A stretch of 64,000 nucleotides of DNA from Deltaproteobacteria bacterium (lineage in GTDB: Bacteria > Desulfobacterota > Binatia > Binatales > Binataceae): the NCBI GenBank assembly GCA_021817345.1, contig JAKAVC010000138.1:1-64000 (forward strand). Reading direction: 5' to 3'. The notes beneath the pieces are model-generated. The model was not told the DNA's origin and searched no databases. It saw only the letters and a list, made by a program, of their open reading frames with translations. This document shows positions 1 to 64,000 of this stretch, one piece after another (position 1 is the stretch's first letter; each line of letters starts with the position of its first letter). The position numbers and the translations under genes were made by a program.

Positions 1-122
1 AGGAAGGCGCGGAAATCGACCAGGTCGCGGCCGTAGCCGGCTACCGTATTTCGTGAGGCTCTCGACGCTTTGGCCAGCGCCCTGATGAAGGCCTCGATCT
101 CGGGTTGCATCGCCTCGCGCAT
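1..122 (-). CDS. Tyrosine recombinase XerC/XerD-like, N-terminal fragment cut by window edge
   Basis: Reverse complement from ATG at 122 reads MREAMQPEIEAFIRALAKASRASRNTVAGYGRDLVDFRAF, resembling the SAM-like N-terminal core-binding domain of XerC/D (xxxLxxxxxxSxxTxxxYxRDLxxFxxF). Not in the ORF track because it runs off the edge. Confidence 0.6.
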   Translation of the reverse strand, partial: MREAMQPEIEAFIRALAKASRASRNTVAGYGRDLVDFRAF

Positions 123-238
123 CGTTAGTCCAATCGTTATGCTACATCAGTTATGGTATCAGCGGTGTTTCTGACGCAAAAGCATGGTCTTTGAGCGGGC
201 GTAGCGATTCTTCGCGAGACAGCCCCGGGGACGGGCAC

Positions 239-523
239 ATGAATTGCTGGCATTGTGGGCGTATCGTTGAAGTCGGCGAGCGAGTCGGCTTTCGGGATCA
301 TTGCCCGGGATGCGACCGGCCGCTTCATGTATGCAGAAACTGCGGATTTTACGACCCAACCTTCAACAACCAGTGCCGCGAGCCGATGGCCGAGCGGGTG
401 GTAGACAAAGAGCGGGCAAACTTTTGCGAATACTTTGTTCCGGGCAGGGAAGGCCGCGCCGGCGCGTCGTCGGGGTCGGCGGATCGCGCGGCGCTGGAAA
501 ATCTCTTCAAGAAAAAGGGCTGA
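239..523 (+). CDS. Small conserved zinc-ribbon-like protein (multiple CxxC motifs)
   Basis: From ATG 239: MNCWHCGRIVEVGERVGFRDHCPGCDRPLHVCRNCGFYDPTFNNQCREP...; CWHC, CPGC, CRNC pairs; directly upstream of glmU. Confidence 0.6.
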   Translation: MNCWHCGRIVEVGERVGFRDHCPGCDRPLHVCRNCGFYDPTFNNQCREPMAERVVDKERANFCEYFVPGREGRAGASSGSADRAALENLFKKKG

Positions 524-578
524 AAATTCCTAGCCTTTGGTTCAAGCGCCCGAGCGCCGTGGGATGCGCCGCTTCCTG

Positions 579-2009
579 ATGGAATCGCGAACTGCAGCTA
601 TCGTGCTTGCCGCGGGGCTCGGCACCAGGATGCGCTCCGAGCGAGCAAAAGTGCTGCACGAGCTCGGCGGCGAACCGATGCTCGCGCGGGTGATGCGGGC
701 GCTGGAGGCGCTCGGGCCCAACCCGCTCGTCCTCGTGCTCGGCCACCAGGCTGACGCCGCAAAAGATGCGGTACGGCGATACTGCCCGGATCTCGCCGTA
801 TCGTTCGCGCTTCAGCCGAAGCAGCGCGGCACGGGCGACGCCGCGCGATGCGGCCTCGGCGCGATAGCCGAGGACTTCCGCGGCGACGTCATCATTCTAT
901 ATGGCGACCTGCCGATGCTGACGCGGGAGACGCTCGGCGCGTTTCGCCGAGCGCATCGCGAGGCCGCCTCCAAGCTCTCGTTCATAACCGTGCGATTGCC
1001 CGACGGCGGGGCCTACGGGCGCGTGCTGCGTGACAAAAGCGGTGAGGTCGAGGCGATCGTCGAAGCGCGCGACGCCAACTCCGAGCAGCGCGCGATAACC
1101 GAAATCAATACCGGTGTTTACCTGGTGGACGCGGCGCTGCTTCGCGCCGTGCTTTCGGAAATAACCGCCGACAACGCGCAGCGTGAGTACTACCTCACGG
1201 ACATTATCGCTATCGCCCGAAAGCGCGGCGTGCGCGTGTTCGGATGGCGCGCGGAGCGAGCGGAGGAATTCGCCGGAGTCAACTCGCGCGAGGAGCTGGC
1301 ACAGATGGAAGCGCGGATTCGCGAGACGGTCAACAGGAAACTGATGGCGGCGGGCGTGACGCTCATCGATCCGCCGACCGCCTATATCTCGGAGCAGGCC
1401 GAGATCGGCCCGGACACGACGATCGGACCCAACGTCCAGATTCTCGGGCGATGCAGGATCGGCAGGGGCGTCATAATCGAGGGGACGGCGTGGCTCAGCA
1501 ACGTCACGCTCGGCGACCGCTCGCATCTGAAGCTCGGGGTGCGCGCCGAAGACTGCACGATAGGCCCCGAATGCGAGATCGGCCCGTTCGCCAACCTGCG
1601 CGCGGGCACCGAACTCGAAGGCCGCAACCGGGTCGGGAATTTCGTCGAGACCAAGAAGGCGCGGCTTGGCCGCGGCACCAAGGCAAGCCATCTGAGCTAC
1701 CTTGGCGACGCCGTGATCGGGAGCGGCACCAATATCGGGTGCGGTGTTATCACCGTAAATTACGACGGTTACGACAAGCATGGGACGCGTATCGGCGACC
1801 GATGCATGGTCGGGTGCGACTCGCAGTTTGTGGCTCCCGTCAAGGTCGGCAACGACGTGTATGTCGCGTCTGGCACAACGATCGTGCGCGACGTGCCGGA
1901 CGGTTCGCTCGTCCTGTCGCATCATCCGCAGGCCGAGAAACCCGGATGGATGGAAGCGTTTCATAAACGCCACGCGGGCCGCGCCAGGTGGTGGGAAGAG
2001 AAACATTGA
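579..2009 (+). CDS. glmU: Bifunctional UDP-N-acetylglucosamine pyrophosphorylase / glucosamine-1-phosphate N-acetyltransferase
   Basis: N-terminal AAIVLAAGLGTRMRSERAKVLHELGG nucleotidyltransferase motif and C-terminal left-handed beta-helix hexapeptide repeats (NFVETKKARLGRGTKASHLSYLGDAVIG). Confidence 0.97.
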   Translation: MESRTAAIVLAAGLGTRMRSERAKVLHELGGEPMLARVMRALEALGPNPLVLVLGHQADAAKDAVRRYCPDLAVSFALQPKQRGTGDAARCGLGAIAEDFRGDVIILYGDLPMLTRETLGAFRRAHREAASKLSFITVRLPDGGAYGRVLRDKSGEVEAIVEARDANSEQRAITEINTGVYLVDAALLRAVLSEITADNAQREYYLTDIIAIARKRGVRVFGWRAERAEEFAGVNSREELAQMEARIRETVNRKLMAAGVTLIDPPTAYISEQAEIGPDTTIGPNVQILGRCRIGRGVIIEGTAWLSNVTLGDRSHLKLGVRAEDCTIGPECEIGPFANLRAGTELEGRNRVGNFVETKKARLGRGTKASHLSYLGDAVIGSGTNIGCGVITVNYDGYDKHGTRIGDRCMVGCDSQFVAPVKVGNDVYVASGTTIVRDVPDGSLVLSHHPQAEKPGWMEAFHKRHAGRARWWEEKH

Positions 2010-2094
2010 TACGACTTGGGCGATCGGACAGAATCATTGCAGTTGCACGGTAACCCTGGAGAAACCCGGGAGGTAACGCCCTAACACGATAGAG

Positions 2095-2285
2095 TCACGG
2101 AGAGTAGCGCCAGGACTCGCTCACGCGAGTTGACGAGGTGGAAGCTTATCGAACAATTCGGCGGATGGCTTCCCGGTGCCACGATCGTCAGAGACGGACA
2201 AACCGAGCGGGCGACCGCGCGACAATAACCGTCTCAAGTGGTGGAGCGTAATGCTCCAGAGTGACCTTCCTAAACTCTCCCGAAA
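2095..2285 (+). ncRNA. glmS ribozyme (glucosamine-6-phosphate-activated self-cleaving ribozyme) in glmS 5' leader
   Basis: Blocks AGCGCCAG / (ACTCGC..GCGAGT hairpin) / TTGACGAGG / AAGCTTATCGAA / ATTCGGCGGATGGCTTCCCGG match the remembered glmS ribozyme core order and spacing, followed by AGACGG..CCGTCT and TGGAGC..GCTCCA helices, immediately upstream of glmS. Predicted cleavage between A2106 and G2107. Confidence 0.9.
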
Positions 2286-2378
2286 AGAAACCTGACCCAG
2301 GCGGGCGCGACGACCGGTTCGCGCGGCTTGCCAAATCGCAACCCGCGGCTAAAGCGCCGCGCAAGGGAGAGCATCGTC

Positions 2379-4211
2379 ATGTGTGGAATCGTCGGATACG
2401 TGGGAGCGCAGGAAGCATATCCAATCCTGGTGGGCGGACTTAAACGCCTGGAATACCGCGGCTACGACTCGGCCGGAATCGCAACTCTTGACGCCGGCAA
2501 CAGGCTTGAAGTTCGCCGCGCGGTGGGAAAACTCGAAAACCTGCGCAAGCTCGTCGAACATTCTCCGCTCACCGGGCATATCGGAATCGGGCACACGCGA
2601 TGGGCCACGCACGGACGGCCCTCCGAGCAGAACGCCCATCCGCATCAGGCTGGCCCCGTCGCGGTAATCCATAACGGAATCGTCGAGAATTTTATCGAGC
2701 TTCGCGCCGAGCTCGTCCGCCGCGGGCACAAGCTCAAGTCCGAAACCGACAGTGAGCTTATCTCGCACCTGGTCGAGGAAAACGTCAAAAGCGGACTTGC
2801 GCTGACCGACGCGGTGCGCCGCGCGGTGCGCGAATTGCGCGGCTCGTTTTCGATCGTCGTGCTCTCGGAGACCGAGCCGGCCAAGCTGGTCGCGGCCAAA
2901 ACCGCAACCCCGCTCGTCGTCGGCCTTGGCGAGGGCGAGAACTTCGTCGCCTCCGACATCCCGGCGCTGCTCGAACATACTCGGCGCACAATCGTGCTCG
3001 AGGACGGCGAAATCGCCGAACTCGGCCGCGACGGCGTCCGCCTGATGAAGTTCGACGGCACCCCCGTCCATCGCGAACCCCGCATCATCCAATGGGACGC
3101 GGCACGCGCCAGCAAGGGCGGCTACCGGCATTTCCTGCGCAAGGAGATCGACGAACAGCCGCAGGCGTGGATCGACACGATGGCGGGGCGGGCGACGCCG
3201 GCGTCGTCGCGGGTCGCGTTCGAGACCGAGCTTCTGCCGCCGGGCGGCGCTGAGAGCGTGAAGCGAATCGTGATGGTGGCGGCGGGAGCGTCGTGGATCA
3301 CGTCGCTAATCGGCAAATTCATAATCGAGCAGGTCTGCGCAATCCCGGTCGAGGTCGATTACTCCGGCGAGTTCCGCTATCGGCGTCCGCCGCTCGGACC
3401 GGGCACCGTGGTGTTCGCGGTTTCGCAGTCGGGTGAAACGGCGGATACGCTGGCCGCGACCGAAGAGGTCGTGGCGCGAGGCGCGCACGCGATCGCGCTC
3501 ACCAACACGCTGGATTCCTCGATCGCGCGCCGGGCGCATGCGCAGCTCTATACGCGATGCAGTCCCGAAATAAGCGTCACGACGACCAAGTGCTTTACCA
3601 CCCAGATCGAATCGTATTTCCTGTTCGCGATTCACCTGGCGATGAGGCTCGGGCGGCTCTCGGAGCAGGAAGCCGGCGCGCTTTTGAAGCCGGCGTTTTT
3701 GATCCCCAGCCAGATCGAGAGCGTGATCGCGCTCGAACCCGCGATCCGCGCGATCGCGCGCAAGTACGCGCTGGCGAGCGACTTTCTCTATATCGCAAGA
3801 GGCATCAATTACCCGGTCGCGCTCGAAGGAGCACTCAAGCTCAAGGAGATTTCCTATATCCACGCCGAAGGTTATTCGGCCAGCGAGATGAAGCACGGGC
3901 CGATCGCGCTGATCGACGAGCGGATGCCGGTCGTGGTGATAATTCCGAACGACGAGCTGTTCGAGAAGACGCTCTCGAACATGAAAGAGGTCGAGACGCG
4001 CAACGGGCGGATAATCGCGCTGACCAACCGCCGAACGCCCGAACTCGAAGCGATCGCGTCCGACATAATCGAAGTGCCGGAGACAAGCCCCCTGCTGACA
4101 CCGGTGCTGATGACGGTTCCGCTCCAGTTGCTCGCGTACCATATCGCGGTTGAGCGCGGGACCGACGTCGATCAGCCGCGAAACCTCGCCAAGTCGGTCA
4201 CGGTGGAGTGA
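2379..4211 (+). CDS. glmS: Glutamine--fructose-6-phosphate aminotransferase (isomerizing)
   Basis: MCGIVGYVGAQEAYPILVGGLKRLEYRGYDSAG N-terminal Ntn amidotransferase, SIS domains, C-terminal NLAKSVTVE. ATG at 2379 gives the mature Cys2 start. Confidence 0.98.
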   Translation: MCGIVGYVGAQEAYPILVGGLKRLEYRGYDSAGIATLDAGNRLEVRRAVGKLENLRKLVEHSPLTGHIGIGHTRWATHGRPSEQNAHPHQAGPVAVIHNGIVENFIELRAELVRRGHKLKSETDSELISHLVEENVKSGLALTDAVRRAVRELRGSFSIVVLSETEPAKLVAAKTATPLVVGLGEGENFVASDIPALLEHTRRTIVLEDGEIAELGRDGVRLMKFDGTPVHREPRIIQWDAARASKGGYRHFLRKEIDEQPQAWIDTMAGRATPASSRVAFETELLPPGGAESVKRIVMVAAGASWITSLIGKFIIEQVCAIPVEVDYSGEFRYRRPPLGPGTVVFAVSQSGETADTLAATEEVVARGAHAIALTNTLDSSIARRAHAQLYTRCSPEISVTTTKCFTTQIESYFLFAIHLAMRLGRLSEQEAGALLKPAFLIPSQIESVIALEPAIRAIARKYALASDFLYIARGINYPVALEGALKLKEISYIHAEGYSASEMKHGPIALIDERMPVVVIIPNDELFEKTLSNMKEVETRNGRIIALTNRRTPELEAIASDIIEVPETSPLLTPVLMTVPLQLLAYHIAVERGTDVDQPRNLAKSVTVE

Positions 4212-4262
4212 GCGCGGGCATCCGGACGTGCGGCGTCGCCCGCGGTTCGGCCGCGTTTGAGC

Positions 4263-4299
4263 AAAAAAATCGGCGCGGGTCGCCGGACGATCCGCGCCG
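4263..4299 (-). terminator. Rho-independent terminator downstream of first DUF1329 gene
   Basis: Stem CGGCGCGG(4271-4278)/CCGCGCCG(4292-4299); read on minus strand it is followed by ATTTTTTT. Confidence 0.7.
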
Positions 4300-4328
4300 A
4301 AATGGTTCAGCAAAAGGCCCTGGGCGGC

Positions 4329-5651
4329 TCAAGGAGCCGCCGCCACCATCGCACGCACCGTGCAGAAGTCCTTGTCCACCGCGCCCATGTTGATGTACCA
4401 GCATTCGCGCTCGGGCGTATGCTGCCCCGGCAGGTAGCACATCGTGGAGATTCCGCTCTGGACGTCCACGCGGTCGGAGCCGACCACGAATTCGCGCTTG
4501 AACGGGTAGATCGCGACGCGCGCGTCAGGAACCGGGCGGTCACGATAGGTCAGCCAGAATATGTTTGAACGCCAGAGCTGGCCGTTGCGATCGTAGCCAT
4601 CCACGGCCGGCGGGAACCAGCATTCGCTGTCGATATAGAGCACGCTCTTGCTGTCGAGCGCGTCACCGGCCTTTCCAAGACTGCGTCGCGGCGTCGCTTC
4701 CACGATATATGCGTCGCGAGTCTCCCAGTTGTCCGGGCATGCGCTCGCGCCGCCGTCGTGTGGGCAAGTCGCCTCGGGCGAATATTTGGCGTGCACGCAG
4801 AACAGCATGTTCTTCTCGCCCAGAAATCGATAGTTGTAAAACTCGACCTTGGGATTGAAGCCCGAGTAATGGTCGGGATCGAACGACTGCGTTCCGGTTG
4901 CGGAACTCAGGATGGACTCGTTGAGCCGGCGCACCCGCCGCACGCCCGGATTCCACGTCCACGCGTCATCGCCACGCTTGGGGTCGCCGTAGCGGAAGCG
5001 GATGAGGCCCTCGCCGCGCGAATCCTCCGGCGCGAGAATCGGGTAAAGCGCGAACAGCCATACGCGATTGGTCTTCTTGTAATCGGGATCGATCGGAACA
5101 GGCTCGACCTCGGTGCGTCCGACCAGGTTGTAACCAGCGTAATGCCCGACCCAGATCTCGTTGATGATGCGCTGGGAGCCGCCGGGATTGACGCGCTGAT
5201 ACTGGCAGTCAAAGAAGCGCAGATCGTAATCGTCGGTCGAGATCGGCCGGAACACGTTGTTCCAGATGATCTTGGTCGCAATATATGGATCGTTGGTGTC
5301 AAGCAGCGGGAACGGCTGACCCGCAACGTAACCAATCAGACTCCTATGGTCGGCGCTGAGACGCACCTGCGAGGAGTACTTCTCGGTCGCATCTTTATAC
5401 GGCGGCGGCCAGTCGATTTCCTGGTGCGGCACGATGTCCATCCACATGCCATGCTGCACCATGTAATACACGCCGGGCGATACCAGGCCCTTAACCTTGG
5501 ACGCATTCTTCGGCGTGATAACGTCCCCGGGCTTGACCTGCGCCCGGGCGACGAGCGCGCCGACGAAAACCACGAGGCAAAAGGCGAAAGCGCCCACGAA
5601 GGCCTTCCGAACCCGTTCCAACATCGCGATGAACCCCCTCCCCGGAACCAA
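4329..5651 (-). CDS. DUF1329 family exported protein (copy 1)
   Basis: Signal peptide (AFCLVVFVGALVARAQ) then KPGDVITPKNASKVKGLVSPGVYYMVQHGM, resembling the DUF1329 family; internal ATG at 5624 is a plausible start. About 80-90% similar by eye to the ORF at 5832-7130. Confidence 0.75.
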   Translation of the reverse strand: MVPGRGFIAMLERVRKAFVGAFAFCLVVFVGALVARAQVKPGDVITPKNASKVKGLVSPGVYYMVQHGMWMDIVPHQEIDWPPPYKDATEKYSSQVRLSADHRSLIGYVAGQPFPLLDTNDPYIATKIIWNNVFRPISTDDYDLRFFDCQYQRVNPGGSQRIINEIWVGHYAGYNLVGRTEVEPVPIDPDYKKTNRVWLFALYPILAPEDSRGEGLIRFRYGDPKRGDDAWTWNPGVRRVRRLNESILSSATGTQSFDPDHYSGFNPKVEFYNYRFLGEKNMLFCVHAKYSPEATCPHDGGASACPDNWETRDAYIVEATPRRSLGKAGDALDSKSVLYIDSECWFPPAVDGYDRNGQLWRSNIFWLTYRDRPVPDARVAIYPFKREFVVGSDRVDVQSGISTMCYLPGQHTPERECWYINMGAVDKDFCTVRAMVAAAP

Positions 5652-5681
5652 ATGTTCACACTTTTTCCAACAACTCAGCTT

Positions 5682-5692
5682 ATGATGTCAAG
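5682..5692 (-). promoter_or_regulatory. Putative -35 region (CTTGACATCAT) of DUF1329 copy 1
   Basis: Reverse complement contains consensus TTGACA; the same 11-mer atgatgtcaag occurs upstream of copy 2 at a similar distance. Confidence 0.4.
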
Positions 5693-5748
5693 GGTAAAAG
5701 AGCGGACTTAAAAAATGGAAGCTTCCCTGGGAGTATGAGGTTGGGCTC

Positions 5749-5791
5749 CAAAAACAAAACGCGGGCAGCGCCAGAAAGCGGCGTCGCCCGC
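5749..5791 (-). terminator. Rho-independent terminator downstream of second DUF1329 gene
   Basis: GCGGGC(5761-5766)/GCCCGC(5786-5791) stem with inner paired segment; minus-strand tail GTTTTGTTTTTGG. Confidence 0.65.
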
Positions 5792-5831
5792 GGATGTCAT
5801 ACGGAATGATGGCGCGGAATTCGGCCTTTTC

Positions 5832-7130
5832 TTATGGAGCCGCCGCCACCATCGCGCGCACCGTGCAGAAGTCCTTGTCGACCGCGCCCATGTTGATGTA
5901 CCAGCACTCGCGCTCGGGAGTGTGCTGTCCCGGCAGGTAGCACATGGTGGAATCCCCGGCCTGCTCGTCCACTCGCGCCGCTCCCACCACGAATTCGCGC
6001 TTGAACGGATAGATCGCCACGCGCGCGTCAGGCACCGGGCGGTCGCGATAGGTCAGGAAGTAGATATTCGCGCGCCACAGCTTCCCGCTTCGATCGTAGC
6101 CGTCCACGCACGGCGGGAACCACACTTCCGAGTCGATGTAAACGACGCTCTTGCTGTCGAGCGCGCCGCCCGCCTTTCCAAGCTTGCGTCGCGGCGTCGC
6201 CTCCACGATATAGACGTGGCGCATCTCCCAGTCCTCGGGGCACACGGTTGCGCCGCCGTCGTGCGCACAGGTCAGTTCGGGCGAGTATCTCGCGTGCACG
6301 CATAGCAGCATGTCCTTCTCGCCAAGGTAGCGGTAGTTGTAAAACTCGACCTTGGGGTTGAAGCCAGAGTAATGATCCGGATCGAAAGTCTGGGTCCCCG
6401 TGGCTGAACTCAGGATCGCCTCGTTGAGCCGCCGCACCCGCCGGACACCCGGATTCCACGTCCACGCGTCATCGCCGCGCTTGGGGTCGCCGTAGCGAAA
6501 ACGGATCAGGCCGACGCCCCGCGAATCCTCGGGCGCAAGCACCGGATACAGTGCGAAAAGCCATACGCGGTTGGTTACCTTGTAGTCGGGGTCGATCGGA
6601 AGCGGTTCGACCTCCGTTCGCCCGACTTCGTCGTAGCCTGCGTAATGCCCGACCCAGATGTCGTTGATCACGCGATGCGAGCCGCCCGGATTCACGTACT
6701 GGTACTCGCAGTCGTAGAAACGCAGGTCGTAGTCATCGGTCGAGATCGGCCGGAACACATTGTTCCAGATGACCTTGGTCGCGATATTCGGATCGTTCTG
6801 GTCGAGCAGCGGAAACGGCTGACCGGCCACATAGCCGACCAGGCTCCGATGGTCGGCGCTCAGGCGCACCTGCGAGGAGTACTTCTCGGTCGCGTCCTTG
6901 AACGGAGGCGGCCAGTCGATCACCCTGTGCGGCACGACGTTTATCCACATGCCGCGCTGGACCATGTAATAAACGCCTGGCGACACCAGGTTTTTCACTT
7001 TCGCCGCGTTCTTTGGAGTGATTAAGTCACCGGGCTTGACCTGGGCTCTTGCGGCAATTGCGAAAACGAATAGAACCGAGCAGGCGACGACGCCCGCCAT
7101 CAGCTTTCGGGCCCCTTGCGGCATTGGCAT
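5832..7130 (-). CDS. DUF1329 family exported protein (copy 2)
   Basis: MPMPQGARKLMAGVVACSVLFVFAIAARAQVKPGDLITPKNAAKVKNLVSPGVYYMVQRGMW; close paralogue of adjacent ORF. Confidence 0.75.
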   Translation of the reverse strand: MPMPQGARKLMAGVVACSVLFVFAIAARAQVKPGDLITPKNAAKVKNLVSPGVYYMVQRGMWINVVPHRVIDWPPPFKDATEKYSSQVRLSADHRSLVGYVAGQPFPLLDQNDPNIATKVIWNNVFRPISTDDYDLRFYDCEYQYVNPGGSHRVINDIWVGHYAGYDEVGRTEVEPLPIDPDYKVTNRVWLFALYPVLAPEDSRGVGLIRFRYGDPKRGDDAWTWNPGVRRVRRLNEAILSSATGTQTFDPDHYSGFNPKVEFYNYRYLGEKDMLLCVHARYSPELTCAHDGGATVCPEDWEMRHVYIVEATPRRKLGKAGGALDSKSVVYIDSEVWFPPCVDGYDRSGKLWRANIYFLTYRDRPVPDARVAIYPFKREFVVGAARVDEQAGDSTMCYLPGQHTPERECWYINMGAVDKDFCTVRAMVAAAP

Positions 7131-7181
7131 TAAACCTCCCCCGAGGATTAACGTGACACAACTACTGCGCCAATTTCACTA

Positions 7182-7192
7182 ATGATGTCAAG
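7182..7192 (-). promoter_or_regulatory. Putative -35 region (CTTGACATCAT) of DUF1329 copy 2
   Basis: Identical 11-mer atgatgtcaag as at 5682-5692. Confidence 0.4.
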
Positions 7193-7440
7193 AGTGAAGG
7201 CGCGGGAAAAGATGGCCCAGTTGGCGGAGAAGTTTTATAGCGGCAAAGTGCGGGCGAGCGCGGCCCCGCAGGTCGTTGGGCTCGGCCACGTCGAACGACT
7301 TGTTGCCGACTATGACCCGATTATGCGCTCGGGTGATGCCCCATCGCGTCGAAGCCTCCCCACGCGCCGCGCGCGGATCGCTCGTCCTCAAATCGTGGAG
7401 TCGCCGCCCGCCGGAATTCGCCGGAGGATGACCGGCGCGA

Positions 7441-9573
7441 TTACTCGTAACGCAGCGCTTCGATCGGATTCAGCATCGAGGCCTTGCGCGCCGGATAGAA
7501 GCCGAAGAACATTCCCACTGCGGCCGCGAACACGAACCCGCCGAAAATTGCCGTCGGCGAGACCAGCGTCGGCCATCCCGCGACCATCGAGAGCAGCTTC
7601 GAGCAAAGAATTCCCAGCGCCGCGCCCGCCAGCCCGCCAAGCACACTGAGCAGCGTCGCCTCGACCAGGAACTGAAGCAGGATATGGATTCGCCGCGCGC
7701 CGACCGCCATCCGGATTCCGATCTCGCGGGTTCGCTCGGTCACCGAGACCAGCATGATATTCATGATCCCGATTCCGCCCACGATGAGCGAGATCGAAGC
7801 GACCGCGGCCAGCAGCAGCGTCATCACGCGGCTTGCGCTCTCGGAGGCCTGCGCGATCTCGGCGAGGCTTCGCACTGTAAAGTCGTCATCCTGGCCGGGC
7901 TGAATGTGATGCCGCCGATGGAGGATTTGCTCGATTTGCTTCTGCACCGCCGGCACCGCCGCGGCGCTTTGCGCCTTGACGAAAATGATGTTGACGACAC
8001 CGGAGATCTTAGGCGGGCCCCCGAACGGGCTGATAATCGCGGCGCTCGACTGATAGGCGGGGTTGTTGGCGGTCCAGATCGGCACCCCGATATAGGGATT
8101 GAGAACGGGATTGGTCGATCCCGTGACCGTTGACGGGACGGTCGCGGTCACCTGCGAAGTGCCGAGCACCTTTCGTTCGGCCGTGTTGAACGGAATCAGC
8201 ACCACGTCGTCCTGATCCTGCCCCCAGGAGGATTGGCCCTTGGGCGCAAGCACCCCGATGACACGCAGCGGAAAGTTCTTGACGCGGACAATTGCGCCGA
8301 TCGGATTGTCATTCTGTCCGAAGAGGTTTCGCACCACGGTCTGTCCGAGCAGGCATACCGGAGCCGCGCGCCGGCTCTCCTGCCAGGTAAACGCGCGGCC
8401 CGCCGCGACCGGCCAGTCGCGAATCGGCAGATAGGCCGGGGTAACGCCGTTGATACTGGTACTCCAGTTGCGATTGCCGCTGACGACCTGCGCGATTTGC
8501 CGATCCGAGTAGCTCACATAGGCCACCCCGCGGGCTTCCTTCCTGATCGCCTGCGCGTCGCCCACCGTGAGCGTGGAAGCGCTGCCGAGTCCCGCGCGCA
8601 CCCCAGCCGAGGTGGTCGCGCCGGGAAGCACCACCAGCAGATTGGTGCCGAGGCTCTGGATCTGCGCCTGCACCGACGCGCGCGCTCCGTTGCCCACCGC
8701 GACCATCGCGATTACCGCCGCAACGCCGATAAAAATCCCGAGCATCGTGAGCGCCGAGCGGGTCTTGTTGCGCCTAAGCGCGCGCGCGGCAGCGTTCAGC
8801 GCCATCGACCCGAACGTCGTCCAGTCCTTTTCGGCAGGTTTTGCCACCGCCGCGGGCGCAGGTGCGGCCGCTGTCAATGCAGGTGCGGCGGTACGGCGCG
8901 TATCGGAAATCACCTTGCCGTCGCGGAAGGTCACCACCCGGTCGGCGTACTCGGAAATGTCGGGGTCATGGGTCACGACAATCACGGTCAAACCCTGCTC
9001 GCGATTCAGACGCCGCAGAATCTCCATGATCTCGCTCGAATTGCGCGAATCGAGGTTGCCCGTCGGCTCGTCGGCAAGCAGGATAGCCGGCTGATTGATG
9101 AGCGCCCGCGCGATCGCAACACGCTGCTGCTGGCCGCCGGAGAGCTGACTCGGCGCATTCCGCTCGCGCCCGCCCAGCCCGAGAGTCTCGATGAGTTCAG
9201 CGGCTCGCCTTTCTCCCTCCGGTGTCCATCCCGAGTAGAAAAGCGGCAGTTCGACGTTTTCGATCGCGCTGGTGCGGGCGAGCAGATTGAAGTTCTGAAA
9301 AACGAACCCGATCCGACGGCTTCTAACGTCGGCCAGCGCGTTCTCGTCGAGCGAGGCGACATCCACCCCTTCCAGCAGATAACGGCCGCCGGTCGGACGG
9401 TCCAGGCATCCGAGGATATTCATCAGAGTCGTCTTGCCCGACCCCGAAGCGCCCATTATCGCGACGAACTCACCCTGCTCGATCACCAGATCGACGCCGT
9501 CGAGCGCGTTGACCTCGACTTCGCCGAGCCGGTAAACCTTTTTCAGGCCGACTATTTCGATAACCCTGTTCAT
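7441..9573 (-). CDS. macB: MacB-type ABC transporter, ATPase fused to FtsX-like permease
   Basis: Walker A GASGSGKTT, signature LSGGQQQRVAIARAL, C-terminal FtsX permease (MLLAAVASISLIVGGIGIMNIMLVSVTERTREIGIRMAVGAR). Confidence 0.9.
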   Translation of the reverse strand: MNRVIEIVGLKKVYRLGEVEVNALDGVDLVIEQGEFVAIMGASGSGKTTLMNILGCLDRPTGGRYLLEGVDVASLDENALADVRSRRIGFVFQNFNLLARTSAIENVELPLFYSGWTPEGERRAAELIETLGLGGRERNAPSQLSGGQQQRVAIARALINQPAILLADEPTGNLDSRNSSEIMEILRRLNREQGLTVIVVTHDPDISEYADRVVTFRDGKVISDTRRTAAPALTAAAPAPAAVAKPAEKDWTTFGSMALNAAARALRRNKTRSALTMLGIFIGVAAVIAMVAVGNGARASVQAQIQSLGTNLLVVLPGATTSAGVRAGLGSASTLTVGDAQAIRKEARGVAYVSYSDRQIAQVVSGNRNWSTSINGVTPAYLPIRDWPVAAGRAFTWQESRRAAPVCLLGQTVVRNLFGQNDNPIGAIVRVKNFPLRVIGVLAPKGQSSWGQDQDDVVLIPFNTAERKVLGTSQVTATVPSTVTGSTNPVLNPYIGVPIWTANNPAYQSSAAIISPFGGPPKISGVVNIIFVKAQSAAAVPAVQKQIEQILHRRHHIQPGQDDDFTVRSLAEIAQASESASRVMTLLLAAVASISLIVGGIGIMNIMLVSVTERTREIGIRMAVGARRIHILLQFLVEATLLSVLGGLAGAALGILCSKLLSMVAGWPTLVSPTAIFGGFVFAAAVGMFFGFYPARKASMLNPIEALRYE

Positions 9574-9589
9574 CGCACGCCCGGAACCA

Positions 9590-10789
9590 TCAGTGGGGGA
9601 AGAAAAGCGGCCGCGCCGACTTCTGGGCGGCGACCGGCAGGGTTTGATCCACCACCACTTCTTCGCCGACCCGAAGCGGTCCGCTCAGCACTTCGACCAG
9701 GCTGCCATCGCTGAGTCCGGTCAGAATCGATACGGGCTTTATCCCCTTCCCGCTCCTTACCCACACGCGCGCCTGATGCGAGAGGCTGTCGGCGACGGCG
9801 GGCACCGACGGCGAGCCCTTAAGCCCGCTTGGCGAGAAGCGAAGAGCTTGTTCGGGAATACGAAGCACGTTGTCGCGCCGCGCCGTGATAATCGTCACGT
9901 CGGCGGTCATCCCGGGTTTGAGCAGAAATTCGGGGTTGGGCACGTTCACGACCACATCGTAGGTGACCACGTTCTGCACCGTAATCGGCGCCTGGCGCAC
10001 CTGTCCGACCGTGCCTTCGAATTTCCGGTCCGGAAACGCATCCACCGTGAATTCCGCGTTCTCGCCTGTATGGACGTTGCCGATATCCGATTCGCTGACG
10101 TTGGTATCGACCTGCATCTTGGTCAGATCCCTGGCGATTAGAAACAATGTTGGCGTCTGGAAACTCGCCGCGACCGTCTGCCCGACGTCCACGTTGCGCG
10201 AAACCACCGTGCCATCGACCGGCGAAACGATATTGGTGTAACCGAGGTTGACTTCGGCCTCGTGCAGATTCGCCTGCTGCTGCATGATGTTGGCCTTATC
10301 GAGATCGACCTGCGCCTTGGATTGCTGATAGGCACTAAAGGCATTGTCGAACTGATCCTGAGAGATGACGCGGCTCTTCAGGAGCTCGCGGTCGCGTTCC
10401 CAGGTTATTTTGTTGTAGGCGAGCGCGGCCTGATCCTTCTCGAGCTGCGCGCGCGCATTGGCGAGCGCCGCGCGCGACTCCGCCACCTTTACCTCAAAGG
10501 GCCGCGGGTCGATCTTCGCGATCAACTGACCCTGTTTAACCGGCGAATTGAAGTCCGCGTAAATCGACTGGATCGGTCCCGAAACATAGCTTCCAACCTG
10601 GACCGTTATGACCGGATTGACGGTCCCGGTCGCGCTGACCGATCTGATAATCGACCCGCGGGTGACCGTGGCGGTCACATACCGTGGCGCCTCTTCTCCG
10701 CCCCGCATCAGCATATAAGCGGTCATGCCGGCCACAATCACGACCAGGAGCAGCGCCCACCGCGCATTTTTTCGGGAGAAAAGTTTCAT
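9590..10789 (-). CDS. macA: MacA/HlyD-family periplasmic adaptor (RND/ABC membrane fusion protein)
   Basis: MKLFSRKNARWALLLVVIVAGMTAYMLMRGGEEAPRYVTATVTRGSIIRSVSATGTVNPVITVQVGSYVSGPI; ORF track extension to 11659 rejected. Confidence 0.88.
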   Translation of the reverse strand: MKLFSRKNARWALLLVVIVAGMTAYMLMRGGEEAPRYVTATVTRGSIIRSVSATGTVNPVITVQVGSYVSGPIQSIYADFNSPVKQGQLIAKIDPRPFEVKVAESRAALANARAQLEKDQAALAYNKITWERDRELLKSRVISQDQFDNAFSAYQQSKAQVDLDKANIMQQQANLHEAEVNLGYTNIVSPVDGTVVSRNVDVGQTVAASFQTPTLFLIARDLTKMQVDTNVSESDIGNVHTGENAEFTVDAFPDRKFEGTVGQVRQAPITVQNVVTYDVVVNVPNPEFLLKPGMTADVTIITARRDNVLRIPEQALRFSPSGLKGSPSVPAVADSLSHQARVWVRSGKGIKPVSILTGLSDGSLVEVLSGPLRVGEEVVVDQTLPVAAQKSARPLFFPH

Positions 10790-10945
10790 CGGAAGAATTC
10801 CATTATAGAAGCGGCCACGGGCTAAGGCCCTCCTGACTCTTAGACGCACAATCCCGACACGTGTTACAGGCTTATGCATGCGGCCTGCCAACCGCGTGCC
10901 GCATCGGCGAGCGGAGAAAGATTCAGCAATCGGGGAGGATTTTCG

Positions 10946-12154
10946 ATGGTCGGCGAGGCGCCGCTCAAAGGAATAAGAGTTCTCGATCTGACGCGCTACC
11001 TGGCCGGTCCGTTCTGCACCCAAATCCTGGGCGATTATGGCGCCGAAGTGCTCAAGATCGAGCCGGTCGAGGGTGGACGTTCGGAGATGGGCAAATATAC
11101 CGGGCGCGACAGCTATTTCTTCATGAGTGCGAACCGCTCCAAGAAAAGCGTCCAATTGGCCATAAAGAAACCCGAGGGGCGCAACCTCCTGCTCCGGCTC
11201 GCGGACCGCGCCGACGTTATCGTTGACAACTTCAGGCCGGGCGTGATGGACGCGATGGGTCTCGGGCACGCGACGCTGTCGGCGCGCAACCCCCGCATCA
11301 TCACCTGCAATATCTCGGGCGTCGGGCCAAGCGGCCCGTTTCGCGACCGTCCCGGGTTCGACCAGATTGCGCAGGGGATGTCGGGCCTGATGAGCGTGAC
11401 GGGAACCGAGCAAAGCGGGCCCACGCGCGTCGGAATCGCAATCTGCGACCTTTTGGCGGGAATCTTCGCCGCCCAAGGCATCCTGCTCGCCCTCGAAGCG
11501 CGCCATCGCACGGGCAAGGGCCAACGCGTCGAGACCTCGCTGGTCGAATCTATTGTCAGCATCCTTAGCTGGTCGGCGGGTATTTATTTCGAGACCGGCA
11601 AATCGCCCCGCCCGCAGGGCAACCATCACCCGCTCTCGGCGCCGCACGGCGTCTTTCACGCCGCCGACCGCCCGTTCAATATCGCGGTCGGAAACGAGGC
11701 GATGTGGCGCAAGTTCACCGCGGTGCTCGGAAGGCCGGAACTCGCCGCCGACGAGCGTTTCACCACGGTCGGATTGAGGGTCAGAAACCGCGACGCGCTA
11801 AGCGGCGAAATCGACCGCGCCCTTGCGGGCCATCCCGCCGACTACTGGATCGAGATGTTCAACCGCGAGGGTATCCCGTCCGGGCCGATCCTGACGATCG
11901 AAGAGATGTTTCAGCATCCGCAGACTGCGGCGCGCGAGATGCTGCTCCGGATGGAGCATCCTGTGCTGGGCACGTTTATGACGACCGGGCTTGCCGCGAA
12001 GCTCAGCGAAACGCCGGGTAGGATGTCGCGCCCGCCGCTTCTGGGCGAGCATACCGAGGAGGTGCTTGGCGAGTACGGACTCGATGCCAGGGAAATCGCG
12101 CGCCTTCGCGCGGCCGGGGTAATTGGCGGGCAAAAAGAAACGGCCCGGGCGTGA
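10946..12154 (+). CDS. CaiB/BaiF family (family III) CoA-transferase
   Basis: PLKGIRVLDLTRYLAGPFCTQILGDYGAEVLKIEPVEGG and downstream FRPGVMDAMGLG motif. Confidence 0.93.
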   Translation: MVGEAPLKGIRVLDLTRYLAGPFCTQILGDYGAEVLKIEPVEGGRSEMGKYTGRDSYFFMSANRSKKSVQLAIKKPEGRNLLLRLADRADVIVDNFRPGVMDAMGLGHATLSARNPRIITCNISGVGPSGPFRDRPGFDQIAQGMSGLMSVTGTEQSGPTRVGIAICDLLAGIFAAQGILLALEARHRTGKGQRVETSLVESIVSILSWSAGIYFETGKSPRPQGNHHPLSAPHGVFHAADRPFNIAVGNEAMWRKFTAVLGRPELAADERFTTVGLRVRNRDALSGEIDRALAGHPADYWIEMFNREGIPSGPILTIEEMFQHPQTAAREMLLRMEHPVLGTFMTTGLAAKLSETPGRMSRPPLLGEHTEEVLGEYGLDAREIARLRAAGVIGGQKETARA

Positions 12155-12191
12155 CGCTACGGGCCGTCGGTTTGCCTATCGAACCAAATCC

Positions 12192-13958
<1,767 letters not shown>

Positions 13959-14325
13959 TCTTCAATAATTCCGCCAATTCAAACGCCGCACCGGGCTCGG
14001 AGCGGGAGGATAGCAGAATCAACGCACATTAGAAGTCGGGAAGGACAGGTTCGACAGCCAACATTCTCGGCGAGAGCGTGCTCAAACGCAGCCATATGGC
14101 GCCGAACTATCCAAGTTACCCGCGAGACGGCCCGCGTGTCAAACCTTCCACTGTAAAAGACGGCTTCGCGCCCCCGATGTTTCATTGCCGATTCCCCGGT
14201 CTTGCCCGCATTCATAATTATATGCATCCTAAAACATCTTTGCCCGTGAAAAACTGTAATAATTCCCTTGTCATCTGCGCGCACTTCTCGATCTCCGCGC
14301 CTGACCAGCCGCGCCGCGCCCAATA

Positions 14326-15348
14326 TTGACCGCGCATCTGATACTGCTTGCCCTGAGCTTCGTCATAATCCTGCTCGGCTCGGAGCTCTTTACCAACGGC
14401 GTCGAATGGGCCGGCGAGCGCTTTGGACTGGCGGAAGCTGCGGTCGGAAGCCTGCTTGCCGCGGTCGGAACCGCCCTGCCCGAGACTTTTATCCCGGCAA
14501 TCGCGCTCTTCATGAGCCGCGGCCATCCGGGCCCCCATTCCGCCGTCGGCATCGGGGCAATCGTCGGCGCGCCGCTGATGCTCTCGACGGTCGCGCTGCT
14601 GGTGATGGGGGTGGCGGCGCTGGTTTTCCGCAGCCGCCGCAAGCGAATCGGCCTGACCGTGGTCCGTGAGGACGCGCGCCGCGACCTCGGATTTTTCCTG
14701 CCCATCTTTGTCGCGGTCGTCCTGCTCGGCGGCCTCGTGGACTTGGGCCCGATACTGCGGCGGATGAGCGCGATACTGCTCCTTTTCCTCTATGTCTTTT
14801 ACGCGTGGAAGATGCTTCAGATACGGCGACGCGCCGAGGCCGAGGTCGAGCACGGACTCTATTTCGAGAGCCTGTTCGGCGGACGCCCGGACGCGCCGCG
14901 GCTATGGCCGACGGTCGCGCAAGTGCTCGCGGGAACGGCGGCGATACTTTTCGGCGCACGCACATTTGTTGATGAGATCGTCCTGTTTTCCGCTCACGCC
15001 GGAATAGCGCCGGGCGTGCTCTCGCTCATCCTGAGCCCGCTCGCCACCGAATTGCCGGAAAAATACAACTCCGTAATCTGGATTCGCCAGCGCAAGGACC
15101 ATCTGGCGCTAGGTAATATCACGGGCGCGATGGTCTTCCAGTCGTGTATCCCGGTGGCGCTCGGTCTCGCTTACAGCCCGTGGCATCTGGGCGCCCCGGA
15201 ACTGCTCGCGGGCGGCGTCACGATCGTTTCTTCGGCGTTGCTTTACGCCAATCTCCGCGACTCGAAGCTGACCATGCCTGCCCTGATGCTCGGCGGGGTT
15301 GCCTACGCGGTCTTTATCGCGGGACTCGCCTGGATGGGCACGCTGTGA
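14326..15348 (+). CDS. Sodium/calcium exchanger (CaCA) family membrane protein
   Basis: Multi-TM; LGSELFTNGVEWAGERFGLAEAAVGSLLAAVGTALPETFIPAIAL and second repeat SPLATELPEKYNSVIWIRQRKDHLALGNITGAMVFQS. TTG start. Confidence 0.75.
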   Translation: MTAHLILLALSFVIILLGSELFTNGVEWAGERFGLAEAAVGSLLAAVGTALPETFIPAIALFMSRGHPGPHSAVGIGAIVGAPLMLSTVALLVMGVAALVFRSRRKRIGLTVVREDARRDLGFFLPIFVAVVLLGGLVDLGPILRRMSAILLLFLYVFYAWKMLQIRRRAEAEVEHGLYFESLFGGRPDAPRLWPTVAQVLAGTAAILFGARTFVDEIVLFSAHAGIAPGVLSLILSPLATELPEKYNSVIWIRQRKDHLALGNITGAMVFQSCIPVALGLAYSPWHLGAPELLAGGVTIVSSALLYANLRDSKLTMPALMLGGVAYAVFIAGLAWMGTL

Positions 15349-15400
15349 GCGGGCGTATGCCCGTGCAAATGGGCCGCGGCGGTGCGAAACTTTGGATCGC

Positions 15401-17749
15401 ATGGCGCCGATGAACCCGTGGCAGGAAATATCGGCCGATTTCTATCGCAACCGGCTGCTGTTCGGCGACCCGAGCGAGCCTCGAATTGTCGCGGTCGAGA
15501 TTGCCTCGCGCAAGGAGGTGGAAATTTTCCGCCGCCAGGGCGAAAGCCTGGTCCGGGAACGCCGCCCGCTTTGCCTGTTCGCCCTGCTCGACGATCCCGC
15601 GCGGCTTCAGGGTCTTAAGGCGCGCTACGAAGTCAGCGATCTCGCCGGTGATTTCCCGCTGCGCTACCTCGTCACCCTCGACTCGACCGACGCGCTCGAC
15701 GCCTTGAAACGCCATCTGCGCGCCGCCACCGGCAAGACCGCCGGCGCACCCGACGCTTCCTACCTGGTGCTGGCCGATCCGATCGAGCAGCACCTGATGC
15801 TGACCGGGATGACGCACTTCATCGGGCTTGAATTCGCCGACCTGCGCCGCCTGCAGCTCGATATCGAGACCTACATCAGCCCCGGATTTGAATTTCCTTC
15901 GGCCGCGCGCGAAACCGACCGGATAATCGCGATCTCGATCGCCGATTCGACCGGCTTCGAATGCGTGCTGCGAGGCGATCAGATGGACGAGCGCGCGATG
16001 CTCGAGGAGATGGTCCGGCTCGTCGGCGAGCGCGACCCCGACGTAATCGAGGGGCATAACCTGTTCCGCTTCGATTTCGAGTACCTGGAAGCGCGAGCGC
16101 GCCGGCTCGGGGTCAAGCTCGCGCTCGGACGCGACGGCCGGGAGATGCGTGCGCGGCCGTCGCGGCTTCAAATCGCGGAACGCTCGATCGCCTATCGGCG
16201 TTACGACATTTACGGCCGAAGCATTATCGACACGTGGATTCTCGCCCAGCATTACGATATCGCAAGCCGCGAGCTGGAAGGCTTCGGACTTAAACAGCTT
16301 GCGCAGCATTTCGGCCTGGCCCGCGACGCGCGCGTCTATATCGATGCGTCGCGAGTCCGCGAATATTTCGAGCGCGATCCCGACACGCTTTTCGAATACG
16401 CGCTCGATGACGCGCGTGAGACGCGCGCGCTGGCCGAACTGCTCGCGCCGAGCTACTTCGTGCAGGCGCAGATCTTCCCCTACTCGTACCAGAACGCGGT
16501 CTTGCGCGGGAACGCGACCAAGATCGACGCCCTGATGCTTCGCGCCTACCTGGCGCAGCGCCATTCGGTCCCGCTGCCGGCGCCGCCCAGGCCGGTCGCG
16601 GGCGGATACACTGAGATGCGGCGATGCGGCGTTGCGAAGAACGTGTTCCATTGCGACGTGACCTCGCTTTATCCGTCGCTGATGCTCCAGTTCCGCCATG
16701 CGCCGGCCTCGGACCGCCTCGGCGTGTTCCTCAGGATGCTGGAGGATCTGCGGAGCTTCCGCGTGCGCGCAAAGGCGGCTGTGCGGGAGCTCGAAGGCGG
16801 CGCGCGGCGCAATATGGAAGCGCTCCAGCAGACGTTCAAGATCCTGATCAACTCGTTTTACGGGTACCTCGGCTTCTCGATGGGCCATTTCAACGACTTC
16901 GACCAGGCCAACGCCGTGACCCGGCGCGGACGCGAGCTTATCCAGCTTGCGATAGCTGGACTCGAAGAGCGCGGCGCCGAGGTAATCGAGGTCGATACCG
17001 ACGGAATCTATTTCGTGCTGCCCGATAAATCGGACAGCCTGGAGAAGGCCGAAGCCCTGCTCGAGGAAATCGGCGCGATGATGCCCGAGGGAATCCGCCT
17101 CGAAATCGACGGCGAGTACGCCGCGATGTTCAGCTACAAGATGAAGAACTACGTGCTGATGGAGCGCTCGGGCGAGATGACGATTCGCGGCTCGGGGCTC
17201 AAATCGCGCGGACTCGAGCGCTTCCAGCGCCGTTTCATGGAAGAGACGTTCCGCCTCCTGATGGCCGGCGAAGGCGACCGGCTGAAGGCGCTCCGCGACG
17301 ACTACCACAAGCGTATCGGCGCTCATGCGCTTGGCATCACGGAACTGATGAAGACCGAGACGCTTCAGGATTCGCTCGACAGTTATCGCGACAAGGTCGG
17401 CGGCAAGCGCCGCAATCTGTCCGCCGCCTACGAACTCGCGCTCAAGTCCGGGCGCGGCTATATCGCGGGCGACCAGGTCTCCTACTACGTCACCGGACAG
17501 ACCAGGCGGATCAAGGTCGCGGCGGCGGCGAAGCTGGTCTCGGAATATGACCCCTCGAATCCCGACGAAAATGTCGAGTATTACCAGGCGAAACTGAACG
17601 ACCTGTACGAGAAATTCCGCCCGTTCGCCGAGCGCCCCGGACTGTTTGCGGCCTCGGAGTTCGAGCAGGGCTCGTCCGCGGCCGAAGCGGCGCAGGGCGA
17701 AATCTTCGGCGCCGGAGCGTCCGAGGCCGAATCCAAGGACGGCGAATAG
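15401..17749 (+). CDS. Family B DNA polymerase with 3'-5' exonuclease motifs
   Basis: Exo I LQLDIET, Exo II GHNLFRFDFEYLE, Exo III YALDDARETRALAEL; Pol A DVTSLYPSLM, Pol B KILINSFYGYLG, Pol C EVDTDGIYF. Confidence 0.9.
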   Translation: MAPMNPWQEISADFYRNRLLFGDPSEPRIVAVEIASRKEVEIFRRQGESLVRERRPLCLFALLDDPARLQGLKARYEVSDLAGDFPLRYLVTLDSTDALDALKRHLRAATGKTAGAPDASYLVLADPIEQHLMLTGMTHFIGLEFADLRRLQLDIETYISPGFEFPSAARETDRIIAISIADSTGFECVLRGDQMDERAMLEEMVRLVGERDPDVIEGHNLFRFDFEYLEARARRLGVKLALGRDGREMRARPSRLQIAERSIAYRRYDIYGRSIIDTWILAQHYDIASRELEGFGLKQLAQHFGLARDARVYIDASRVREYFERDPDTLFEYALDDARETRALAELLAPSYFVQAQIFPYSYQNAVLRGNATKIDALMLRAYLAQRHSVPLPAPPRPVAGGYTEMRRCGVAKNVFHCDVTSLYPSLMLQFRHAPASDRLGVFLRMLEDLRSFRVRAKAAVRELEGGARRNMEALQQTFKILINSFYGYLGFSMGHFNDFDQANAVTRRGRELIQLAIAGLEERGAEVIEVDTDGIYFVLPDKSDSLEKAEALLEEIGAMMPEGIRLEIDGEYAAMFSYKMKNYVLMERSGEMTIRGSGLKSRGLERFQRRFMEETFRLLMAGEGDRLKALRDDYHKRIGAHALGITELMKTETLQDSLDSYRDKVGGKRRNLSAAYELALKSGRGYIAGDQVSYYVTGQTRRIKVAAAAKLVSEYDPSNPDENVEYYQAKLNDLYEKFRPFAERPGLFAASEFEQGSSAAEAAQGEIFGAGASEAESKDGE

Positions 17750-17752
17750 CGG

Positions 17753-18772
17753 TCAGTTCTTCATCGCTCCGGTGCGGCCCGGCGTGGCCGAATCGGTCGT
17801 ACGCGCGCCCTCTTCGCGGCTCATCCGATAGAGCTTCCCGGCAAGCACGGCGGCTTCTTCGATAATCCCCTCGATAATCTCGCGCACGGTGCGGATATCA
17901 CGGATCATCCCGGCGACCTCGCCCGCGGCCATCGTGCGATCCTCGACCGGAGCACTGCGAAGCTCCTTCAGGTAGCGCGCGCGCAGTTCGGCCCGCTCTT
18001 CGGCGGAATCGGCATGCCCGAGCGCCGCCTCGTATTCGCGAAGGATGCGGGTCGCAAACGCTCTCACCGGCTTTCCAGTCATCAGTGACGATATCATCGT
18101 GCCGGTTTCGTCGCTCTCGAGCAGGCGCTGCTTCATCCAGTCGGCGCACTCGCTTTCAACCGTCGCCATAAAACGGGTGCCGAGCTGGATTCCGCATGCG
18201 CCGAGCGCGAGCGCCGCCATGAAGCCGCGCGCGTCGCCGAGTCCGCCCGCGGCGACCACCGGCACCTTGACCGCGTCAACGACCTGCGGCACGAGCGGCA
18301 TCGTCGAGACGCGCCCGACGTGCCCGCCCGCTTCCATCCCCGAGGCGATTATCGCGTCCGCGCCTTCGGCCTCGACGCGCAGCGCATGATGCACCGACGG
18401 GACGACCGGCAGCACGATCGTTCCCGCCTCCTTGAGTTTGCGCACGACATTGCTGCCCGGGTCGCCGCGCCCGGTGGTGACGATCGGAACTCCCATCTCG
18501 ATACAGATAGCGGCGCGCGACTCGGTAAAGGCACGTCCGATCGGGGTGATATTGACCGCGAAGGGCCGCGTCGTAAGGGTGCGCGTAAGTTCAATATCGT
18601 CGCGCAGTTCCTTTTCGCTGCCGCCGAAGGTGGGCAGAACGCCGAGCCCGCCCGCCTCGCTCACCGCGGCGACCAGGCGCGGTCCGCCCGCGCCCTGCAT
18701 CGCGCCCTGGATTATCGGGTGGCGGATACCGAGCAGATCGCAAAGCACCGTATGAAACATCGTCGGTCTCAC
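17753..18772 (-). CDS. Nitronate monooxygenase / 2-nitropropane dioxygenase family
   Basis: LCDLLGIRHPIIQGAMQGAGGPRLVAAVSEAGGLGVLPTFG; GMEAGGHVG; AAGGLGDARGFMAALALGACGIQLGTRFMATVES. Start at 18772 or 18760. Confidence 0.9.
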   Translation of the reverse strand: MRPTMFHTVLCDLLGIRHPIIQGAMQGAGGPRLVAAVSEAGGLGVLPTFGGSEKELRDDIELTRTLTTRPFAVNITPIGRAFTESRAAICIEMGVPIVTTGRGDPGSNVVRKLKEAGTIVLPVVPSVHHALRVEAEGADAIIASGMEAGGHVGRVSTMPLVPQVVDAVKVPVVAAGGLGDARGFMAALALGACGIQLGTRFMATVESECADWMKQRLLESDETGTMISSLMTGKPVRAFATRILREYEAALGHADSAEERAELRARYLKELRSAPVEDRTMAAGEVAGMIRDIRTVREIIEGIIEEAAVLAGKLYRMSREEGARTTDSATPGRTGAMKN

Positions 18773-19779
18773 GCCTTCGGCTTAAGCCCGCTCACGCGGG
18801 TGAGCGAACCCGGGATGAACTCGTTCGCCTTGACCTCGACGAATCCCGCGTCCCTGAAGTAGCCCATCACCTCGGCCTCCGAATGCGCGACGCCGGTGCT
18901 CAGGTAAATCGCCTCGTTGAGGCCCCATAGCGCCGGCCCAAGCGGACCGGTCTTCGCGTCGTTCAGCATCTCGCCGATAAGATGCATCTCGCCGCCCGGC
19001 TTGAGCGCCTCGAACGCCTTGCGCACCACGGCGCGAATAATCTCCGGGCTGTATTGCGGCAGGTTGCTCGCCATCGTGACGACGTCGGCGCCCTCCGGAA
19101 ACCGATCCTTCGTAAAATCGCCGCCGACCGCCTTGATTCGGTCGGAGAATCCGCACTGCGCGATATATTCGTTCGCCACCACGGCGACGCTCGGCAGATC
19201 GAAGACGACGGCTTTGATTTGCGGGTACTTCTCCGCCGCCGCGATACAGTAGCATCCCGAACCCCCGCCCAGGTCGAGGATCATGGTTCGTTTCGACAAA
19301 TCGACCTGGCGGGCGAAGCGCCGCCCGGCGCCCATCCCGATACTGAAGGTCGCGCGATGGAGCTTGCGCGCATCCTCGACGGTAAAATTCTCGTAGGTGC
19401 CGAGGATGCGTGGCGGTTCCTTGCGGCGCAGAAACCCGGCCAGCTTGTTCCATTCGGCGTAGTCGCTTCGGCCCATCGTGGTCAGCCATGGACCCGCGTA
19501 ATTCTTCGCGCCCTTGACCAGGAAGCGCTCGACGTCGGGCGCGTTGACGTACTCCGCGCCGCTCTTCGCGAGCAACCCCATCGCGGCGCACGCGACCAGA
19601 AGCCGCTCGGCGTTGGCCGGGGTGATATCGAGGCTCGCCGCGACCTGCTCGACGGTTCGCGCGCCCTCGGAGATTTTGGTGAACAAATCGATCTCGATTG
19701 CCGCAACCAGCGTCGCCGACTGGCGATAGCCGTAGGCCAGATTCTGAAGACGGACGGTGTCGATCCTTTCCTCGCTCAT
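18769..19779 (-). CDS. O-methyltransferase-type SAM-dependent methyltransferase with N-terminal dimerisation/wHTH domain
   Basis: MSEERIDTVRLQNLAYGYRQSATLVAAIEIDLFTKI...; SAM motif ILDLGGGSGCYCIAAAEKYPQIKAVVFDLPSV. Confidence 0.8.
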   Translation of the reverse strand: MSEERIDTVRLQNLAYGYRQSATLVAAIEIDLFTKISEGARTVEQVAASLDITPANAERLLVACAAMGLLAKSGAEYVNAPDVERFLVKGAKNYAGPWLTTMGRSDYAEWNKLAGFLRRKEPPRILGTYENFTVEDARKLHRATFSIGMGAGRRFARQVDLSKRTMILDLGGGSGCYCIAAAEKYPQIKAVVFDLPSVAVVANEYIAQCGFSDRIKAVGGDFTKDRFPEGADVVTMASNLPQYSPEIIRAVVRKAFEALKPGGEMHLIGEMLNDAKTGPLGPALWGLNEAIYLSTGVAHSEAEVMGYFRDAGFVEVKANEFIPGSLTRVSGLKPKA

Positions 19780-19822
19780 CGAAAACGCTCTCCCTGGGCG
19801 GCGATTTGAAATCCGATGCGAA

Positions 19823-20647
19823 TCATTTCTTGCCGAAAGTCGCGTCCATGTAGGCTCGCGCCGACTCCCGCGATTCCTCGTCGGCCGCCGCCGCGAGCAG
19901 CACATCGCCGTCGGCAAACGGGGTAAGCCCGGCGCCCATCACGCGCGTGACCGCGTTGACGTGGTCCTTGGTGACGACGACCGGGACCGACGGCTTCGCG
20001 ACCAGTTCGGCCGCGAGCGCGTTGACCTCGGCCTCAAGCCGCGCGGCCGGAACAACGCGGTTCAGGAATCCCAGCGCCTTGGCCTCGGCGGCGCTGAAAC
20101 GCCGGCACGTCATCACCAGTTCCTTGGTCATCGCCGGACCGATCTCGCGCACCAGGCGCGGAATTCCGCCCCACGCGAGCGGAAGCCCGATATCGACCTC
20201 GGGGATGAAGAACACCGTGTCCTCAGCCGCAACCCGCAAGTCGCACACCGCGGTCAGCACGAGACCACCGCCGACCGCGTGACCATGCACCTGGGCAATC
20301 GTGACCGCGCGCATCTGTTCCAGCGCATCCGCCGCGCGAAGCCCGTACTGTCCGACCTCGCGCCGGTAGAGCCAGCTATTGCCCGAGCGCGCGAAGCCGT
20401 CGGAGGCTGGCGAATCCTTAAGATCGGCTCCCGCACTGAACGCCCGTCCCGCGCCGCTTACGACCACCACCCGAAGCTCGCGGTGCGTATCGAACCATCG
20501 CGCCGCCTCGGCCAGCTCCAGCAGCATCGTCGCGTTGATCGCGTTCAGCCGCTCGGGCCGGTTCAGGATAAGTTTCCCGAGAGGCCCGTCAACCTCGACC
20601 TTGATAGTCTTGAATTCGCGATTATCTTTCTCTTTCGCTTCGCCCAT
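19823..20647 (-). CDS. Enoyl-CoA hydratase/isomerase family
   Basis: ILNRPERLNAINATMLLELAEAARWF; GAGRAFSAGADLKD; IAQVHGHAVGGGLVLTAVCDLRVAAEDTVFFIPEVDIGLP. Confidence 0.92.
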   Translation of the reverse strand: MGEAKEKDNREFKTIKVEVDGPLGKLILNRPERLNAINATMLLELAEAARWFDTHRELRVVVVSGAGRAFSAGADLKDSPASDGFARSGNSWLYRREVGQYGLRAADALEQMRAVTIAQVHGHAVGGGLVLTAVCDLRVAAEDTVFFIPEVDIGLPLAWGGIPRLVREIGPAMTKELVMTCRRFSAAEAKALGFLNRVVPAARLEAEVNALAAELVAKPSVPVVVTKDHVNAVTRVMGAGLTPFADGDVLLAAAADEESRESARAYMDATFGKK

Positions 20648-20870
20648 GGCATCTCTCCTTGGCCAATTCGCGGAAGTAGCGTACTCCGGCTTTTGGCACA
20701 ACCCGGCCGTCCGCGGGCGGCGATCCATCAGCGGCGGGACGCGAAGCCGCGACGCTCGGGCGCACGGCATTCAAATCTGGTATCGTGAATCCGCGCAGGC
20801 GACTTGCGACCCCATGGTGATTAACCGACCAATCCGCTTATGGTAGCCGCCGCGGTTCCGAATAAATGCA

Positions 20871-23225
20871 ATGCTGAACGATAGCGCAATCTCCGCACCG
20901 CACGACGAGAAAACCGGCCACGGGCTGACCACCCGGGAAGCGCGCGAGCGCCTTGCGCGCTACGGTCCCAACGCGGTTGCGGAGGAGCGGCCGAGCTTCA
21001 TCCTCGCGCTGCTCGGAAAATTCTGGGCGCCGGTGCCGTGGATGCTCGAGGCGACGATCATCCTCGAACTCGTCCTCGGCAAGAACCCGGAAGCGGGGAT
21101 TATCACGTTGCTGCTCGTCTTCAACGCGGTGCTGAGCCTGCTCCAGGAAAATCGCGCGCAGGGCGCGCTGCTTCTTTTGAAGAAGCGCCTCGCGGTGCGG
21201 GCGCGCGTCCTGCGTGACGGCGCGTGGCGGATGCTCGCCGCGGAGGAGCTGGTGCCGGGCGACTATCTCCATCTGCGCATGGGCGACCTGGTGCCCGCCG
21301 ACGTTCGCCTGGACGAGGGACAAGTCCTTCTCGATCAATCGGCGCTCACCGGCGAGTCGATGCCCGTCGAGACCGGACCCAAAAGCATCGCCCACGCGGG
21401 CGCAATCGTTCGCAGGGGCGAGGCCAGCGGCGAGGTCGTCGCCACCGGGTCGCACACCGCGTTCGGCAAAACGGCTGAGCTGGTGCGCTCAGCGAAAACG
21501 GTAAGCCATCTCCAATCGATCATCTTCACGATCGTCAAGTATCTGGTCGTGATGGACGGCGCGCTGGTTCTTCTTCTGGTCGGATATTCGCAGGTGGTCG
21601 GGATGCACCTCTGGGAGGTTTTGCCGTTCGCACTGATCCTGCTCGTCGCCTCGGTGCCGGTCGCGCTGCCCGCGACGTTCACGCTGGCGACCGCGCTCGG
21701 TTCGCTGGAACTCGCCCGTCATGGCGTGCTCGCGACGCGCCTTTCCGCGATCGAAGAAGCGGCCGCGATGAACCTGCTGTGCAGCGACAAGACCGGCACG
21801 ATCACGAAAAACCAGCTCGCACTCGCCGAGTTCAGAGTTTACCCGCCGTTCACGCAAGACGACCTGCTCCGTATCGCCGCCGCCGCCAGTGACGAAGCCA
21901 CGCAGGACCCGCTCGACCTCGCGATCCTTGCCCGCGCGCGCGAGCGCAATCTTCCCTCCGCGCCATCCGAGCGCGTTGAACTGATCCCGTTCGATCCCGC
22001 GACCAAACTCGCCGAAGCGGTACTGCTTCGCGATTCGACCCGGGTGCGCGTGCTGAAGGGCGCGCCCCAGGCGATCGCCGCCCGCGTCGCGGGCGGTCCC
22101 GCGATCGACGCCGATGTCGAACGCCTTGCGGCGAACGGTTACCGGGTGCTCGCGGTCGCGTCCGGTCCCGACAACGGGCTGCGAATGGCCGGCCTGCTCG
22201 CCTTCGAAGACCCTCCGCGCGAGGATTCCGCCGAACTTGTCAAACGGCTTCGCGGACTCGGCGTGCGGGTCGTGATGGTGACCGGCGACGCTCCCGAGAC
22301 CGCGCGCGCGGTTGCCGCCAGGGTCGGTATTGGCGAACGCGTCTGCCCCGCCGAAAAGCTGCGCGCCGGTATTGACGGCGACGGAAATGATTACGACGTC
22401 TTCGCCGGCGTCTTTCCCGAGGACAAGTTCAATCTCGTGCGCCGGCTGCAGCGAAGCGGCGTCGTCGGGATGACCGGCGACGGCGTGAACGACGCGCCCG
22501 CGCTCAAACAGGCCGAAGTAGGAATCGCGGTCGCCAATGCGACCGACGTCGCAAAGGCCGCGGCAAGCCTCGTGCTCACCAACGCGGGGTTAACGGATCT
22601 GCTCGCCGCGGTGGAGACCAGCCGGCGCATCTACCAGCGGATGCTGACCTACACGCTCAACAAGATCGTCAAGACATTCCAGATCGCCCTGTTCCTGACC
22701 CTGGGCGTGATACTCACTCGCGTCTTTATCATCACGCCGCTTCTGATCGTGCTGCTGCTCTTCGCCAACGATTTCGTAACAATGTCGATCTCGACGGACC
22801 ACGTCTCCTTCTCGCGCACGCCCGACCGATGGCATATAGGCGCGCTGATGGGGGTCGGACTGGTGGTCGGCACGATGGTCCTTATCATATCGTTTGCGCT
22901 TTTCATTTTCGGACGCGACTGGCTCAATCTGCCGCTTGCCCAGTTGCAGACGCTCGTGTTCCTGACGCTCGTATTTACCGGGCAGGGAACCGTCTATCTC
23001 GTGCGCGAGCGGCACCACTTCTGGAACTCCGCGCCGAGCCGATGGCTTCTCGTCAGTTCAATCGCTGACATTTCGGTCGTAAGCGCGATGGCGGCGCGGG
23101 GAATCCTGATGGCGCCGCTCGGATGGACGGTGATCGGAATCGTGCTCGGAAGCTGCGCGGTTTATATGGCAGCGCTCGACTTCCTCAAGGTCTTCGCGCT
23201 GAAGGGCTTCAATTACGCCGCCTGA
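20871..23225 (+). CDS. Plasma-membrane-type (PMA/type III) proton-efflux P-type ATPase
   Basis: GLTTREARERLARYGPNAVAEERPS; phosphorylation loop CSDKTGTITKN; hinge TGDGVNDAPALKQAEVGIAV; short 784-aa PMA-like architecture. Confidence 0.88.
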   Translation: MLNDSAISAPHDEKTGHGLTTREARERLARYGPNAVAEERPSFILALLGKFWAPVPWMLEATIILELVLGKNPEAGIITLLLVFNAVLSLLQENRAQGALLLLKKRLAVRARVLRDGAWRMLAAEELVPGDYLHLRMGDLVPADVRLDEGQVLLDQSALTGESMPVETGPKSIAHAGAIVRRGEASGEVVATGSHTAFGKTAELVRSAKTVSHLQSIIFTIVKYLVVMDGALVLLLVGYSQVVGMHLWEVLPFALILLVASVPVALPATFTLATALGSLELARHGVLATRLSAIEEAAAMNLLCSDKTGTITKNQLALAEFRVYPPFTQDDLLRIAAAASDEATQDPLDLAILARARERNLPSAPSERVELIPFDPATKLAEAVLLRDSTRVRVLKGAPQAIAARVAGGPAIDADVERLAANGYRVLAVASGPDNGLRMAGLLAFEDPPREDSAELVKRLRGLGVRVVMVTGDAPETARAVAARVGIGERVCPAEKLRAGIDGDGNDYDVFAGVFPEDKFNLVRRLQRSGVVGMTGDGVNDAPALKQAEVGIAVANATDVAKAAASLVLTNAGLTDLLAAVETSRRIYQRMLTYTLNKIVKTFQIALFLTLGVILTRVFIITPLLIVLLLFANDFVTMSISTDHVSFSRTPDRWHIGALMGVGLVVGTMVLIISFALFIFGRDWLNLPLAQLQTLVFLTLVFTGQGTVYLVRERHHFWNSAPSRWLLVSSIADISVVSAMAARGILMAPLGWTVIGIVLGSCAVYMAALDFLKVFALKGFNYAA

Positions 23226-23365
23226 TACGCGCGCCAGCGTCGGTGCGGCGGGTTGTTCCGGTCGCGCGCATCGGTGAAACTGGCTTGGCCGCGCGGGCAT
23301 GAAATCTGGTATGGTGCCGCGGCGGGGCGGAGAAAAAGGGGAATCTCTCGCTTTCGGGGACGCTT

Positions 23366-24439
23366 ATGGGGGACGATGCAAAAGCCTTCGACCGGGACAA
23401 GGCCAGGAAGTTTTTAGGCCAGATAACCAACGATTTGGGCGCGGCGATGCTCGGCGCGCTGACCTATATCGGCGACCGGCTCGGAATCTTCAAGGCGCTT
23501 TCCTCCGGCCAATGGCTCACCAGCGAGGAACTCGCGCGCCGCACCGGGCTGAGCGAGCGCTATCTCCGCGAATGGCTCGGCGCGATGGCGGCGGCGGGCT
23601 ACGTCGAGTACGAGCCGACTGAGCGCGCCTACATGATGCCGCCCGAGCATGCGCTGGTGCTGGCCAACGAGGACTCGCCATTTTTCATGGGCGGATTCAT
23701 CCAGATGGTAGTGCCGAACGTCACGATGGCGCCGCGCGTGGCGGACGCCTTTCGCACCGGCAGGGGCGTTCCGCAAGGCGACTATCCGCCCGAGACATTC
23801 CACGCGATGGAGCGCTCGTCGGCCGGAATGTTCCGTCATCGTCTGGTCCGCAAATGGCTTCCCGTGATGCCCCAGGTGGTCGAAGCGCTAAACTGGGGCG
23901 CAACCGCCGCCGACGTCGGATGCGGGAGCGGACGCGCCGCGATAGCCCTGGCCAGCGCGTTTCCCGACACGCGCGTCTATGGATACGACGTCCATCCGGT
24001 CTCGATCGAGCGCGCCCGCGCCAACGCCGAAAAGGCGGGCGTCGCCGACCGCGTGACGTTCGAGGTCCGCGACGGCACCAAACTTCCCGAAGCCCGATTC
24101 GATTTCGTCTCGACCTTCGACGTGGTCCACGACTCCGCCGATCCGGTCGCGCTGCTGCGCTCGATCCGGCGCTCGCTCAAGCCCGCGGGCACCTATCTGA
24201 TGGTGGAGATGAACGTTTCGCCCAACGTCGAGGAAAACCTCAACGCCAAGGGACGCATGATGTACTCGATCAGCACGCTGTATTGCATGACGGTGTCGCT
24301 CGCCGAGGGCGGCGCGGGAATCGGCGCGATGATGGGTGAGCCGAAGGCGCGCGAATTCGCCACCGAGGCCGGTTTCGGCAACTTCCGCCGCCTGCCGATC
24401 GATGATCTGTTCTCAGCGCTTTACGAAATCCGCCCGTAA
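23366..24439 (+). CDS. Class I SAM-dependent methyltransferase with N-terminal winged-helix domain
   Basis: GNAT-negative; wHTH WLTSEELARRTGLSERYLREWLGAMAAAGYVEY; SAM motif ADVGCGSGRAAIALASAFPDTRVYGYDVHPVSIERA. Confidence 0.82.
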   Translation: MGDDAKAFDRDKARKFLGQITNDLGAAMLGALTYIGDRLGIFKALSSGQWLTSEELARRTGLSERYLREWLGAMAAAGYVEYEPTERAYMMPPEHALVLANEDSPFFMGGFIQMVVPNVTMAPRVADAFRTGRGVPQGDYPPETFHAMERSSAGMFRHRLVRKWLPVMPQVVEALNWGATAADVGCGSGRAAIALASAFPDTRVYGYDVHPVSIERARANAEKAGVADRVTFEVRDGTKLPEARFDFVSTFDVVHDSADPVALLRSIRRSLKPAGTYLMVEMNVSPNVEENLNAKGRMMYSISTLYCMTVSLAEGGAGIGAMMGEPKAREFATEAGFGNFRRLPIDDLFSALYEIRP

Positions 24440-24483
24440 GGTCCGTGCGGGTCGGCGAAGACCCGCCGGACGCCTGCCCCCGG

Positions 24484-24936
24484 CTACCGCGAGGGCCGCG
24501 CACATGCGGGGCAGAGGCCTCGAAAGGTAACCTGGATATCGCTGATCGCGAAGCCGTATCGCTGGTCAGCCGGCAGCGAAATATCGCCGAGCGGGACCAC
24601 GTCGCGAACCGTCCCGCAACGATCGCAGATCAGATGCTGATGGGGCCTCTCGACGTTGGGGTCGTAACGCCTCGGCCCCGCGTCGATGGTGATTTCGCGA
24701 ACCTCGCCGAGCGCGTGCAACTGGTTGAGCGTGTTGTAGACCGTGGCGCGGCTGATCTCGGGCAGGCGCCCGACGGCACGCTCAAACACCTCGTCCGCGG
24801 TGAGATGCACGTGCGCTCCCTCCAGCGCCTCGGCGATCACCCGGCGCTGCGCCGTCAGGCGCAGACCATGACGGCGCAGGCGCGCCAACAACGACGCGCC
24901 GTGCACATGTTCAACTTGTTTGCGCGCTCTTCTCAC
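24484..24936 (-). CDS. Fur/PerR-family metalloregulator
   Basis: LRRHGLRLTAQRRVIAEALEGAHVHLTADEVFERAVGRLPEISRATVYNTLNQLHALGEVREI; CDRCG and CPAC zinc pairs; divergent from katG. Confidence 0.9.
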   Translation of the reverse strand: MRRARKQVEHVHGASLLARLRRHGLRLTAQRRVIAEALEGAHVHLTADEVFERAVGRLPEISRATVYNTLNQLHALGEVREITIDAGPRRYDPNVERPHQHLICDRCGTVRDVVPLGDISLPADQRYGFAISDIQVTFRGLCPACARPSR

Positions 24937-24970
24937 AATGCCGATGCGCCCAAGGCCCTCTTTCGCAAAC

Positions 24971-25151
24971 CTAGTGTGGCGTCCCAGTAATAATTTTTGC
25001 AGCGGACGCCAGTGGCACGAGATTCTTCACTTCGGCAGCCTTCGCTCAGAATGACCAACAACCATGCGCGCGCCTGTCATTCTGAGCGAAGCGAAGAATC
25101 TCTTTCCACCGAGCGACGTCTCATCAACTTATCTGCGGGACACCACACTAG
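24971..25151. mobile_element. MITE-like non-coding inverted-repeat element
   Basis: Imperfect 23-nt terminal inverted repeats: CTAGTGTGGCGTCCCAGTAATAA (24971-24993) vs reverse complement of 25129-25151 CTAGTGTGGTGTCCCGCAGATAA (18/23 identical); no ORF inside; nested inverted repeat. Confidence 0.6.
25019..25102. repeat. REP-like inverted repeat (GAGATTCTTC..CTTCG..CTCAGAATGAC)
   Basis: Left arm 25019-25055 and right arm 25076-25102 are reverse complements apart from one substitution and a 10-nt insertion. Confidence 0.75.
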
Positions 25152-25163
25152 CAGAATCGGCGC

Positions 25164-25193
25164 TTGACTAAAAGCAGTCTTTCTTTTAAAAGA
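25164..25193 (+). promoter_or_regulatory. Candidate katG promoter with overlapping palindromic operator
   Basis: TTGACT (25164-25169), 17-nt spacer, TAAAAG (25187-25192), overlapped by perfect 12-bp palindrome TCTTTTAAAAGA (25182-25193). Confidence 0.45.
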
Positions 25194-25248
25194 GTCTAAA
25201 CAAGGATTACGTCCAAACTTTTGCAAGCGCCCTTAAGGCAAGGACTGA

Positions 25249-27459
<2,211 letters not shown>

Positions 27460-27605
27460 TCTCTCGCCTCTTCGGCGGCGTCGCGACCGTCACCCGATGC
27501 CGCCGAAGAGGCCGCTTCATTCTCGCGCAGCCAAAAGGAGCGCCGCGTTCCGATGCGGCAATCACCGAGGGGCTGGCGCGCCTTAGCCGCGGAAGAATCG
27601 CGCGA

Positions 27606-28454
27606 TTACCGCGGTTTGCGGGCGCGGACGAACGCGCTCATGAACTTGCCGTCAACCAGCGGTGCGATTTCGGCCACGTCCAGCCCGGAGTCCTTCAAAA
27701 ACGAACCTGCCTGCTCGGCCGTGTACACCCGCGTCGGCTCGACGGCTATCTCTTCGAATCCGGCCGCGGCAAGCTTCGCGCGATACTCCGACTCTTCGAG
27801 CGCTCCGGCGACGCATCCGGCCCACAGCTCCATGTCCCGCCGGATCCGGCCCGGAATCTCGCCTCGCACCACGATATCGGAGACCGCGAACCTGCCGCCG
27901 GGCTTGAGAACACGGAACGCCTCGGCCAGAACGCGATCCTTGTCACCCGACAGATTGATGACGCAGTTGGAGACGATCACGTCAACGGAATTATCCGGCA
28001 GCGGAATATTCTCGATCTCACCTTTTAGGAATTCGACGTTCTGGACTCCTGCCTTGCGCTGGTTTTCCCGCGCAAGCGCCAGCATCTCGTCCGTCATGTC
28101 GAGCCCGTAGGCTTTTCCCGCCGGGCCAACCCGCCGCGCCGAGAGCAGGACGTCGATTCCGCCGCCCGATCCGAGATCGAGCACGGTCTCCCCCGGCCTC
28201 AGCTCGGCCAGCGCGGTCGGATTGCCGCATCCGAGCGACGCCGCCACCGCTTCGGCCGGCAACGCCGCCTTGTCGCTGTCGGCGTAGAGATTCGAAGTGA
28301 TCGGCTGCTCGGCCAAATCGGCGGAGGTGCCGCAGCACGCGGTTTCCTGCTGGCCGCCGCAACAGGAAGTGCCCGGCTGATTTATGACTCGCAGCGCCGC
28401 GCCCGCGTATCTCCGGCGCACGCTCTCTTTGAGTTCCTCGTTGTTGGCGCTCAT
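27606..28454 (-). CDS. arsM: Arsenite methyltransferase
   Basis: SLGCGNPTALAELRPGETVLDLGSGGGIDVLLSARRVGPAGKAYGLDMTDEMLALARENQRKAGVQNVEFLKGEIENIPLPDNSVDVIVSNCVINLSGDK; N-terminal SCCGG/ACCG cysteines; next to arsR. Confidence 0.9.
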   Translation of the reverse strand: MSANNEELKESVRRRYAGAALRVINQPGTSCCGGQQETACCGTSADLAEQPITSNLYADSDKAALPAEAVAASLGCGNPTALAELRPGETVLDLGSGGGIDVLLSARRVGPAGKAYGLDMTDEMLALARENQRKAGVQNVEFLKGEIENIPLPDNSVDVIVSNCVINLSGDKDRVLAEAFRVLKPGGRFAVSDIVVRGEIPGRIRRDMELWAGCVAGALEESEYRAKLAAAGFEEIAVEPTRVYTAEQAGSFLKDSGLDVAEIAPLVDGKFMSAFVRARKPR

Positions 28455-28521
28455 CCGCTTTTCTCCTTTTCTCCCGGCCCGGATAGCCCGTCATGATTGA
28501 CTTCCACGGTACGATACCTCT

Positions 28522-28537
28522 ATAAATCTAGAATTAT
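28522..28537. promoter_or_regulatory. Imperfect palindrome overlapping arsR start codon (candidate ArsR operator)
   Basis: ATAAATCTAGAATTAT, 14/16 self-complementary, spans into ATG at 28536. Confidence 0.35.
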
Positions 28538-28892
28538 GGAAAAGTCAAGCGCGATCGCCGCGCTGGGCGCGCTGGCGCAGGAAACCCGCCTCGATATTTT
28601 CCGCATGCTGGTGCAGAGCGGACCCGAAGGGATGGCCGCCGGCGAACTCGGCCAGCGCCTTGGACAGCCTTCGCCCACAATGTCGTTTCATTTGACCCAG
28701 CTCAGGTTCGCCGGACTCGTGAATTCGCGCCGCGAGGGCCGTTCGATCATCTACAGCGCGAATTTCACGGCAATGCGCGCTCTGATCGGCTATCTGACCG
28801 AAAACTGCTGCGCCGGCCGCTCGAAGACCTGTTCGCAACGAGCCCGCGCCCGCACCCAATCCGCCGGAGCTCAGGCCCGCAATTCCGGTTAA
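28536..28892 (+). CDS. ArsR/SmtB-family transcriptional regulator
   Basis: MEKSSAIAALGALAQETRLDIFRMLVQSGPEGMAAGELGQRLGQPSPTMSFHLTQLRFAGLVNSRREGRSIIYSA; divergent from arsM. Confidence 0.92.
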   Translation: MEKSSAIAALGALAQETRLDIFRMLVQSGPEGMAAGELGQRLGQPSPTMSFHLTQLRFAGLVNSRREGRSIIYSANFTAMRALIGYLTENCCAGRSKTCSQRARARTQSAGAQARNSG

Positions 28893-28929
28893 TCCAGGCA
28901 AACGCGCGCATAATCGCGATGCCGACCGC

Positions 28930-30753
28930 TCATCCCAGGCGCTCGCGCAAGGCGTCGCGCAGGGCGGGAACAATCACCGCCCAGTCGCAGACGAGGCCGA
29001 AGTCGGCGCGCTCGAAGATGAGCGCCTCGGGGTCGTTGTTGATCGCGACCACCGTTTCGGCCTTCTTCAGGCCCACCGTATGGTTGGGCGCGCCGCGCAC
29101 TCCGACCGTGATATAAAGCCGCGCGTCGAGCGCCTTGCCCGTCAGTCCCACCTGATGCTGGCGCGGAACCCATCCCGCGTCGGTGACGCGCCTGGTCGCG
29201 CAAATTCCGGCGCCGAGCACGCGCGCCAGTTCCTTGACCGCCTCGACGCCTTCGGGTCCGCCGACGCCCATGCCCACACCGACAATCACTTCGGCGCCTT
29301 CCAGCCGCGCAACCGAGGTGTCGAGCAGCGGATGCTCGGCGACAAGCCGGCTGAGCGGCTTTTTGAGCACGAGCCTCACGGTTTCGATTTCGCCGCGGCG
29401 TTTGGGGTTCGGCTCGGCAAGTTCGAGCATCCCGGCCCGCACCGTCGCCATCTGCGGGTAGGTCTTCGACAGGATCGGCGCGACGATATTTCCGCCGAAG
29501 GCCGGCTTAAGCGCGACCATCCGCTTCTCCCCGTCGATCTCAAGCCCGATCGCGTCGCCGGTAAGCCCGAGCCCAAGGCGCGCGGCGAGCCTCGGCGCCC
29601 AATCGCGGCCGCGCTCGCTCGCCGCAGCCAGCAGCGCCCACGGCCTGCGCTCCATGACCAGCGCCGCCATCGCTTCGGCAGCGGCCTCGGGCGTGTAGGT
29701 TTCGAGTTCGGGGCTTTCGAGCGCGATTATCCGGTCCGCGCCGTAGCTGGAAAGAAGGTCCGCGTGCCGCACAAGCAAGCCGGACAATCCCACCGCGACG
29801 AGCGCGCCGCCCGTTGCGCTCGCGAGCTGGTCGCCGCGCGAAAGCATCTCCAGCGTGGTTCGGGTGATTGCCCCGTTGAGATCGGTTTCGACCGCAACCC
29901 ATACGCCGCTCCCGCTGAGCGGTTTGCGTATCGCGGATGAAATCGCGCGGCGTTCGCGCGCGCGTGGTTTGAGCGCGCCGGCGCGGTCAAGATGCTCTAT
30001 CAGCTCGCGCGCCGCGCGCTCGGGATCGCTCGGATCGATATGGCGGCATCGGGCTTTCGGCGTTTCGACCACGCGGATTTCCGAAACCCAGGTCGGCGAG
30101 CCCGCGAAGCCCAGCTCCGACGGCTCAAGTCCGAGAGCGTTTGCCGCAACCTTCTCGACGGTTTTCGATTTCGCGCGCTCGGCCGCTTCCGCCTTGACCT
30201 TTATCGGCTGTGCGACGCGTTCCGCGCAGGTCAGCACCGCGGGCATCGCGGCCTCGATTTCCTCGTATCCTTCGTCGCTCTCGCGCTCGGCGCGCAGCAC
30301 TCGTCCGTCGATATCGAGCTTCCTTACGCCGGTTATCTGCGCGACACCGAGCAGTTCCGCAAGCTCGGGGCCGACCTGTCCGGTTTCCGCGTCGAGCGAG
30401 TATTTGCCGAGCAGGACGAGATCGAAACCGCCCTTCTTGAGCCATGCGGCGAGAGAGCGCGCGGTTGCCAGTGTGTCCGAGCCGGCAAACGCCGGGTCCG
30501 TCAGATGCACCGCGCGGTCCATTCCCATCGCGAGCGCATCCCTGAGCGCCTGTTCCGCCTGCGGCGGTCCCATCGTGACAACCGTCGTCTCGGCGCCGAG
30601 CCGGTCCTTCAGTTGCGCGGCGCGCGAAAGCGCGCGCAGGTCGAAGGCGCTAATCACGTTGGGACCGCCGCGACGGATAGTCCTGGTTTCGGGATCGAAA
30701 TTGGCTTCCTCGATAAGCGGAATTTGCTTGATACAGACGGCGATTTTGAGCAC
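28930..30753 (-). CDS. Electron transfer flavoprotein, EtfB-EtfA fusion
   Basis: N-terminal LKIAVCIKQIPLIEEANFDPETRTIRRGGPNVISAFDLRALSRA (EtfB) continues without a stop into VWVAVETDLNGAITRTTLEMLSRGDQLA... and C-terminal RGAPNHTVGLKKAETVVAINNDPEALIFERADFGLVCD (EtfA). GTG start with upstream GGGAG. Confidence 0.88.
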   Translation of the reverse strand: MLKIAVCIKQIPLIEEANFDPETRTIRRGGPNVISAFDLRALSRAAQLKDRLGAETTVVTMGPPQAEQALRDALAMGMDRAVHLTDPAFAGSDTLATARSLAAWLKKGGFDLVLLGKYSLDAETGQVGPELAELLGVAQITGVRKLDIDGRVLRAERESDEGYEEIEAAMPAVLTCAERVAQPIKVKAEAAERAKSKTVEKVAANALGLEPSELGFAGSPTWVSEIRVVETPKARCRHIDPSDPERAARELIEHLDRAGALKPRARERRAISSAIRKPLSGSGVWVAVETDLNGAITRTTLEMLSRGDQLASATGGALVAVGLSGLLVRHADLLSSYGADRIIALESPELETYTPEAAAEAMAALVMERRPWALLAAASERGRDWAPRLAARLGLGLTGDAIGLEIDGEKRMVALKPAFGGNIVAPILSKTYPQMATVRAGMLELAEPNPKRRGEIETVRLVLKKPLSRLVAEHPLLDTSVARLEGAEVIVGVGMGVGGPEGVEAVKELARVLGAGICATRRVTDAGWVPRQHQVGLTGKALDARLYITVGVRGAPNHTVGLKKAETVVAINNDPEALIFERADFGLVCDWAVIVPALRDALRERLG

Positions 30754-30778
30754 GAATAAACTCCCGGACTTCACCGGG

Positions 30779-30833
30779 AAGGCTAACCGAGCGCGGCACG
30801 ACTATGCAATAAAGTTTCCTCGGGGTTAGCCTT
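30779..30833. promoter_or_regulatory. Perfect 10-bp inverted repeat in etf/btuF-like divergent intergenic region
   Basis: AAGGCTAACC (30779-30788) and GGTTAGCCTT (30824-30833). Confidence 0.45.
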
Positions 30834-30868
30834 TAAGAACGGTGCCTGGATAGGCTAGTTTTCGCGAT

Positions 30869-31813
30869 ATGGGATTGAGGCCGCTTCTTGTCCTTATTTG
30901 TGCGATGGCGGCGCTTGGCGCGGCTGCGATTTCGCCCGTGGCGGGTGCGCATGGGGCGGAAAATGCTTCGAGCAGCCGCGCGCGTATTGTCTCGCTTGCG
31001 CCGTCAGTCACGGAGACTCTTTTCGCAGTCGGCGCGGGCAAGGACGTGGTCGGAGTTTCCGAGTTCGACGACTATCCGCCCGCGGTCCGAAAGCTCCCGC
31101 GAGTCGGCACTTTTCTCACTCCCAATGTCGAGGCGATCGCCGCGCTTCGTCCCACGCTTGTCATCGGTCTTGCCAACTCGGCCAACCAGCGCGAAGTCCA
31201 TGCGTTAAGCGAGATGGGCTATCCGACGCTGATGGTCAAGGAAAATTCAATCGCCGAAATCGAGCACAGCATCACGGTCATCGGGGAGCGAACCGGGCAT
31301 CCGCGCCGAGCGAACAAGGTGGTCGCCGCAATCCAGGCGCGGATAAACAAGGTCCGCAAGCTGATGAGCCGCGTGATCGATCGGCGCGTTCTGATGCTGG
31401 TCGGGCATGAGCCGATGGTCGCGGTGGGACACGGCACGTTTCTCGGCCAACTGCTGGCGCTGGCGCACGGAACCAATATCGCCGACGGCCTTCCCGGTTC
31501 ATGGCCGCGGGTCAGCATCGAGTACGTAATCGCGAAGAAACCGCAGGTGATACTCGACGGGCAGATGGGAACCGACACGTCCACGCTCGGTGATTTCTGG
31601 TCCCGGTTTCAGATCATTCCCGCCGTACGCGAGCATCGCGTTCACGGCTACCCGACCGATCCCACGCTGACCCCCGGTCCGCGTATCGGCCAGACGCTCA
31701 TGACGCTCGTACGGCTGATCCATCCCGAGGCCTTCGCAAGCGGCGTCGTCACCGCCGAGAAAGCGCGATCCACACCCGCGGAGATTGCGACTGCGTCGGA
31801 TTTCGCGCGATGA
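30869..31813 (+). CDS. ABC transporter periplasmic substrate-binding protein (cobalamin/siderophore/heme type, BtuF-like)
   Basis: Signal peptide; RIVSLAPSVTETLFAVGAGKDVVGVSEFDDYPPAVRKLPRVGTFLTPNVEAIAALRPTLVIG. Confidence 0.88.
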   Translation: MGLRPLLVLICAMAALGAAAISPVAGAHGAENASSSRARIVSLAPSVTETLFAVGAGKDVVGVSEFDDYPPAVRKLPRVGTFLTPNVEAIAALRPTLVIGLANSANQREVHALSEMGYPTLMVKENSIAEIEHSITVIGERTGHPRRANKVVAAIQARINKVRKLMSRVIDRRVLMLVGHEPMVAVGHGTFLGQLLALAHGTNIADGLPGSWPRVSIEYVIAKKPQVILDGQMGTDTSTLGDFWSRFQIIPAVREHRVHGYPTDPTLTPGPRIGQTLMTLVRLIHPEAFASGVVTAEKARSTPAEIATASDFAR

Positions 31814-32916
31814 GCGCCGCGAAATTCCCGCCCCACACCAGCGCTCCAGGGGTCGCGCATGAAGCGCAAGCCGGCGCCGAGGCGTGCCGCGACCTCGAAG
31901 CGCTCGCGGGCGCATTCCTTACGCCCGGCCGCGCGGCCGTGCGGCTTGCGATTCTCGGCGCGGCGGTTGTCGTCGCGGCGGCGGCGGGATGCGTCTTCGG
32001 AGGCGTACATATAAGCCTGCTGCGCGCGCTCACCGATCCTGCCGGCACCGACCACGCAATCCTGTTCGACGCGCGCCTTCCGCGGGTGCTGATGGGAATC
32101 GCGGTCGGAGCGATTCTCGCGTCGGTCGGCGCCGCCCTTCAGGCGTTGGTGCGCAATCCGCTCGCCGAGGGCGGAATCCTCGGCATCTCCGGCGGCGGCG
32201 CGCTCGGCGCAATCGTCGCGATGATCGTCTTTTCGCAAACCCGGTTCGCCGACGAGACGGTTCCGCTCGCGGCCTTCGCGATGGCGCTCGGCGCGACGCT
32301 CGCGGTCTATCGGCTCGCGCTGGTCGAGGGCCAGCTCGAGCCGTTCACGCTGTTGCTGGTCGGAGTGATCTTCAACGCCTTCTGGGGCGCCGCGATCATG
32401 ATCGTCAACAGCGTGGTGAATTTCTATTACGCGCACAGCATCCTGTTCTGGCTGATAGGAAGCCTCGAAGCGCCGAGCTACCGCGAGGTCGCGATCGTAA
32501 GCGCGCTCGGCCTTGCGGGCTTCGCCGTCCTGATGACGCGCGCGCGGGACATGAACCTGCTGAGCCTCGGCGATGAGAGCGCCGCCGAACTCGGCGTGGA
32601 GCTTCATGCGGTGCGGCGCGCCATCTTCCTTGCGACCTCGGTGATGATCGGCGCGGCGGTCTCGGTCAGCGGGATCATCTCGTTCGTGGGCCTGATCGTG
32701 CCGCACGTTCTGCGCCTTGCCTTCGGCGCCGACCATCGCCTGCTCCTGCCCGCCTCGCTGCTGGGCGGCGCGGCCTTCATGGTGATCGCGGATTTGGTCG
32801 CGCGCTCGGCGATCGCTCCCGCGGAGCTTCCGGTCGGCGCGATAACGGCGCTCTGCGGAGGTCCGTTCTTCATCTATATGCTCAGGCGCGAAGGCCGAAG
32901 ACCGCTGGTTTCATGA
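31810..32916 (+). CDS. FecCD/BtuC-family ABC transporter permease
   Basis: RLPRVLMGIAVGAILASVGAALQALVRNPLAEGGILGISGGGALGAIVA; ATGA overlap with preceding gene. Confidence 0.92.
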   Translation: MSAAKFPPHTSAPGVAHEAQAGAEACRDLEALAGAFLTPGRAAVRLAILGAAVVVAAAAGCVFGGVHISLLRALTDPAGTDHAILFDARLPRVLMGIAVGAILASVGAALQALVRNPLAEGGILGISGGGALGAIVAMIVFSQTRFADETVPLAAFAMALGATLAVYRLALVEGQLEPFTLLLVGVIFNAFWGAAIMIVNSVVNFYYAHSILFWLIGSLEAPSYREVAIVSALGLAGFAVLMTRARDMNLLSLGDESAAELGVELHAVRRAIFLATSVMIGAAVSVSGIISFVGLIVPHVLRLAFGADHRLLLPASLLGGAAFMVIADLVARSAIAPAELPVGAITALCGGPFFIYMLRREGRRPLVS

Positions 32917-33722
32917 GCGATACGTTCACGGATGACGGCCGGCCCGCGTTGGAGGGGCGCGATATCACGGCCGGCTATGGAGCGTCCGACGCGCTTAACG
33001 GCGTCTCAATCGAGGTCGCACCGGGCGAGCTGGTGGCGATCGTCGGGCCGAACGGAGCCGGGAAATCCACGCTGCTCAGGGTCCTCGGCGGGACGCTCAG
33101 GGCGCGCCGTGGCGACGTCAGGCTGTTTGGCCGGGCGCTGGGATCGTATGAGCGGCGCGCGCTGGCGCGGCTGGTCGCGGTGGTGGCGCAGGAAAGCGCG
33201 GTCGCTTTCCCGTTCACGGTCATGGAGGTGGTCCTGATGGGCCGCGCGCCTCATCTTGGACCGTTTCGTTTCGAGAGCCGGCGCGATCTTGCGATTGCCC
33301 ACGCGGCGCTCAAGCGCTTTGACCTGCTGGAGCTGGCTGGCCGCCCGCTCCATGAACTCTCGGGCGGTGAGCGCAAGCGGGTTTTCCTTGCGCGGGCGAT
33401 TGCGCAGGAACCAAGAGTGCTGCTGCTTGACGAACCGACCGCCTTTCTCGACATGAAGCACGTTTCGGACATATTCCTGCGCTTTCGCGAACTCTGCGCG
33501 GGGCATCGGATGGCCGCGATCGCGACCCTGCATGATCTCAACGCCGCGGCCGCGTATGCCGACCGGATCCTGCTGATGAAGGACGGCCGGACGGTCGCCT
33601 ACGGCAACCCCGAGTCGGTACTGAGCGAGGACAATCTTCGCCACGTTTACGAAACCCAGGTCTATGTGGGACGAAACCCCGCAACCGGAACGATCGCGAT
33701 ATTTCCGGGGCGCGCGTCCTGA
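32913..33722 (+). CDS. FecE/BtuD-family ABC transporter ATP-binding protein
   Basis: Walker A GPNGAGKST; LSGGERKRVFLARAIAQEPRVLLLDEPTAFLDMKH. Confidence 0.93.
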   Translation: MSDTFTDDGRPALEGRDITAGYGASDALNGVSIEVAPGELVAIVGPNGAGKSTLLRVLGGTLRARRGDVRLFGRALGSYERRALARLVAVVAQESAVAFPFTVMEVVLMGRAPHLGPFRFESRRDLAIAHAALKRFDLLELAGRPLHELSGGERKRVFLARAIAQEPRVLLLDEPTAFLDMKHVSDIFLRFRELCAGHRMAAIATLHDLNAAAAYADRILLMKDGRTVAYGNPESVLSEDNLRHVYETQVYVGRNPATGTIAIFPGRAS

Positions 33723-33780
33723 CAACCTCGAGCGTGCCGCGTTGCCCGGTTGCTCGCATCCGGCTACGCTGTGTGGGACA

Positions 33781-34488
33781 ATGGTTTTTCGCGACGGGGC
33801 TTCGCTGAATCTGATCTTCGACGCCGACGACACGCTCTGGGATTCCAATATCCACTTTCTCGAAGCGTTCGAACAGTTCGTCGAGGCGGCTACGCGCCTT
33901 CATCGGCGGCTCGACCGCGCACAAGTGAAAAGTCTTTTCCGCGAAATCGAACTCGAATTGATCCAGACCCACGGCTACGGGCGCGGCCCCTATTTGATCG
34001 CGCTGGAACGCGCGGCCGAGCGGATCGCGTCGGCAGACACGCACGCCGAGCTTCGCGCCCGCGCGCGGGAGATAGGCGCGCGGCTGCTCGAACGGCGTTG
34101 CGAGCTTTTACCGGGAGTCGAGGAGACGCTGCGCGAACTTTCGCGCCGCCACGTGCTGATGCTTTTCACCAAGGGTGCGCGCGACGAACAGATTGAAAAA
34201 CTTGAGCGCTCGGGCCTTGCACCGCTCTTCAGCCGGGTTGAAACTCCGCGCGAAAAGGACGTCGACGCCTACCGGCGCCTGATTGCCCAGGCGCGCCTCG
34301 CAACCGAGCGCACCTTCATGATCGGCAACAGCCCGCGCTCCGATATCAACCCCGCGCTGCGCGCAGGCTTGCGCGCGGTGTATATCCCCCACCCGCATAC
34401 GTGGGAACTGGAGCATGAAGAACTGATTCCGGCCGAGGGAAGATTCGTCGAACTCGGCGATTTCCGGGATTTGCTGGACATGTTCTAG
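33781..34488 (+). CDS. HAD-superfamily hydrolase
   Basis: LNLIFDADDTLWDSNIHFLEAFEQF; MLFTKGARDEQIEKLERSGL; MIGNSPRSDINPALRAGLRAVYI. Confidence 0.88.
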   Translation: MVFRDGASLNLIFDADDTLWDSNIHFLEAFEQFVEAATRLHRRLDRAQVKSLFREIELELIQTHGYGRGPYLIALERAAERIASADTHAELRARAREIGARLLERRCELLPGVEETLRELSRRHVLMLFTKGARDEQIEKLERSGLAPLFSRVETPREKDVDAYRRLIAQARLATERTFMIGNSPRSDINPALRAGLRAVYIPHPHTWELEHEELIPAEGRFVELGDFRDLLDMF

Positions 34489-34500
34489 AATCTGAGGCTT

Positions 34501-35487
34501 ATGATTGGGCAATCAGTAACCGCGCCCCTTCCCGCCGAACCACTGCCGGGCAACCGTCCGCTCGCAAAGCCGCCCCTGCCGCTTCGCCCGCTCCATCGCC
34601 TGTGGCGGCGCACGATCGACGATATCGAATTCTCCCGCATCCGGCTGCCGGTGCGGGCGTTGCCGGCCGCGCTCGAAGGCATGACCGCCTGCCAGATAAG
34701 CGACTTCCACGTTGACCGCGACGAAGACCTGGAGCGGCTTTGTGCCGCCGTCGAATTGATAAACGCGGAGAACCCGGATTTCGTCTTTCTTACCGGCGAT
34801 TACTTCTCCGGACGCGAGACGATGACGCGCTATCTCGCCGCGACGCGCGACGCTCTCGCGCGGCTGAGCCCGCGCCTTGGAGTTTTCGCGGTTACCGGAA
34901 ACCACGACCATTGGGCCTCGGTCGATCGGATCGCCGTAGCGCTGGAGCAGGCTGGCGCGGTGGTGCTCGCAAACTCCAGCCGAAGGATTTCGGTACACGG
35001 CGAGCAGCTTGTGATCGTCGGAATCGACGACTTGTGGTCGCACCGAGCCGAGCCGGGACGCGCCTTCAGCAATGTCGGCCCCAACGACTGCACCCTTGTG
35101 CTGGCGCACAACCCCGACACCGCGCTCTACGCGCATCATCTGCGGCCCGGCGCGATGCTCTGCGGGCACACCCACGGCGGCGTCGTCCGCATCCCGCTCT
35201 ACGGCTCGCCGCTGCGCTCGATTCTCCGAATCGGCAAGCGGTTTTACGCGGGACTCAATCCGTACGCCGGCTTCTACATCTATACCAACCGCGGTCTTGG
35301 CACCTTCCTTGTGCGCATCCGTATCAACTGCCGGCCCGAGGTGTCATGCTTCAGCCTGGCAACCATGGCTGAAAACGAACCTGGCGCGGATTCCTACGCG
35401 CACAAGCGCAAAACCGTCGCGCTCAAACCGAGGCCGCACCGCAGGCTGGCGCGCCGCGCGCGACCGCGCCGATTCGCGCGGCCCTGA
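34501..35487 (+). CDS. Metallophosphoesterase (calcineurin-like)
   Basis: CQISDFHVDRDED; DFVFLTGDYFSG; VTGNHDHW; MLCGHTHGG. Confidence 0.9.
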   Translation: MIGQSVTAPLPAEPLPGNRPLAKPPLPLRPLHRLWRRTIDDIEFSRIRLPVRALPAALEGMTACQISDFHVDRDEDLERLCAAVELINAENPDFVFLTGDYFSGRETMTRYLAATRDALARLSPRLGVFAVTGNHDHWASVDRIAVALEQAGAVVLANSSRRISVHGEQLVIVGIDDLWSHRAEPGRAFSNVGPNDCTLVLAHNPDTALYAHHLRPGAMLCGHTHGGVVRIPLYGSPLRSILRIGKRFYAGLNPYAGFYIYTNRGLGTFLVRIRINCRPEVSCFSLATMAENEPGADSYAHKRKTVALKPRPHRRLARRARPRRFARP

Positions 35488-35495
35488 CGTCCGCG

Positions 35496-36869
35496 ATGCT
35501 TGACCTGGCCGTAATCGGCGCGCGGGCGGTGACGCCTTCCGGCACGAAGCCGGCCGATATCGGCGTCAGGGACGGCCTCATCGCAAGGGTAGCGGCGCCG
35601 GGCACGCTCGAAGACGCCGCGCGCACTATCGACGCTCGCGGGACGTTTCTTCTGCCGGGCGCGCTCGATCCGCACACTCATCTTGACGCCGAGATGTTCG
35701 GTTCGCGCACGGCTGACGATTTCGAGTCGGGCACCGTCGCGGCGGCGGCCGGCGGGGTCACAACCATCGTCGATTACGCGTTCCAGCCCGAAGGCGGCTC
35801 GCTCGCCGAGGCGGTTTCGCGATGGGACGAAAAGGCGCGCGGACGGGCGATAATCGACTACGCATTCCACGTCGCAATCCTCGATCCGAGCGCGCCGGCC
35901 GTGGCAGAGATCGGGCGGATGGTCGAGCGCGGCGTCACCAGCTTCAAGATCTTCATGATGCGCGGATTCGAGGAGCGGGCGCGCGATTTCCTTCGTGCGT
36001 TCGCGGCCGCGGCCGAAGCGGGCGGCCTGCTCACGATCCATGCCGAAGACCAGCACCTTATCGGCTACTGCACGGAGAGGCTGCTCTCGTCGGGACGCAA
36101 TGGAGTCGCGCACTTCGCCGCGAGCCGTCCGCCGCTTTCCGAAGCCGCCGCGGTTGCGCGCGCGCTCAAGATGACCGAGCTGACGGGAGCCGTGGCGTAT
36201 TTCGTGCACCTGTCCAGCGCGGCGGCGCTCCATGAAATCCGGCGCGCCCGCGCCGAAGGACGCAAGGTCCTCGCTGAAACGCGCCCCATCTATCTCTATC
36301 TCAGCGAAGAAAAATTCCTCGAACCCGGCGGCGAGCGCTACGTCGGATATCCTCCGCTTCGAAGCCGCGACGATATCGAAGCGCTGTGGGAAGCGATGGC
36401 CGACGGCACGGTCGACGTGGTCGCGACCGACCATTGCAGTTGGACCAGCGAGCGGAAAACCGCCGACCGCTTCACGCGAATTCCGCCCGGAGTGTCGAAC
36501 CTGGAAACTTTGGTTCCGATGCTCTACTCCGAGGGAGTCGCGAAAGGCCGGATAACGCTGGAGCGGATGGTGGAACTGGTCGCGTCTAACCCGGCGCGAA
36601 TTTTTGGGCTTTATCCGCGCAAGGGTGCGATAATCGAAGGCGCGGACGCCGACCTCGTGGTCTTCGATCCGCGTGCGAAGGTTGTGATTCGCGCCGCCGA
36701 AATGCATTCGCGCGCCGACTACGATCCATTCGAAGGTTCCGAGGTCACGGGATGGCCGAGGGTCACGATCTCGCGGGGCGAGATTATCGTGGCCGAGCGC
36801 GAATCCCGCGCGCGTCCGGGCCGCGGGAAATTCCTGGTGCGCGCGCCTTTTTCCGAAACCCGTTCTTGA
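35496..36869 (+). CDS. Dihydropyrimidinase/D-hydantoinase-type cyclic amidohydrolase
   Basis: GTFLLPGALDPHTHLDAEMFGSRTADDFESGTVAAAAGGVTTIVDYA; SFKIFMMRGFEE; VVATDHCSW. Confidence 0.87.
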   Translation: MLDLAVIGARAVTPSGTKPADIGVRDGLIARVAAPGTLEDAARTIDARGTFLLPGALDPHTHLDAEMFGSRTADDFESGTVAAAAGGVTTIVDYAFQPEGGSLAEAVSRWDEKARGRAIIDYAFHVAILDPSAPAVAEIGRMVERGVTSFKIFMMRGFEERARDFLRAFAAAAEAGGLLTIHAEDQHLIGYCTERLLSSGRNGVAHFAASRPPLSEAAAVARALKMTELTGAVAYFVHLSSAAALHEIRRARAEGRKVLAETRPIYLYLSEEKFLEPGGERYVGYPPLRSRDDIEALWEAMADGTVDVVATDHCSWTSERKTADRFTRIPPGVSNLETLVPMLYSEGVAKGRITLERMVELVASNPARIFGLYPRKGAIIEGADADLVVFDPRAKVVIRAAEMHSRADYDPFEGSEVTGWPRVTISRGEIIVAERESRARPGRGKFLVRAPFSETRS

Positions 36870-36943
36870 ATCGCGCCACGTCCGGCGCATCGTCCGCGAT
36901 TCGCGCGGTGCGAGGCCGGTTTCGCCGGAGGCTTGCGAAAACG

Positions 36944-37852
36944 ATGGGACAAAAAACGGTTGTCATTGCGGGCGGCTCAGGATTTATCGGACGGGCGATA
37001 ATTCGCCGGCTCGCCGCCGCGCAAGGATGGTCTATCCGCGGATTAAGCCGCTTTCCCGAGCGAGCGCGAAAGCGCCTGTCCCTGCCGGGCGTTGAGTTCG
37101 CCCAAGCCGAAGTCACCGAACCATCATCGCTTGCGCCCGCCCTGAAAGACGCAAGCGCCGTCGTCAACGCGGTCCAGTTTGAAGGCTATCCGATTGAGGA
37201 TCCGGCGCGCGGGCTTACCTTCGAGAGCGTCGATTACCGCGGAACGCTCGCACTGCTCGAGGCCGCGAAAGCCGCTCGCGCCGAGCGCTTCATCTACATC
37301 AGCGGCGTCTCCGCGGACGAAACCTCGCCTCATCCGGGCTTTCGCGCCAAGGGGATGGCGGAGCGCGCGATTCGCGAATCCGGACTGGATTACACGATTT
37401 TCCGGCCGTCGCTCGTCTATGGACCCGAAGACAAGGTGATAAACAATATCGCGAAGGCGCTTCGCTTTGTGCCGATATTCGCGGTCCCCGGCACGGGAAA
37501 ACAGAAGCTTCAACCGGTCATGGTTGACGACCTTGCGGCGTGCGTCGAACTGGCGCTTGCGGGCAAGGGTCGCAACGGAACCTACGACGTCGGAGGGCCC
37601 GACGCGATGACCTTCGACGAACTGGTGGGCGTCGTGATGGAAGTGACGGGACGCCAGCGACCAATCGTTCACGTCCCGGAGGGACTGATGCGGCTTGCGG
37701 GCGCCGTGATGGAAAAGCTGCCGAAGCCGGTTCTCTCGCGCGACGCGGTAACGTTCGTCACCGCTGACAGCGTCTGCAATATCGAACCGCTGATGAAGGG
37801 ATTCGGCATCCGGCTGACGCCGCTTCGCGAAGGTCTCGGCTACCTTGCCTGA
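36944..37852 (+). CDS. NAD(P)-binding SDR, complex I NDUFA9-like
   Basis: MGQKTVVIAGGSGFIGRAIIRRLAAAQGWSIRGLSR; YISGVSADETSPHPGFRAKGMAERAIRESGLDYTIFRPSLVYGPEDK. Confidence 0.85.
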   Translation: MGQKTVVIAGGSGFIGRAIIRRLAAAQGWSIRGLSRFPERARKRLSLPGVEFAQAEVTEPSSLAPALKDASAVVNAVQFEGYPIEDPARGLTFESVDYRGTLALLEAAKAARAERFIYISGVSADETSPHPGFRAKGMAERAIRESGLDYTIFRPSLVYGPEDKVINNIAKALRFVPIFAVPGTGKQKLQPVMVDDLAACVELALAGKGRNGTYDVGGPDAMTFDELVGVVMEVTGRQRPIVHVPEGLMRLAGAVMEKLPKPVLSRDAVTFVTADSVCNIEPLMKGFGIRLTPLREGLGYLA

Positions 37853-38084
37853 GGGCTTGGGGATGTTTCGCTTCCGGCGGAAAAATTCCGCCAGAGTTCC
37901 CGACCGAACCGGGACTCCGGCTTCTTTCTATGTAATCCGAAGCGCAACGAGTCCTGGCTAAAGCGATCCACGTGACGGCCTCGCTCCTTAAATACCTGAT
38001 CCGTGCCGGCGCCTGGTTGCCTGTCCGGTTCCGGTCTTGAGCGCAACGCTTGGAACGGATGCGTGGCGCCGGTAAACAGTTTGC

Positions 38085-38342
38085 ATGCGATTTCGCTATG
38101 CGGCCGCGCTTGTGCTCCTCGGATGGTACCTGCTTATCCCGCCTCAGGCGCGCGGTGGCGGATTCGACCGCGCAGCGCCGCTCAGCCAATGGTTTCTCTA
38201 CGGCCGCTTTGACTCCCTGCGCGAATGCGAGCACGCGAAAGCGCTAAACCAGGAAACCTTCAAGAACACGGACGATCCCTTGAGGAAAGCCTTCGAGCAG
38301 GCCCAGTGCGTCGCGACCGACGACCCGCGTCTGTCGGGTTGA
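38085..38342 (+). CDS. Small exported hypothetical protein
   Basis: MRFRYAAALVLLGWYLLIPPQARGGG signal-peptide-like N-terminus; two cysteines in the mature part. Confidence 0.45.
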   Translation: MRFRYAAALVLLGWYLLIPPQARGGGFDRAAPLSQWFLYGRFDSLRECEHAKALNQETFKNTDDPLRKAFEQAQCVATDDPRLSG

Positions 38343-38682
38343 GCGTTCCGTTGTTCCCGCGGTCGGGCTTCGTCCTCGGGCAGAGGAGTCGTCTCCCGGC
38401 CCGACGCGCTCACGGGGTTTTGTGCACCCAAGCGGCTTTGGTTGACGGTGTGGGGCCGCGGCAATCAGCAATTACGCTCAACCGGCGGCATTGTCGTTCA
38501 CCGCTGCCTCGAACAAATTTGAACCGGCGATCGCCATAGCGGCCGCGACCTCTGGCCTCAGTAGCTGGCGAGAGCCTCGAGCAACCATATGCGTCGCGCC
38601 GGAGCGCGCTTCCATATCGTGAGAGGTGAGAGGTATCTTTTTTTGGAAAACCTAGGCCAGGTCAAAGGAGCGAACAACGTCC

Positions 38683-39390
38683 GTGGCGCGTGTTATCGTC
38701 CTCCAACATCATGGATGCGAGACTCTCGGTGCGATTGGCGACGCGCTGCGGCGCGCGCAAATCGAGTGGAGTTACCTCTCGCTCGCCGACCCGGCGTCGC
38801 CGGCTCCAGAGGTTGGCGAAGCTGACGCGCTGATCGTTCTCGGCGGTCCGTTCAGCGTCTATCTTCCCGAGTATCATTCCTTCGTACGGCGCGAGATGGA
38901 ATTGATTCGAAGCATGTTGGAACTCGGCAGACCGATTCTTGGCATTTGCCTTGGAAGCCAGCTTCTGGCGGCGGTTCTTGGCGCGGCCGTTTACCGCGCA
39001 AGCGCCCCGGAGATAGGGTGGCTGCCGGTTGAGCTTGAACCGCAGGCGTGCGACGACCGACTCTTCCATGGTCTGCCTTCTTCCTTCATCACCTGCGTCT
39101 GGCACGGCGACCTTTTCGACTTGCCGCGCGGCGCCGTTTCGCTGGCCCGCACGCAGATGACGCGATGCCATGCGTTCCGTTATGGGACGAACGTCTACGG
39201 TTTGCTGTTCCATCTTGAAATGCAGCCGGCGATGGTCGCGGCATGCGTCAACGCCTTCGAACCGCGCCTTCGCCAGGTCGGCATCGATCCAGCACGCTGC
39301 GTCGCGGAGGCGGACGCTCATCTCGCCAGGCTGGCGCCCGTGGCCGAGACCGTCTTCAGGCGCTGGGCCGAGCTGGTAGTCGGGCACTAG
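38683..39390 (+). CDS. Class I glutamine amidotransferase-like protein (GMP synthase GATase type)
   Basis: DALIVLGGPFSVYLPEYHSF; PILGICLGSQLLAAVLGAAVYRA; LLFHLEMQPAM. GTG start with upstream AAAGGAG. Confidence 0.82.
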   Translation: MARVIVLQHHGCETLGAIGDALRRAQIEWSYLSLADPASPAPEVGEADALIVLGGPFSVYLPEYHSFVRREMELIRSMLELGRPILGICLGSQLLAAVLGAAVYRASAPEIGWLPVELEPQACDDRLFHGLPSSFITCVWHGDLFDLPRGAVSLARTQMTRCHAFRYGTNVYGLLFHLEMQPAMVAACVNAFEPRLRQVGIDPARCVAEADAHLARLAPVAETVFRRWAELVVGH

Positions 39391-39675
39391 AAGCAGTCTC
39401 ATAAACACCGTCGAAGCAGGCTGAGGATACAAGGGAGGCTGGTGGTTAAACTGCGGATCACAGCGAACGTTCTCGATTCCGCGGCTGGGTGATGTGAGCG
39501 AGCGAATTATTCTTCAGAACATGCTTGATCGGACCAGTCTGTTGCGGCCGCAAAGCGGTATCGGAATCTTTCAGGCGATGTATGCGCCGGGACTGGCGGT
39601 CTATAAAAGGGTAAGCATACCCCTGTCGGCATTTTAGCGGTGGCGGGCGCGCGTCGCGGCGGCCAGGTGACAATA

Positions 39676-40971
39676 TCATGCCGGCGCGCGCGAATCTTCG
39701 CGGGACCGGGCGGCGCGGCGGTGACCGGTCTCGGGCAGCAGGTACATCGCGATTATCGGGAGCGCCTGGAACGCGAGAAATCCGAGCATCACGGCCCTAA
39801 GTCCGACGCGCGACGCAATCGCGCCGCCCAGAAACGGAGAGACGAACGCGGCGGCGTAGCCCACCGACCACACGAAGGCGAGCGCCGTGCCCATCTTCTC
39901 GGGGGTCATCCCCGGCAGTTCCATCACCAGCGTCGTGATCGGAGCAAGCGAGCCGGCCGCGCCGATTCCGACCATCACGAGCGCGACCTTGATCCATCCG
40001 TGGCTCGGAAGCAGGATCGCGCCGAGACTTCCGGCCAGTGTGAGTAGCGCTATCGGCCACGTGAAGGGTTTGCGCAGCCCGGTCAATCCGGTTGCGAATC
40101 CGCCACCCGCCGCGGCGAAGATTCCCGCAAGTGGCAGCACCGAGGTGATCGCCGATGCCTGCGTCAGGCCCATCGCGCGATACTCGCGAAAATACTGCGG
40201 CAGGAACGTGGCGTAGAGCTGGAACACCCACATCCCGCCGAACAGTCCGATCGCGACCAGCACGATATTGCGCATCCGCATGACTTCACGCAGCACCGAC
40301 TCGCGCACGGCGCCAAGCGGATTCATCGCGATCGACTCGCGCGCGCGACTGCGATGCTCGCGGCCGAAGAGGGTCCAGAGTATCGCCACGACCAGGCACA
40401 GGATTCCGTAATAGCGAAGCACCGCATCCCACGACGACGCGCTTGCGAGATAAAGCCGCGCAGTGATCGCATAGACCGCGGTCAGGCTGACATACGAGCA
40501 GAGCGCGTTGAACATGTTGATGTACGGCCATTCGCGCTCGCCGAACCATTGCATCACGAGCGCCCCCGGCGGCGCGATCAGAAGCCCGAAGCCGATCCCC
40601 TCGCCGATGCGCCATCCGAGCAACTCTCCGAAGCTGCGGCTGTATCCGCTCATGAACTGAGCGCCCGCCATGATCCACAGCCCGAGCAGAAGCGAGCGCA
40701 GCGCGCCCATCCGCTCCATCACCACCGCCCCAAGCATCGAAAAGGCGGCGATACAGAGCGCGATTATCGAGACGATAAGGCCCGCCTGTCCGAGCGAGAG
40801 CCGAAGGCTCCGCATTATCGGGCCGAGGATCGGCGCGGGAGCGAGCCAGATGAGCGTCTGGCAGATGAGGGTCAGGAAAAGAAGGACTTCGATCGCCCAT
40901 CGGTAGGATGAAAGCGGTTCTTGTGATTGAGGCATCGGGGGAGCCACCTCTGGGGGCGAATATTTTTCCAT
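39676..40971 (-). CDS. MFS transporter
   Basis: 12-TM pattern; WRIGEGIGFGLLIAPPGALVMQWFGEREWPYINMFNAL; start MEKYSPPEV at 40971. Confidence 0.85.
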   Translation of the reverse strand: MEKYSPPEVAPPMPQSQEPLSSYRWAIEVLLFLTLICQTLIWLAPAPILGPIMRSLRLSLGQAGLIVSIIALCIAAFSMLGAVVMERMGALRSLLLGLWIMAGAQFMSGYSRSFGELLGWRIGEGIGFGLLIAPPGALVMQWFGEREWPYINMFNALCSYVSLTAVYAITARLYLASASSWDAVLRYYGILCLVVAILWTLFGREHRSRARESIAMNPLGAVRESVLREVMRMRNIVLVAIGLFGGMWVFQLYATFLPQYFREYRAMGLTQASAITSVLPLAGIFAAAGGGFATGLTGLRKPFTWPIALLTLAGSLGAILLPSHGWIKVALVMVGIGAAGSLAPITTLVMELPGMTPEKMGTALAFVWSVGYAAAFVSPFLGGAIASRVGLRAVMLGFLAFQALPIIAMYLLPETGHRRAARSREDSRAPA

Positions 40972-41017
40972 AGCTAGCGCGCATCGTGGCGGCGCCGCCA
41001 GCCGGGCGTGCGATCCG

Positions 41018-42310
41018 CTATCTGAGCTTGACCTCGCCGCTTGCCCACGCGGCGTATCCCGCCATCCCAAGCAGGTAGACGGCCGCGATTGTGTAAAAGA
41101 CGGCGGCGAACGAGCCGGTTGCCTTCAGGATGAAGCCCGCGGCCGCGACGCCGACGATGCCAGGGACGGCGGCGATCGTGTTCGACACGCCCATCAGCAC
41201 GCCCGCGTATCGCGGCCCGACGTCGAGATGGTTTACGCCGTATGCGGCAAGGCCGACGCCGTTGAACGCGGCCGAAACCGTGACCAGCGCGATGGCGGTC
41301 CACGGCGTGGATACGGCGGGCAGCGCGAGCAGCGCAGCGGCGCCGCCAAGGAACGAGGCGGACTGAAGCGTCTTGCGCACGGTTCCAACGCGCACGCCGC
41401 GCCATCGCATCCAGTCGGCGAGCCATCCCGCGCCGTTGCTTGCGAAGAACGTCGCGACCCACGGAACGAGCGCATACGCGCCGATTCTCGCGAGCGGAAC
41501 GCCGAAGGTGCGTTCGAGGTAGGTCGGGAGCCATAGCAGCAGGATGTTGAAACCGAAGTTGCTGCAGAAATGGGCGAGCACGATCGCCCACACCGCTTTC
41601 TCGCGGAGCATCGCGGTCCACGGTATCGCGCCCGCAAGTGGCGCTTCGGGGCGGTCGGCAAGAATCGTTTCGAGTTCGCCGCGCGTGACGCGGCGCGATT
41701 GCTCCGGCGTATCGGTGACACAGAGCAGCCAAGCCGCGACCCAAACCACTCCGAGCGCGCCCGAAAGATAGAACAGCCACGGCCATCCAAGCGCGACAAT
41801 TATCGGCGGGCTTGCGAGCAACGCGAGGACCGTTCCGAGGTACATCCCGCTGAAGTTGAGCGAAATTACCCGCGAACGCTCGCCCGCCCGCGTCCATCGC
41901 GCGGCGATACTATGGACTGCGGGAAAGTTGACGGCCTCGCCGAGCCCGAGCAGGACCCGCGCGGCGAGCAGAAGGACGAAGGCGGCGCTCGCGGCGGGCG
42001 TGAGCAGCGTCGCCAGCGACCAGATCGCAACGCCGCTCGCGAGCACCCGTCTGCCGCCGAATCGATCGGCGACCCATCCGCCGCCGAGCTGCGGCCAGAT
42101 ATAGCCCCAGAAAAACGCCGACAGGACGAGGCCCTGGGCCGCGGCGTCGTAGCCGCGGTCACGGGCAAGCGGGATTATCGCGACCGAGATGCTTACACGG
42201 TCGACGTAGCAAAGCACCGTGGCGAGCGAGAACAGGCCCACCACCGTGTAGCGCCGGGGCCAAGGAGAGGATGCTGCGATGTCCGCACGGGCCGATACGG
42301 GCTTGGTCAT
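41018..42310 (-). CDS. MFS transporter (anion:cation symporter type)
   Basis: CYVDRVSISVAIIPLARDRGYDAAAQGLVLSAFFWGYIWPQLGGGWVADRFGGRRVLASGVAIWSLATLLTP. Confidence 0.88.
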   Translation of the reverse strand: MTKPVSARADIAASSPWPRRYTVVGLFSLATVLCYVDRVSISVAIIPLARDRGYDAAAQGLVLSAFFWGYIWPQLGGGWVADRFGGRRVLASGVAIWSLATLLTPAASAAFVLLLAARVLLGLGEAVNFPAVHSIAARWTRAGERSRVISLNFSGMYLGTVLALLASPPIIVALGWPWLFYLSGALGVVWVAAWLLCVTDTPEQSRRVTRGELETILADRPEAPLAGAIPWTAMLREKAVWAIVLAHFCSNFGFNILLLWLPTYLERTFGVPLARIGAYALVPWVATFFASNGAGWLADWMRWRGVRVGTVRKTLQSASFLGGAAALLALPAVSTPWTAIALVTVSAAFNGVGLAAYGVNHLDVGPRYAGVLMGVSNTIAAVPGIVGVAAAGFILKATGSFAAVFYTIAAVYLLGMAGYAAWASGEVKLR

Positions 42311-42412
42311 GATCGGCGCGCGAGCTTAGCCGGGGCCGCAGCCAAGTGCCAGCCGACGGCCGCCAACGTCGGCCGGGGTCGGCTCCTGACCGGGCGGAAC
42401 GGGGCTTTAAGC

Positions 42413-42841
42413 TTAGCGGCCGAGGGCCTGACGAATCGTGGTCAGGATGTAGACGAAGTCACGCTGCGAGCGGACTTCACCCATCAGGGCCACTCTCGAC
42501 AGCATCTCCATCTCTTCATTGGTGATGTTGTGGATGCGGCGCAACTGCTCATTGTGACGGAATTCCTCCCACGCCGAGCTGTCGGGCGCCTCCTCCTCGG
42601 TGTTGAGCAAGGCCTGGGCGCGTGGGTTGGCGAGGAAGAACAACTCGCGCCGATCCAGTCCCAGCACCTCGGCCAGCCGCGAGACGATTTTATCCGACGG
42701 GTGGCGCTTGCCGGACTCGAGATGTCCAACATAAGGGGTTGATGTTTTGATTCGCCGCGCGACATCCTCCTGCGTCAGGTCAAGCTGACGCCGACGCTCG
42801 CGAATCACCTGTCCGAAGCTGCGCTCCTTGGTTCGGGCCAT
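42413..42841 (-). CDS. XRE-family helix-turn-helix transcriptional regulator
   Basis: FGQVIRERRRQLDLTQEDVARRIKTSTPYVGHLESGKRHPSDKIVSRLAEVLGLDRRELFFLA. Confidence 0.92.
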   Translation of the reverse strand: MARTKERSFGQVIRERRRQLDLTQEDVARRIKTSTPYVGHLESGKRHPSDKIVSRLAEVLGLDRRELFFLANPRAQALLNTEEEAPDSSAWEEFRHNEQLRRIHNITNEEMEMLSRVALMGEVRSQRDFVYILTTIRQALGR

Positions 42842-42909
42842 GTCCTCTCTCTCCGCCGCCCGGGCCGTTCCGAGCGGAAAGATACCAACAAGCTGTCAGA
42901 ATTAATACG

Positions 42910-42938
42910 CTTACAAACTGTAAGTAGCACGATATCGT
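42910..42938. promoter_or_regulatory. Two palindromes upstream of XRE regulator
   Basis: CTTACA-AAC-TGTAAG (42910-42924) and ACGATATCGT (42929-42938). Confidence 0.4.
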
Positions 42939-43084
42939 CAAAGTGGCAACAGGAGGCTAGCAGGTTTTAATGAAGCTAAATGACCGCGTGTCGGCGGATT
43001 TACGATACGGATGCATCCAGGGCGCGGAGTTAGCCGGGCCGCCGCCACGAAGTCCGGCCGCCGCCGACCCGGCTGAACAGGCCT

Positions 43085-43438
43085 TCAATTGCCGTACGGA
43101 TTGCGGCCGTGGTTCAGGTAAAGCGAAAATTCGGCGACTCCGGGCAGTGCGCGCGGGGGACTGCGGAACGGCGCGACCTCGCCGGCCTTCAGGTCGTTCA
43201 GCGAGATCGTGTCCTGCCCGAGCTTTTGCCCGTCCCTTGCGTAATAGTGGACCTCGAGGTCGATGCCGACCGGGCGCGAGCCGGTGTTCTTGACCTTGCC
43301 TACCACGAAGACTTTGCCGTTGTCGCGCTCGAGGCGGCTGGCCAGCACCTGGACCGGCTGCACGTCGAAGAGCGAGTGGAAAACCAGCGCCATGAACACC
43401 AGTGACGTGACGAGAATGAGCAGGCTTCCCTTCTTCAC
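43085..43438 (-). CDS. FxLYD-domain-like small membrane-anchored protein
   Basis: MKKGSLLILVTSLVFMALVFHSLF anchor; VVGKVKNTGSRPVGIDLEVHYYARDGQKLGQDTISLNDLKAGEVAPF. Confidence 0.65.
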   Translation of the reverse strand: MKKGSLLILVTSLVFMALVFHSLFDVQPVQVLASRLERDNGKVFVVGKVKNTGSRPVGIDLEVHYYARDGQKLGQDTISLNDLKAGEVAPFRSPPRALPGVAEFSLYLNHGRNPYGN

Positions 43439-43470
43439 GGTTCTTCAGGCCCGAACCTGGCGCGCGCCCA

Positions 43471-44637
43471 TCAATAGGAGCGCGGAAGCCCGAGCACGTG
43501 CTCGCTGATGGAATTAAGCACCATCTCCTGCGAAACCGGGGCAATCTTCAGAAGCCGGCATTCGCGAAAATAGCGTTCGACGTCGTAATCGCGGACGTAC
43601 CCGTATCCGCCGAGGGTCTGGACCGCGCGGTCGCAGGCCTCGAAGGCCGCGTCGGCGGCGCGCAGCTTGGCGGTGTTCGCTTCGGGACCGCAGGGCTTTC
43701 GATGGTCGAAAAGCCACGCCGCCTTCATCATCATGAGTTCCGCCGCTTCCAGCTTGGTGTACACGTCGGCAAGCGGATGGGCGATTGCCTGGTTCTGGCC
43801 GATCGGCCGTCCGAACACCACCCGTTCCTTCGCGTAGCGTACCGCCTTGGCGAGCGCGGCGCGCCCGATCCCGATCCCCTCGGCAGCGACCAGAATTCGT
43901 TCCGGGTTGAGCCCGTCGAGCAGCGAATGAAATCCGCGGCCCTCGCCGCCGATCAGATCGGAGGCCGGGACCTTCAGGTTGTCGATGAAGAGCATGTTGG
44001 TATCGACAGCCGCGCGGCCGAGCTTGTGCAGTTCGCGCACTTCGACAGCCGAGGGATCGATGTCGGCGAAAAACAGCGTCATCCCGTCGGTCTTCTTCGC
44101 GACCTTCTCGAACGGCGTGGTGCGCGTCAGAATGAGCATCTTCCTGGACTCGCGCGCCTTGGTGGTGAACACCTTGCGGCCGTTGAGAATGTAGTAATCG
44201 CCCTCGCGCCGGGCGAAGGTGCGGATATGAGTGATGTCGTTGCCGGCGTCGGGCTCGGTGACCGCGAAGGATACGTGCATCTCGCCGCGCACAACCGGGG
44301 GCAAGAAGCGGCGCTTTTGCTCCTTGGTGCCGTGGAAAACGATCGGGCTCACACCGAAGATGGAGAGATGGATCGCACTTGCGGCGGACATCGCGCCGCC
44401 CGAAGCGGCCACTTCGCGCATCACAAGCGCGGCTTCGGTGATTCCGAGTCCGCTTCCGCCGTACGCCTCGGGGATCGCGACGCCCAGATACCCGGCCTTC
44501 GCGATCGCGTCATAGAAGTCGTTCGGGAACTCGCCCTTGCGGTCGCACTCGCGCCAGTATTCGTCGTCGAAGCGCGACGCAAGCGTCCGCACCTGGCGGA
44601 CGATCTCTTCCTGGGCGGACGTGAGTTCGAAGTCCAT
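43471..44637 (-). CDS. Acyl-CoA dehydrogenase
   Basis: AIPEAYGGSGLGITEAALVMREVA; MHVSFAVTEPDAGNDITHIRTFARREGDYYILNGRKVFTT; VQTLGGYGYVRDYDVERYFRECRLLKIAPVSQEMVLNSISEHVLG. Confidence 0.95.
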   Translation of the reverse strand: MDFELTSAQEEIVRQVRTLASRFDDEYWRECDRKGEFPNDFYDAIAKAGYLGVAIPEAYGGSGLGITEAALVMREVAASGGAMSAASAIHLSIFGVSPIVFHGTKEQKRRFLPPVVRGEMHVSFAVTEPDAGNDITHIRTFARREGDYYILNGRKVFTTKARESRKMLILTRTTPFEKVAKKTDGMTLFFADIDPSAVEVRELHKLGRAAVDTNMLFIDNLKVPASDLIGGEGRGFHSLLDGLNPERILVAAEGIGIGRAALAKAVRYAKERVVFGRPIGQNQAIAHPLADVYTKLEAAELMMMKAAWLFDHRKPCGPEANTAKLRAADAAFEACDRAVQTLGGYGYVRDYDVERYFRECRLLKIAPVSQEMVLNSISEHVLGLPRSY

Positions 44638-44942
44638 AAACCAATCCTCGTCGTGGCAAATCGCCGCCCGCGCCAGGCTCCGCCGTCACCGATTCAAGAC
44701 TCCGCGAGCGCCCCGCGCGGATTCTGACGCGGCGCGCGGACGGGATTTTTTATCCGCTGATGCCGGCGCGCGCGGCAGATGCATTCTTTCCAGGCGTCAT
44801 CACATACCAGTTCGCTAATTTCCTCAAGGCGGAGCGGCCATTTTGGCCGCGCACGGAAGAAATCGCCGCCGGGTATAAAACTTGAATTCCGAATCCCGCG
44901 TTTGCGGCTTCGCTCCCGCCTTGAGGCGAGCAAAGCGCCAAT

Positions 44943-46304
44943 TTGGAGGAAGAAAGCGTGACTATCGCAAGCCGAACCTTGCGCGTGATGGCTGCCAGCC
45001 TGCTCGCTGCATTGCTTATTGCAACGGGGGGCAATGTGTTTGCGCAGGAAGCCAGTGCCTCGACAAGCCAGCAGGCAAAGATTGACAAGCTCACCAGGCA
45101 AATCGAGAAGCTGAGGCAGGAGCGCGCCAGACTTGTTACGGAAGTCAAGAAACTCAAGGCCAAGGCCGTTCCCGCCGCCGCACCTACGCCGGAGCCGGCG
45201 CTTTCGACACCGGCGATTGCGGGTCCGCTGTCGGCGGCAAGTCCAAGGCAGATCGATCTCCCGATTCCCGGCGTCAGCAATATTCCAGGGATCTCGGACC
45301 TGACGAAATTCGACATAAACGGGATCGTAAGCGGCATCGGTCTCGTTCAGAACAACACGACCAGCGCGGACAGGACCGATCGCGCCGACGTCAGCAACGC
45401 GTTTGCGATCATCCAGAAGGCGGATGGCCCCGTGCAATTCTATCTGCAGGCCGGCGCGTACAGCATCCCGGCGCTCGGAACGCCGTACATCTCGGCGGGC
45501 AAAGCGATCGACGGCTTGTACGGGCCGTTGCCGGTCGCGTACCTGAAATTCGCTCCGAACGACAGCTTCTCCATCGAGGCGGGCAACCTGCCCACGCTGA
45601 TTGGCGCGGAGTACACGTTCACGTTCGAGAACATGAATATCGAGCGCGGGCTCCTGTGGAACCAGGAGAACGCGGTAAATCGCGGCGTGCAGCTCAACTA
45701 CGCGCAAGGCCCTCTGAGCGCTTCGCTGAGCTGGAACAACGGCTTTTACTCGAACAGCTACACCTGGCTTACCGGCTCGCTCGCATGGGCGATCGACTCG
45801 GCCAACACACTCAGCGTTGTCGGCGGCGGCAACCTGGGGTTTTCGAAGTTCTCAAACTTCGCGACGCCGCTTCTGCAGAACAACAGCCAGATCTACAATG
45901 TCATCTATACCTACAATGCGTCGCCATGGATCGTGACGCCTTATTTCCAGTGGACCTACGTACCGAAGAACGACCAAATCGGGGTCCTCAAATCGACCTC
46001 GACGATCGGCGGCGCTATTCTCGCGAGCTACGCGGTCACGGATCAATTCTTCATCGCGGTCCGCGGAGAATATATCGGCAGCACCGGCAACAGCACCGAC
46101 GGCTCCGCCAACCTTTTGTACGGTCCGGGGAGTAGCGCGTGGTCTCTGACCGCAACGCCGACCTACCAGTACAGGAACTACTTCGTGCGCGGCGAAGTGT
46201 CATACGTGCACGCGGAGAATTATACGTCGGGCGACGTGTTCGGCTCGCTCGGCACGAATCCTTCGCGGGTCGTCGGCGCGCTCGAAACAGGGCTCTTCTT
46301 CTAA
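44943..46304 (+). CDS. Outer-membrane beta-barrel porin (BBP2/OmpL-like)
   Basis: Signal peptide ending NVFAQ; N-terminal coiled coil (KIDKLTRQIEKLRQERARLVTEVKKLKAK); aromatic alternating beta-strands ending ALETGLFF. Confidence 0.8.
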   Translation: MEEESVTIASRTLRVMAASLLAALLIATGGNVFAQEASASTSQQAKIDKLTRQIEKLRQERARLVTEVKKLKAKAVPAAAPTPEPALSTPAIAGPLSAASPRQIDLPIPGVSNIPGISDLTKFDINGIVSGIGLVQNNTTSADRTDRADVSNAFAIIQKADGPVQFYLQAGAYSIPALGTPYISAGKAIDGLYGPLPVAYLKFAPNDSFSIEAGNLPTLIGAEYTFTFENMNIERGLLWNQENAVNRGVQLNYAQGPLSASLSWNNGFYSNSYTWLTGSLAWAIDSANTLSVVGGGNLGFSKFSNFATPLLQNNSQIYNVIYTYNASPWIVTPYFQWTYVPKNDQIGVLKSTSTIGGAILASYAVTDQFFIAVRGEYIGSTGNSTDGSANLLYGPGSSAWSLTATPTYQYRNYFVRGEVSYVHAENYTSGDVFGSLGTNPSRVVGALETGLFF

Positions 46305-46428
46305 TCGATATGGTAATGACCGGCGGCGATTCGCGGATCGCGCAGGTTAACGCCGCGAAGCGGAGAATCTTAGCCGGAACCACATGCGAAATAAGCCAGT
46401 CGCTGAACAATGACGACGAGTCGCATCC

Positions 46429-46465
46429 GGGGCGGCCGCGCGCCAGCACGGCCGCCCCGATTTTT
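46429..46465 (+). terminator. Rho-independent terminator downstream of porin
   Basis: Perfect 10-bp stem GGGGCGGCCG/CGGCCGCCCC followed by GATTTTT. Confidence 0.8.
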
Positions 46466-46563
46466 GAGGCCCGCATGCCAGCCGAAGACGGCCCCGGCCG
46501 CGGTTTCGCTCCCCGCATCGCCGATGATACGATGACGCGAGGTTTGGTTGGGTTTTACCCGCT

Positions 46564-47952
46564 ATGGCGGAAGGAAAGCGCGTACTGGTCGCCGAAGACC
46601 ATCCGAGAACGCGCCGGCTGTGGAACGAGCTGATCTCCTCCTGGGGCTATGAGGTTCAGGCCGCGGAGGACGGCATCCAGGTGCTCGAGCTTGTCCATAA
46701 TTTCGAGCCCCATATCCTCCTGCTCGATCTCAAACTGCCGGGACGCGACGGAATCGGCGTGCTCGAAGAAATACAGCGCCAGGGACTCCCGCTCACGACC
46801 ATCATCATCTCCGGCGAGGGCGATATCCCCGACGCCGTCAAGTGCATCAAGCTTGGCGCTTACGATTACCTGCGCAAGCCGGTCGATCCGGTCAGGCTGC
46901 GGCAGATGCTGAGCAACCTGACCGCGCATCTGAACGTCACCGAAGAAAACCAGCGTCTCAGGCTTCGGCTGATGGGGACCGGCGAACTTGGCTCGATGAT
47001 CGGACGCTCGCTTGCGACGCGCCGGGTGATGGCGCTGATCGAGCAGGCCGCGCCCAGCTCCGCCTCCGTGATTATCCGCGGCGACAGCGGAACCGGCAAA
47101 GAGATCGTGGCGCGCACGCTGCACGAACTCTCGCCGCGGCGCAACGGGCCGTATGTGGCTATCAACTGCGCCGCGTTGCCGGAGACCCTGATGGAAAGCG
47201 AACTGTTCGGCCACGAACGCGGCGCTTTCACCGGCGCGGAGCATCGGCGCCCCGGATGCTTTGAGCTTGCCAACGGCGGCACGCTGCTGCTCGACGAAAT
47301 CACGGAGATGAAGCCTGAATTGCAGGCAAAGCTGCTGCGAGTGATCGAAGAGCGCCGGCTGCGGCGCCTGGGCGGAACGACCGACGTCCCCGTTGACGTC
47401 CGGGTGCTTGCCGCGACCAATCGCCCGTTACACGAGGCGCTGGGCGGGGGACGGCTGCGCGAGGACCTCTATTATCGCCTCGCGGTCTTCACTATCGAAC
47501 TGTCGCCGCTGTCGGAGCGAACCGAGGACATACCGCCGCTGGTCGATTTGTTCATCCGCCAGTTCGCCAACGCCAATGGCAAGCCGATCGCCGGCGCCGA
47601 CGACGCCTGCCTGGAGGCCCTCAAGGCGCGCTCGTGGCCGGGCAACGTCCGCGAGCTGCGCAATGTAATAGAGCGCGCGGTTATCGTCAGCCGCGGCCCC
47701 CTGCTCACGCTCGCGGACCTTCCGCCCGAGCCTGTTCGCAACGGCGGGAGCAAAGAGAAGGCCTCCGGCGTTTCCCCGGCGCTTCCCGTTGGAACGCCGC
47801 TCAAGGAGGTCGAGCGCGAACTGATTCTGAAGACGCTGGAGAGAGTCGGAGGTAATCGGCTCAAGGCGGCGCAGATTCTCGGAATCAGTCCGAGAACCCT
47901 CTACAACAAATTGGAACGCTACTCGGGCGCCGACGGACCGGAAAAGGAGTAA
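46564..47952 (+). CDS. NtrC-family sigma-54-dependent response regulator
   Basis: REC VLVAEDHPRTRRLWNELISSWGYEVQAAEDG; AAA+ IIRGDSGTGKEIVARTLH, ELFGHERGAFTGAE; C-terminal HTH GNRLKAAQILGISPRTLYNKLERY. Confidence 0.95.
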   Translation: MAEGKRVLVAEDHPRTRRLWNELISSWGYEVQAAEDGIQVLELVHNFEPHILLLDLKLPGRDGIGVLEEIQRQGLPLTTIIISGEGDIPDAVKCIKLGAYDYLRKPVDPVRLRQMLSNLTAHLNVTEENQRLRLRLMGTGELGSMIGRSLATRRVMALIEQAAPSSASVIIRGDSGTGKEIVARTLHELSPRRNGPYVAINCAALPETLMESELFGHERGAFTGAEHRRPGCFELANGGTLLLDEITEMKPELQAKLLRVIEERRLRRLGGTTDVPVDVRVLAATNRPLHEALGGGRLREDLYYRLAVFTIELSPLSERTEDIPPLVDLFIRQFANANGKPIAGADDACLEALKARSWPGNVRELRNVIERAVIVSRGPLLTLADLPPEPVRNGGSKEKASGVSPALPVGTPLKEVERELILKTLERVGGNRLKAAQILGISPRTLYNKLERYSGADGPEKE

Positions 47953-47983
47953 TTCCGCATCCGGACGTCGTTCAGGACGCAGC

Positions 47984-49831
47984 ATGGGCCTGCGCGCGAA
48001 ACTGGCAACCGTCTTCATTCCGCTCCTGGTCGCGGCGGTGGTGGCGGTCAGCGCCGCCGAGGTTGACCATTCGGCGGACGTGATGGTTGACACGCTGCAT
48101 GACTTCGGTTCGATCTTCGTAAGCCAGACTTTCGAGCAAATCCGCGCCGCACTGGCCGACGCCAAGGGCGATCCGCTCCAGACGCTGCGCAAGGACGCCG
48201 GCTTGAGCGCGCTGCTCGCTTCCTCGCAAGCCTTTGGCAAGGCCGTCGTCTACGCGCGCATCGAAACGTTGGATGGCGGCTTCATAGCGGGAGTTCCAGC
48301 TGACGGCGAACAGGTTGCGCGGCTCCATCCCGAACCCTTTTCGGCTCTGAAGGCCGCGGTGGAACGGCGATGGTGGCCGCCGGCGCGCATCGCGCCGCTC
48401 TGGGGCGACCATGTTTACGAGATTCGAAGCCCGGTCGAACTCAACGGCCATCCCTTTGCCGTCATCAGGATTGGACTGTCAACGGCACTGGTGTCGGCGG
48501 ATATCGCCCGCGCGATCATCAACGTCGTCCTTATCGGCGCGGTGGTGATCGCGATGAGTCTGCTTGGCGCGCTGCTATCCGGCGCTCTCCTGCTTCGCCC
48601 GGTCGCCGCAATTACCGCCGGCGTCGAACGCCTGGCTTCGGGCGCGGACACCGGGAACGTGCATGTCGGCGGGCGCGACGAGCTGGGCGCGCTCGCCGAG
48701 AAATTCAACGTGCTTGCTCAGAAGGTTCGGGCCGACCGTACCCAGTGGGAGGATGAACGCGGCAAGTTCATGGACGTGTTCCGCTCAATCGCCGACGCCG
48801 TGATCCTGCTCGACGCCGACGGTCTGATCCGATTCACGAACGAGGAGGCGCACGGCAGGCTCGGACTGCCGGCCGGCGGAATGGCGTACGGCAAGCCGCT
48901 CGCGACCTTTCTCGGCCGCGACCATCCCCTTGCGCGCCTGGTCAGAAACATCACGGCTTCCGGCGTCGAAATGCGCGATGTGGCGGTGGAAATAGGCGCG
49001 GGCGACAAATTAACCCGGCTGCTCGCCTCGGCTTTTCCGCTTGGACGCCGCAACGGCTCGCCGGTGCTCGTGATAGTCCGCGACCTCAAACCGGTGCGCG
49101 AACTGGAGAGCGTGGTCGAGGATTCGGGGCGGCTTGCACGGCTCGGCACCCTCATCTCCGGCGTCGCACACCAGATACGCACGCCGCTCAATGCGATGAC
49201 GCTCGAACTCGAGTTGCTGAACCAGGATATTCGCGAGTCGCGGCCGATCGAGGACCGGGTCCACATGGTGCGTGACGAGATGCGCCGACTCGGGCAGGCG
49301 ATCGACGCCCTGATGCGTTTCATGCGGCCCGAACATCTGCGGCTGGAAGAACTGGACTTGAATGCGACGCTGACGGAACTCGCTCATGAACTGAGCGACC
49401 CGAAAATAACGGTAAGCTGGCGGCTTGACCCGTCGCGCCCGAAGATAAACGCGGACCGGGCGGTGCTGATGGAGGCCTGCCGTAATGTCATTCAGAATGC
49501 GATCGAGGCGATGCCAAAGGGCGGGAACCTGATTTTGGCCAGCCAGGCTCAGGACGACGGATTCGCAACGCTCTCGATATCCGATAGCGGAGAGGGGATA
49601 CGTCCGGAAATCCTGGAGAACATTTTCCAGCTCTACTTCACGACCAAGGAGGAGGGCACGGGCATCGGACTGCCCCTTGCCCTGCGCGCGGTCGATCTCC
49701 ATGGCGGCACAATCAAGGTCGATTCGCAGCCCGGAAAGGGAACCACCGTGACGATTCGATTACCCGTCGAGCGCACGGCAATGTCTTACCGTGGGTCGAG
49801 TTCCGCGAACAGAGGTCAGTTCAACTCGTGA
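47984..49831 (+). CDS. Membrane sensor histidine kinase (HAMP-PAS-HisKA-HATPase)
   Basis: Two TMs; HAMP/PAS; H-box ISGVAHQIRTPLNAM; N-box NVIQNAIEAMPKGG; G-boxes DSGEGIRPEIL, GTGIGLPLALR. Confidence 0.93.
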   Translation: MGLRAKLATVFIPLLVAAVVAVSAAEVDHSADVMVDTLHDFGSIFVSQTFEQIRAALADAKGDPLQTLRKDAGLSALLASSQAFGKAVVYARIETLDGGFIAGVPADGEQVARLHPEPFSALKAAVERRWWPPARIAPLWGDHVYEIRSPVELNGHPFAVIRIGLSTALVSADIARAIINVVLIGAVVIAMSLLGALLSGALLLRPVAAITAGVERLASGADTGNVHVGGRDELGALAEKFNVLAQKVRADRTQWEDERGKFMDVFRSIADAVILLDADGLIRFTNEEAHGRLGLPAGGMAYGKPLATFLGRDHPLARLVRNITASGVEMRDVAVEIGAGDKLTRLLASAFPLGRRNGSPVLVIVRDLKPVRELESVVEDSGRLARLGTLISGVAHQIRTPLNAMTLELELLNQDIRESRPIEDRVHMVRDEMRRLGQAIDALMRFMRPEHLRLEELDLNATLTELAHELSDPKITVSWRLDPSRPKINADRAVLMEACRNVIQNAIEAMPKGGNLILASQAQDDGFATLSISDSGEGIRPEILENIFQLYFTTKEEGTGIGLPLALRAVDLHGGTIKVDSQPGKGTTVTIRLPVERTAMSYRGSSSANRGQFNS

Positions 49832-49844
49832 CGAGGAACAGAGC

Positions 49845-50417
49845 GTGAAGGCCCGCGTGTTTTTCGCAGGGGCCGCAATCGCCCTTGGCCTGTTGAGCCT
49901 TGTGGGATGCGTCAACACGCCCGAGGGCTGGCGAATCCCTTCGCCGATGCGGCCCTTGCCGCAGGCGACGGTTCGGCGACGGCGTCCGCCGGAAAGCGAG
50001 AACGAAGAGATTCGGCCACGGCGGCATTATGTGGAACGACGCGTCGCGCGGCCCAGGGAACAAGCGAAGGAAACGCCTTCGACGCACGCCGCGCGGCGGA
50101 CCGCGACATCATCGGCCGAGCAAGCCGCGTCACAGCCGCCTTCCCCACCCGCGCAGGCGGCTCCTGAACCGACGGTGACTCTGGCCAACGCCAACGTCTC
50201 ACGCCTGCAGGTTCTCGAGATGCTCAATCAGGCGAATGCGAAGCTCTCGCGGATCGATCGCGGAAAACTCGACGGGACCAATGCCGTCACTTATGACCAG
50301 GCGGAAGGATTTCTCAGGCAGGCGCGCAAGGCCGCCGACGAGAAGGACTACGTCGCGGCGTCGGGATTGGCTCACAAAGCCTCGATCCTCGCCGACAAGC
50401 TCACGCCGTCGCCTTAG
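49845..50417 (+). CDS. Putative lipoprotein, cotranscribed with two-component system
   Basis: GTG start; signal AAIALGLLSLVGC lipobox; Pro/Arg-rich linker; C-terminal alpha-helical region. Confidence 0.6.
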   Translation: MKARVFFAGAAIALGLLSLVGCVNTPEGWRIPSPMRPLPQATVRRRRPPESENEEIRPRRHYVERRVARPREQAKETPSTHAARRTATSSAEQAASQPPSPPAQAAPEPTVTLANANVSRLQVLEMLNQANAKLSRIDRGKLDGTNAVTYDQAEGFLRQARKAADEKDYVAASGLAHKASILADKLTPSP

Positions 50418-50567
50418 ATTCCACGGATCTCCGTTTGCCGCTTACTCGACAATCGAACGGCTGACGGTCACTGCGGACGACGCGGACTTCGAAGCGCCCG
50501 ATGCGACAAGGGCCGCCCCGGCTTCCCGCGAGCAGGCTCGCTACTGCTTCGATAGTCGCTCGTCCCG

Positions 50568-53147
50568 CTACCAACCGGTTATGTGAATGTTCGGCGTGAG
50601 CCAGCGTTTATGTGCGATGTTGCCCTTGATGTTATTGATATATTTTACTGCCGCGGGATCGTACCATCCCCCCGAGTAGTGCATCCCGATACACCCCCAG
50701 AGGAGCGTGTCGAGGTTGGCCTGGCTGGGATTGTTTGCGTAGGCTGCCGCGTCTTCGGCGTAAGTGTTATGGCCGGGTTGGGCGGGACGCCTCGCAAAAT
50801 ACGGCGCCCAATCGCCATTGATACATGATCGCGTGTCGGCAAAGCGGTATTCCGCGGCGAATGACGTTGAGTCCTTGATCATCGGCCACGTCTTCCACTC
50901 ATAGTACACTTTTGTCTGCCACGCCGACCACGAGGTATAGCAACAGTACGGGCATGATGCTTTGCGCCCGTCGGCGAGCGGGATAGTGGTATTCCAGAGC
51001 GCGGCGAACCCGTCCTGGACGCATTGCGGTCGCGTGGTTCGCTTGTCACCGGTCGTCCATTGGCGCCAGAAGCTTTCCTCCCAGGCCTGGCCACGAACCA
51101 CGTTTTCGTCGATTCCGTACTTGCACGCCGCCCATCGCATGATCATGTCGGTGGAACCCGTGTAGTCGCCCTTGATTCGCGCGTATTGCGCGTAGCTCGC
51201 CAGTGTCTCGAACGTGTACCCTTCCGCTCTGAAAGCGGCGAGATCGGAGGGGGTGGCGACGGTTCGATTAAAGGGGATGTTGCCTGGAATGGTCTCGGGG
51301 GTGGAAGGAATCTCCGCCGCGCATTGCCGTCCGCTTGGCAGCGCCGCGTGCGGCGGCAGAGTCGGAAAATACCCGTCCTCGCGCAACGCCGAGGTCAACA
51401 CCCGCGCCCCCGCGCCAGGCTCCGACGCGGACGCCGGCCGCGCGAACGCCACCGTCAGAATCACCGGCAGGACAAGGGTGGCCGCACCCGCGAACATCCG
51501 GCGCGGATCACGCGCGGAGAGAGAGCCTGTGGCGGCGTCCGGAATCGCTTGAAGCGTCATGACGCGTTGCCGCTCCGCGATCATCCAAAGGAGATAGAAC
51601 ATGATTCCATCCATGCGGTGAACGTCTCCTATGCCGGCCTCCGCGAACGCGCGGCAGAACGAAGGCAGTATCAGGAAGAAAAACAGGGGCTTCAGGTTCC
51701 AGGGATCCCCTGGGCGTCTGAGGAGCGCAATCCAGGGTCGCAGCATGATGCAAAGCCAGAAAACAAGCGCGGGAACTCCGAGTCCCACCGCGATCGATAA
51801 ATAACCTTCATGAGTCGAGGTGTCCGGCCCCTGCGACCAGAAGCTGTCCCAGCTTGGAAAACGCGGGTCCTTGAAAATCGCGCCTTCGACATCGTACCCG
51901 TAGCCGGTAAAAGGCCGTTCCAGTATTTTCCGCAGTTCGAACTTCCAAGCGAGCGTTCGCCCCGTAAGCGTGGTGACATCGCGGCTCACCCCCAGCTTTG
52001 CCGTGGCTCCCAACGCGCCGTAAACCAGCGCGCCGGCGAGAGCGACCGCCGCGCACACGAGCATCCCGCGTGCCCGATACCTCCAGAGCAAATACGCGCC
52101 AGCTCCAATAGCCAGCGCGACCGCAGGTGAGCGCGAGTCGGCCATCAGGTCGAAGACGGCCCCCGCCAGAATACTGAAGGCCAGTACCACACGTTGCCGG
52201 CGCGTCGCGCGTCCCCAGATGCTCAACGCGACGCCAATACTCAGGAACGCCAGGCTGCCGACCACGTTGGGGCTGTAGAAGACTCCCTCGAACCGGTCGA
52301 TGCCCGAGGTATCGCGAATCCACGTGTACATGCCGGTCGCGTCGTGGACCGCACGCCATGCGCCCGTCCAAGTGCCCCCTTCAACAAATACCCTTCGCGG
52401 CAATGCGACCGCGGCAAATGCCGTCAGGCAGAGAAGGACCCCGCATCCGGCGAGAAAGCCCCACAAAACCGCATCCACGTCCGTCGCGCAAGCGGTCGAA
52501 AGCGAGACCGCCGCGAGTGCCGCGAACAGAAGCACTGTGGGGACGAGACGGCCGGCCGAGATCAATGGGTCGAGGGAATAGATGACCGAGACCGCCGCCC
52601 ATCCAAAGTACACGAGGAATACGGCGAGGTAGCGCTCCCTGACTACTCCTCTATGGTACGCGGCCGCAATGGCCGGCAGGCAGAATGCGAGAAGCAGTGG
52701 ATAATGCAGCCACCATCGCTTCTCAGGGTCAAGCGGAATCAGATTGACATAAGGCAGGGCCTCCACCAGCACCAGGGCGGGCACCAGCCGGAGCGGATTA
52801 CGCGTGGTCCATCCAACCGTCCAAAGCAGTAACGCCCCGCCGACTAATCCGGCGATCGCAAATGCCAGATAGAGCGAATGGATGTTCAGAACCAGGACCG
52901 CCAGCATTCCGAGCGCGGCCGCGGAGGCGACGACGGCGAGGCGCGGCGGAACGCGCGCGGGCCGCACCTCGAGGTCATCGAAGAGGCGATGACGCTCGGA
53001 GGCCGGCCCCGGCGAGTCGAAGATCTTCGCTTCCCCACGCGGGCGCGGGGCGCCGGAAAACGCCTCCGTGCTATCCATCGGAATTTCCGGACGCGAGGCC
53101 ATTTCTTCGCGGAGCCCGCTCGCCCAGTTCCGCCGCGCGCAGTTCAT
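50568..53147 (-). CDS. O-antigen ligase/polymerase-like membrane protein fused to a secreted lytic-transglycosylase-like domain
   Basis: N-terminal about 550 aa polytopic with O-antigen-ligase-type features (EGVFYSPNVVGSLAFLSIGVALS, DSRSPAVALAIGAGAYLLW, ERPFTGYGYDVEG, THEGYLSIAVGLGVPALVFW); C-terminal portion from M at 51497 has signal-like MFAGAATLVLPVILTVAFARPASAS then SLT-like WAACKYGIDENVVRGQAWEESFWRQ and cysteine-containing C-terminus. Confidence 0.75.
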   Translation of the reverse strand: MNCARRNWASGLREEMASRPEIPMDSTEAFSGAPRPRGEAKIFDSPGPASERHRLFDDLEVRPARVPPRLAVVASAAALGMLAVLVLNIHSLYLAFAIAGLVGGALLLWTVGWTTRNPLRLVPALVLVEALPYVNLIPLDPEKRWWLHYPLLLAFCLPAIAAAYHRGVVRERYLAVFLVYFGWAAVSVIYSLDPLISAGRLVPTVLLFAALAAVSLSTACATDVDAVLWGFLAGCGVLLCLTAFAAVALPRRVFVEGGTWTGAWRAVHDATGMYTWIRDTSGIDRFEGVFYSPNVVGSLAFLSIGVALSIWGRATRRQRVVLAFSILAGAVFDLMADSRSPAVALAIGAGAYLLWRYRARGMLVCAAVALAGALVYGALGATAKLGVSRDVTTLTGRTLAWKFELRKILERPFTGYGYDVEGAIFKDPRFPSWDSFWSQGPDTSTHEGYLSIAVGLGVPALVFWLCIMLRPWIALLRRPGDPWNLKPLFFFLILPSFCRAFAEAGIGDVHRMDGIMFYLLWMIAERQRVMTLQAIPDAATGSLSARDPRRMFAGAATLVLPVILTVAFARPASASEPGAGARVLTSALREDGYFPTLPPHAALPSGRQCAAEIPSTPETIPGNIPFNRTVATPSDLAAFRAEGYTFETLASYAQYARIKGDYTGSTDMIMRWAACKYGIDENVVRGQAWEESFWRQWTTGDKRTTRPQCVQDGFAALWNTTIPLADGRKASCPYCCYTSWSAWQTKVYYEWKTWPMIKDSTSFAAEYRFADTRSCINGDWAPYFARRPAQPGHNTYAEDAAAYANNPSQANLDTLLWGCIGMHYSGGWYDPAAVKYINNIKGNIAHKRWLTPNIHITGW

Positions 53148-53862
53148 TCGAGTACAGGATTGCGCGCAGGAGCGGCGACTCGGCGAGATTCAGCAAAAGG
53201 TTTATATTCGGGATTACGCAGTGGCCGCCGATAAACCCGGGGAAGTAACGAACGCGCGGCAGGAAGTCGATTTCGTCGAAGAAGCTCGTGATCTCGAAAT
53301 AGTCTCCATCGACGCGTTCCGCGTAACGATTCAGCTCCTGGGCAAAGGCGATCAATGTGCCGAAGTAGGTTGTCTCGGCGAGCTTGGCGAGCTCAAGGGT
53401 CTCGGGCCGGCTGACGCGGGCGGTTTTCATCCCAGCCGCCTGGAAGTGCTTTTCCGCGTAGGCGGCGGTATCGATGTCCGTCGCGGCCACGAACTTTACA
53501 TAGTGCAGAAGGTCCCGCGCCATGCGCACGTGCTTGCCGCGCACCGGGCTATAGGCGACCGCCACTCCCGTGCGGTCCGCGACAGAGCGCGTCGTCCCGG
53601 GCGGCACCGTACTGTTGATCACGGTCAGGCGCGGCGCGAAACGCCTGATGTACTCGCACGCGGTATCGACGAAGTCGGCCCCGCGAAACGGAAAACATAT
53701 GTGCATGACCTCGACGGGCTGCTCGAATTCGCGCGGTTCTATATCGTGTCGCAGGACCGTCCCGCGCTTTTCGAGCACGTCCGCGAGCGCGCCGCCCACT
53801 TCGCCCATCCCGACGACCAAGGTTGCTCCGTTAACATCCGTCTTTTTCACTGTGCGGTTCAT
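53071..53862 (-). CDS. Short UDP-glucose/GDP-mannose dehydrogenase-like protein lacking the C-terminal domain
   Basis: LVVGMGEVGGALADVL NAD motif; INSTVPPGTTRSVA; LAKLAETTYFGTLIAFAQELNRYAE; FPGFIGGHCVIPN with candidate catalytic Cys; only 263 aa. Confidence 0.7.
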   Translation of the reverse strand: MNRTVKKTDVNGATLVVGMGEVGGALADVLEKRGTVLRHDIEPREFEQPVEVMHICFPFRGADFVDTACEYIRRFAPRLTVINSTVPPGTTRSVADRTGVAVAYSPVRGKHVRMARDLLHYVKFVAATDIDTAAYAEKHFQAAGMKTARVSRPETLELAKLAETTYFGTLIAFAQELNRYAERVDGDYFEITSFFDEIDFLPRVRYFPGFIGGHCVIPNINLLLNLAESPLLRAILYSNELRAAELGERAPRRNGLASGNSDG

Positions 53863-55070
53863 GTTGCTCCTTTCCTCTGCGCCAGAGCGCCGGGGCTTGT
53901 GTTGGCCTCGGAGTCTCCGAGAAGTGAATCGACAATCCGGCAGTACTCAGTCGATTGGGTCTGCCAGCCGATTGACTGGACCACGCGCCGCGCATGCATT
54001 GCGAGGCGCAGTCTGCGCTCGGGGTCGCGGTGGAGTTCCTCGATTCCGGCCGCAAGGTCCGCGCTGTTGCCCGGCTCGAAGAAGCGCACCGCGTTGCCGT
54101 TGAAATAATGCTCGATAGTGCGCAGGCGCGCGGTTATCGTCGGGATTCCCATCGCGGCGTAATCGAGCAGCTTGACCGGAAGCATCAGGTGCGTGGCGCT
54201 GGTGGCGCGATTCGGCACCAGGCCGACGTCAACGCCGGCGAGCGTGGTCGGCAAGCGTTCGACCGCAACCGGGGGCAGGAAGGTGACGCACTCGCCGAGG
54301 CAAAGCCGCGCCGCGAGACGGCGAGCCTCTTCGAGATAGTCGCCCGTTCCAATTACCAGGAATCTGAGACCGGGAACCCGCCGGCGCGCGAGTTCCACCG
54401 CCTCCAGCGCGATATCCAGTCCAAGCCGATGAGTCAGCGTTCCGTGACACGCAACCGTGAATTCGCGCGCCGATTGACGAATGCCTTTCGATGGACGAAA
54501 GACATCGGGGTCGGGCGCATTCATGACGACCGCGATTTTCCGCGCCGGAATGCCGGCTTTGATCAGGCGCGCGCGATGAAGGTCGTGAACCGCGAGAACG
54601 CGATCCGCGCACGCGGCGCTCGCGCGCTCAACGCCCATCAGAAGGCGCGCGCCGATGGCGCCGCGCCTGCCGCCGAACTTGTCACGATAAAGCTCGGGCA
54701 TCGTATCGTGGATGTCCAGAAGCAGCTTCGCACCGAGGCATCTTAAGGGCAGGGCCGAGAGCACAGCCGCGTCCGGCATCGTGCACACGACCGCGAGATT
54801 GTAGCGCCTGCGCAGGCCCATTCTGAACGCGGTCCAGGCCGCGATTGTGAAGAAGCGCGCGTAGCTTCGCAGGTAGCGGCTTCGGCTCGCCCCCCGGTAA
54901 CGCGGCATCCGGATGCCAACGAGATTGACGCCATGCAGGTTCGCTTCGTGTGCGGAATCGAGGCAGATTACGTCAACCTGGTCGCCCCGGCGGGCGAGCG
55001 CCTCGGCGTGACGCTTGACGCGGCCGTCGTGAATATAGGTGGTGTAGGCGATGACAAGAATTCTCGCCAT
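53859..55070 (-). CDS. Glycosyltransferase family 4 (GT-B)
   Basis: MARILVIAYTTYIHDGRVKRHAEALARRGDQVDVICL; FTVACHGTLTHRLGLDIALEAV; LPVKLLDYAAMGIPTITARLRTIEHYF. Confidence 0.88.
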   Translation of the reverse strand: MARILVIAYTTYIHDGRVKRHAEALARRGDQVDVICLDSAHEANLHGVNLVGIRMPRYRGASRSRYLRSYARFFTIAAWTAFRMGLRRRYNLAVVCTMPDAAVLSALPLRCLGAKLLLDIHDTMPELYRDKFGGRRGAIGARLLMGVERASAACADRVLAVHDLHRARLIKAGIPARKIAVVMNAPDPDVFRPSKGIRQSAREFTVACHGTLTHRLGLDIALEAVELARRRVPGLRFLVIGTGDYLEEARRLAARLCLGECVTFLPPVAVERLPTTLAGVDVGLVPNRATSATHLMLPVKLLDYAAMGIPTITARLRTIEHYFNGNAVRFFEPGNSADLAAGIEELHRDPERRLRLAMHARRVVQSIGWQTQSTEYCRIVDSLLGDSEANTSPGALAQRKGAT

Positions 55071-55081
55071 GTTTCTCCTAG

Positions 55082-56311
55082 TTATCTGGCAAGCGGGTGC
55101 TCGCTCAGCCGACGCACGGTTGCGCGCCGGGAACCGGGCCGCCTGATGACGGGCTGCCCGCCGTTTTCGATTGACAGTTGAAGCTCCGAGCGCTCGCGCC
55201 ACCATTCGGCAACCTCCGACGGCAGCGCGCGCCACGCCGACGGCAGCTCCGCGAGCATCCGGAGCAGGTCTTCGTAGGCCCCAAGAAGCCGCCCGTCGCC
55301 CATGTAGTCGGGATGCGTAAGCGTCAGAATCATCCCGCCGACCGAGGCTGTCCAATTCGCCTTCATCACCCAGACCGGGAGCGGACTGCGATGCAGCAGA
55401 CGGATCAACGTATGGTCCTGGGCGAGCGTGTACGGCAGCTCGACCATCCGCGACAGCATGAACGGAAACAGGCTGCAGGTGCCGCCTGGCCACGGTTCGT
55501 AGGGATCGGTGTCCGAGAAGCTCGAATCGAAATCGAAGGCCATCGTCGCGATCCACGACGCGTCGCGCGGCGTGGACGGCGCTCGAAATCCGCGCAGGCC
55601 GTGAGCCGCGGCCATCCGCTCGACGATCGGCGCAAGGCTCGCGAAGTCCCGCGCGCTTCGAAACAGCCGTCCATCGTGGCTGAGGCCGTGTGCGCCGAAT
55701 TCAAATCCGCGCGCGCGAAGCCGCGTCACCAGATTCCAGTCGATTCGGTACTGCGTCAGGGGAAGGTTCCACGCCGAACGGAAGCCGTATCGTTCCTCGA
55801 GATCGGCAATTCGTTCGATACGCGCGAAACCCGAGGAACTTTCCACGTCATGGGTCAGCACCACGCAGCATTGGTGGCCGTCGGGCCAGAAGCCGATATG
55901 CCAGCCGTCGTCGCGCCCAAGCATCCCAAGGCTCAAGCGCAGCCATTCGCTCCAGAATTCCAGGAGCGCGCTTTCGCACGGCCAGTGCGGAAATTCGGGC
56001 TTGACGCGTGCGCGTATCGTCGCCTCGTTCAGACGACGGCGCACGGGGAACGGAATCAGCCGCTTTAATTTGTGGCACGCCCGCGTCTGGCGCGACTGAC
56101 GATAGCCCTGGCGCGAGAGATATGATTCGAAAAGGAAACGCTCGGCGATGAACTCCGACGACAGGATCATCGGCTCCAGCGCGTCGCGCCATTGCTCGGG
56201 GAGCTTCCAGAACGAGAAGGCGTCGTTGCGCGCGCGCGTTGCAAGTGCGCGGCAATCCGCTGAAACCGCGCCGATTCCGGCGCTTATCGCCGAGCCGGCA
56301 CTCATCTCCAT
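55082..56311 (-). CDS. Polysaccharide deacetylase-like (NodB) protein
   Basis: CCVVLTHDVESSSGFARIERIADLEERYGFRSAWNLP; FEFGAHGLSHDGRLFRS; LRGFRAPSTPRDASW. Confidence 0.8.
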   Translation of the reverse strand: MEMSAGSAISAGIGAVSADCRALATRARNDAFSFWKLPEQWRDALEPMILSSEFIAERFLFESYLSRQGYRQSRQTRACHKLKRLIPFPVRRRLNEATIRARVKPEFPHWPCESALLEFWSEWLRLSLGMLGRDDGWHIGFWPDGHQCCVVLTHDVESSSGFARIERIADLEERYGFRSAWNLPLTQYRIDWNLVTRLRARGFEFGAHGLSHDGRLFRSARDFASLAPIVERMAAAHGLRGFRAPSTPRDASWIATMAFDFDSSFSDTDPYEPWPGGTCSLFPFMLSRMVELPYTLAQDHTLIRLLHRSPLPVWVMKANWTASVGGMILTLTHPDYMGDGRLLGAYEDLLRMLAELPSAWRALPSEVAEWWRERSELQLSIENGGQPVIRRPGSRRATVRRLSEHPLAR

Positions 56312-57159
56312 AGCGACTCGCGCCCCGTAAGCCGGCGCATTTGATGGCGGCGCACGAAAGCGACCATTTCCGGGGTGGCGGGACGCGGCTTGCGCCGCAG
56401 ATAGCCCTCGATATATCCGGCAAGCAGAGCCCCGGCGGTGATTCCCGGCGGCCATCCGAAGAAAAGCTTCACCGCGCGCGCCGCGACGAATACCGGCGAA
56501 TAGCCAACATTGTAGGCCGCTTCGCCGGCGGCCCTGCGGCTTTTCCACAGTCCGCCGGCCGCGCCCTGCGGGCGATGATGGTACGCGCGGATATGGCGAA
56601 AATTCCGCGTCTCGAATCCGTGCATCATCGCGCCCACTTCGTCGAGCGTGTCCCATCCGAGTTCCGGACGGATTGCGCCGATCGCCTCGAAGCACGCGCG
56701 CGAATACATCTTGACCGCGCCGCGCGTGTGAAAGGACGGAGCAACCACTTCGCGCCATCCGTCCGCGCGCGGTTCCAGGAGCGTGGCGCTCGCGATTCCG
56801 AGCTTCGGATTGCGCTGGAATTCGGCGAGAAGAAGTTCGGCGAACCGCGCGTCGAAGCTCAGATCGGCGTCGAGCCTCAGGATGGCGTCGCAGTCCAGCC
56901 ACTTCCCGCGGCGAAGAAATCGCGCGACGACCGACTCGCCGCCGGCGGCGCGCGGCTCGTCCGACGCAAGATGGTGCGGTTCGATCCATGGCGCGCCATG
57001 CGCCGCGGCTTCGATGATTTCAGCGGTGCGATCGGCCGAACCGTCGTTGATTACAATCCATCGTTTCGGTTTGACGGTCTGCGCCGTCATCGACGCAATC
57101 AGCCGCGGGAGCATCCGCTCCTCATCGCGGGCGGGGGTTATGGCGATGTAATCGTTCAT
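56302..57159 (-). CDS. Glycosyltransferase family 2
   Basis: DYIAITPARDEERMLPRLIASMTAQTVKPKRWIVINDGSADRTAEIIE; CDAILRLDADLSF. Confidence 0.92.
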   Translation of the reverse strand: MNDYIAITPARDEERMLPRLIASMTAQTVKPKRWIVINDGSADRTAEIIEAAAHGAPWIEPHHLASDEPRAAGGESVVARFLRRGKWLDCDAILRLDADLSFDARFAELLLAEFQRNPKLGIASATLLEPRADGWREVVAPSFHTRGAVKMYSRACFEAIGAIRPELGWDTLDEVGAMMHGFETRNFRHIRAYHHRPQGAAGGLWKSRRAAGEAAYNVGYSPVFVAARAVKLFFGWPPGITAGALLAGYIEGYLRRKPRPATPEMVAFVRRHQMRRLTGRESLWR

Positions 57160-57617
57160 GCGAGAAACCGCTGGAGAGACACTCCCACGAGTCGCGTGAG
57201 CGGAGCGTGAAGATTACGCCAAAGCCGCGGCGCGGGCGGATGCGCGCCCGAAGCATTGAGCGGGAGTTCACGCGCCTCATCGTCAAGCGAGAGCGGCGGG
57301 CAGAAATCCGAGAAGGACAGCGAGACCATCCGGGGACGCGGCGGATGCGCGCTTCGCGTGAATACGCATCCCGCGGTACCCCGGCCATCCGCCGACAGCA
57401 TGGCGACGGACAGTTCCAGGCGGTGTGCGCGTTCGAGCGCCCCGAGCCAGGGCTCACGATGATAGAGCGTTGCGCCGTCCGTCGCCTGGAACGGAGCACG
57501 CCATCGCGGGAGCGCCTCGCTCAGAGGCTCGACTGCGAGTTCGCCGGCGGTGTGCCGTTTGTACGGGCGCGCCTCGGCGCGCCGTGCCTCGGAAACCGCG
57601 TTATTCGTCATCGCCAT
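57156..57617 (-). pseudogene. FemAB-like protein with internal deletion of acyltransferase core (or truncated gene)
   Basis: N-terminus TLYHREPWLGALERAHRLELSVAMLSADGRGTAGCVFTRSAHPPRPRMVSLSFSDFCPPL joins directly to C-terminal-like LPLNASGAHPPAPRLWRNLHAPLTRLVGVSLQRFLA; 153 aa rather than about 350 aa. Confidence 0.5.
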
Positions 57618-59141
57618 TCAACCATCCTGGCGAGCCGCGGCGGCAACGATTGGCCGCGGTTCGCGTCCGAGCGCCGCCGAGAGCATCGCCCCAAGGTTCG
57701 AGCGCTCGACCCGAAAGTAAACGAGGATCGCCGCAACCGAGGCCACGGCGAGCGCGGCGGGCGCGTCAAGCCCGGCTGCGAGAGCGAACAAACGTGCCGC
57801 GAAGGCCGCGATTGCGCACAGGGCCGCGACTTTGAGCCCGGGCAGCGCCGCTTCAAGAAGTTCGCGCGCGTCCAGTCCGGCCGCGGCGCAAGCGAGCCAA
57901 AGCCCGGTTACGCTGATCAGCGTTTCGACGGCGCTCATCCCGGCGCTTACGCCTGAAAGTCCTTCGGCGCTTAACGAAAAGACCGCCGCAACGATAAGCG
58001 CGAGCCTGCCGGTGTGAAGATAGATGTCGTAGGACGGATGGTTGGTCGCGTAATAGACGGAACCGATTCCAACCTCCAGTCCGGCGAACATCAGCCCCGC
58101 CGCCAGCAGTCGCATCGGCAGGGCCGCCGCAATCCACTTGGCGCCGTACACCGTGGCGAGCAGTTCGGGCGCGACGATCGCGGCGCATACCGCGAAGGCT
58201 GGAACGATTCGAGCCAGGTAGCCGAAGAAGTCGCGGTAAGCCGTTGCCAGCCGGTGGTCCTCGCCGCGCAGCCGACAGAACGCGGGAAAAGTCACGCGCC
58301 CGGCCACGCGATGCAGCCGGTCAGGCACGAAGCGGAGCAGGTCCCATGCGATCGAGTAGAACCCCAGCGCGGAACTGCCGAGCATCCGCCCGACCAGCAC
58401 GTAGTCGGCGTTCGAGGAGATGGCCGTCAGGAGCCTCGCTCCGCAAACAGTGCCCGCAAAGCGCGCGAAATCGCCCGCCGCGCGCACGCTCGGCGCGCCG
58501 CGCGGCAGGCGCGCGTCCGCGGCCCACAACGTGGCCGCTCGGAGCGAAAGGCGTGCCGCCAACCCCGCGGGGAGGCTCCACAGCGGCATCCCGAGCGCGA
58601 GGCTCCAGAAGGCCGCCGCGATGAACCCGACCTCGCCAAGCACGTCGGCAACGGCCAGGGCGCCGAAGCGAAGCTCGCGGCGAAGGCGCGCGTCGGATAT
58701 AACCGCGGTTGCGGCGAGGAGAATCGGAAGGCACAACAGACGCGCGCCCTCGGTGAGCCGCGGCATCGCCATCAGACGCGCAATTACCGGCGCGCCGGCG
58801 TAGAGAACGCCCGCGACGAGCGCGCCAAGCCCGGTGGTCAGCCAGAAGGCGGTCGATTCGTGCTCGGGACGCAGCTCGTCGCGTTGGATTAGTGCGTCCG
58901 GTATTCCGGCCTCGGTGAAGAGCGTCGCGAACGCGCATACTATCAGCAGGATGCGAAACAGGCCGAAGTCCCCGGGCGTGAGCGCGCGCGCGAGCGCGAC
59001 CGTCGCGCCGAGCCGGAGCGCCTGGACCGCGGTCTCGCCGGCGATATTGTCGCGCACGCTTGTGGCGAAGCCGCGCCAGAACGCGCGATCGTGCGGCGTC
59101 AGTGCTTCGCCCGGACTGCCTTGCGTCTGCGCGGCCATCAC
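57618..59141 (-). CDS. Polysaccharide flippase (MOP/Wzx family)
   Basis: ATVALARALTPGDFGLFRILLIVCAFATLFTEAGIPDALIQRDELRPEHESTAFWLTTGLGALVAGVLYAGAPVIARLM. Confidence 0.9.
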   Translation of the reverse strand: MMAAQTQGSPGEALTPHDRAFWRGFATSVRDNIAGETAVQALRLGATVALARALTPGDFGLFRILLIVCAFATLFTEAGIPDALIQRDELRPEHESTAFWLTTGLGALVAGVLYAGAPVIARLMAMPRLTEGARLLCLPILLAATAVISDARLRRELRFGALAVADVLGEVGFIAAAFWSLALGMPLWSLPAGLAARLSLRAATLWAADARLPRGAPSVRAAGDFARFAGTVCGARLLTAISSNADYVLVGRMLGSSALGFYSIAWDLLRFVPDRLHRVAGRVTFPAFCRLRGEDHRLATAYRDFFGYLARIVPAFAVCAAIVAPELLATVYGAKWIAAALPMRLLAAGLMFAGLEVGIGSVYYATNHPSYDIYLHTGRLALIVAAVFSLSAEGLSGVSAGMSAVETLISVTGLWLACAAAGLDARELLEAALPGLKVAALCAIAAFAARLFALAAGLDAPAALAVASVAAILVYFRVERSNLGAMLSAALGREPRPIVAAAARQDG

Positions 59142-60565
59142 ACGCCCTCACCGCGCAGGAGCACCGGCAGCGTGCGCATCAGGATTCTCAGGTCCGCGCC
59201 GAGCGACCAGTTGTTGAGATACTGCACGTCGAGCCGGACCATCTCGTCGAACGACAGGCGGTTGCGCCCGCTCACCTGCCAGAGCCCGGTGATTCCCGGT
59301 ATCGCGTCGAGGCGGCGGCGATGCCACGGCTGGTAAAGCTCGATCTCGTAGGGAAGCGCGGGGCGCGGACCTATCAGGCTCATCTCGCCGCGAATCACGT
59401 TGAGTAATTGAGGAAGCTCGTCGATACTGAAGCGGCGCAGAATTCTGCCGACCGGCGTGATTCGATTATCGTTGCCGAGCTTGAAGAGCGGGCTCTCCGC
59501 TTGCGACGCCGCGGCACCGTTACGGATCCATCGGCGAACGTAGTCGCGATGCGCCGCGTCGTCCGCCGAGGCGCGCATCGTGCGCAACTTCAGCATCGCA
59601 AACGGGCGCCCGCGCGCGCCGATCCGGATCTGGCGAAACAGGATCGGCCGCCCGTCGAAAATCCGTATCGCGAGCGCGCCCAAAAGCAGCACCGGCGCGC
59701 TCAAGGCGAGCAGGACGCTGGCGGCGAGAAGATCGAAGGCGCGCTTTATGGCGAAGTTGAGTCCGCCGATATTCGAACCGCGCACGCTTATCAGCGGGAT
59801 GACTCCGAGCATGTCGAAGCGCAGCCCGTTCGGCGCATGGTTCGAGACCCACGGGACCAGCCACCATCGGACGTCATGCCGCTCGCACAGCGCGACGACT
59901 TCCTGCTCTCGTTCGCGCGGCGAGTCGGGCATGGCGACGGCGGCTTCCAAGCCCGGGAACAGGCGTGCGATCTCGCCAAGCTTCTCGACAGGTCCGAGCA
60001 CCGGGTAGCCGCGGTACTGGCATCCCGGAGGGCCGTCGTCCAGGAAGCCGACGATCTCGTAAGGCGTCAACTGATCGAGAATACTGTCGCAGAGATATCG
60101 TCCGACCCGGTTGAATCCGATCAACAGGAGCGGAACCGCGTTTTCCGGGCTGGCGTAAAACCTCCGGATGCTCCATCGGGCGACGGCGCGTACCGCGACC
60201 ACGGCCGGCGTCGCCAGCGCGTAAGCAACCACCATGGTCAGGCGCGACACGTCGAGATGCGCGAGGAAGCCCGCAAGAACCGTCAGCAGCGCGGCGATGG
60301 TCGAGCCGCGCACGATCGCTTCGAATTCCTTCAGCCCGCCGTTGCGCATCCGGTAAAGCTCGCAGGCGCGGAAGACGGCAAGCCACATCGCGGCCAGCAG
60401 GAGCGCGCTCAGGATGAGGAGGTCCGGGCTGGTCCTGAGCAGCCGCACTTCCATCGCGCCTCCCGGATCGTGCAGCATCAGCGCCGCACTAAAGGCGATG
60501 AACAACGCCGCGACATCGGCGGCGGCAAACACCGCCTTCTGCTTCTGAAGCTCGCCGGCGAACAT
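59138..60565 (-). CDS. Exopolysaccharide polyprenyl-glycosylphosphotransferase (initiating sugar transferase)
   Basis: N-terminal TMs plus CoA-binding-like domain; KRAFDLLAASVLLALSAPVLLLGALAIRIFDGRPILFRQIRIGARGRPFAMLKLRTM; GRILRRFSIDELPQLLNVIRGEMSLIGPRPALPYE. Confidence 0.95.
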   Translation of the reverse strand: MFAGELQKQKAVFAAADVAALFIAFSAALMLHDPGGAMEVRLLRTSPDLLILSALLLAAMWLAVFRACELYRMRNGGLKEFEAIVRGSTIAALLTVLAGFLAHLDVSRLTMVVAYALATPAVVAVRAVARWSIRRFYASPENAVPLLLIGFNRVGRYLCDSILDQLTPYEIVGFLDDGPPGCQYRGYPVLGPVEKLGEIARLFPGLEAAVAMPDSPREREQEVVALCERHDVRWWLVPWVSNHAPNGLRFDMLGVIPLISVRGSNIGGLNFAIKRAFDLLAASVLLALSAPVLLLGALAIRIFDGRPILFRQIRIGARGRPFAMLKLRTMRASADDAAHRDYVRRWIRNGAAASQAESPLFKLGNDNRITPVGRILRRFSIDELPQLLNVIRGEMSLIGPRPALPYEIELYQPWHRRRLDAIPGITGLWQVSGRNRLSFDEMVRLDVQYLNNWSLGADLRILMRTLPVLLRGEGV

Positions 60566-60572
60566 TTGCGAT

Positions 60573-61784
60573 CTACCTTCTCCTGGGGGGGAGGGGAGAC
60601 GAGGTCGCCATTTGCCTAAGTCCGCCGGCGAGCAACTCTCTGTATCCTCCAAGCGCATCGCGCACCACCTGGGCGACGCGCCCGACTTCCGTGTCAGTAA
60701 GATGGGGATGCATCGGGAGCGACAGGACCGTGTCCGCCATCGTCTCCGAGACCGGAAAGTCGCCGGGCGAATGGCGAAGCTCCCGGCACGCGGGCTGGAG
60801 ATGGAGCGGAACCGGATAATGAATGCCGCACTGAATTTCGTTGCGGACGAGCGCCTCGCGGAGCAGATCCCGGGCGGGCGTGCGAACAACGAACAAGTGG
60901 TTGGCGGAAACCATGCCCTCGGGCTCGGCCGACAGGCTCAGGCATGTCGAGCCGAGCAGCTTTCGATAAAGCCGCGCGACCTTGCGCCGGCGCTCGTTCC
61001 ACTCGCCGAGCCGCCTGAGCTTCGCACGCAGGACCGCGGCCTGTATCGCGTCGAGCCGCGCGTTGTAACCGAACTCCCGATGCGCGTAATGGGAGATACG
61101 GCCGTGGTCGCGCAGCAGTCTTACCCGCTCGGCCAATTGGTCGTCGTTGGTGACCACCGCGCCCGCTTCCCCCCACGCGCCCAGGTTCTTGCCCGGGTAA
61201 AAGCTGAAGCATCCGGCAAGCCCCTGCGTACCGGCCATCACGGTCTCGCCGCTCGGGCCGCGCCAGCTCGCGCCATGCGCCTGGCATGCGTCCTCGATCA
61301 CCTTGAGCCCGAACTCCCGCGCAATCGCCCCGATCTCGTTCATCGCCGCGGGAAGCCCGTACAGATGAACCGGAACAATCGCGCGCGGGAGCCGCGCGGT
61401 TCCGTTGGCGCGGCGCTCGAGATAGCGCCGCAATCCGCGCGGGCTCAGGTTTCCGGTCTCCGGATCGACGTCAACGAACACCGGCCGCGCGCCGCTCTGC
61501 TGGATCGCTGCGGCGGTCGCGATAAAGGTCATCGGGGTGGTGATGACCTGATCGCCGGGACCGAGGCCCGCGGCCATCAGCGCAAGCCTGAGCGCGTCGG
61601 TGCCGCTTCCCACCCCAATCGCATGCCGGACGCCGAGGAAATCGGCGAATTCGCGCTCGAAAGCCTCTACCGCTGCGCCGCCAACGTAGGCGCACTGGCT
61701 ATGGATCTGAGCGAGTTCCCGCTCGATATCGTCCCTGACTTCGGCGTTTTGAGCCGCCAGATCGACAAATTTAATCGGCCGCAT
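60573..61784 (-). CDS. DegT/DnrJ/EryC1/StrS aminotransferase (WbpE/WlbC-like)
   Basis: IKFVDLAAQNAEVRDDIERELAQIHSQCAYVGGAAVEAFEREFADFLGVRHAIGVGSGTDALRLALMAAGLGPGDQVITTPMTFIATAAAI; CFSFYPGKNLGAWGEAGAVVTND. Confidence 0.93.
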   Translation of the reverse strand: MRPIKFVDLAAQNAEVRDDIERELAQIHSQCAYVGGAAVEAFEREFADFLGVRHAIGVGSGTDALRLALMAAGLGPGDQVITTPMTFIATAAAIQQSGARPVFVDVDPETGNLSPRGLRRYLERRANGTARLPRAIVPVHLYGLPAAMNEIGAIAREFGLKVIEDACQAHGASWRGPSGETVMAGTQGLAGCFSFYPGKNLGAWGEAGAVVTNDDQLAERVRLLRDHGRISHYAHREFGYNARLDAIQAAVLRAKLRRLGEWNERRRKVARLYRKLLGSTCLSLSAEPEGMVSANHLFVVRTPARDLLREALVRNEIQCGIHYPVPLHLQPACRELRHSPGDFPVSETMADTVLSLPMHPHLTDTEVGRVAQVVRDALGGYRELLAGGLRQMATSSPLPPRRR

Positions 61785-62319
61785 CCAAACCTCCACGTGG
61801 TGAAAACCCGGAACCCGGGTCGGCATGTTCGATTAGGCGCCTAAGGCGTGCGGGATGGCCGGCGACGAGCGCGCGAGGCGCCACGTCGCGCGTGACGAGC
61901 GCGCCCGCGCCGACTATCGCGTCCGCACCGATCGTCACTCCGCACATGATGATTGCGCCGCTTCCTATCGAGGCGCGCCGGCCCACGATGGTTCTTTCCA
62001 TCCGCCAGTCGCCGTCGCCTTTTGCGGAGCCGTCGGGATTGGTCGCGCGCGGATATCGGTCGTTGATGAACACAACGCCGTGTCCGATGAAAACTTCGTC
62101 CTCGACGATCACGCCCTCGCAGATGAAGCTGTGGCTCGAGATTTTGCATCGTTGCCCGATTGAGGCGCCGCGCTGGATCTCGACGAAGGCTCCGATGCGC
62201 GTTTGGGCGCCGACCTCGCAGCCGTAAAGATTGACGAATGGGGCGAGCCGGACGTGCGGGCCTAGCCGCACGTCGTCCGCCACGCACGCGTACTTCGGGA
62301 TTTCGACTTCGTTCCTCAT
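61771..62319 (-). CDS. Left-handed beta-helix sugar N-acetyltransferase (WbpD/WlbB-like)
   Basis: KISSHSFICEGVIVEDEVFIGHGVVFINDRYPRATNPDGSAKGDGDWRMERTIVGRRASIGSGAIIMCGVTIGADAIVGAGALVTRDV. Confidence 0.9.
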   Translation of the reverse strand: MRNEVEIPKYACVADDVRLGPHVRLAPFVNLYGCEVGAQTRIGAFVEIQRGASIGQRCKISSHSFICEGVIVEDEVFIGHGVVFINDRYPRATNPDGSAKGDGDWRMERTIVGRRASIGSGAIIMCGVTIGADAIVGAGALVTRDVAPRALVAGHPARLRRLIEHADPGSGFSPRGGLDAAD

Positions 62320-63413
62320 CGCAAGGACACCCGGGGAACTTCGACCTGCGTCAGCCGCCCGCCTTCGCGCAGAGACGCACTGGCCGCGTGAAGCACGCTC
62401 ACCACGCGCAGGCCGGAAAGGCCGTCGGTGCGGGGAATCGCGCCGGTCTTGATGCAATCGACAAAATGTTCGCACTCCAGGCGCAGCGGCTCGGTCTCCT
62501 CGATACGCGGGATCTGGATATCGCCGTATCGGTACGAGTACTGGAAATCGCCGAAGGTGTCGTAATAGCGCTGGACGTCAACGCGCTTGTCGTAAATGCG
62601 GATTTTTTCCTGCGGCGCGGTGTCGTCGTACACCAGCATCTTGCGCGAGCCAACCACGGTGGTTCGCCGGATCTTGTTGGGATCGAGCCAGCTCACGTGA
62701 ATGAACGCGATCACGCCGCGGGGAAAATGCAGCGTGAGCAGCGCGACATCCTCGATTCCGCGCCGGTAATGGCTCTCGCCGTGACAACTGACCCGCTCGG
62801 GCATCTGCCCGAGCGCCATCAGGATGATCGAAATATCGTGAACCGCGAGATCCCAGGCGACGTTTACGTCGTGCTGAAGAAGGCCGAGGTTGGCGCGCGT
62901 CGAACTGGCGTAAAAGATCTCGCCGAGCTCGCCGGATGCGATAATGTCGCGCAGTTTCAAAACGGGCGCGCTGTACTCGAACGTGTGGCCGACCATCAGG
63001 ACGCGCTCACGCTCGCGGGCGAGCGCCACCAGTTCGGCGGCCTCCGCGGGAGAGGTGGCGAGCGGCTTTTCGACCAGTACCGACTTGTCCGCCTCAAGCG
63101 CGCGGCGCGCCATTTCGTAATGAGTCCCGACCGGGGTCGCGATAATCACGCCCTCGACCTCAGGATCAGCGAGGACCCGGTCGAAGTGCGAGGTAACCCC
63201 AGTGTTCGGGTAAAGATGCGCGATACGGTCGCGGCGCTCGGCGTCGAGGTCGCACGCAACGACTCGCTCTGCGCATCCGATCTGGTGAAGATTCCTCACC
63301 CAGTTCGGGCCCCAGTATCCGAGACCCACGACCGCGATTGCGCCAAGCCGCGCGCGCTCGGCCGTGCGTCCGTTCGCGGCAGGGTTGTTAAACGTCTCAG
63401 CAATTATTTCCAT
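62316..63413 (-). CDS. Gfo/Idh/MocA oxidoreductase (WbpB/WlbA-like)
   Basis: IAVVGLGYWGPNWVRNLHQIG; VEGVIIATPVGTHYEMARRALEADKSVLVEKPLATSPAEA; NVAWDLAVHDISIILMALGQMP. Confidence 0.92.
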   Translation of the reverse strand: MEIIAETFNNPAANGRTAERARLGAIAVVGLGYWGPNWVRNLHQIGCAERVVACDLDAERRDRIAHLYPNTGVTSHFDRVLADPEVEGVIIATPVGTHYEMARRALEADKSVLVEKPLATSPAEAAELVALARERERVLMVGHTFEYSAPVLKLRDIIASGELGEIFYASSTRANLGLLQHDVNVAWDLAVHDISIILMALGQMPERVSCHGESHYRRGIEDVALLTLHFPRGVIAFIHVSWLDPNKIRRTTVVGSRKMLVYDDTAPQEKIRIYDKRVDVQRYYDTFGDFQYSYRYGDIQIPRIEETEPLRLECEHFVDCIKTGAIPRTDGLSGLRVVSVLHAASASLREGGRLTQVEVPRVSLR

Positions 63414-63425
63414 TCAACACCTCGT

Positions 63426-63989
63426 TCATCCCAGAAATCGTTTGAGCGCGCCCCTGGCAGGCTCGGATGCTCCGTTGAGGATCACGCCCGCCACCGAGCG
63501 ATTCGCCGCGCGCAGCGCCGCAGTCGTGGTGGCAAGATCGCGCCGCTCGGTGTGTCCGTAACGGACGACCACGAGGATCGGGTCCATCGGGCGGGCAAGC
63601 GGGAGCATCCGCGCGTCCAGCCTGCTCACGCCGAGATCGATGACCGCGGCGCGGTATGAATTCAGAAGCCCGTCGATCTGCTGCATCGTCTTGTCGCGGG
63701 CGGCGTCGTCGGACACGGGGCAACAGCTCGCAAGTTCGAGTCCCGGCCATCCGGTCGAGCGGACCTGAAGCATGCCATCGAGGATGAGTTCCGCGACCGC
63801 CTGGCGCCCGGGCGCGAACATGCGATGGAGCACCGGATGCCTGAGATGCGCGTCCACCAGCATCGTGCGCAGCTTCAGGCGCTGGCTCAGATCGATCGCA
63901 AACGCGGCGGCCACGGCGGAAGCGCCGTCCTGCGGACGGCATCCGGTGACGAAAAGCCTGACAGAGCTCTCGACCGCCGCCACCGGCAC
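63426..63989 (-). CDS. CpsD/CapB-like ATPase (BY-kinase family) with degenerate Walker A; may continue beyond window
   Basis: VRLFVTGCRPQDGASAVAAAFAIDLSQRLKLRTMLVDAHLRHPVLHRMF; YRAAVIDLGVSRLDARMLPLARPMDPILVVVRYGHTERRDLATTTAALRAANRSVAGVILNG. Confidence 0.7.
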   Translation of the reverse strand: MPVAAVESSVRLFVTGCRPQDGASAVAAAFAIDLSQRLKLRTMLVDAHLRHPVLHRMFAPGRQAVAELILDGMLQVRSTGWPGLELASCCPVSDDAARDKTMQQIDGLLNSYRAAVIDLGVSRLDARMLPLARPMDPILVVVRYGHTERRDLATTTAALRAANRSVAGVILNGASEPARGALKRFLG

Positions 63990-64000
63990 CAGCCGTTCAC

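Follow-up and report, generated by a model that had tools for sequence, protein, structure and literature searches.

Expression of glmS in a diderm bacterium is almost certainly governed by a cis-acting glmS ribozyme, a riboswitch that sits in front of a native gene, was apparently gained once, and is accompanied in the carrier clade by a putative extra helix, P0. glmS ribozymes are self-cutting RNAs that shut off amino-sugar synthesis, and are best known from Bacillus-type bacteria (Firmicutes). The locus lies in a 64,000-nt stretch of DNA (the window; features are on its forward strand unless marked otherwise). There, glmU (579-2009; TIGR01173, 513 bits against a cut-off of 367, start codon picked from the open reading frame) is followed by glmS (2379-4211, 610 aa; TIGR01135, 763 bits, cut-off 418), the downstream gene named by the initial annotation. 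The gap between them, given there as 370 nt, measures 369 nt (2010-2378), and does hold the ribozyme: in the covariance-model check which that annotation had proposed, RF00234 matches 2095-2245 over its full length (model positions 1-167 of 167; E 5e-17), scoring 81 bits where the gathering score is 37. This is the sole Rfam match above gathering score in the window, and RF00234 matches nowhere else in the 3.54-Mb genome. The order is glmU-ribozyme-glmS, with the ribozyme directly upstream of glmS. On the evidence of its sequence, we conclude that the 2095-2245 element is an authentic member of the known glmS ribozyme family in front of glmS.

The predicted cleavage site, between A(-1) and G(1), falls at 2106-2107, as placed by aligning the conserved AGCGCC to RF00234 and, in part, by general knowledge of the family, on which we take A2106/G2107 to be the site. 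AGCGCC and the core strings GACGAGG, AUCGA and UCGGCGG are present in the window and unchanged in all 14 family loci. The motifs listed in the initial annotation were all found where it had placed them; this analysis adds two pairings missing from that list, the P3.1 pseudoknot and P0. Its span of 2095-2285 rightly contains the ribozyme, but the Rfam match stops at 2245.

We aligned the 14 ribozymes found in the window's family, which span five genera, from 14 nt before G1 to just beyond the conserved AAACUCUC, and counted pairs on a structure written from the family architecture, leaving P2.1 out of the count. Across the 14 loci 96.6% of cells pair, a measure that benefits from the structure having been drawn on the window sequence itself and guided by the family model; sliding the partner strands as a control lowers pairing to 33-40%. 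Double changes occur at 16 of the 51 pairs, against a shuffled mean of 7.1, and none of 500 shuffles reached as many. Covariation is seen in P1, P3, the P3.1 pseudoknot, P4 and P4.1, as well as in a further hairpin at 2242-2258. In P2, P2.2 and P0 neither strand changes anywhere in this set, so these helices gain no support from covariation.

P1 (2114-2131; 2114-2120 with 2125-2131) is paired in 93% of cells, with double changes at two pairs. P2 (2140-2173; 2140-2144 with 2169-2173) encloses the P2.1 and P2.2 core strands and is 100% paired, as is P2.2, whose 5' strand CGCC (2108-2111) pairs with GGCG (2160-2163). P3 (2174-2187; 2174-2178 with 2183-2187) is 98.6% paired, with seven double changes at one pair, and its loop CCAC (2179-2182) pairs with GUGG (2238-2241), the 3' strand of the P3.1 pseudoknot; P3.1 is 100% paired, with compensatory change to GCAC/GUGC in one locus (L162), and the other carrier family (f92) has GUCAC/GUGAC. 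Within 2191-2235, P4 (2191-2197 with 2229-2235) is 90.6% paired with double changes at five pairs, and P4.1 (2204-2210 with 2215-2221) 96.9% paired with double changes at three; this domain has a GCGA tetraloop of GNRA type, an internal loop, conserved AAAC and GACAA flanks, and covarying stems. The hairpin at 2242-2258 ("P5", UGGAGC-GUAAU-GCUCCA) is 95% paired, with double changes at four of six pairs. The initial annotation had counted this helix (TGGAGC/GCTCCA) among those of the ribozyme: the helix is present, but lies outside the Rfam model as a lineage-specific addition, and as a covarying hairpin it is a detail new in this analysis.

The element shares with RF00234 ribozymes of the Bacillus subtilis and Thermoanaerobacter tengcongensis type (architecture from PMC11602151; PMC2258182) the core strings, P1, P2/P2.2, the P3/P3.1 pseudoknot, P4 with its internal loop and GNRA-type tetraloop, the glmS target, and the leader position. 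It differs in its diderm host, its location between glmU and glmS, one nucleotide more than the model has after UCGA, P1 and P3 helices that are short, and the additional hairpin and P0 complement downstream. The innermost pair of P3 in the window is G.G and P4.1 has one A.G mismatch, as might be expected of a decayed, inactive relic that only resembles a glmS ribozyme, an assignment itself made from sequence; we consider this very improbable, given that the catalytic core strings do not differ among the 14 loci, which span five genera, whereas the stems around them change by compensation.

P0 would join the leader just before the cleavage site to the conserved downstream AAACUCUC. Its 5' strand, GAGAGU (2100-2105; -7 to -2 relative to the cleavage site), and its 3' strand, ACUCUC (2274-2279; +168 to +173), are each identical in all 14 family loci, though their flanks vary; the first base of ACUCUC lies 163-182 nt after G1. 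P0 appears in the minimum-energy fold of 13 of the 14 segments. Helices beside the cleavage site in 115 loci outside the window's family are, as a set, no better than chance, with a flat p distribution that rules out P0 as a general feature of glmS ribozymes. One of the 115, from a MAG labelled "Proteobacteria bacterium" (L064), has a perfect 10-bp helix, TTGAGTTTAT/ATAAACTCAA, which stops at -2 and whose partner strand is about as far away as in P0; none of the exchanged downstream regions scored as high. At positions -3 to -6 both strands depart from those of the window's family without loss of pairing. Like the diderm host of the window, the host of this locus is probably diderm (its BamA-like match, 219 bits, is below cut-off), but its GlmS match has only 34% identity, over the C-terminal half, and its ribozyme core is only distantly similar. 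As one locus picked from 115, it is only suggestive of an independent P0-type counterpart in an unrelated Gram-negative locus. Two of 58 genomes in its class carry the ribozyme; a BamA-bearing genome of the same class (G500) has a diverged glmS ribozyme on the minus strand (L180; 50 bits), with a longer GACGAGG-AUCGA stretch and possibly an additional core stem. It is quite possible, if somewhat short of probable, that P0 is an extra closing helix in the carrier clade, and independently in L064, serving as a clamp that would retain the 5' product or set the cleavage rate.

The downstream P0 region also bears on translation. CUCUCCC (2275-2281) is complementary to the likely Shine-Dalgarno sequence GGGAGAG (2365-2371), a complementarity not kept in every relative, and it might, after cleavage and loss of the leader strand, shift from P0 to the Shine-Dalgarno, blocking glmS translation instead of or alongside decay by RNase J. 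The complement is a perfect 7 bp in the window, L165 and L156, 8 bp in L158 and 6 bp in L163, and its pairing is predicted at 0.61 in the cleaved window RNA. However, only 3-4 bp are present in L157, L159, L160 and L161, and permuted loci are equally complementary (observed 74, mean 71.4, 72 of 500 as high), by which we rejected Shine-Dalgarno sequestration as a general platform. Pairing is predicted to be even stronger in the uncleaved RNA, which would not make a switch: when the whole leader of the window is folded without pseudoknots, CUCUCCC prefers the Shine-Dalgarno over P0 (0.95 versus 0.03). With an RNase J gene in the host also counting against it, translational control of this kind is unlikely.

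Transcripts could reach the ribozyme from either of two starts. A candidate sigma-70 promoter, TTGATA-N17-CAGAAT (2006-2034), is predicted overlapping the glmU stop, with its -10 box ending 72 nt before G1; 9 of 12 consensus positions match (mononucleotide-shuffle p ~0.03 for the window). In 12 of the 14 loci the two boxes of the best site are 17 nt apart. In other carriers this site is mostly a TTGAAC-like box, 17 nt and an nATAAT-like box located 50-83 nt upstream of G1, a single one lying further off. Because of these similar predicted sites in other carriers, glmS probably has its own promoter in addition to any read-through from glmU. A sigma-70 factor is encoded in the window (12192-13958, minus strand). 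Five loci (L002, L003, L005, L156, L157) have a GAGGTGAYGGTCGA-like conserved stretch ~40 nt before the cleavage site.

The host is diderm, judging from BamA in its genome (581 bits, cut-off 297) and from the MacB, HlyD-type adaptor, LolA-like/DUF1329 proteins and O-antigen ligase domain encoded in the window, in line with the Gram-negative host proposed initially. Two neighbouring DUF1329/LolA-like proteins (4329-5651 and 5832-7130, both minus strand) are likely envelope lipoprotein-related; elsewhere in the window a peroxidase-family protein (25264-27459; PF00141, two matched stretches) is likely a catalase-peroxidase. The genome also encodes RNase J (TIGR00649, 450 bits, cut-off 400). Messages cleaved by the glmS riboswitch decay via RNase J (PMC7125110), and this route is thus available to the host.

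With BamA and RNase J both in the host, the standard mechanism fits. From the computed sequence, structure, context, phylogenetic pattern and RNase J and BamA genes, we infer the following course of cleavage, ligand dependence and decay. A transcript beginning in the glmU-glmS gap, or reading through from glmU, would bear the ribozyme. At high concentrations glucosamine-6-phosphate would bind the preformed double-pseudoknot pocket and serve as cofactor as the RNA is cut between A2106 and G2107. The 3' fragment, carrying glmS behind a 5'-OH end, would then be degraded, most likely by the host RNase J, and decay of the glmS message would close the feedback loop, which might be linked, as the initial annotation proposed, to cell-wall/EPS demands elsewhere in the window. 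In the carrier clade, P0 would probably steady the cleavage-site strand or tether the 5' product.

The ribozyme is rare in the host's phylum, occurring in 6 of 395 sampled genomes, four from the window's family and two from one genus of another family; the initial description of the host as an atypical carrier thus holds for this sample. The RF00234 cut-off is exceeded by 14 of the 41 genomes of the window's family and by 2 of 56 in the class of the second carrier genus, where another genome (G530) has a weak match below gathering score (L181; 26 bits). A 26-bit match in a genome of the window's own genus (G415) was rejected as GC-rich and chance-like, with part of the model missing; read by eye, its sequence resembles a coding region of the opposite strand, and that assembly yielded no full glmS. 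Further afield, a pattern scan of named genomes gave, among the matches listed, mostly Bacillota, but also Chloroflexota, Actinomycetota, Caldisericota and a few MAGs; its pattern derives from the core of the window's family, and its counts are no census. The ribozyme is therefore best known from Firmicutes, as first stated, but is carried by these other groups too. RF00234 also matches the control genome of Deinobacterium chartae. Two pattern matches on virus contigs (L124, L125) were discarded, as neither record has an RF00234 match.

A GlmS tree unites the family carriers in a single clade (SH-aLRT 98). The window branches off deepest within it, and the clade as a whole is nested among relatives of the family and class that lack the ribozyme. 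Ribozyme-less relatives retain glmU-glmS with gaps of 1-185 nt; in the window the gap is 369 nt, and the blast-based gaps of other carriers are likewise wider. GlmS of family carriers and non-carriers alike is ~70-76% identical to that of the window, and GlmS of named loci from elsewhere, among the matches listed, at most 58%. Taken together, the single carrier clade among non-carriers, the short gaps and the similar GlmS identities are most simply explained by a native glmS and one gain of the RNA in the ancestor of one clade of the host's family. Patchy presence would also result if the ancestor of the whole family or class had carried the ribozyme and many losses had followed. We find this improbable: the carriers form one clade, for which a single change suffices, the sister groups and sampled class are negative, and only 6 of 395 genomes in the phylum sample are carriers. 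The nearest ribozyme cores among the matches listed come from Chloroflexota and Actinomycetota MAGs (L116, L066, L007, L065), at 0.60-0.66 identity too distant to name a donor; unlike the window, these have P0 complements not above chance, and their GlmS proteins are distant.

We suggest that this locus offers a natural case in which a regulatory RNA was acquired in front of a gene already resident, comparable with sister genera that lack the ribozyme, and that it would document the use of a metabolite-dependent ribozyme for regulation in a diderm lineage. P0 may be a small extra helix, possibly new: we found no description of such a layer for the glmS ribozyme family in the literature consulted, a weak statement given incomplete coverage. 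If real, P0 would couple cleavage by the ribozyme to what becomes of the leader fragment.

Follow-up and report, generated by a model that had tools for sequence, protein, structure and literature searches.

A Wzy-type exopolysaccharide polymerase gene fused in frame to a probable lysozyme-like, SLT-related domain

How Wzy-dependent pathways control the length of exopolysaccharide (EPS) chains, and why EPS operons should encode hydrolases, are matters still debated. Pseudomonas aeruginosa carries the gene of one glycan hydrolase, PslG, within a cluster for EPS synthesis; the enzyme works at the inner membrane during production of Psl, and its association with that membrane matters for synthesis (PMC6813494, PMC9075953). 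WceF of Pantoea stewartii, a glycosidase from a Wzy-type EPS cluster with a β-helix fold, is secreted as a free enzyme by way of a Tat signal, and its loss lengthens stewartan (PMC7949094). Here, we describe a gene from a 64,000-nucleotide stretch of DNA (hereafter the window) of a bacterium of the GTDB family Binataceae, in which a polymerase of the Wzy_C family and a domain resembling the SLT lytic transglycosylases share one reading frame. PslG differs from this arrangement: it belongs to another glycoside hydrolase family and is a protein in its own right, kept in place through contacts with PslE, whereas the window domain is covalently attached to the polymerase. The window domain is likewise unlike the β-helix of WceF in being SLT-like and fused, although a β-helix does occur as the fusion partner of a related polymerase in another genome (G012).

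The two halves of the protein can be compared with large families. Members of the Wzy_C family (PF04932; O-antigen polymerases and ligases) usually terminate either behind the membrane part or with TPR repeats; the window protein, whose N-terminal half scores above the family cut-off, instead continues into an enzyme-like domain predicted to be exported. With the SLT/GH23 lytic transglycosylases (PF01464; MltE, MltC, MltF, Slt), enzymes whose classical substrate is peptidoglycan, this domain shares an aligned catalytic ES and an S-x-G-x-x-Q-like region, and its leading, though non-significant, fold matches point the same way, but it falls below the Pfam cut-off, carries extra conserved cysteines and lineage-specific insertions, and aligns with SLT over a short stretch only. 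No report of a Wzy protein fused to a hydrolase or a lytic transglycosylase was found in the literature searched, which covered few subscription papers. The parts are of known kinds; what appears, to us, to be new is that they are covalently joined, that this has recurred and that the cargo can be exchanged.

The fused gene and its exopolysaccharide cluster

The fused gene lies on the minus strand (50568..53147), where a single uninterrupted frame runs from 53147 to 50568, 859 codons from its first ATG without a stop, as a sequence-only reading of the window had proposed; the plus strand of the same interval is interrupted by stops. The first ATG overlaps the upstream UDP-sugar dehydrogenase-like gene (53071..53862, minus strand; PF00984) by 77 bases. 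An ATG at 53078 (MDSTEAF, residue 24), which leaves 836 codons, is a better fit to the homologue in the sister species G001 and is the likelier true start. The N-terminal half matches Wzy_C at residues 334-465 (51753..52148, minus strand; PF04932, E 2.1e-16), with 60.5 bits against the curated Pfam cut-off of 31.7, and hydropathy places about 12 hydrophobic segments ahead of the linker, making this half polytopic. Together with the family profile described below, these results bear out the proposal that a polymerase- or ligase-type protein continues in frame, through a signal- or TM-like segment, into an SLT-like domain.

From upstream to downstream, the cluster encodes an OPX exporter, a Wzc-like chain-length protein, an AAA ATPase with TM and LysM, an oxidoreductase, an acetyltransferase, an aminotransferase, an initiating transferase, Wzx, glycosyltransferases, the UDP-sugar dehydrogenase and the fusion. 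Profile matches in the window, all on the minus strand, comprise the amino-sugar genes (Gfo/Idh/MocA oxidoreductase, hexapeptide acetyltransferase and DegT aminotransferase; 60573..63413), the initiating EPS glycosylphosphotransferase (59138..60889; PF02397, with TIGR03025 over its cut-off), a Wzx-type flippase (57618..59141; PF13440, E 4e-56), a family 2 glycosyltransferase (56302..57159; PF00535) and a group 1 (GT4-type) glycosyltransferase (53859..54929; PF13692/PF00534). Wzx, the initiating transferase, the Wzc-like co-polymerase and OPX are hence all encoded with the fusion, as is characteristic of Wzx/Wzy clusters, and the cluster is syntenic across the family, its order being largely kept in relatives. 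Given this gene content and conserved order, the simplest reading of the N-terminal half is as the Wzy of the EPS pathway, with a predicted polymerase activity. The sequence-only reading had left the choice between an O-antigen ligase and a Wzy-type protein; the Wzy_C assignment stood, and the context favours the Wzy polymerase of an EPS cluster over the ligase. On the evidence of sequence, the gene is a genuine fusion within a Wzx/Wzy-type EPS cluster.

The set of aminotransferase, acetyltransferase and oxidoreductase, the last with UDP-GlcNAc 3-dehydrogenase as its best NCBIfam match (below cut-off), hints at acetamido sugars in the polymer. SLT-class enzymes use the acetamido group of their substrate; if this holds for the class, a polymer with acetamido sugars would suit an SLT-type enzyme.

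Three other features of the region deserve mention. At 57156-57617 (minus strand) the cluster contains a 153-aa ORF that matches no family and could represent a gene that has been truncated or frameshifted. Far from it, at 2095-2245 on the plus strand, lies a full-length match to the glmS riboswitch/ribozyme (RF00234, 81 bits), a class best known from Firmicutes. The AAA ATPase of the cluster (G000:C97 64195-65748, where G000 is the genome of the window; L041:4196-5749, minus strand) has a TM segment followed by a C-terminal LysM, and homologues occur in related clusters. Its layout is that of the ExeA/GspA ATPase, which binds peptidoglycan and helps to assemble the type II secretion system (PMC4098917), but its association is with an EPS exporter and with XrtA-type ATPases, not with a secretin.

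The linker segment and the C-terminal domain

Residue 551 (51497) is the first of the hydrophobic segment MFAGAATLVLPVILTVAFARPASAS, as the sequence-only reading had it, and RR stands directly ahead. Residues 551-575 (51423..51497, minus strand) resemble an embedded signal peptide or TM segment by hydropathy, the RR before the hydrophobic run predicting an N-in orientation and an AxA-type site (ASA/S) following residue 574. Equivalent AxA sites were found in 8/8 fusion proteins examined, and all eight combine positive residues, a hydrophobic run and an AxA site, so that processing by signal peptidase is predicted from their sequences. The C-terminus of Wzy_C proteins is cytoplasmic; as the positive residues ahead of the extra segment predict an N-in/C-out topology, the C-terminal domain would be periplasmic. 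Release by signal peptidase I is plausible in view of the AxA-type sites in every fusion, and tethering is equally possible; for the fused protein we infer both topology and cleavage.

Two other ways of exporting or producing the domain were considered. In dual Sec-Tat polytopic proteins, too, the last hydrophobic segment exports a C-terminal globular domain, and the RR ahead of the segment in the window protein recalls them, but those proteins carry cofactor domains (PMC5449189). Among the SLT fusions, RR adjoins the segment only in G000 and G001 (genus g1) and is not kept in G004, G018 and G028 (genus g4), so use of Tat is unsupported in general and an internal Tat signal or dual Sec-Tat membership was rejected. 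A separate, internally initiated C-terminal protein is likewise unsupported as to starts with Shine-Dalgarno-like sites, since Met551 of the window protein is Ile in G001 and a start codon with a Shine-Dalgarno-like match 5' to it occurs at 0/8 fusion junctions.

The domain itself spans residues 593-859 (50571..51371, minus strand). Searched alone, the C-terminal part of the window protein retrieved nothing of value from Pfam, NCBIfam or the PDB and no SLT match at all, hence no score reaching the curated PF01464 cut-off, and a PDB profile search using the domain-family alignment gave nothing. An identity as an Erm methyltransferase was discarded, the NCBIfam and PDB matches concerned lying far below cut-off and being due to chance. 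An alignment of 34 family members keeps the motifs G-[ST]-T-D, C-K-[WY]-G-[IF]-D, E-S-x-W-x-Q and S-x-[GS]-x-x-Q-x-K, together with R-A-C-x-x-G, G-C and G-x-W. When this family was compared by hhalign with 21 true SLT domains of these genomes, the two aligned at E 6.5e-4 over 29 columns with a probability of only 28%, and E691 was paired with the Glu that is catalytic in the ES motif of SLT. PF01464 itself matches 7/34 members (best 4e-4) and further members below threshold; one relative, in G003:C10, lies barely above the curated cut-off (21.4 vs 21.3 bits). AlphaFold models reached a pTM of 0.75 for the window domain, in which a helix terminates at E691, and 0.82 for a 39%-identical relative. 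The leading Foldseek matches of both models in the PDB are mostly of the lysozyme superfamily (Tse3, MltF, MltC, MltE, chitinase C, Cel124), at E-values that are not significant (0.3-1.7; best 0.3 and 0.66 for the two models). A fold unrelated to lysozyme or SLT, an outcome that the sequence-only reading had allowed for, is thus not what the profile comparison and the leading, non-significant fold matches suggest. The C-terminal part of the window protein, formally outside PF01464, is likely a lysozyme-like, SLT-related domain, as judged from profiles and models.

The proposal of an SLT-like motif with a pair of candidate glutamates held in part. Glu691 (codon 51075..51077, minus strand), the second Glu of WEESFW, aligns with the catalytic ES of SLT, is Glu in 33/34 members and is the candidate catalytic acid; the first Glu is not conserved in the family. 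We infer catalytic activity for the domain. The sole exception at position 691 is the fused copy of G018 (L059:9473-10216, minus strand), in which Gln stands where the catalytic Glu would be (ALVQSNWHQ) and which is a natural candidate for an inactive version; cutting may therefore not be essential everywhere. Three relatives lack both Cys609 and Cys675, a joint loss that fits a disulfide between them and an exported location in an oxidising compartment.

Distribution, origins and other partners of the polymerase

Matches to the C-terminal part were found in 16/57 related genomes, all of one GTDB family (18/57 with the family profile), and the domain occurs in 2/297 genomes of a phylum-wide sample, both of that same family; the GenBank phage and plasmid collections gave no match to it. 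Within the genomes sampled, the domain is therefore concentrated in one GTDB family, and relatives in IMG/VR show that it occurs elsewhere. These distant relatives are secreted proteins with similar motifs, some of them near phage replication, capsid-protease or endolysin genes. Signal-peptide-bearing relatives near phage genes on virus-classified contigs (L146:2935-4068, L147:2431-3300, L112:2806-3936, L113:2503-4503) are possible secreted lysins or depolymerases.

A search of related genomes, as the sequence-only reading had suggested, recovered the same fusion in the sister species G001 (a 933-codon frame) and in G004, G018 and G028, three species that belong to a different genus (g4; 758-784-codon frames). 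A class-wide search with Wzy_C returned many long frames, frame length by itself not revealing fusion partners. Identity between G000 and G001 is 66% in the polymerase, 82-86% in the C-terminal part and 48.6% in the linker, and dN/dS (NG86; rough, as dS exceeds 1) is about 0.16, 0.06 and 0.33, respectively. The low values of polymerase and C-terminal domain indicate that each is under purifying selection.

Relatives show separate forms and INTERMEDIATES of the polymerase and domain genes. Other genera encode the domain separately, as a secreted protein that has a signal peptide of its own and consists of the domain alone or carries it behind bacterial Ig-like repeats (Big_7, PF17957), and the polymerase half is also present by itself. 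The separate domain genes often adjoin the same polymerase or head the same EPS cluster: a domain gene lies within 10 kb of 9/19 unfused polymerases, an excess with a binomial P of about 4e-11 under a rough model that assumes a 2% chance per locus. The domain gene directly follows the polymerase in G020 and is preceded by a decayed one in G017; in G025 a single TAG closes the polymerase frame, and the domain frame beyond it is in phase with that of the polymerase. Immediately upstream of its OPX gene, at a position where the copy is intact in some relatives, the window genome retains a decayed version of an SLT-like domain gene (G000:C97, about 68,405-68,670, minus strand). In trees of the polymerase half and of the domain, the fusions of one genus branch apart from those of the other; the genus-g4 fusions fall, in the domain tree, among separate genes, several of which are polymerase-adjacent (G020, G025, G003). 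Well-supported branches in both trees force at least two changes, with a single origin in 0% of bootstrap trees. As far as these phylogenies go, the fusion has at least two origins.

Examination of the sequence beyond the polymerase end in other genomes revealed further cargo. A member of this polymerase family in G012 continues in fusion into a right-handed β-helix domain (PF13229, 1.9e-13; L106:2196-5027, minus strand), and members in G018 (L108:9195-11216, plus strand) and G028 (L109:3232-5325, minus strand) into an unrecognised Cys-rich exported domain. Each is joined by a hydrophobic, signal-like segment ending in AxA (LYA/A, AHA/Y, ASA/F). The signal-like stretch with which the polymerases of G002 and G031 terminate, just ahead of a stop, may be the remnant of a fusion.

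Proposed function and alternative readings

In the reading that we prefer, to which we give about an even chance, an SLT-like glycan-cutting domain built into, or freed from, a Wzy-type EPS polymerase cuts nascent EPS. The N-terminal half would be the polymerase of the cluster, with its C-terminus in the cytoplasm; the segment that follows would act as a signal peptide and export the last third of the protein to the periplasm, where the lysozyme-superfamily domain would remain tethered by the segment or be released by signal peptidase I at the AxA-type site. Its most likely job would be to cut the growing chain where it is polymerised, so as to set its length or free it for export, much as membrane-bound PslG or secreted WceF do as separate proteins. 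The sequence-only reading had put forward attachment or release of chains at the cell wall as a putative outcome of the coupling. That EPS rather than peptidoglycan would be the substrate is favoured by the β-helix that takes the same place on the polymerase and by the precedents of PslG and WceF.

Several observations count against cutting of EPS, namely the classical substrate of SLT enzymes, the phage-linked relatives, the LysM ATPase, the Gln of G018 and the weak Foldseek matches, and of these the SLT motif, the phage-linked relatives and the LysM-bearing ATPase favour peptidoglycan instead. A possible but less probable alternative is thus a lytic transglycosylase acting on peptidoglycan, which would make local openings in the wall for assembly of the EPS exporter (OPX/Wzc) or for passage of the chain, the fusion to Wzy serving to position it at the machine. 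The ES...S...G...Q motif aligns with genuine SLT proteins of these very genomes, the signal-peptide-bearing relatives lie near phage replication, capsid-protease and endolysin genes, the cluster ATPase carries its peptidoglycan-binding LysM after a TM segment in the manner of ExeA/GspA, and domain genes often stand directly ahead of the OPX gene. Yet the same position on the polymerase can hold a β-helix, a fold typical of enzymes that cut polysaccharide and not wall; the genomes already carry several ordinary SLT proteins, usually 4-6; and the domain family shows many lineage-specific insertions and many pseudogenes, which is not the pattern of housekeeping wall enzymes.

The fusion could also be a neutral by-product of the loss of a stop codon between neighbours, with signal peptidase cutting the polyprotein and the halves working as they do when separate. 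The one-TAG arrangement of G025, the AxA-type sites in every fusion, the signal-like remnants of G002 and G031 and the linker, as the least conserved part (dN/dS 0.33, 48.6% identity), are all what such a history would leave. We nevertheless regard it as unlikely, because fusions, those with other cargo domains included, have at least four independent origins, and fusion is retained across species of two genera, which suggests some benefit of coupling. An error of sequencing or assembly, or a frame-shifted pseudogene joining two genes, is highly improbable. Both the window and the sister genome are fragmented assemblies, and domain genes decay often in this family, but the fusion is found independently in five genomes (that of the window, G001, G004, G018 and G028), which rules out an assembly artefact, and both halves are under strong purifying selection. 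Homologues are separate genes in some genera and fused in five species, and not consistently two genes as the sequence-only reading had considered possible.

A wider and more tentative extension of the EPS-cutting reading is that the C-terminus of the EPS polymerase serves, in this bacterial family, as a reusable export dock, onto which SLT-like, β-helix and Cys-rich glycan-acting domains have repeatedly been grafted by way of an embedded signal peptide. Signal peptidase would then free one cutting or modifying enzyme per polymerase, and synthesis and trimming would be stoichiometrically coupled. A polymerase and a domain resembling a glycan cutter have been joined at least twice, and relatives preserve the unfused and one-stop-codon states; with natural fused and split forms at hand, the coupling can be tested by comparison. 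The finding also assigns a probable function to a family of secreted domains that Pfam does not recognise.
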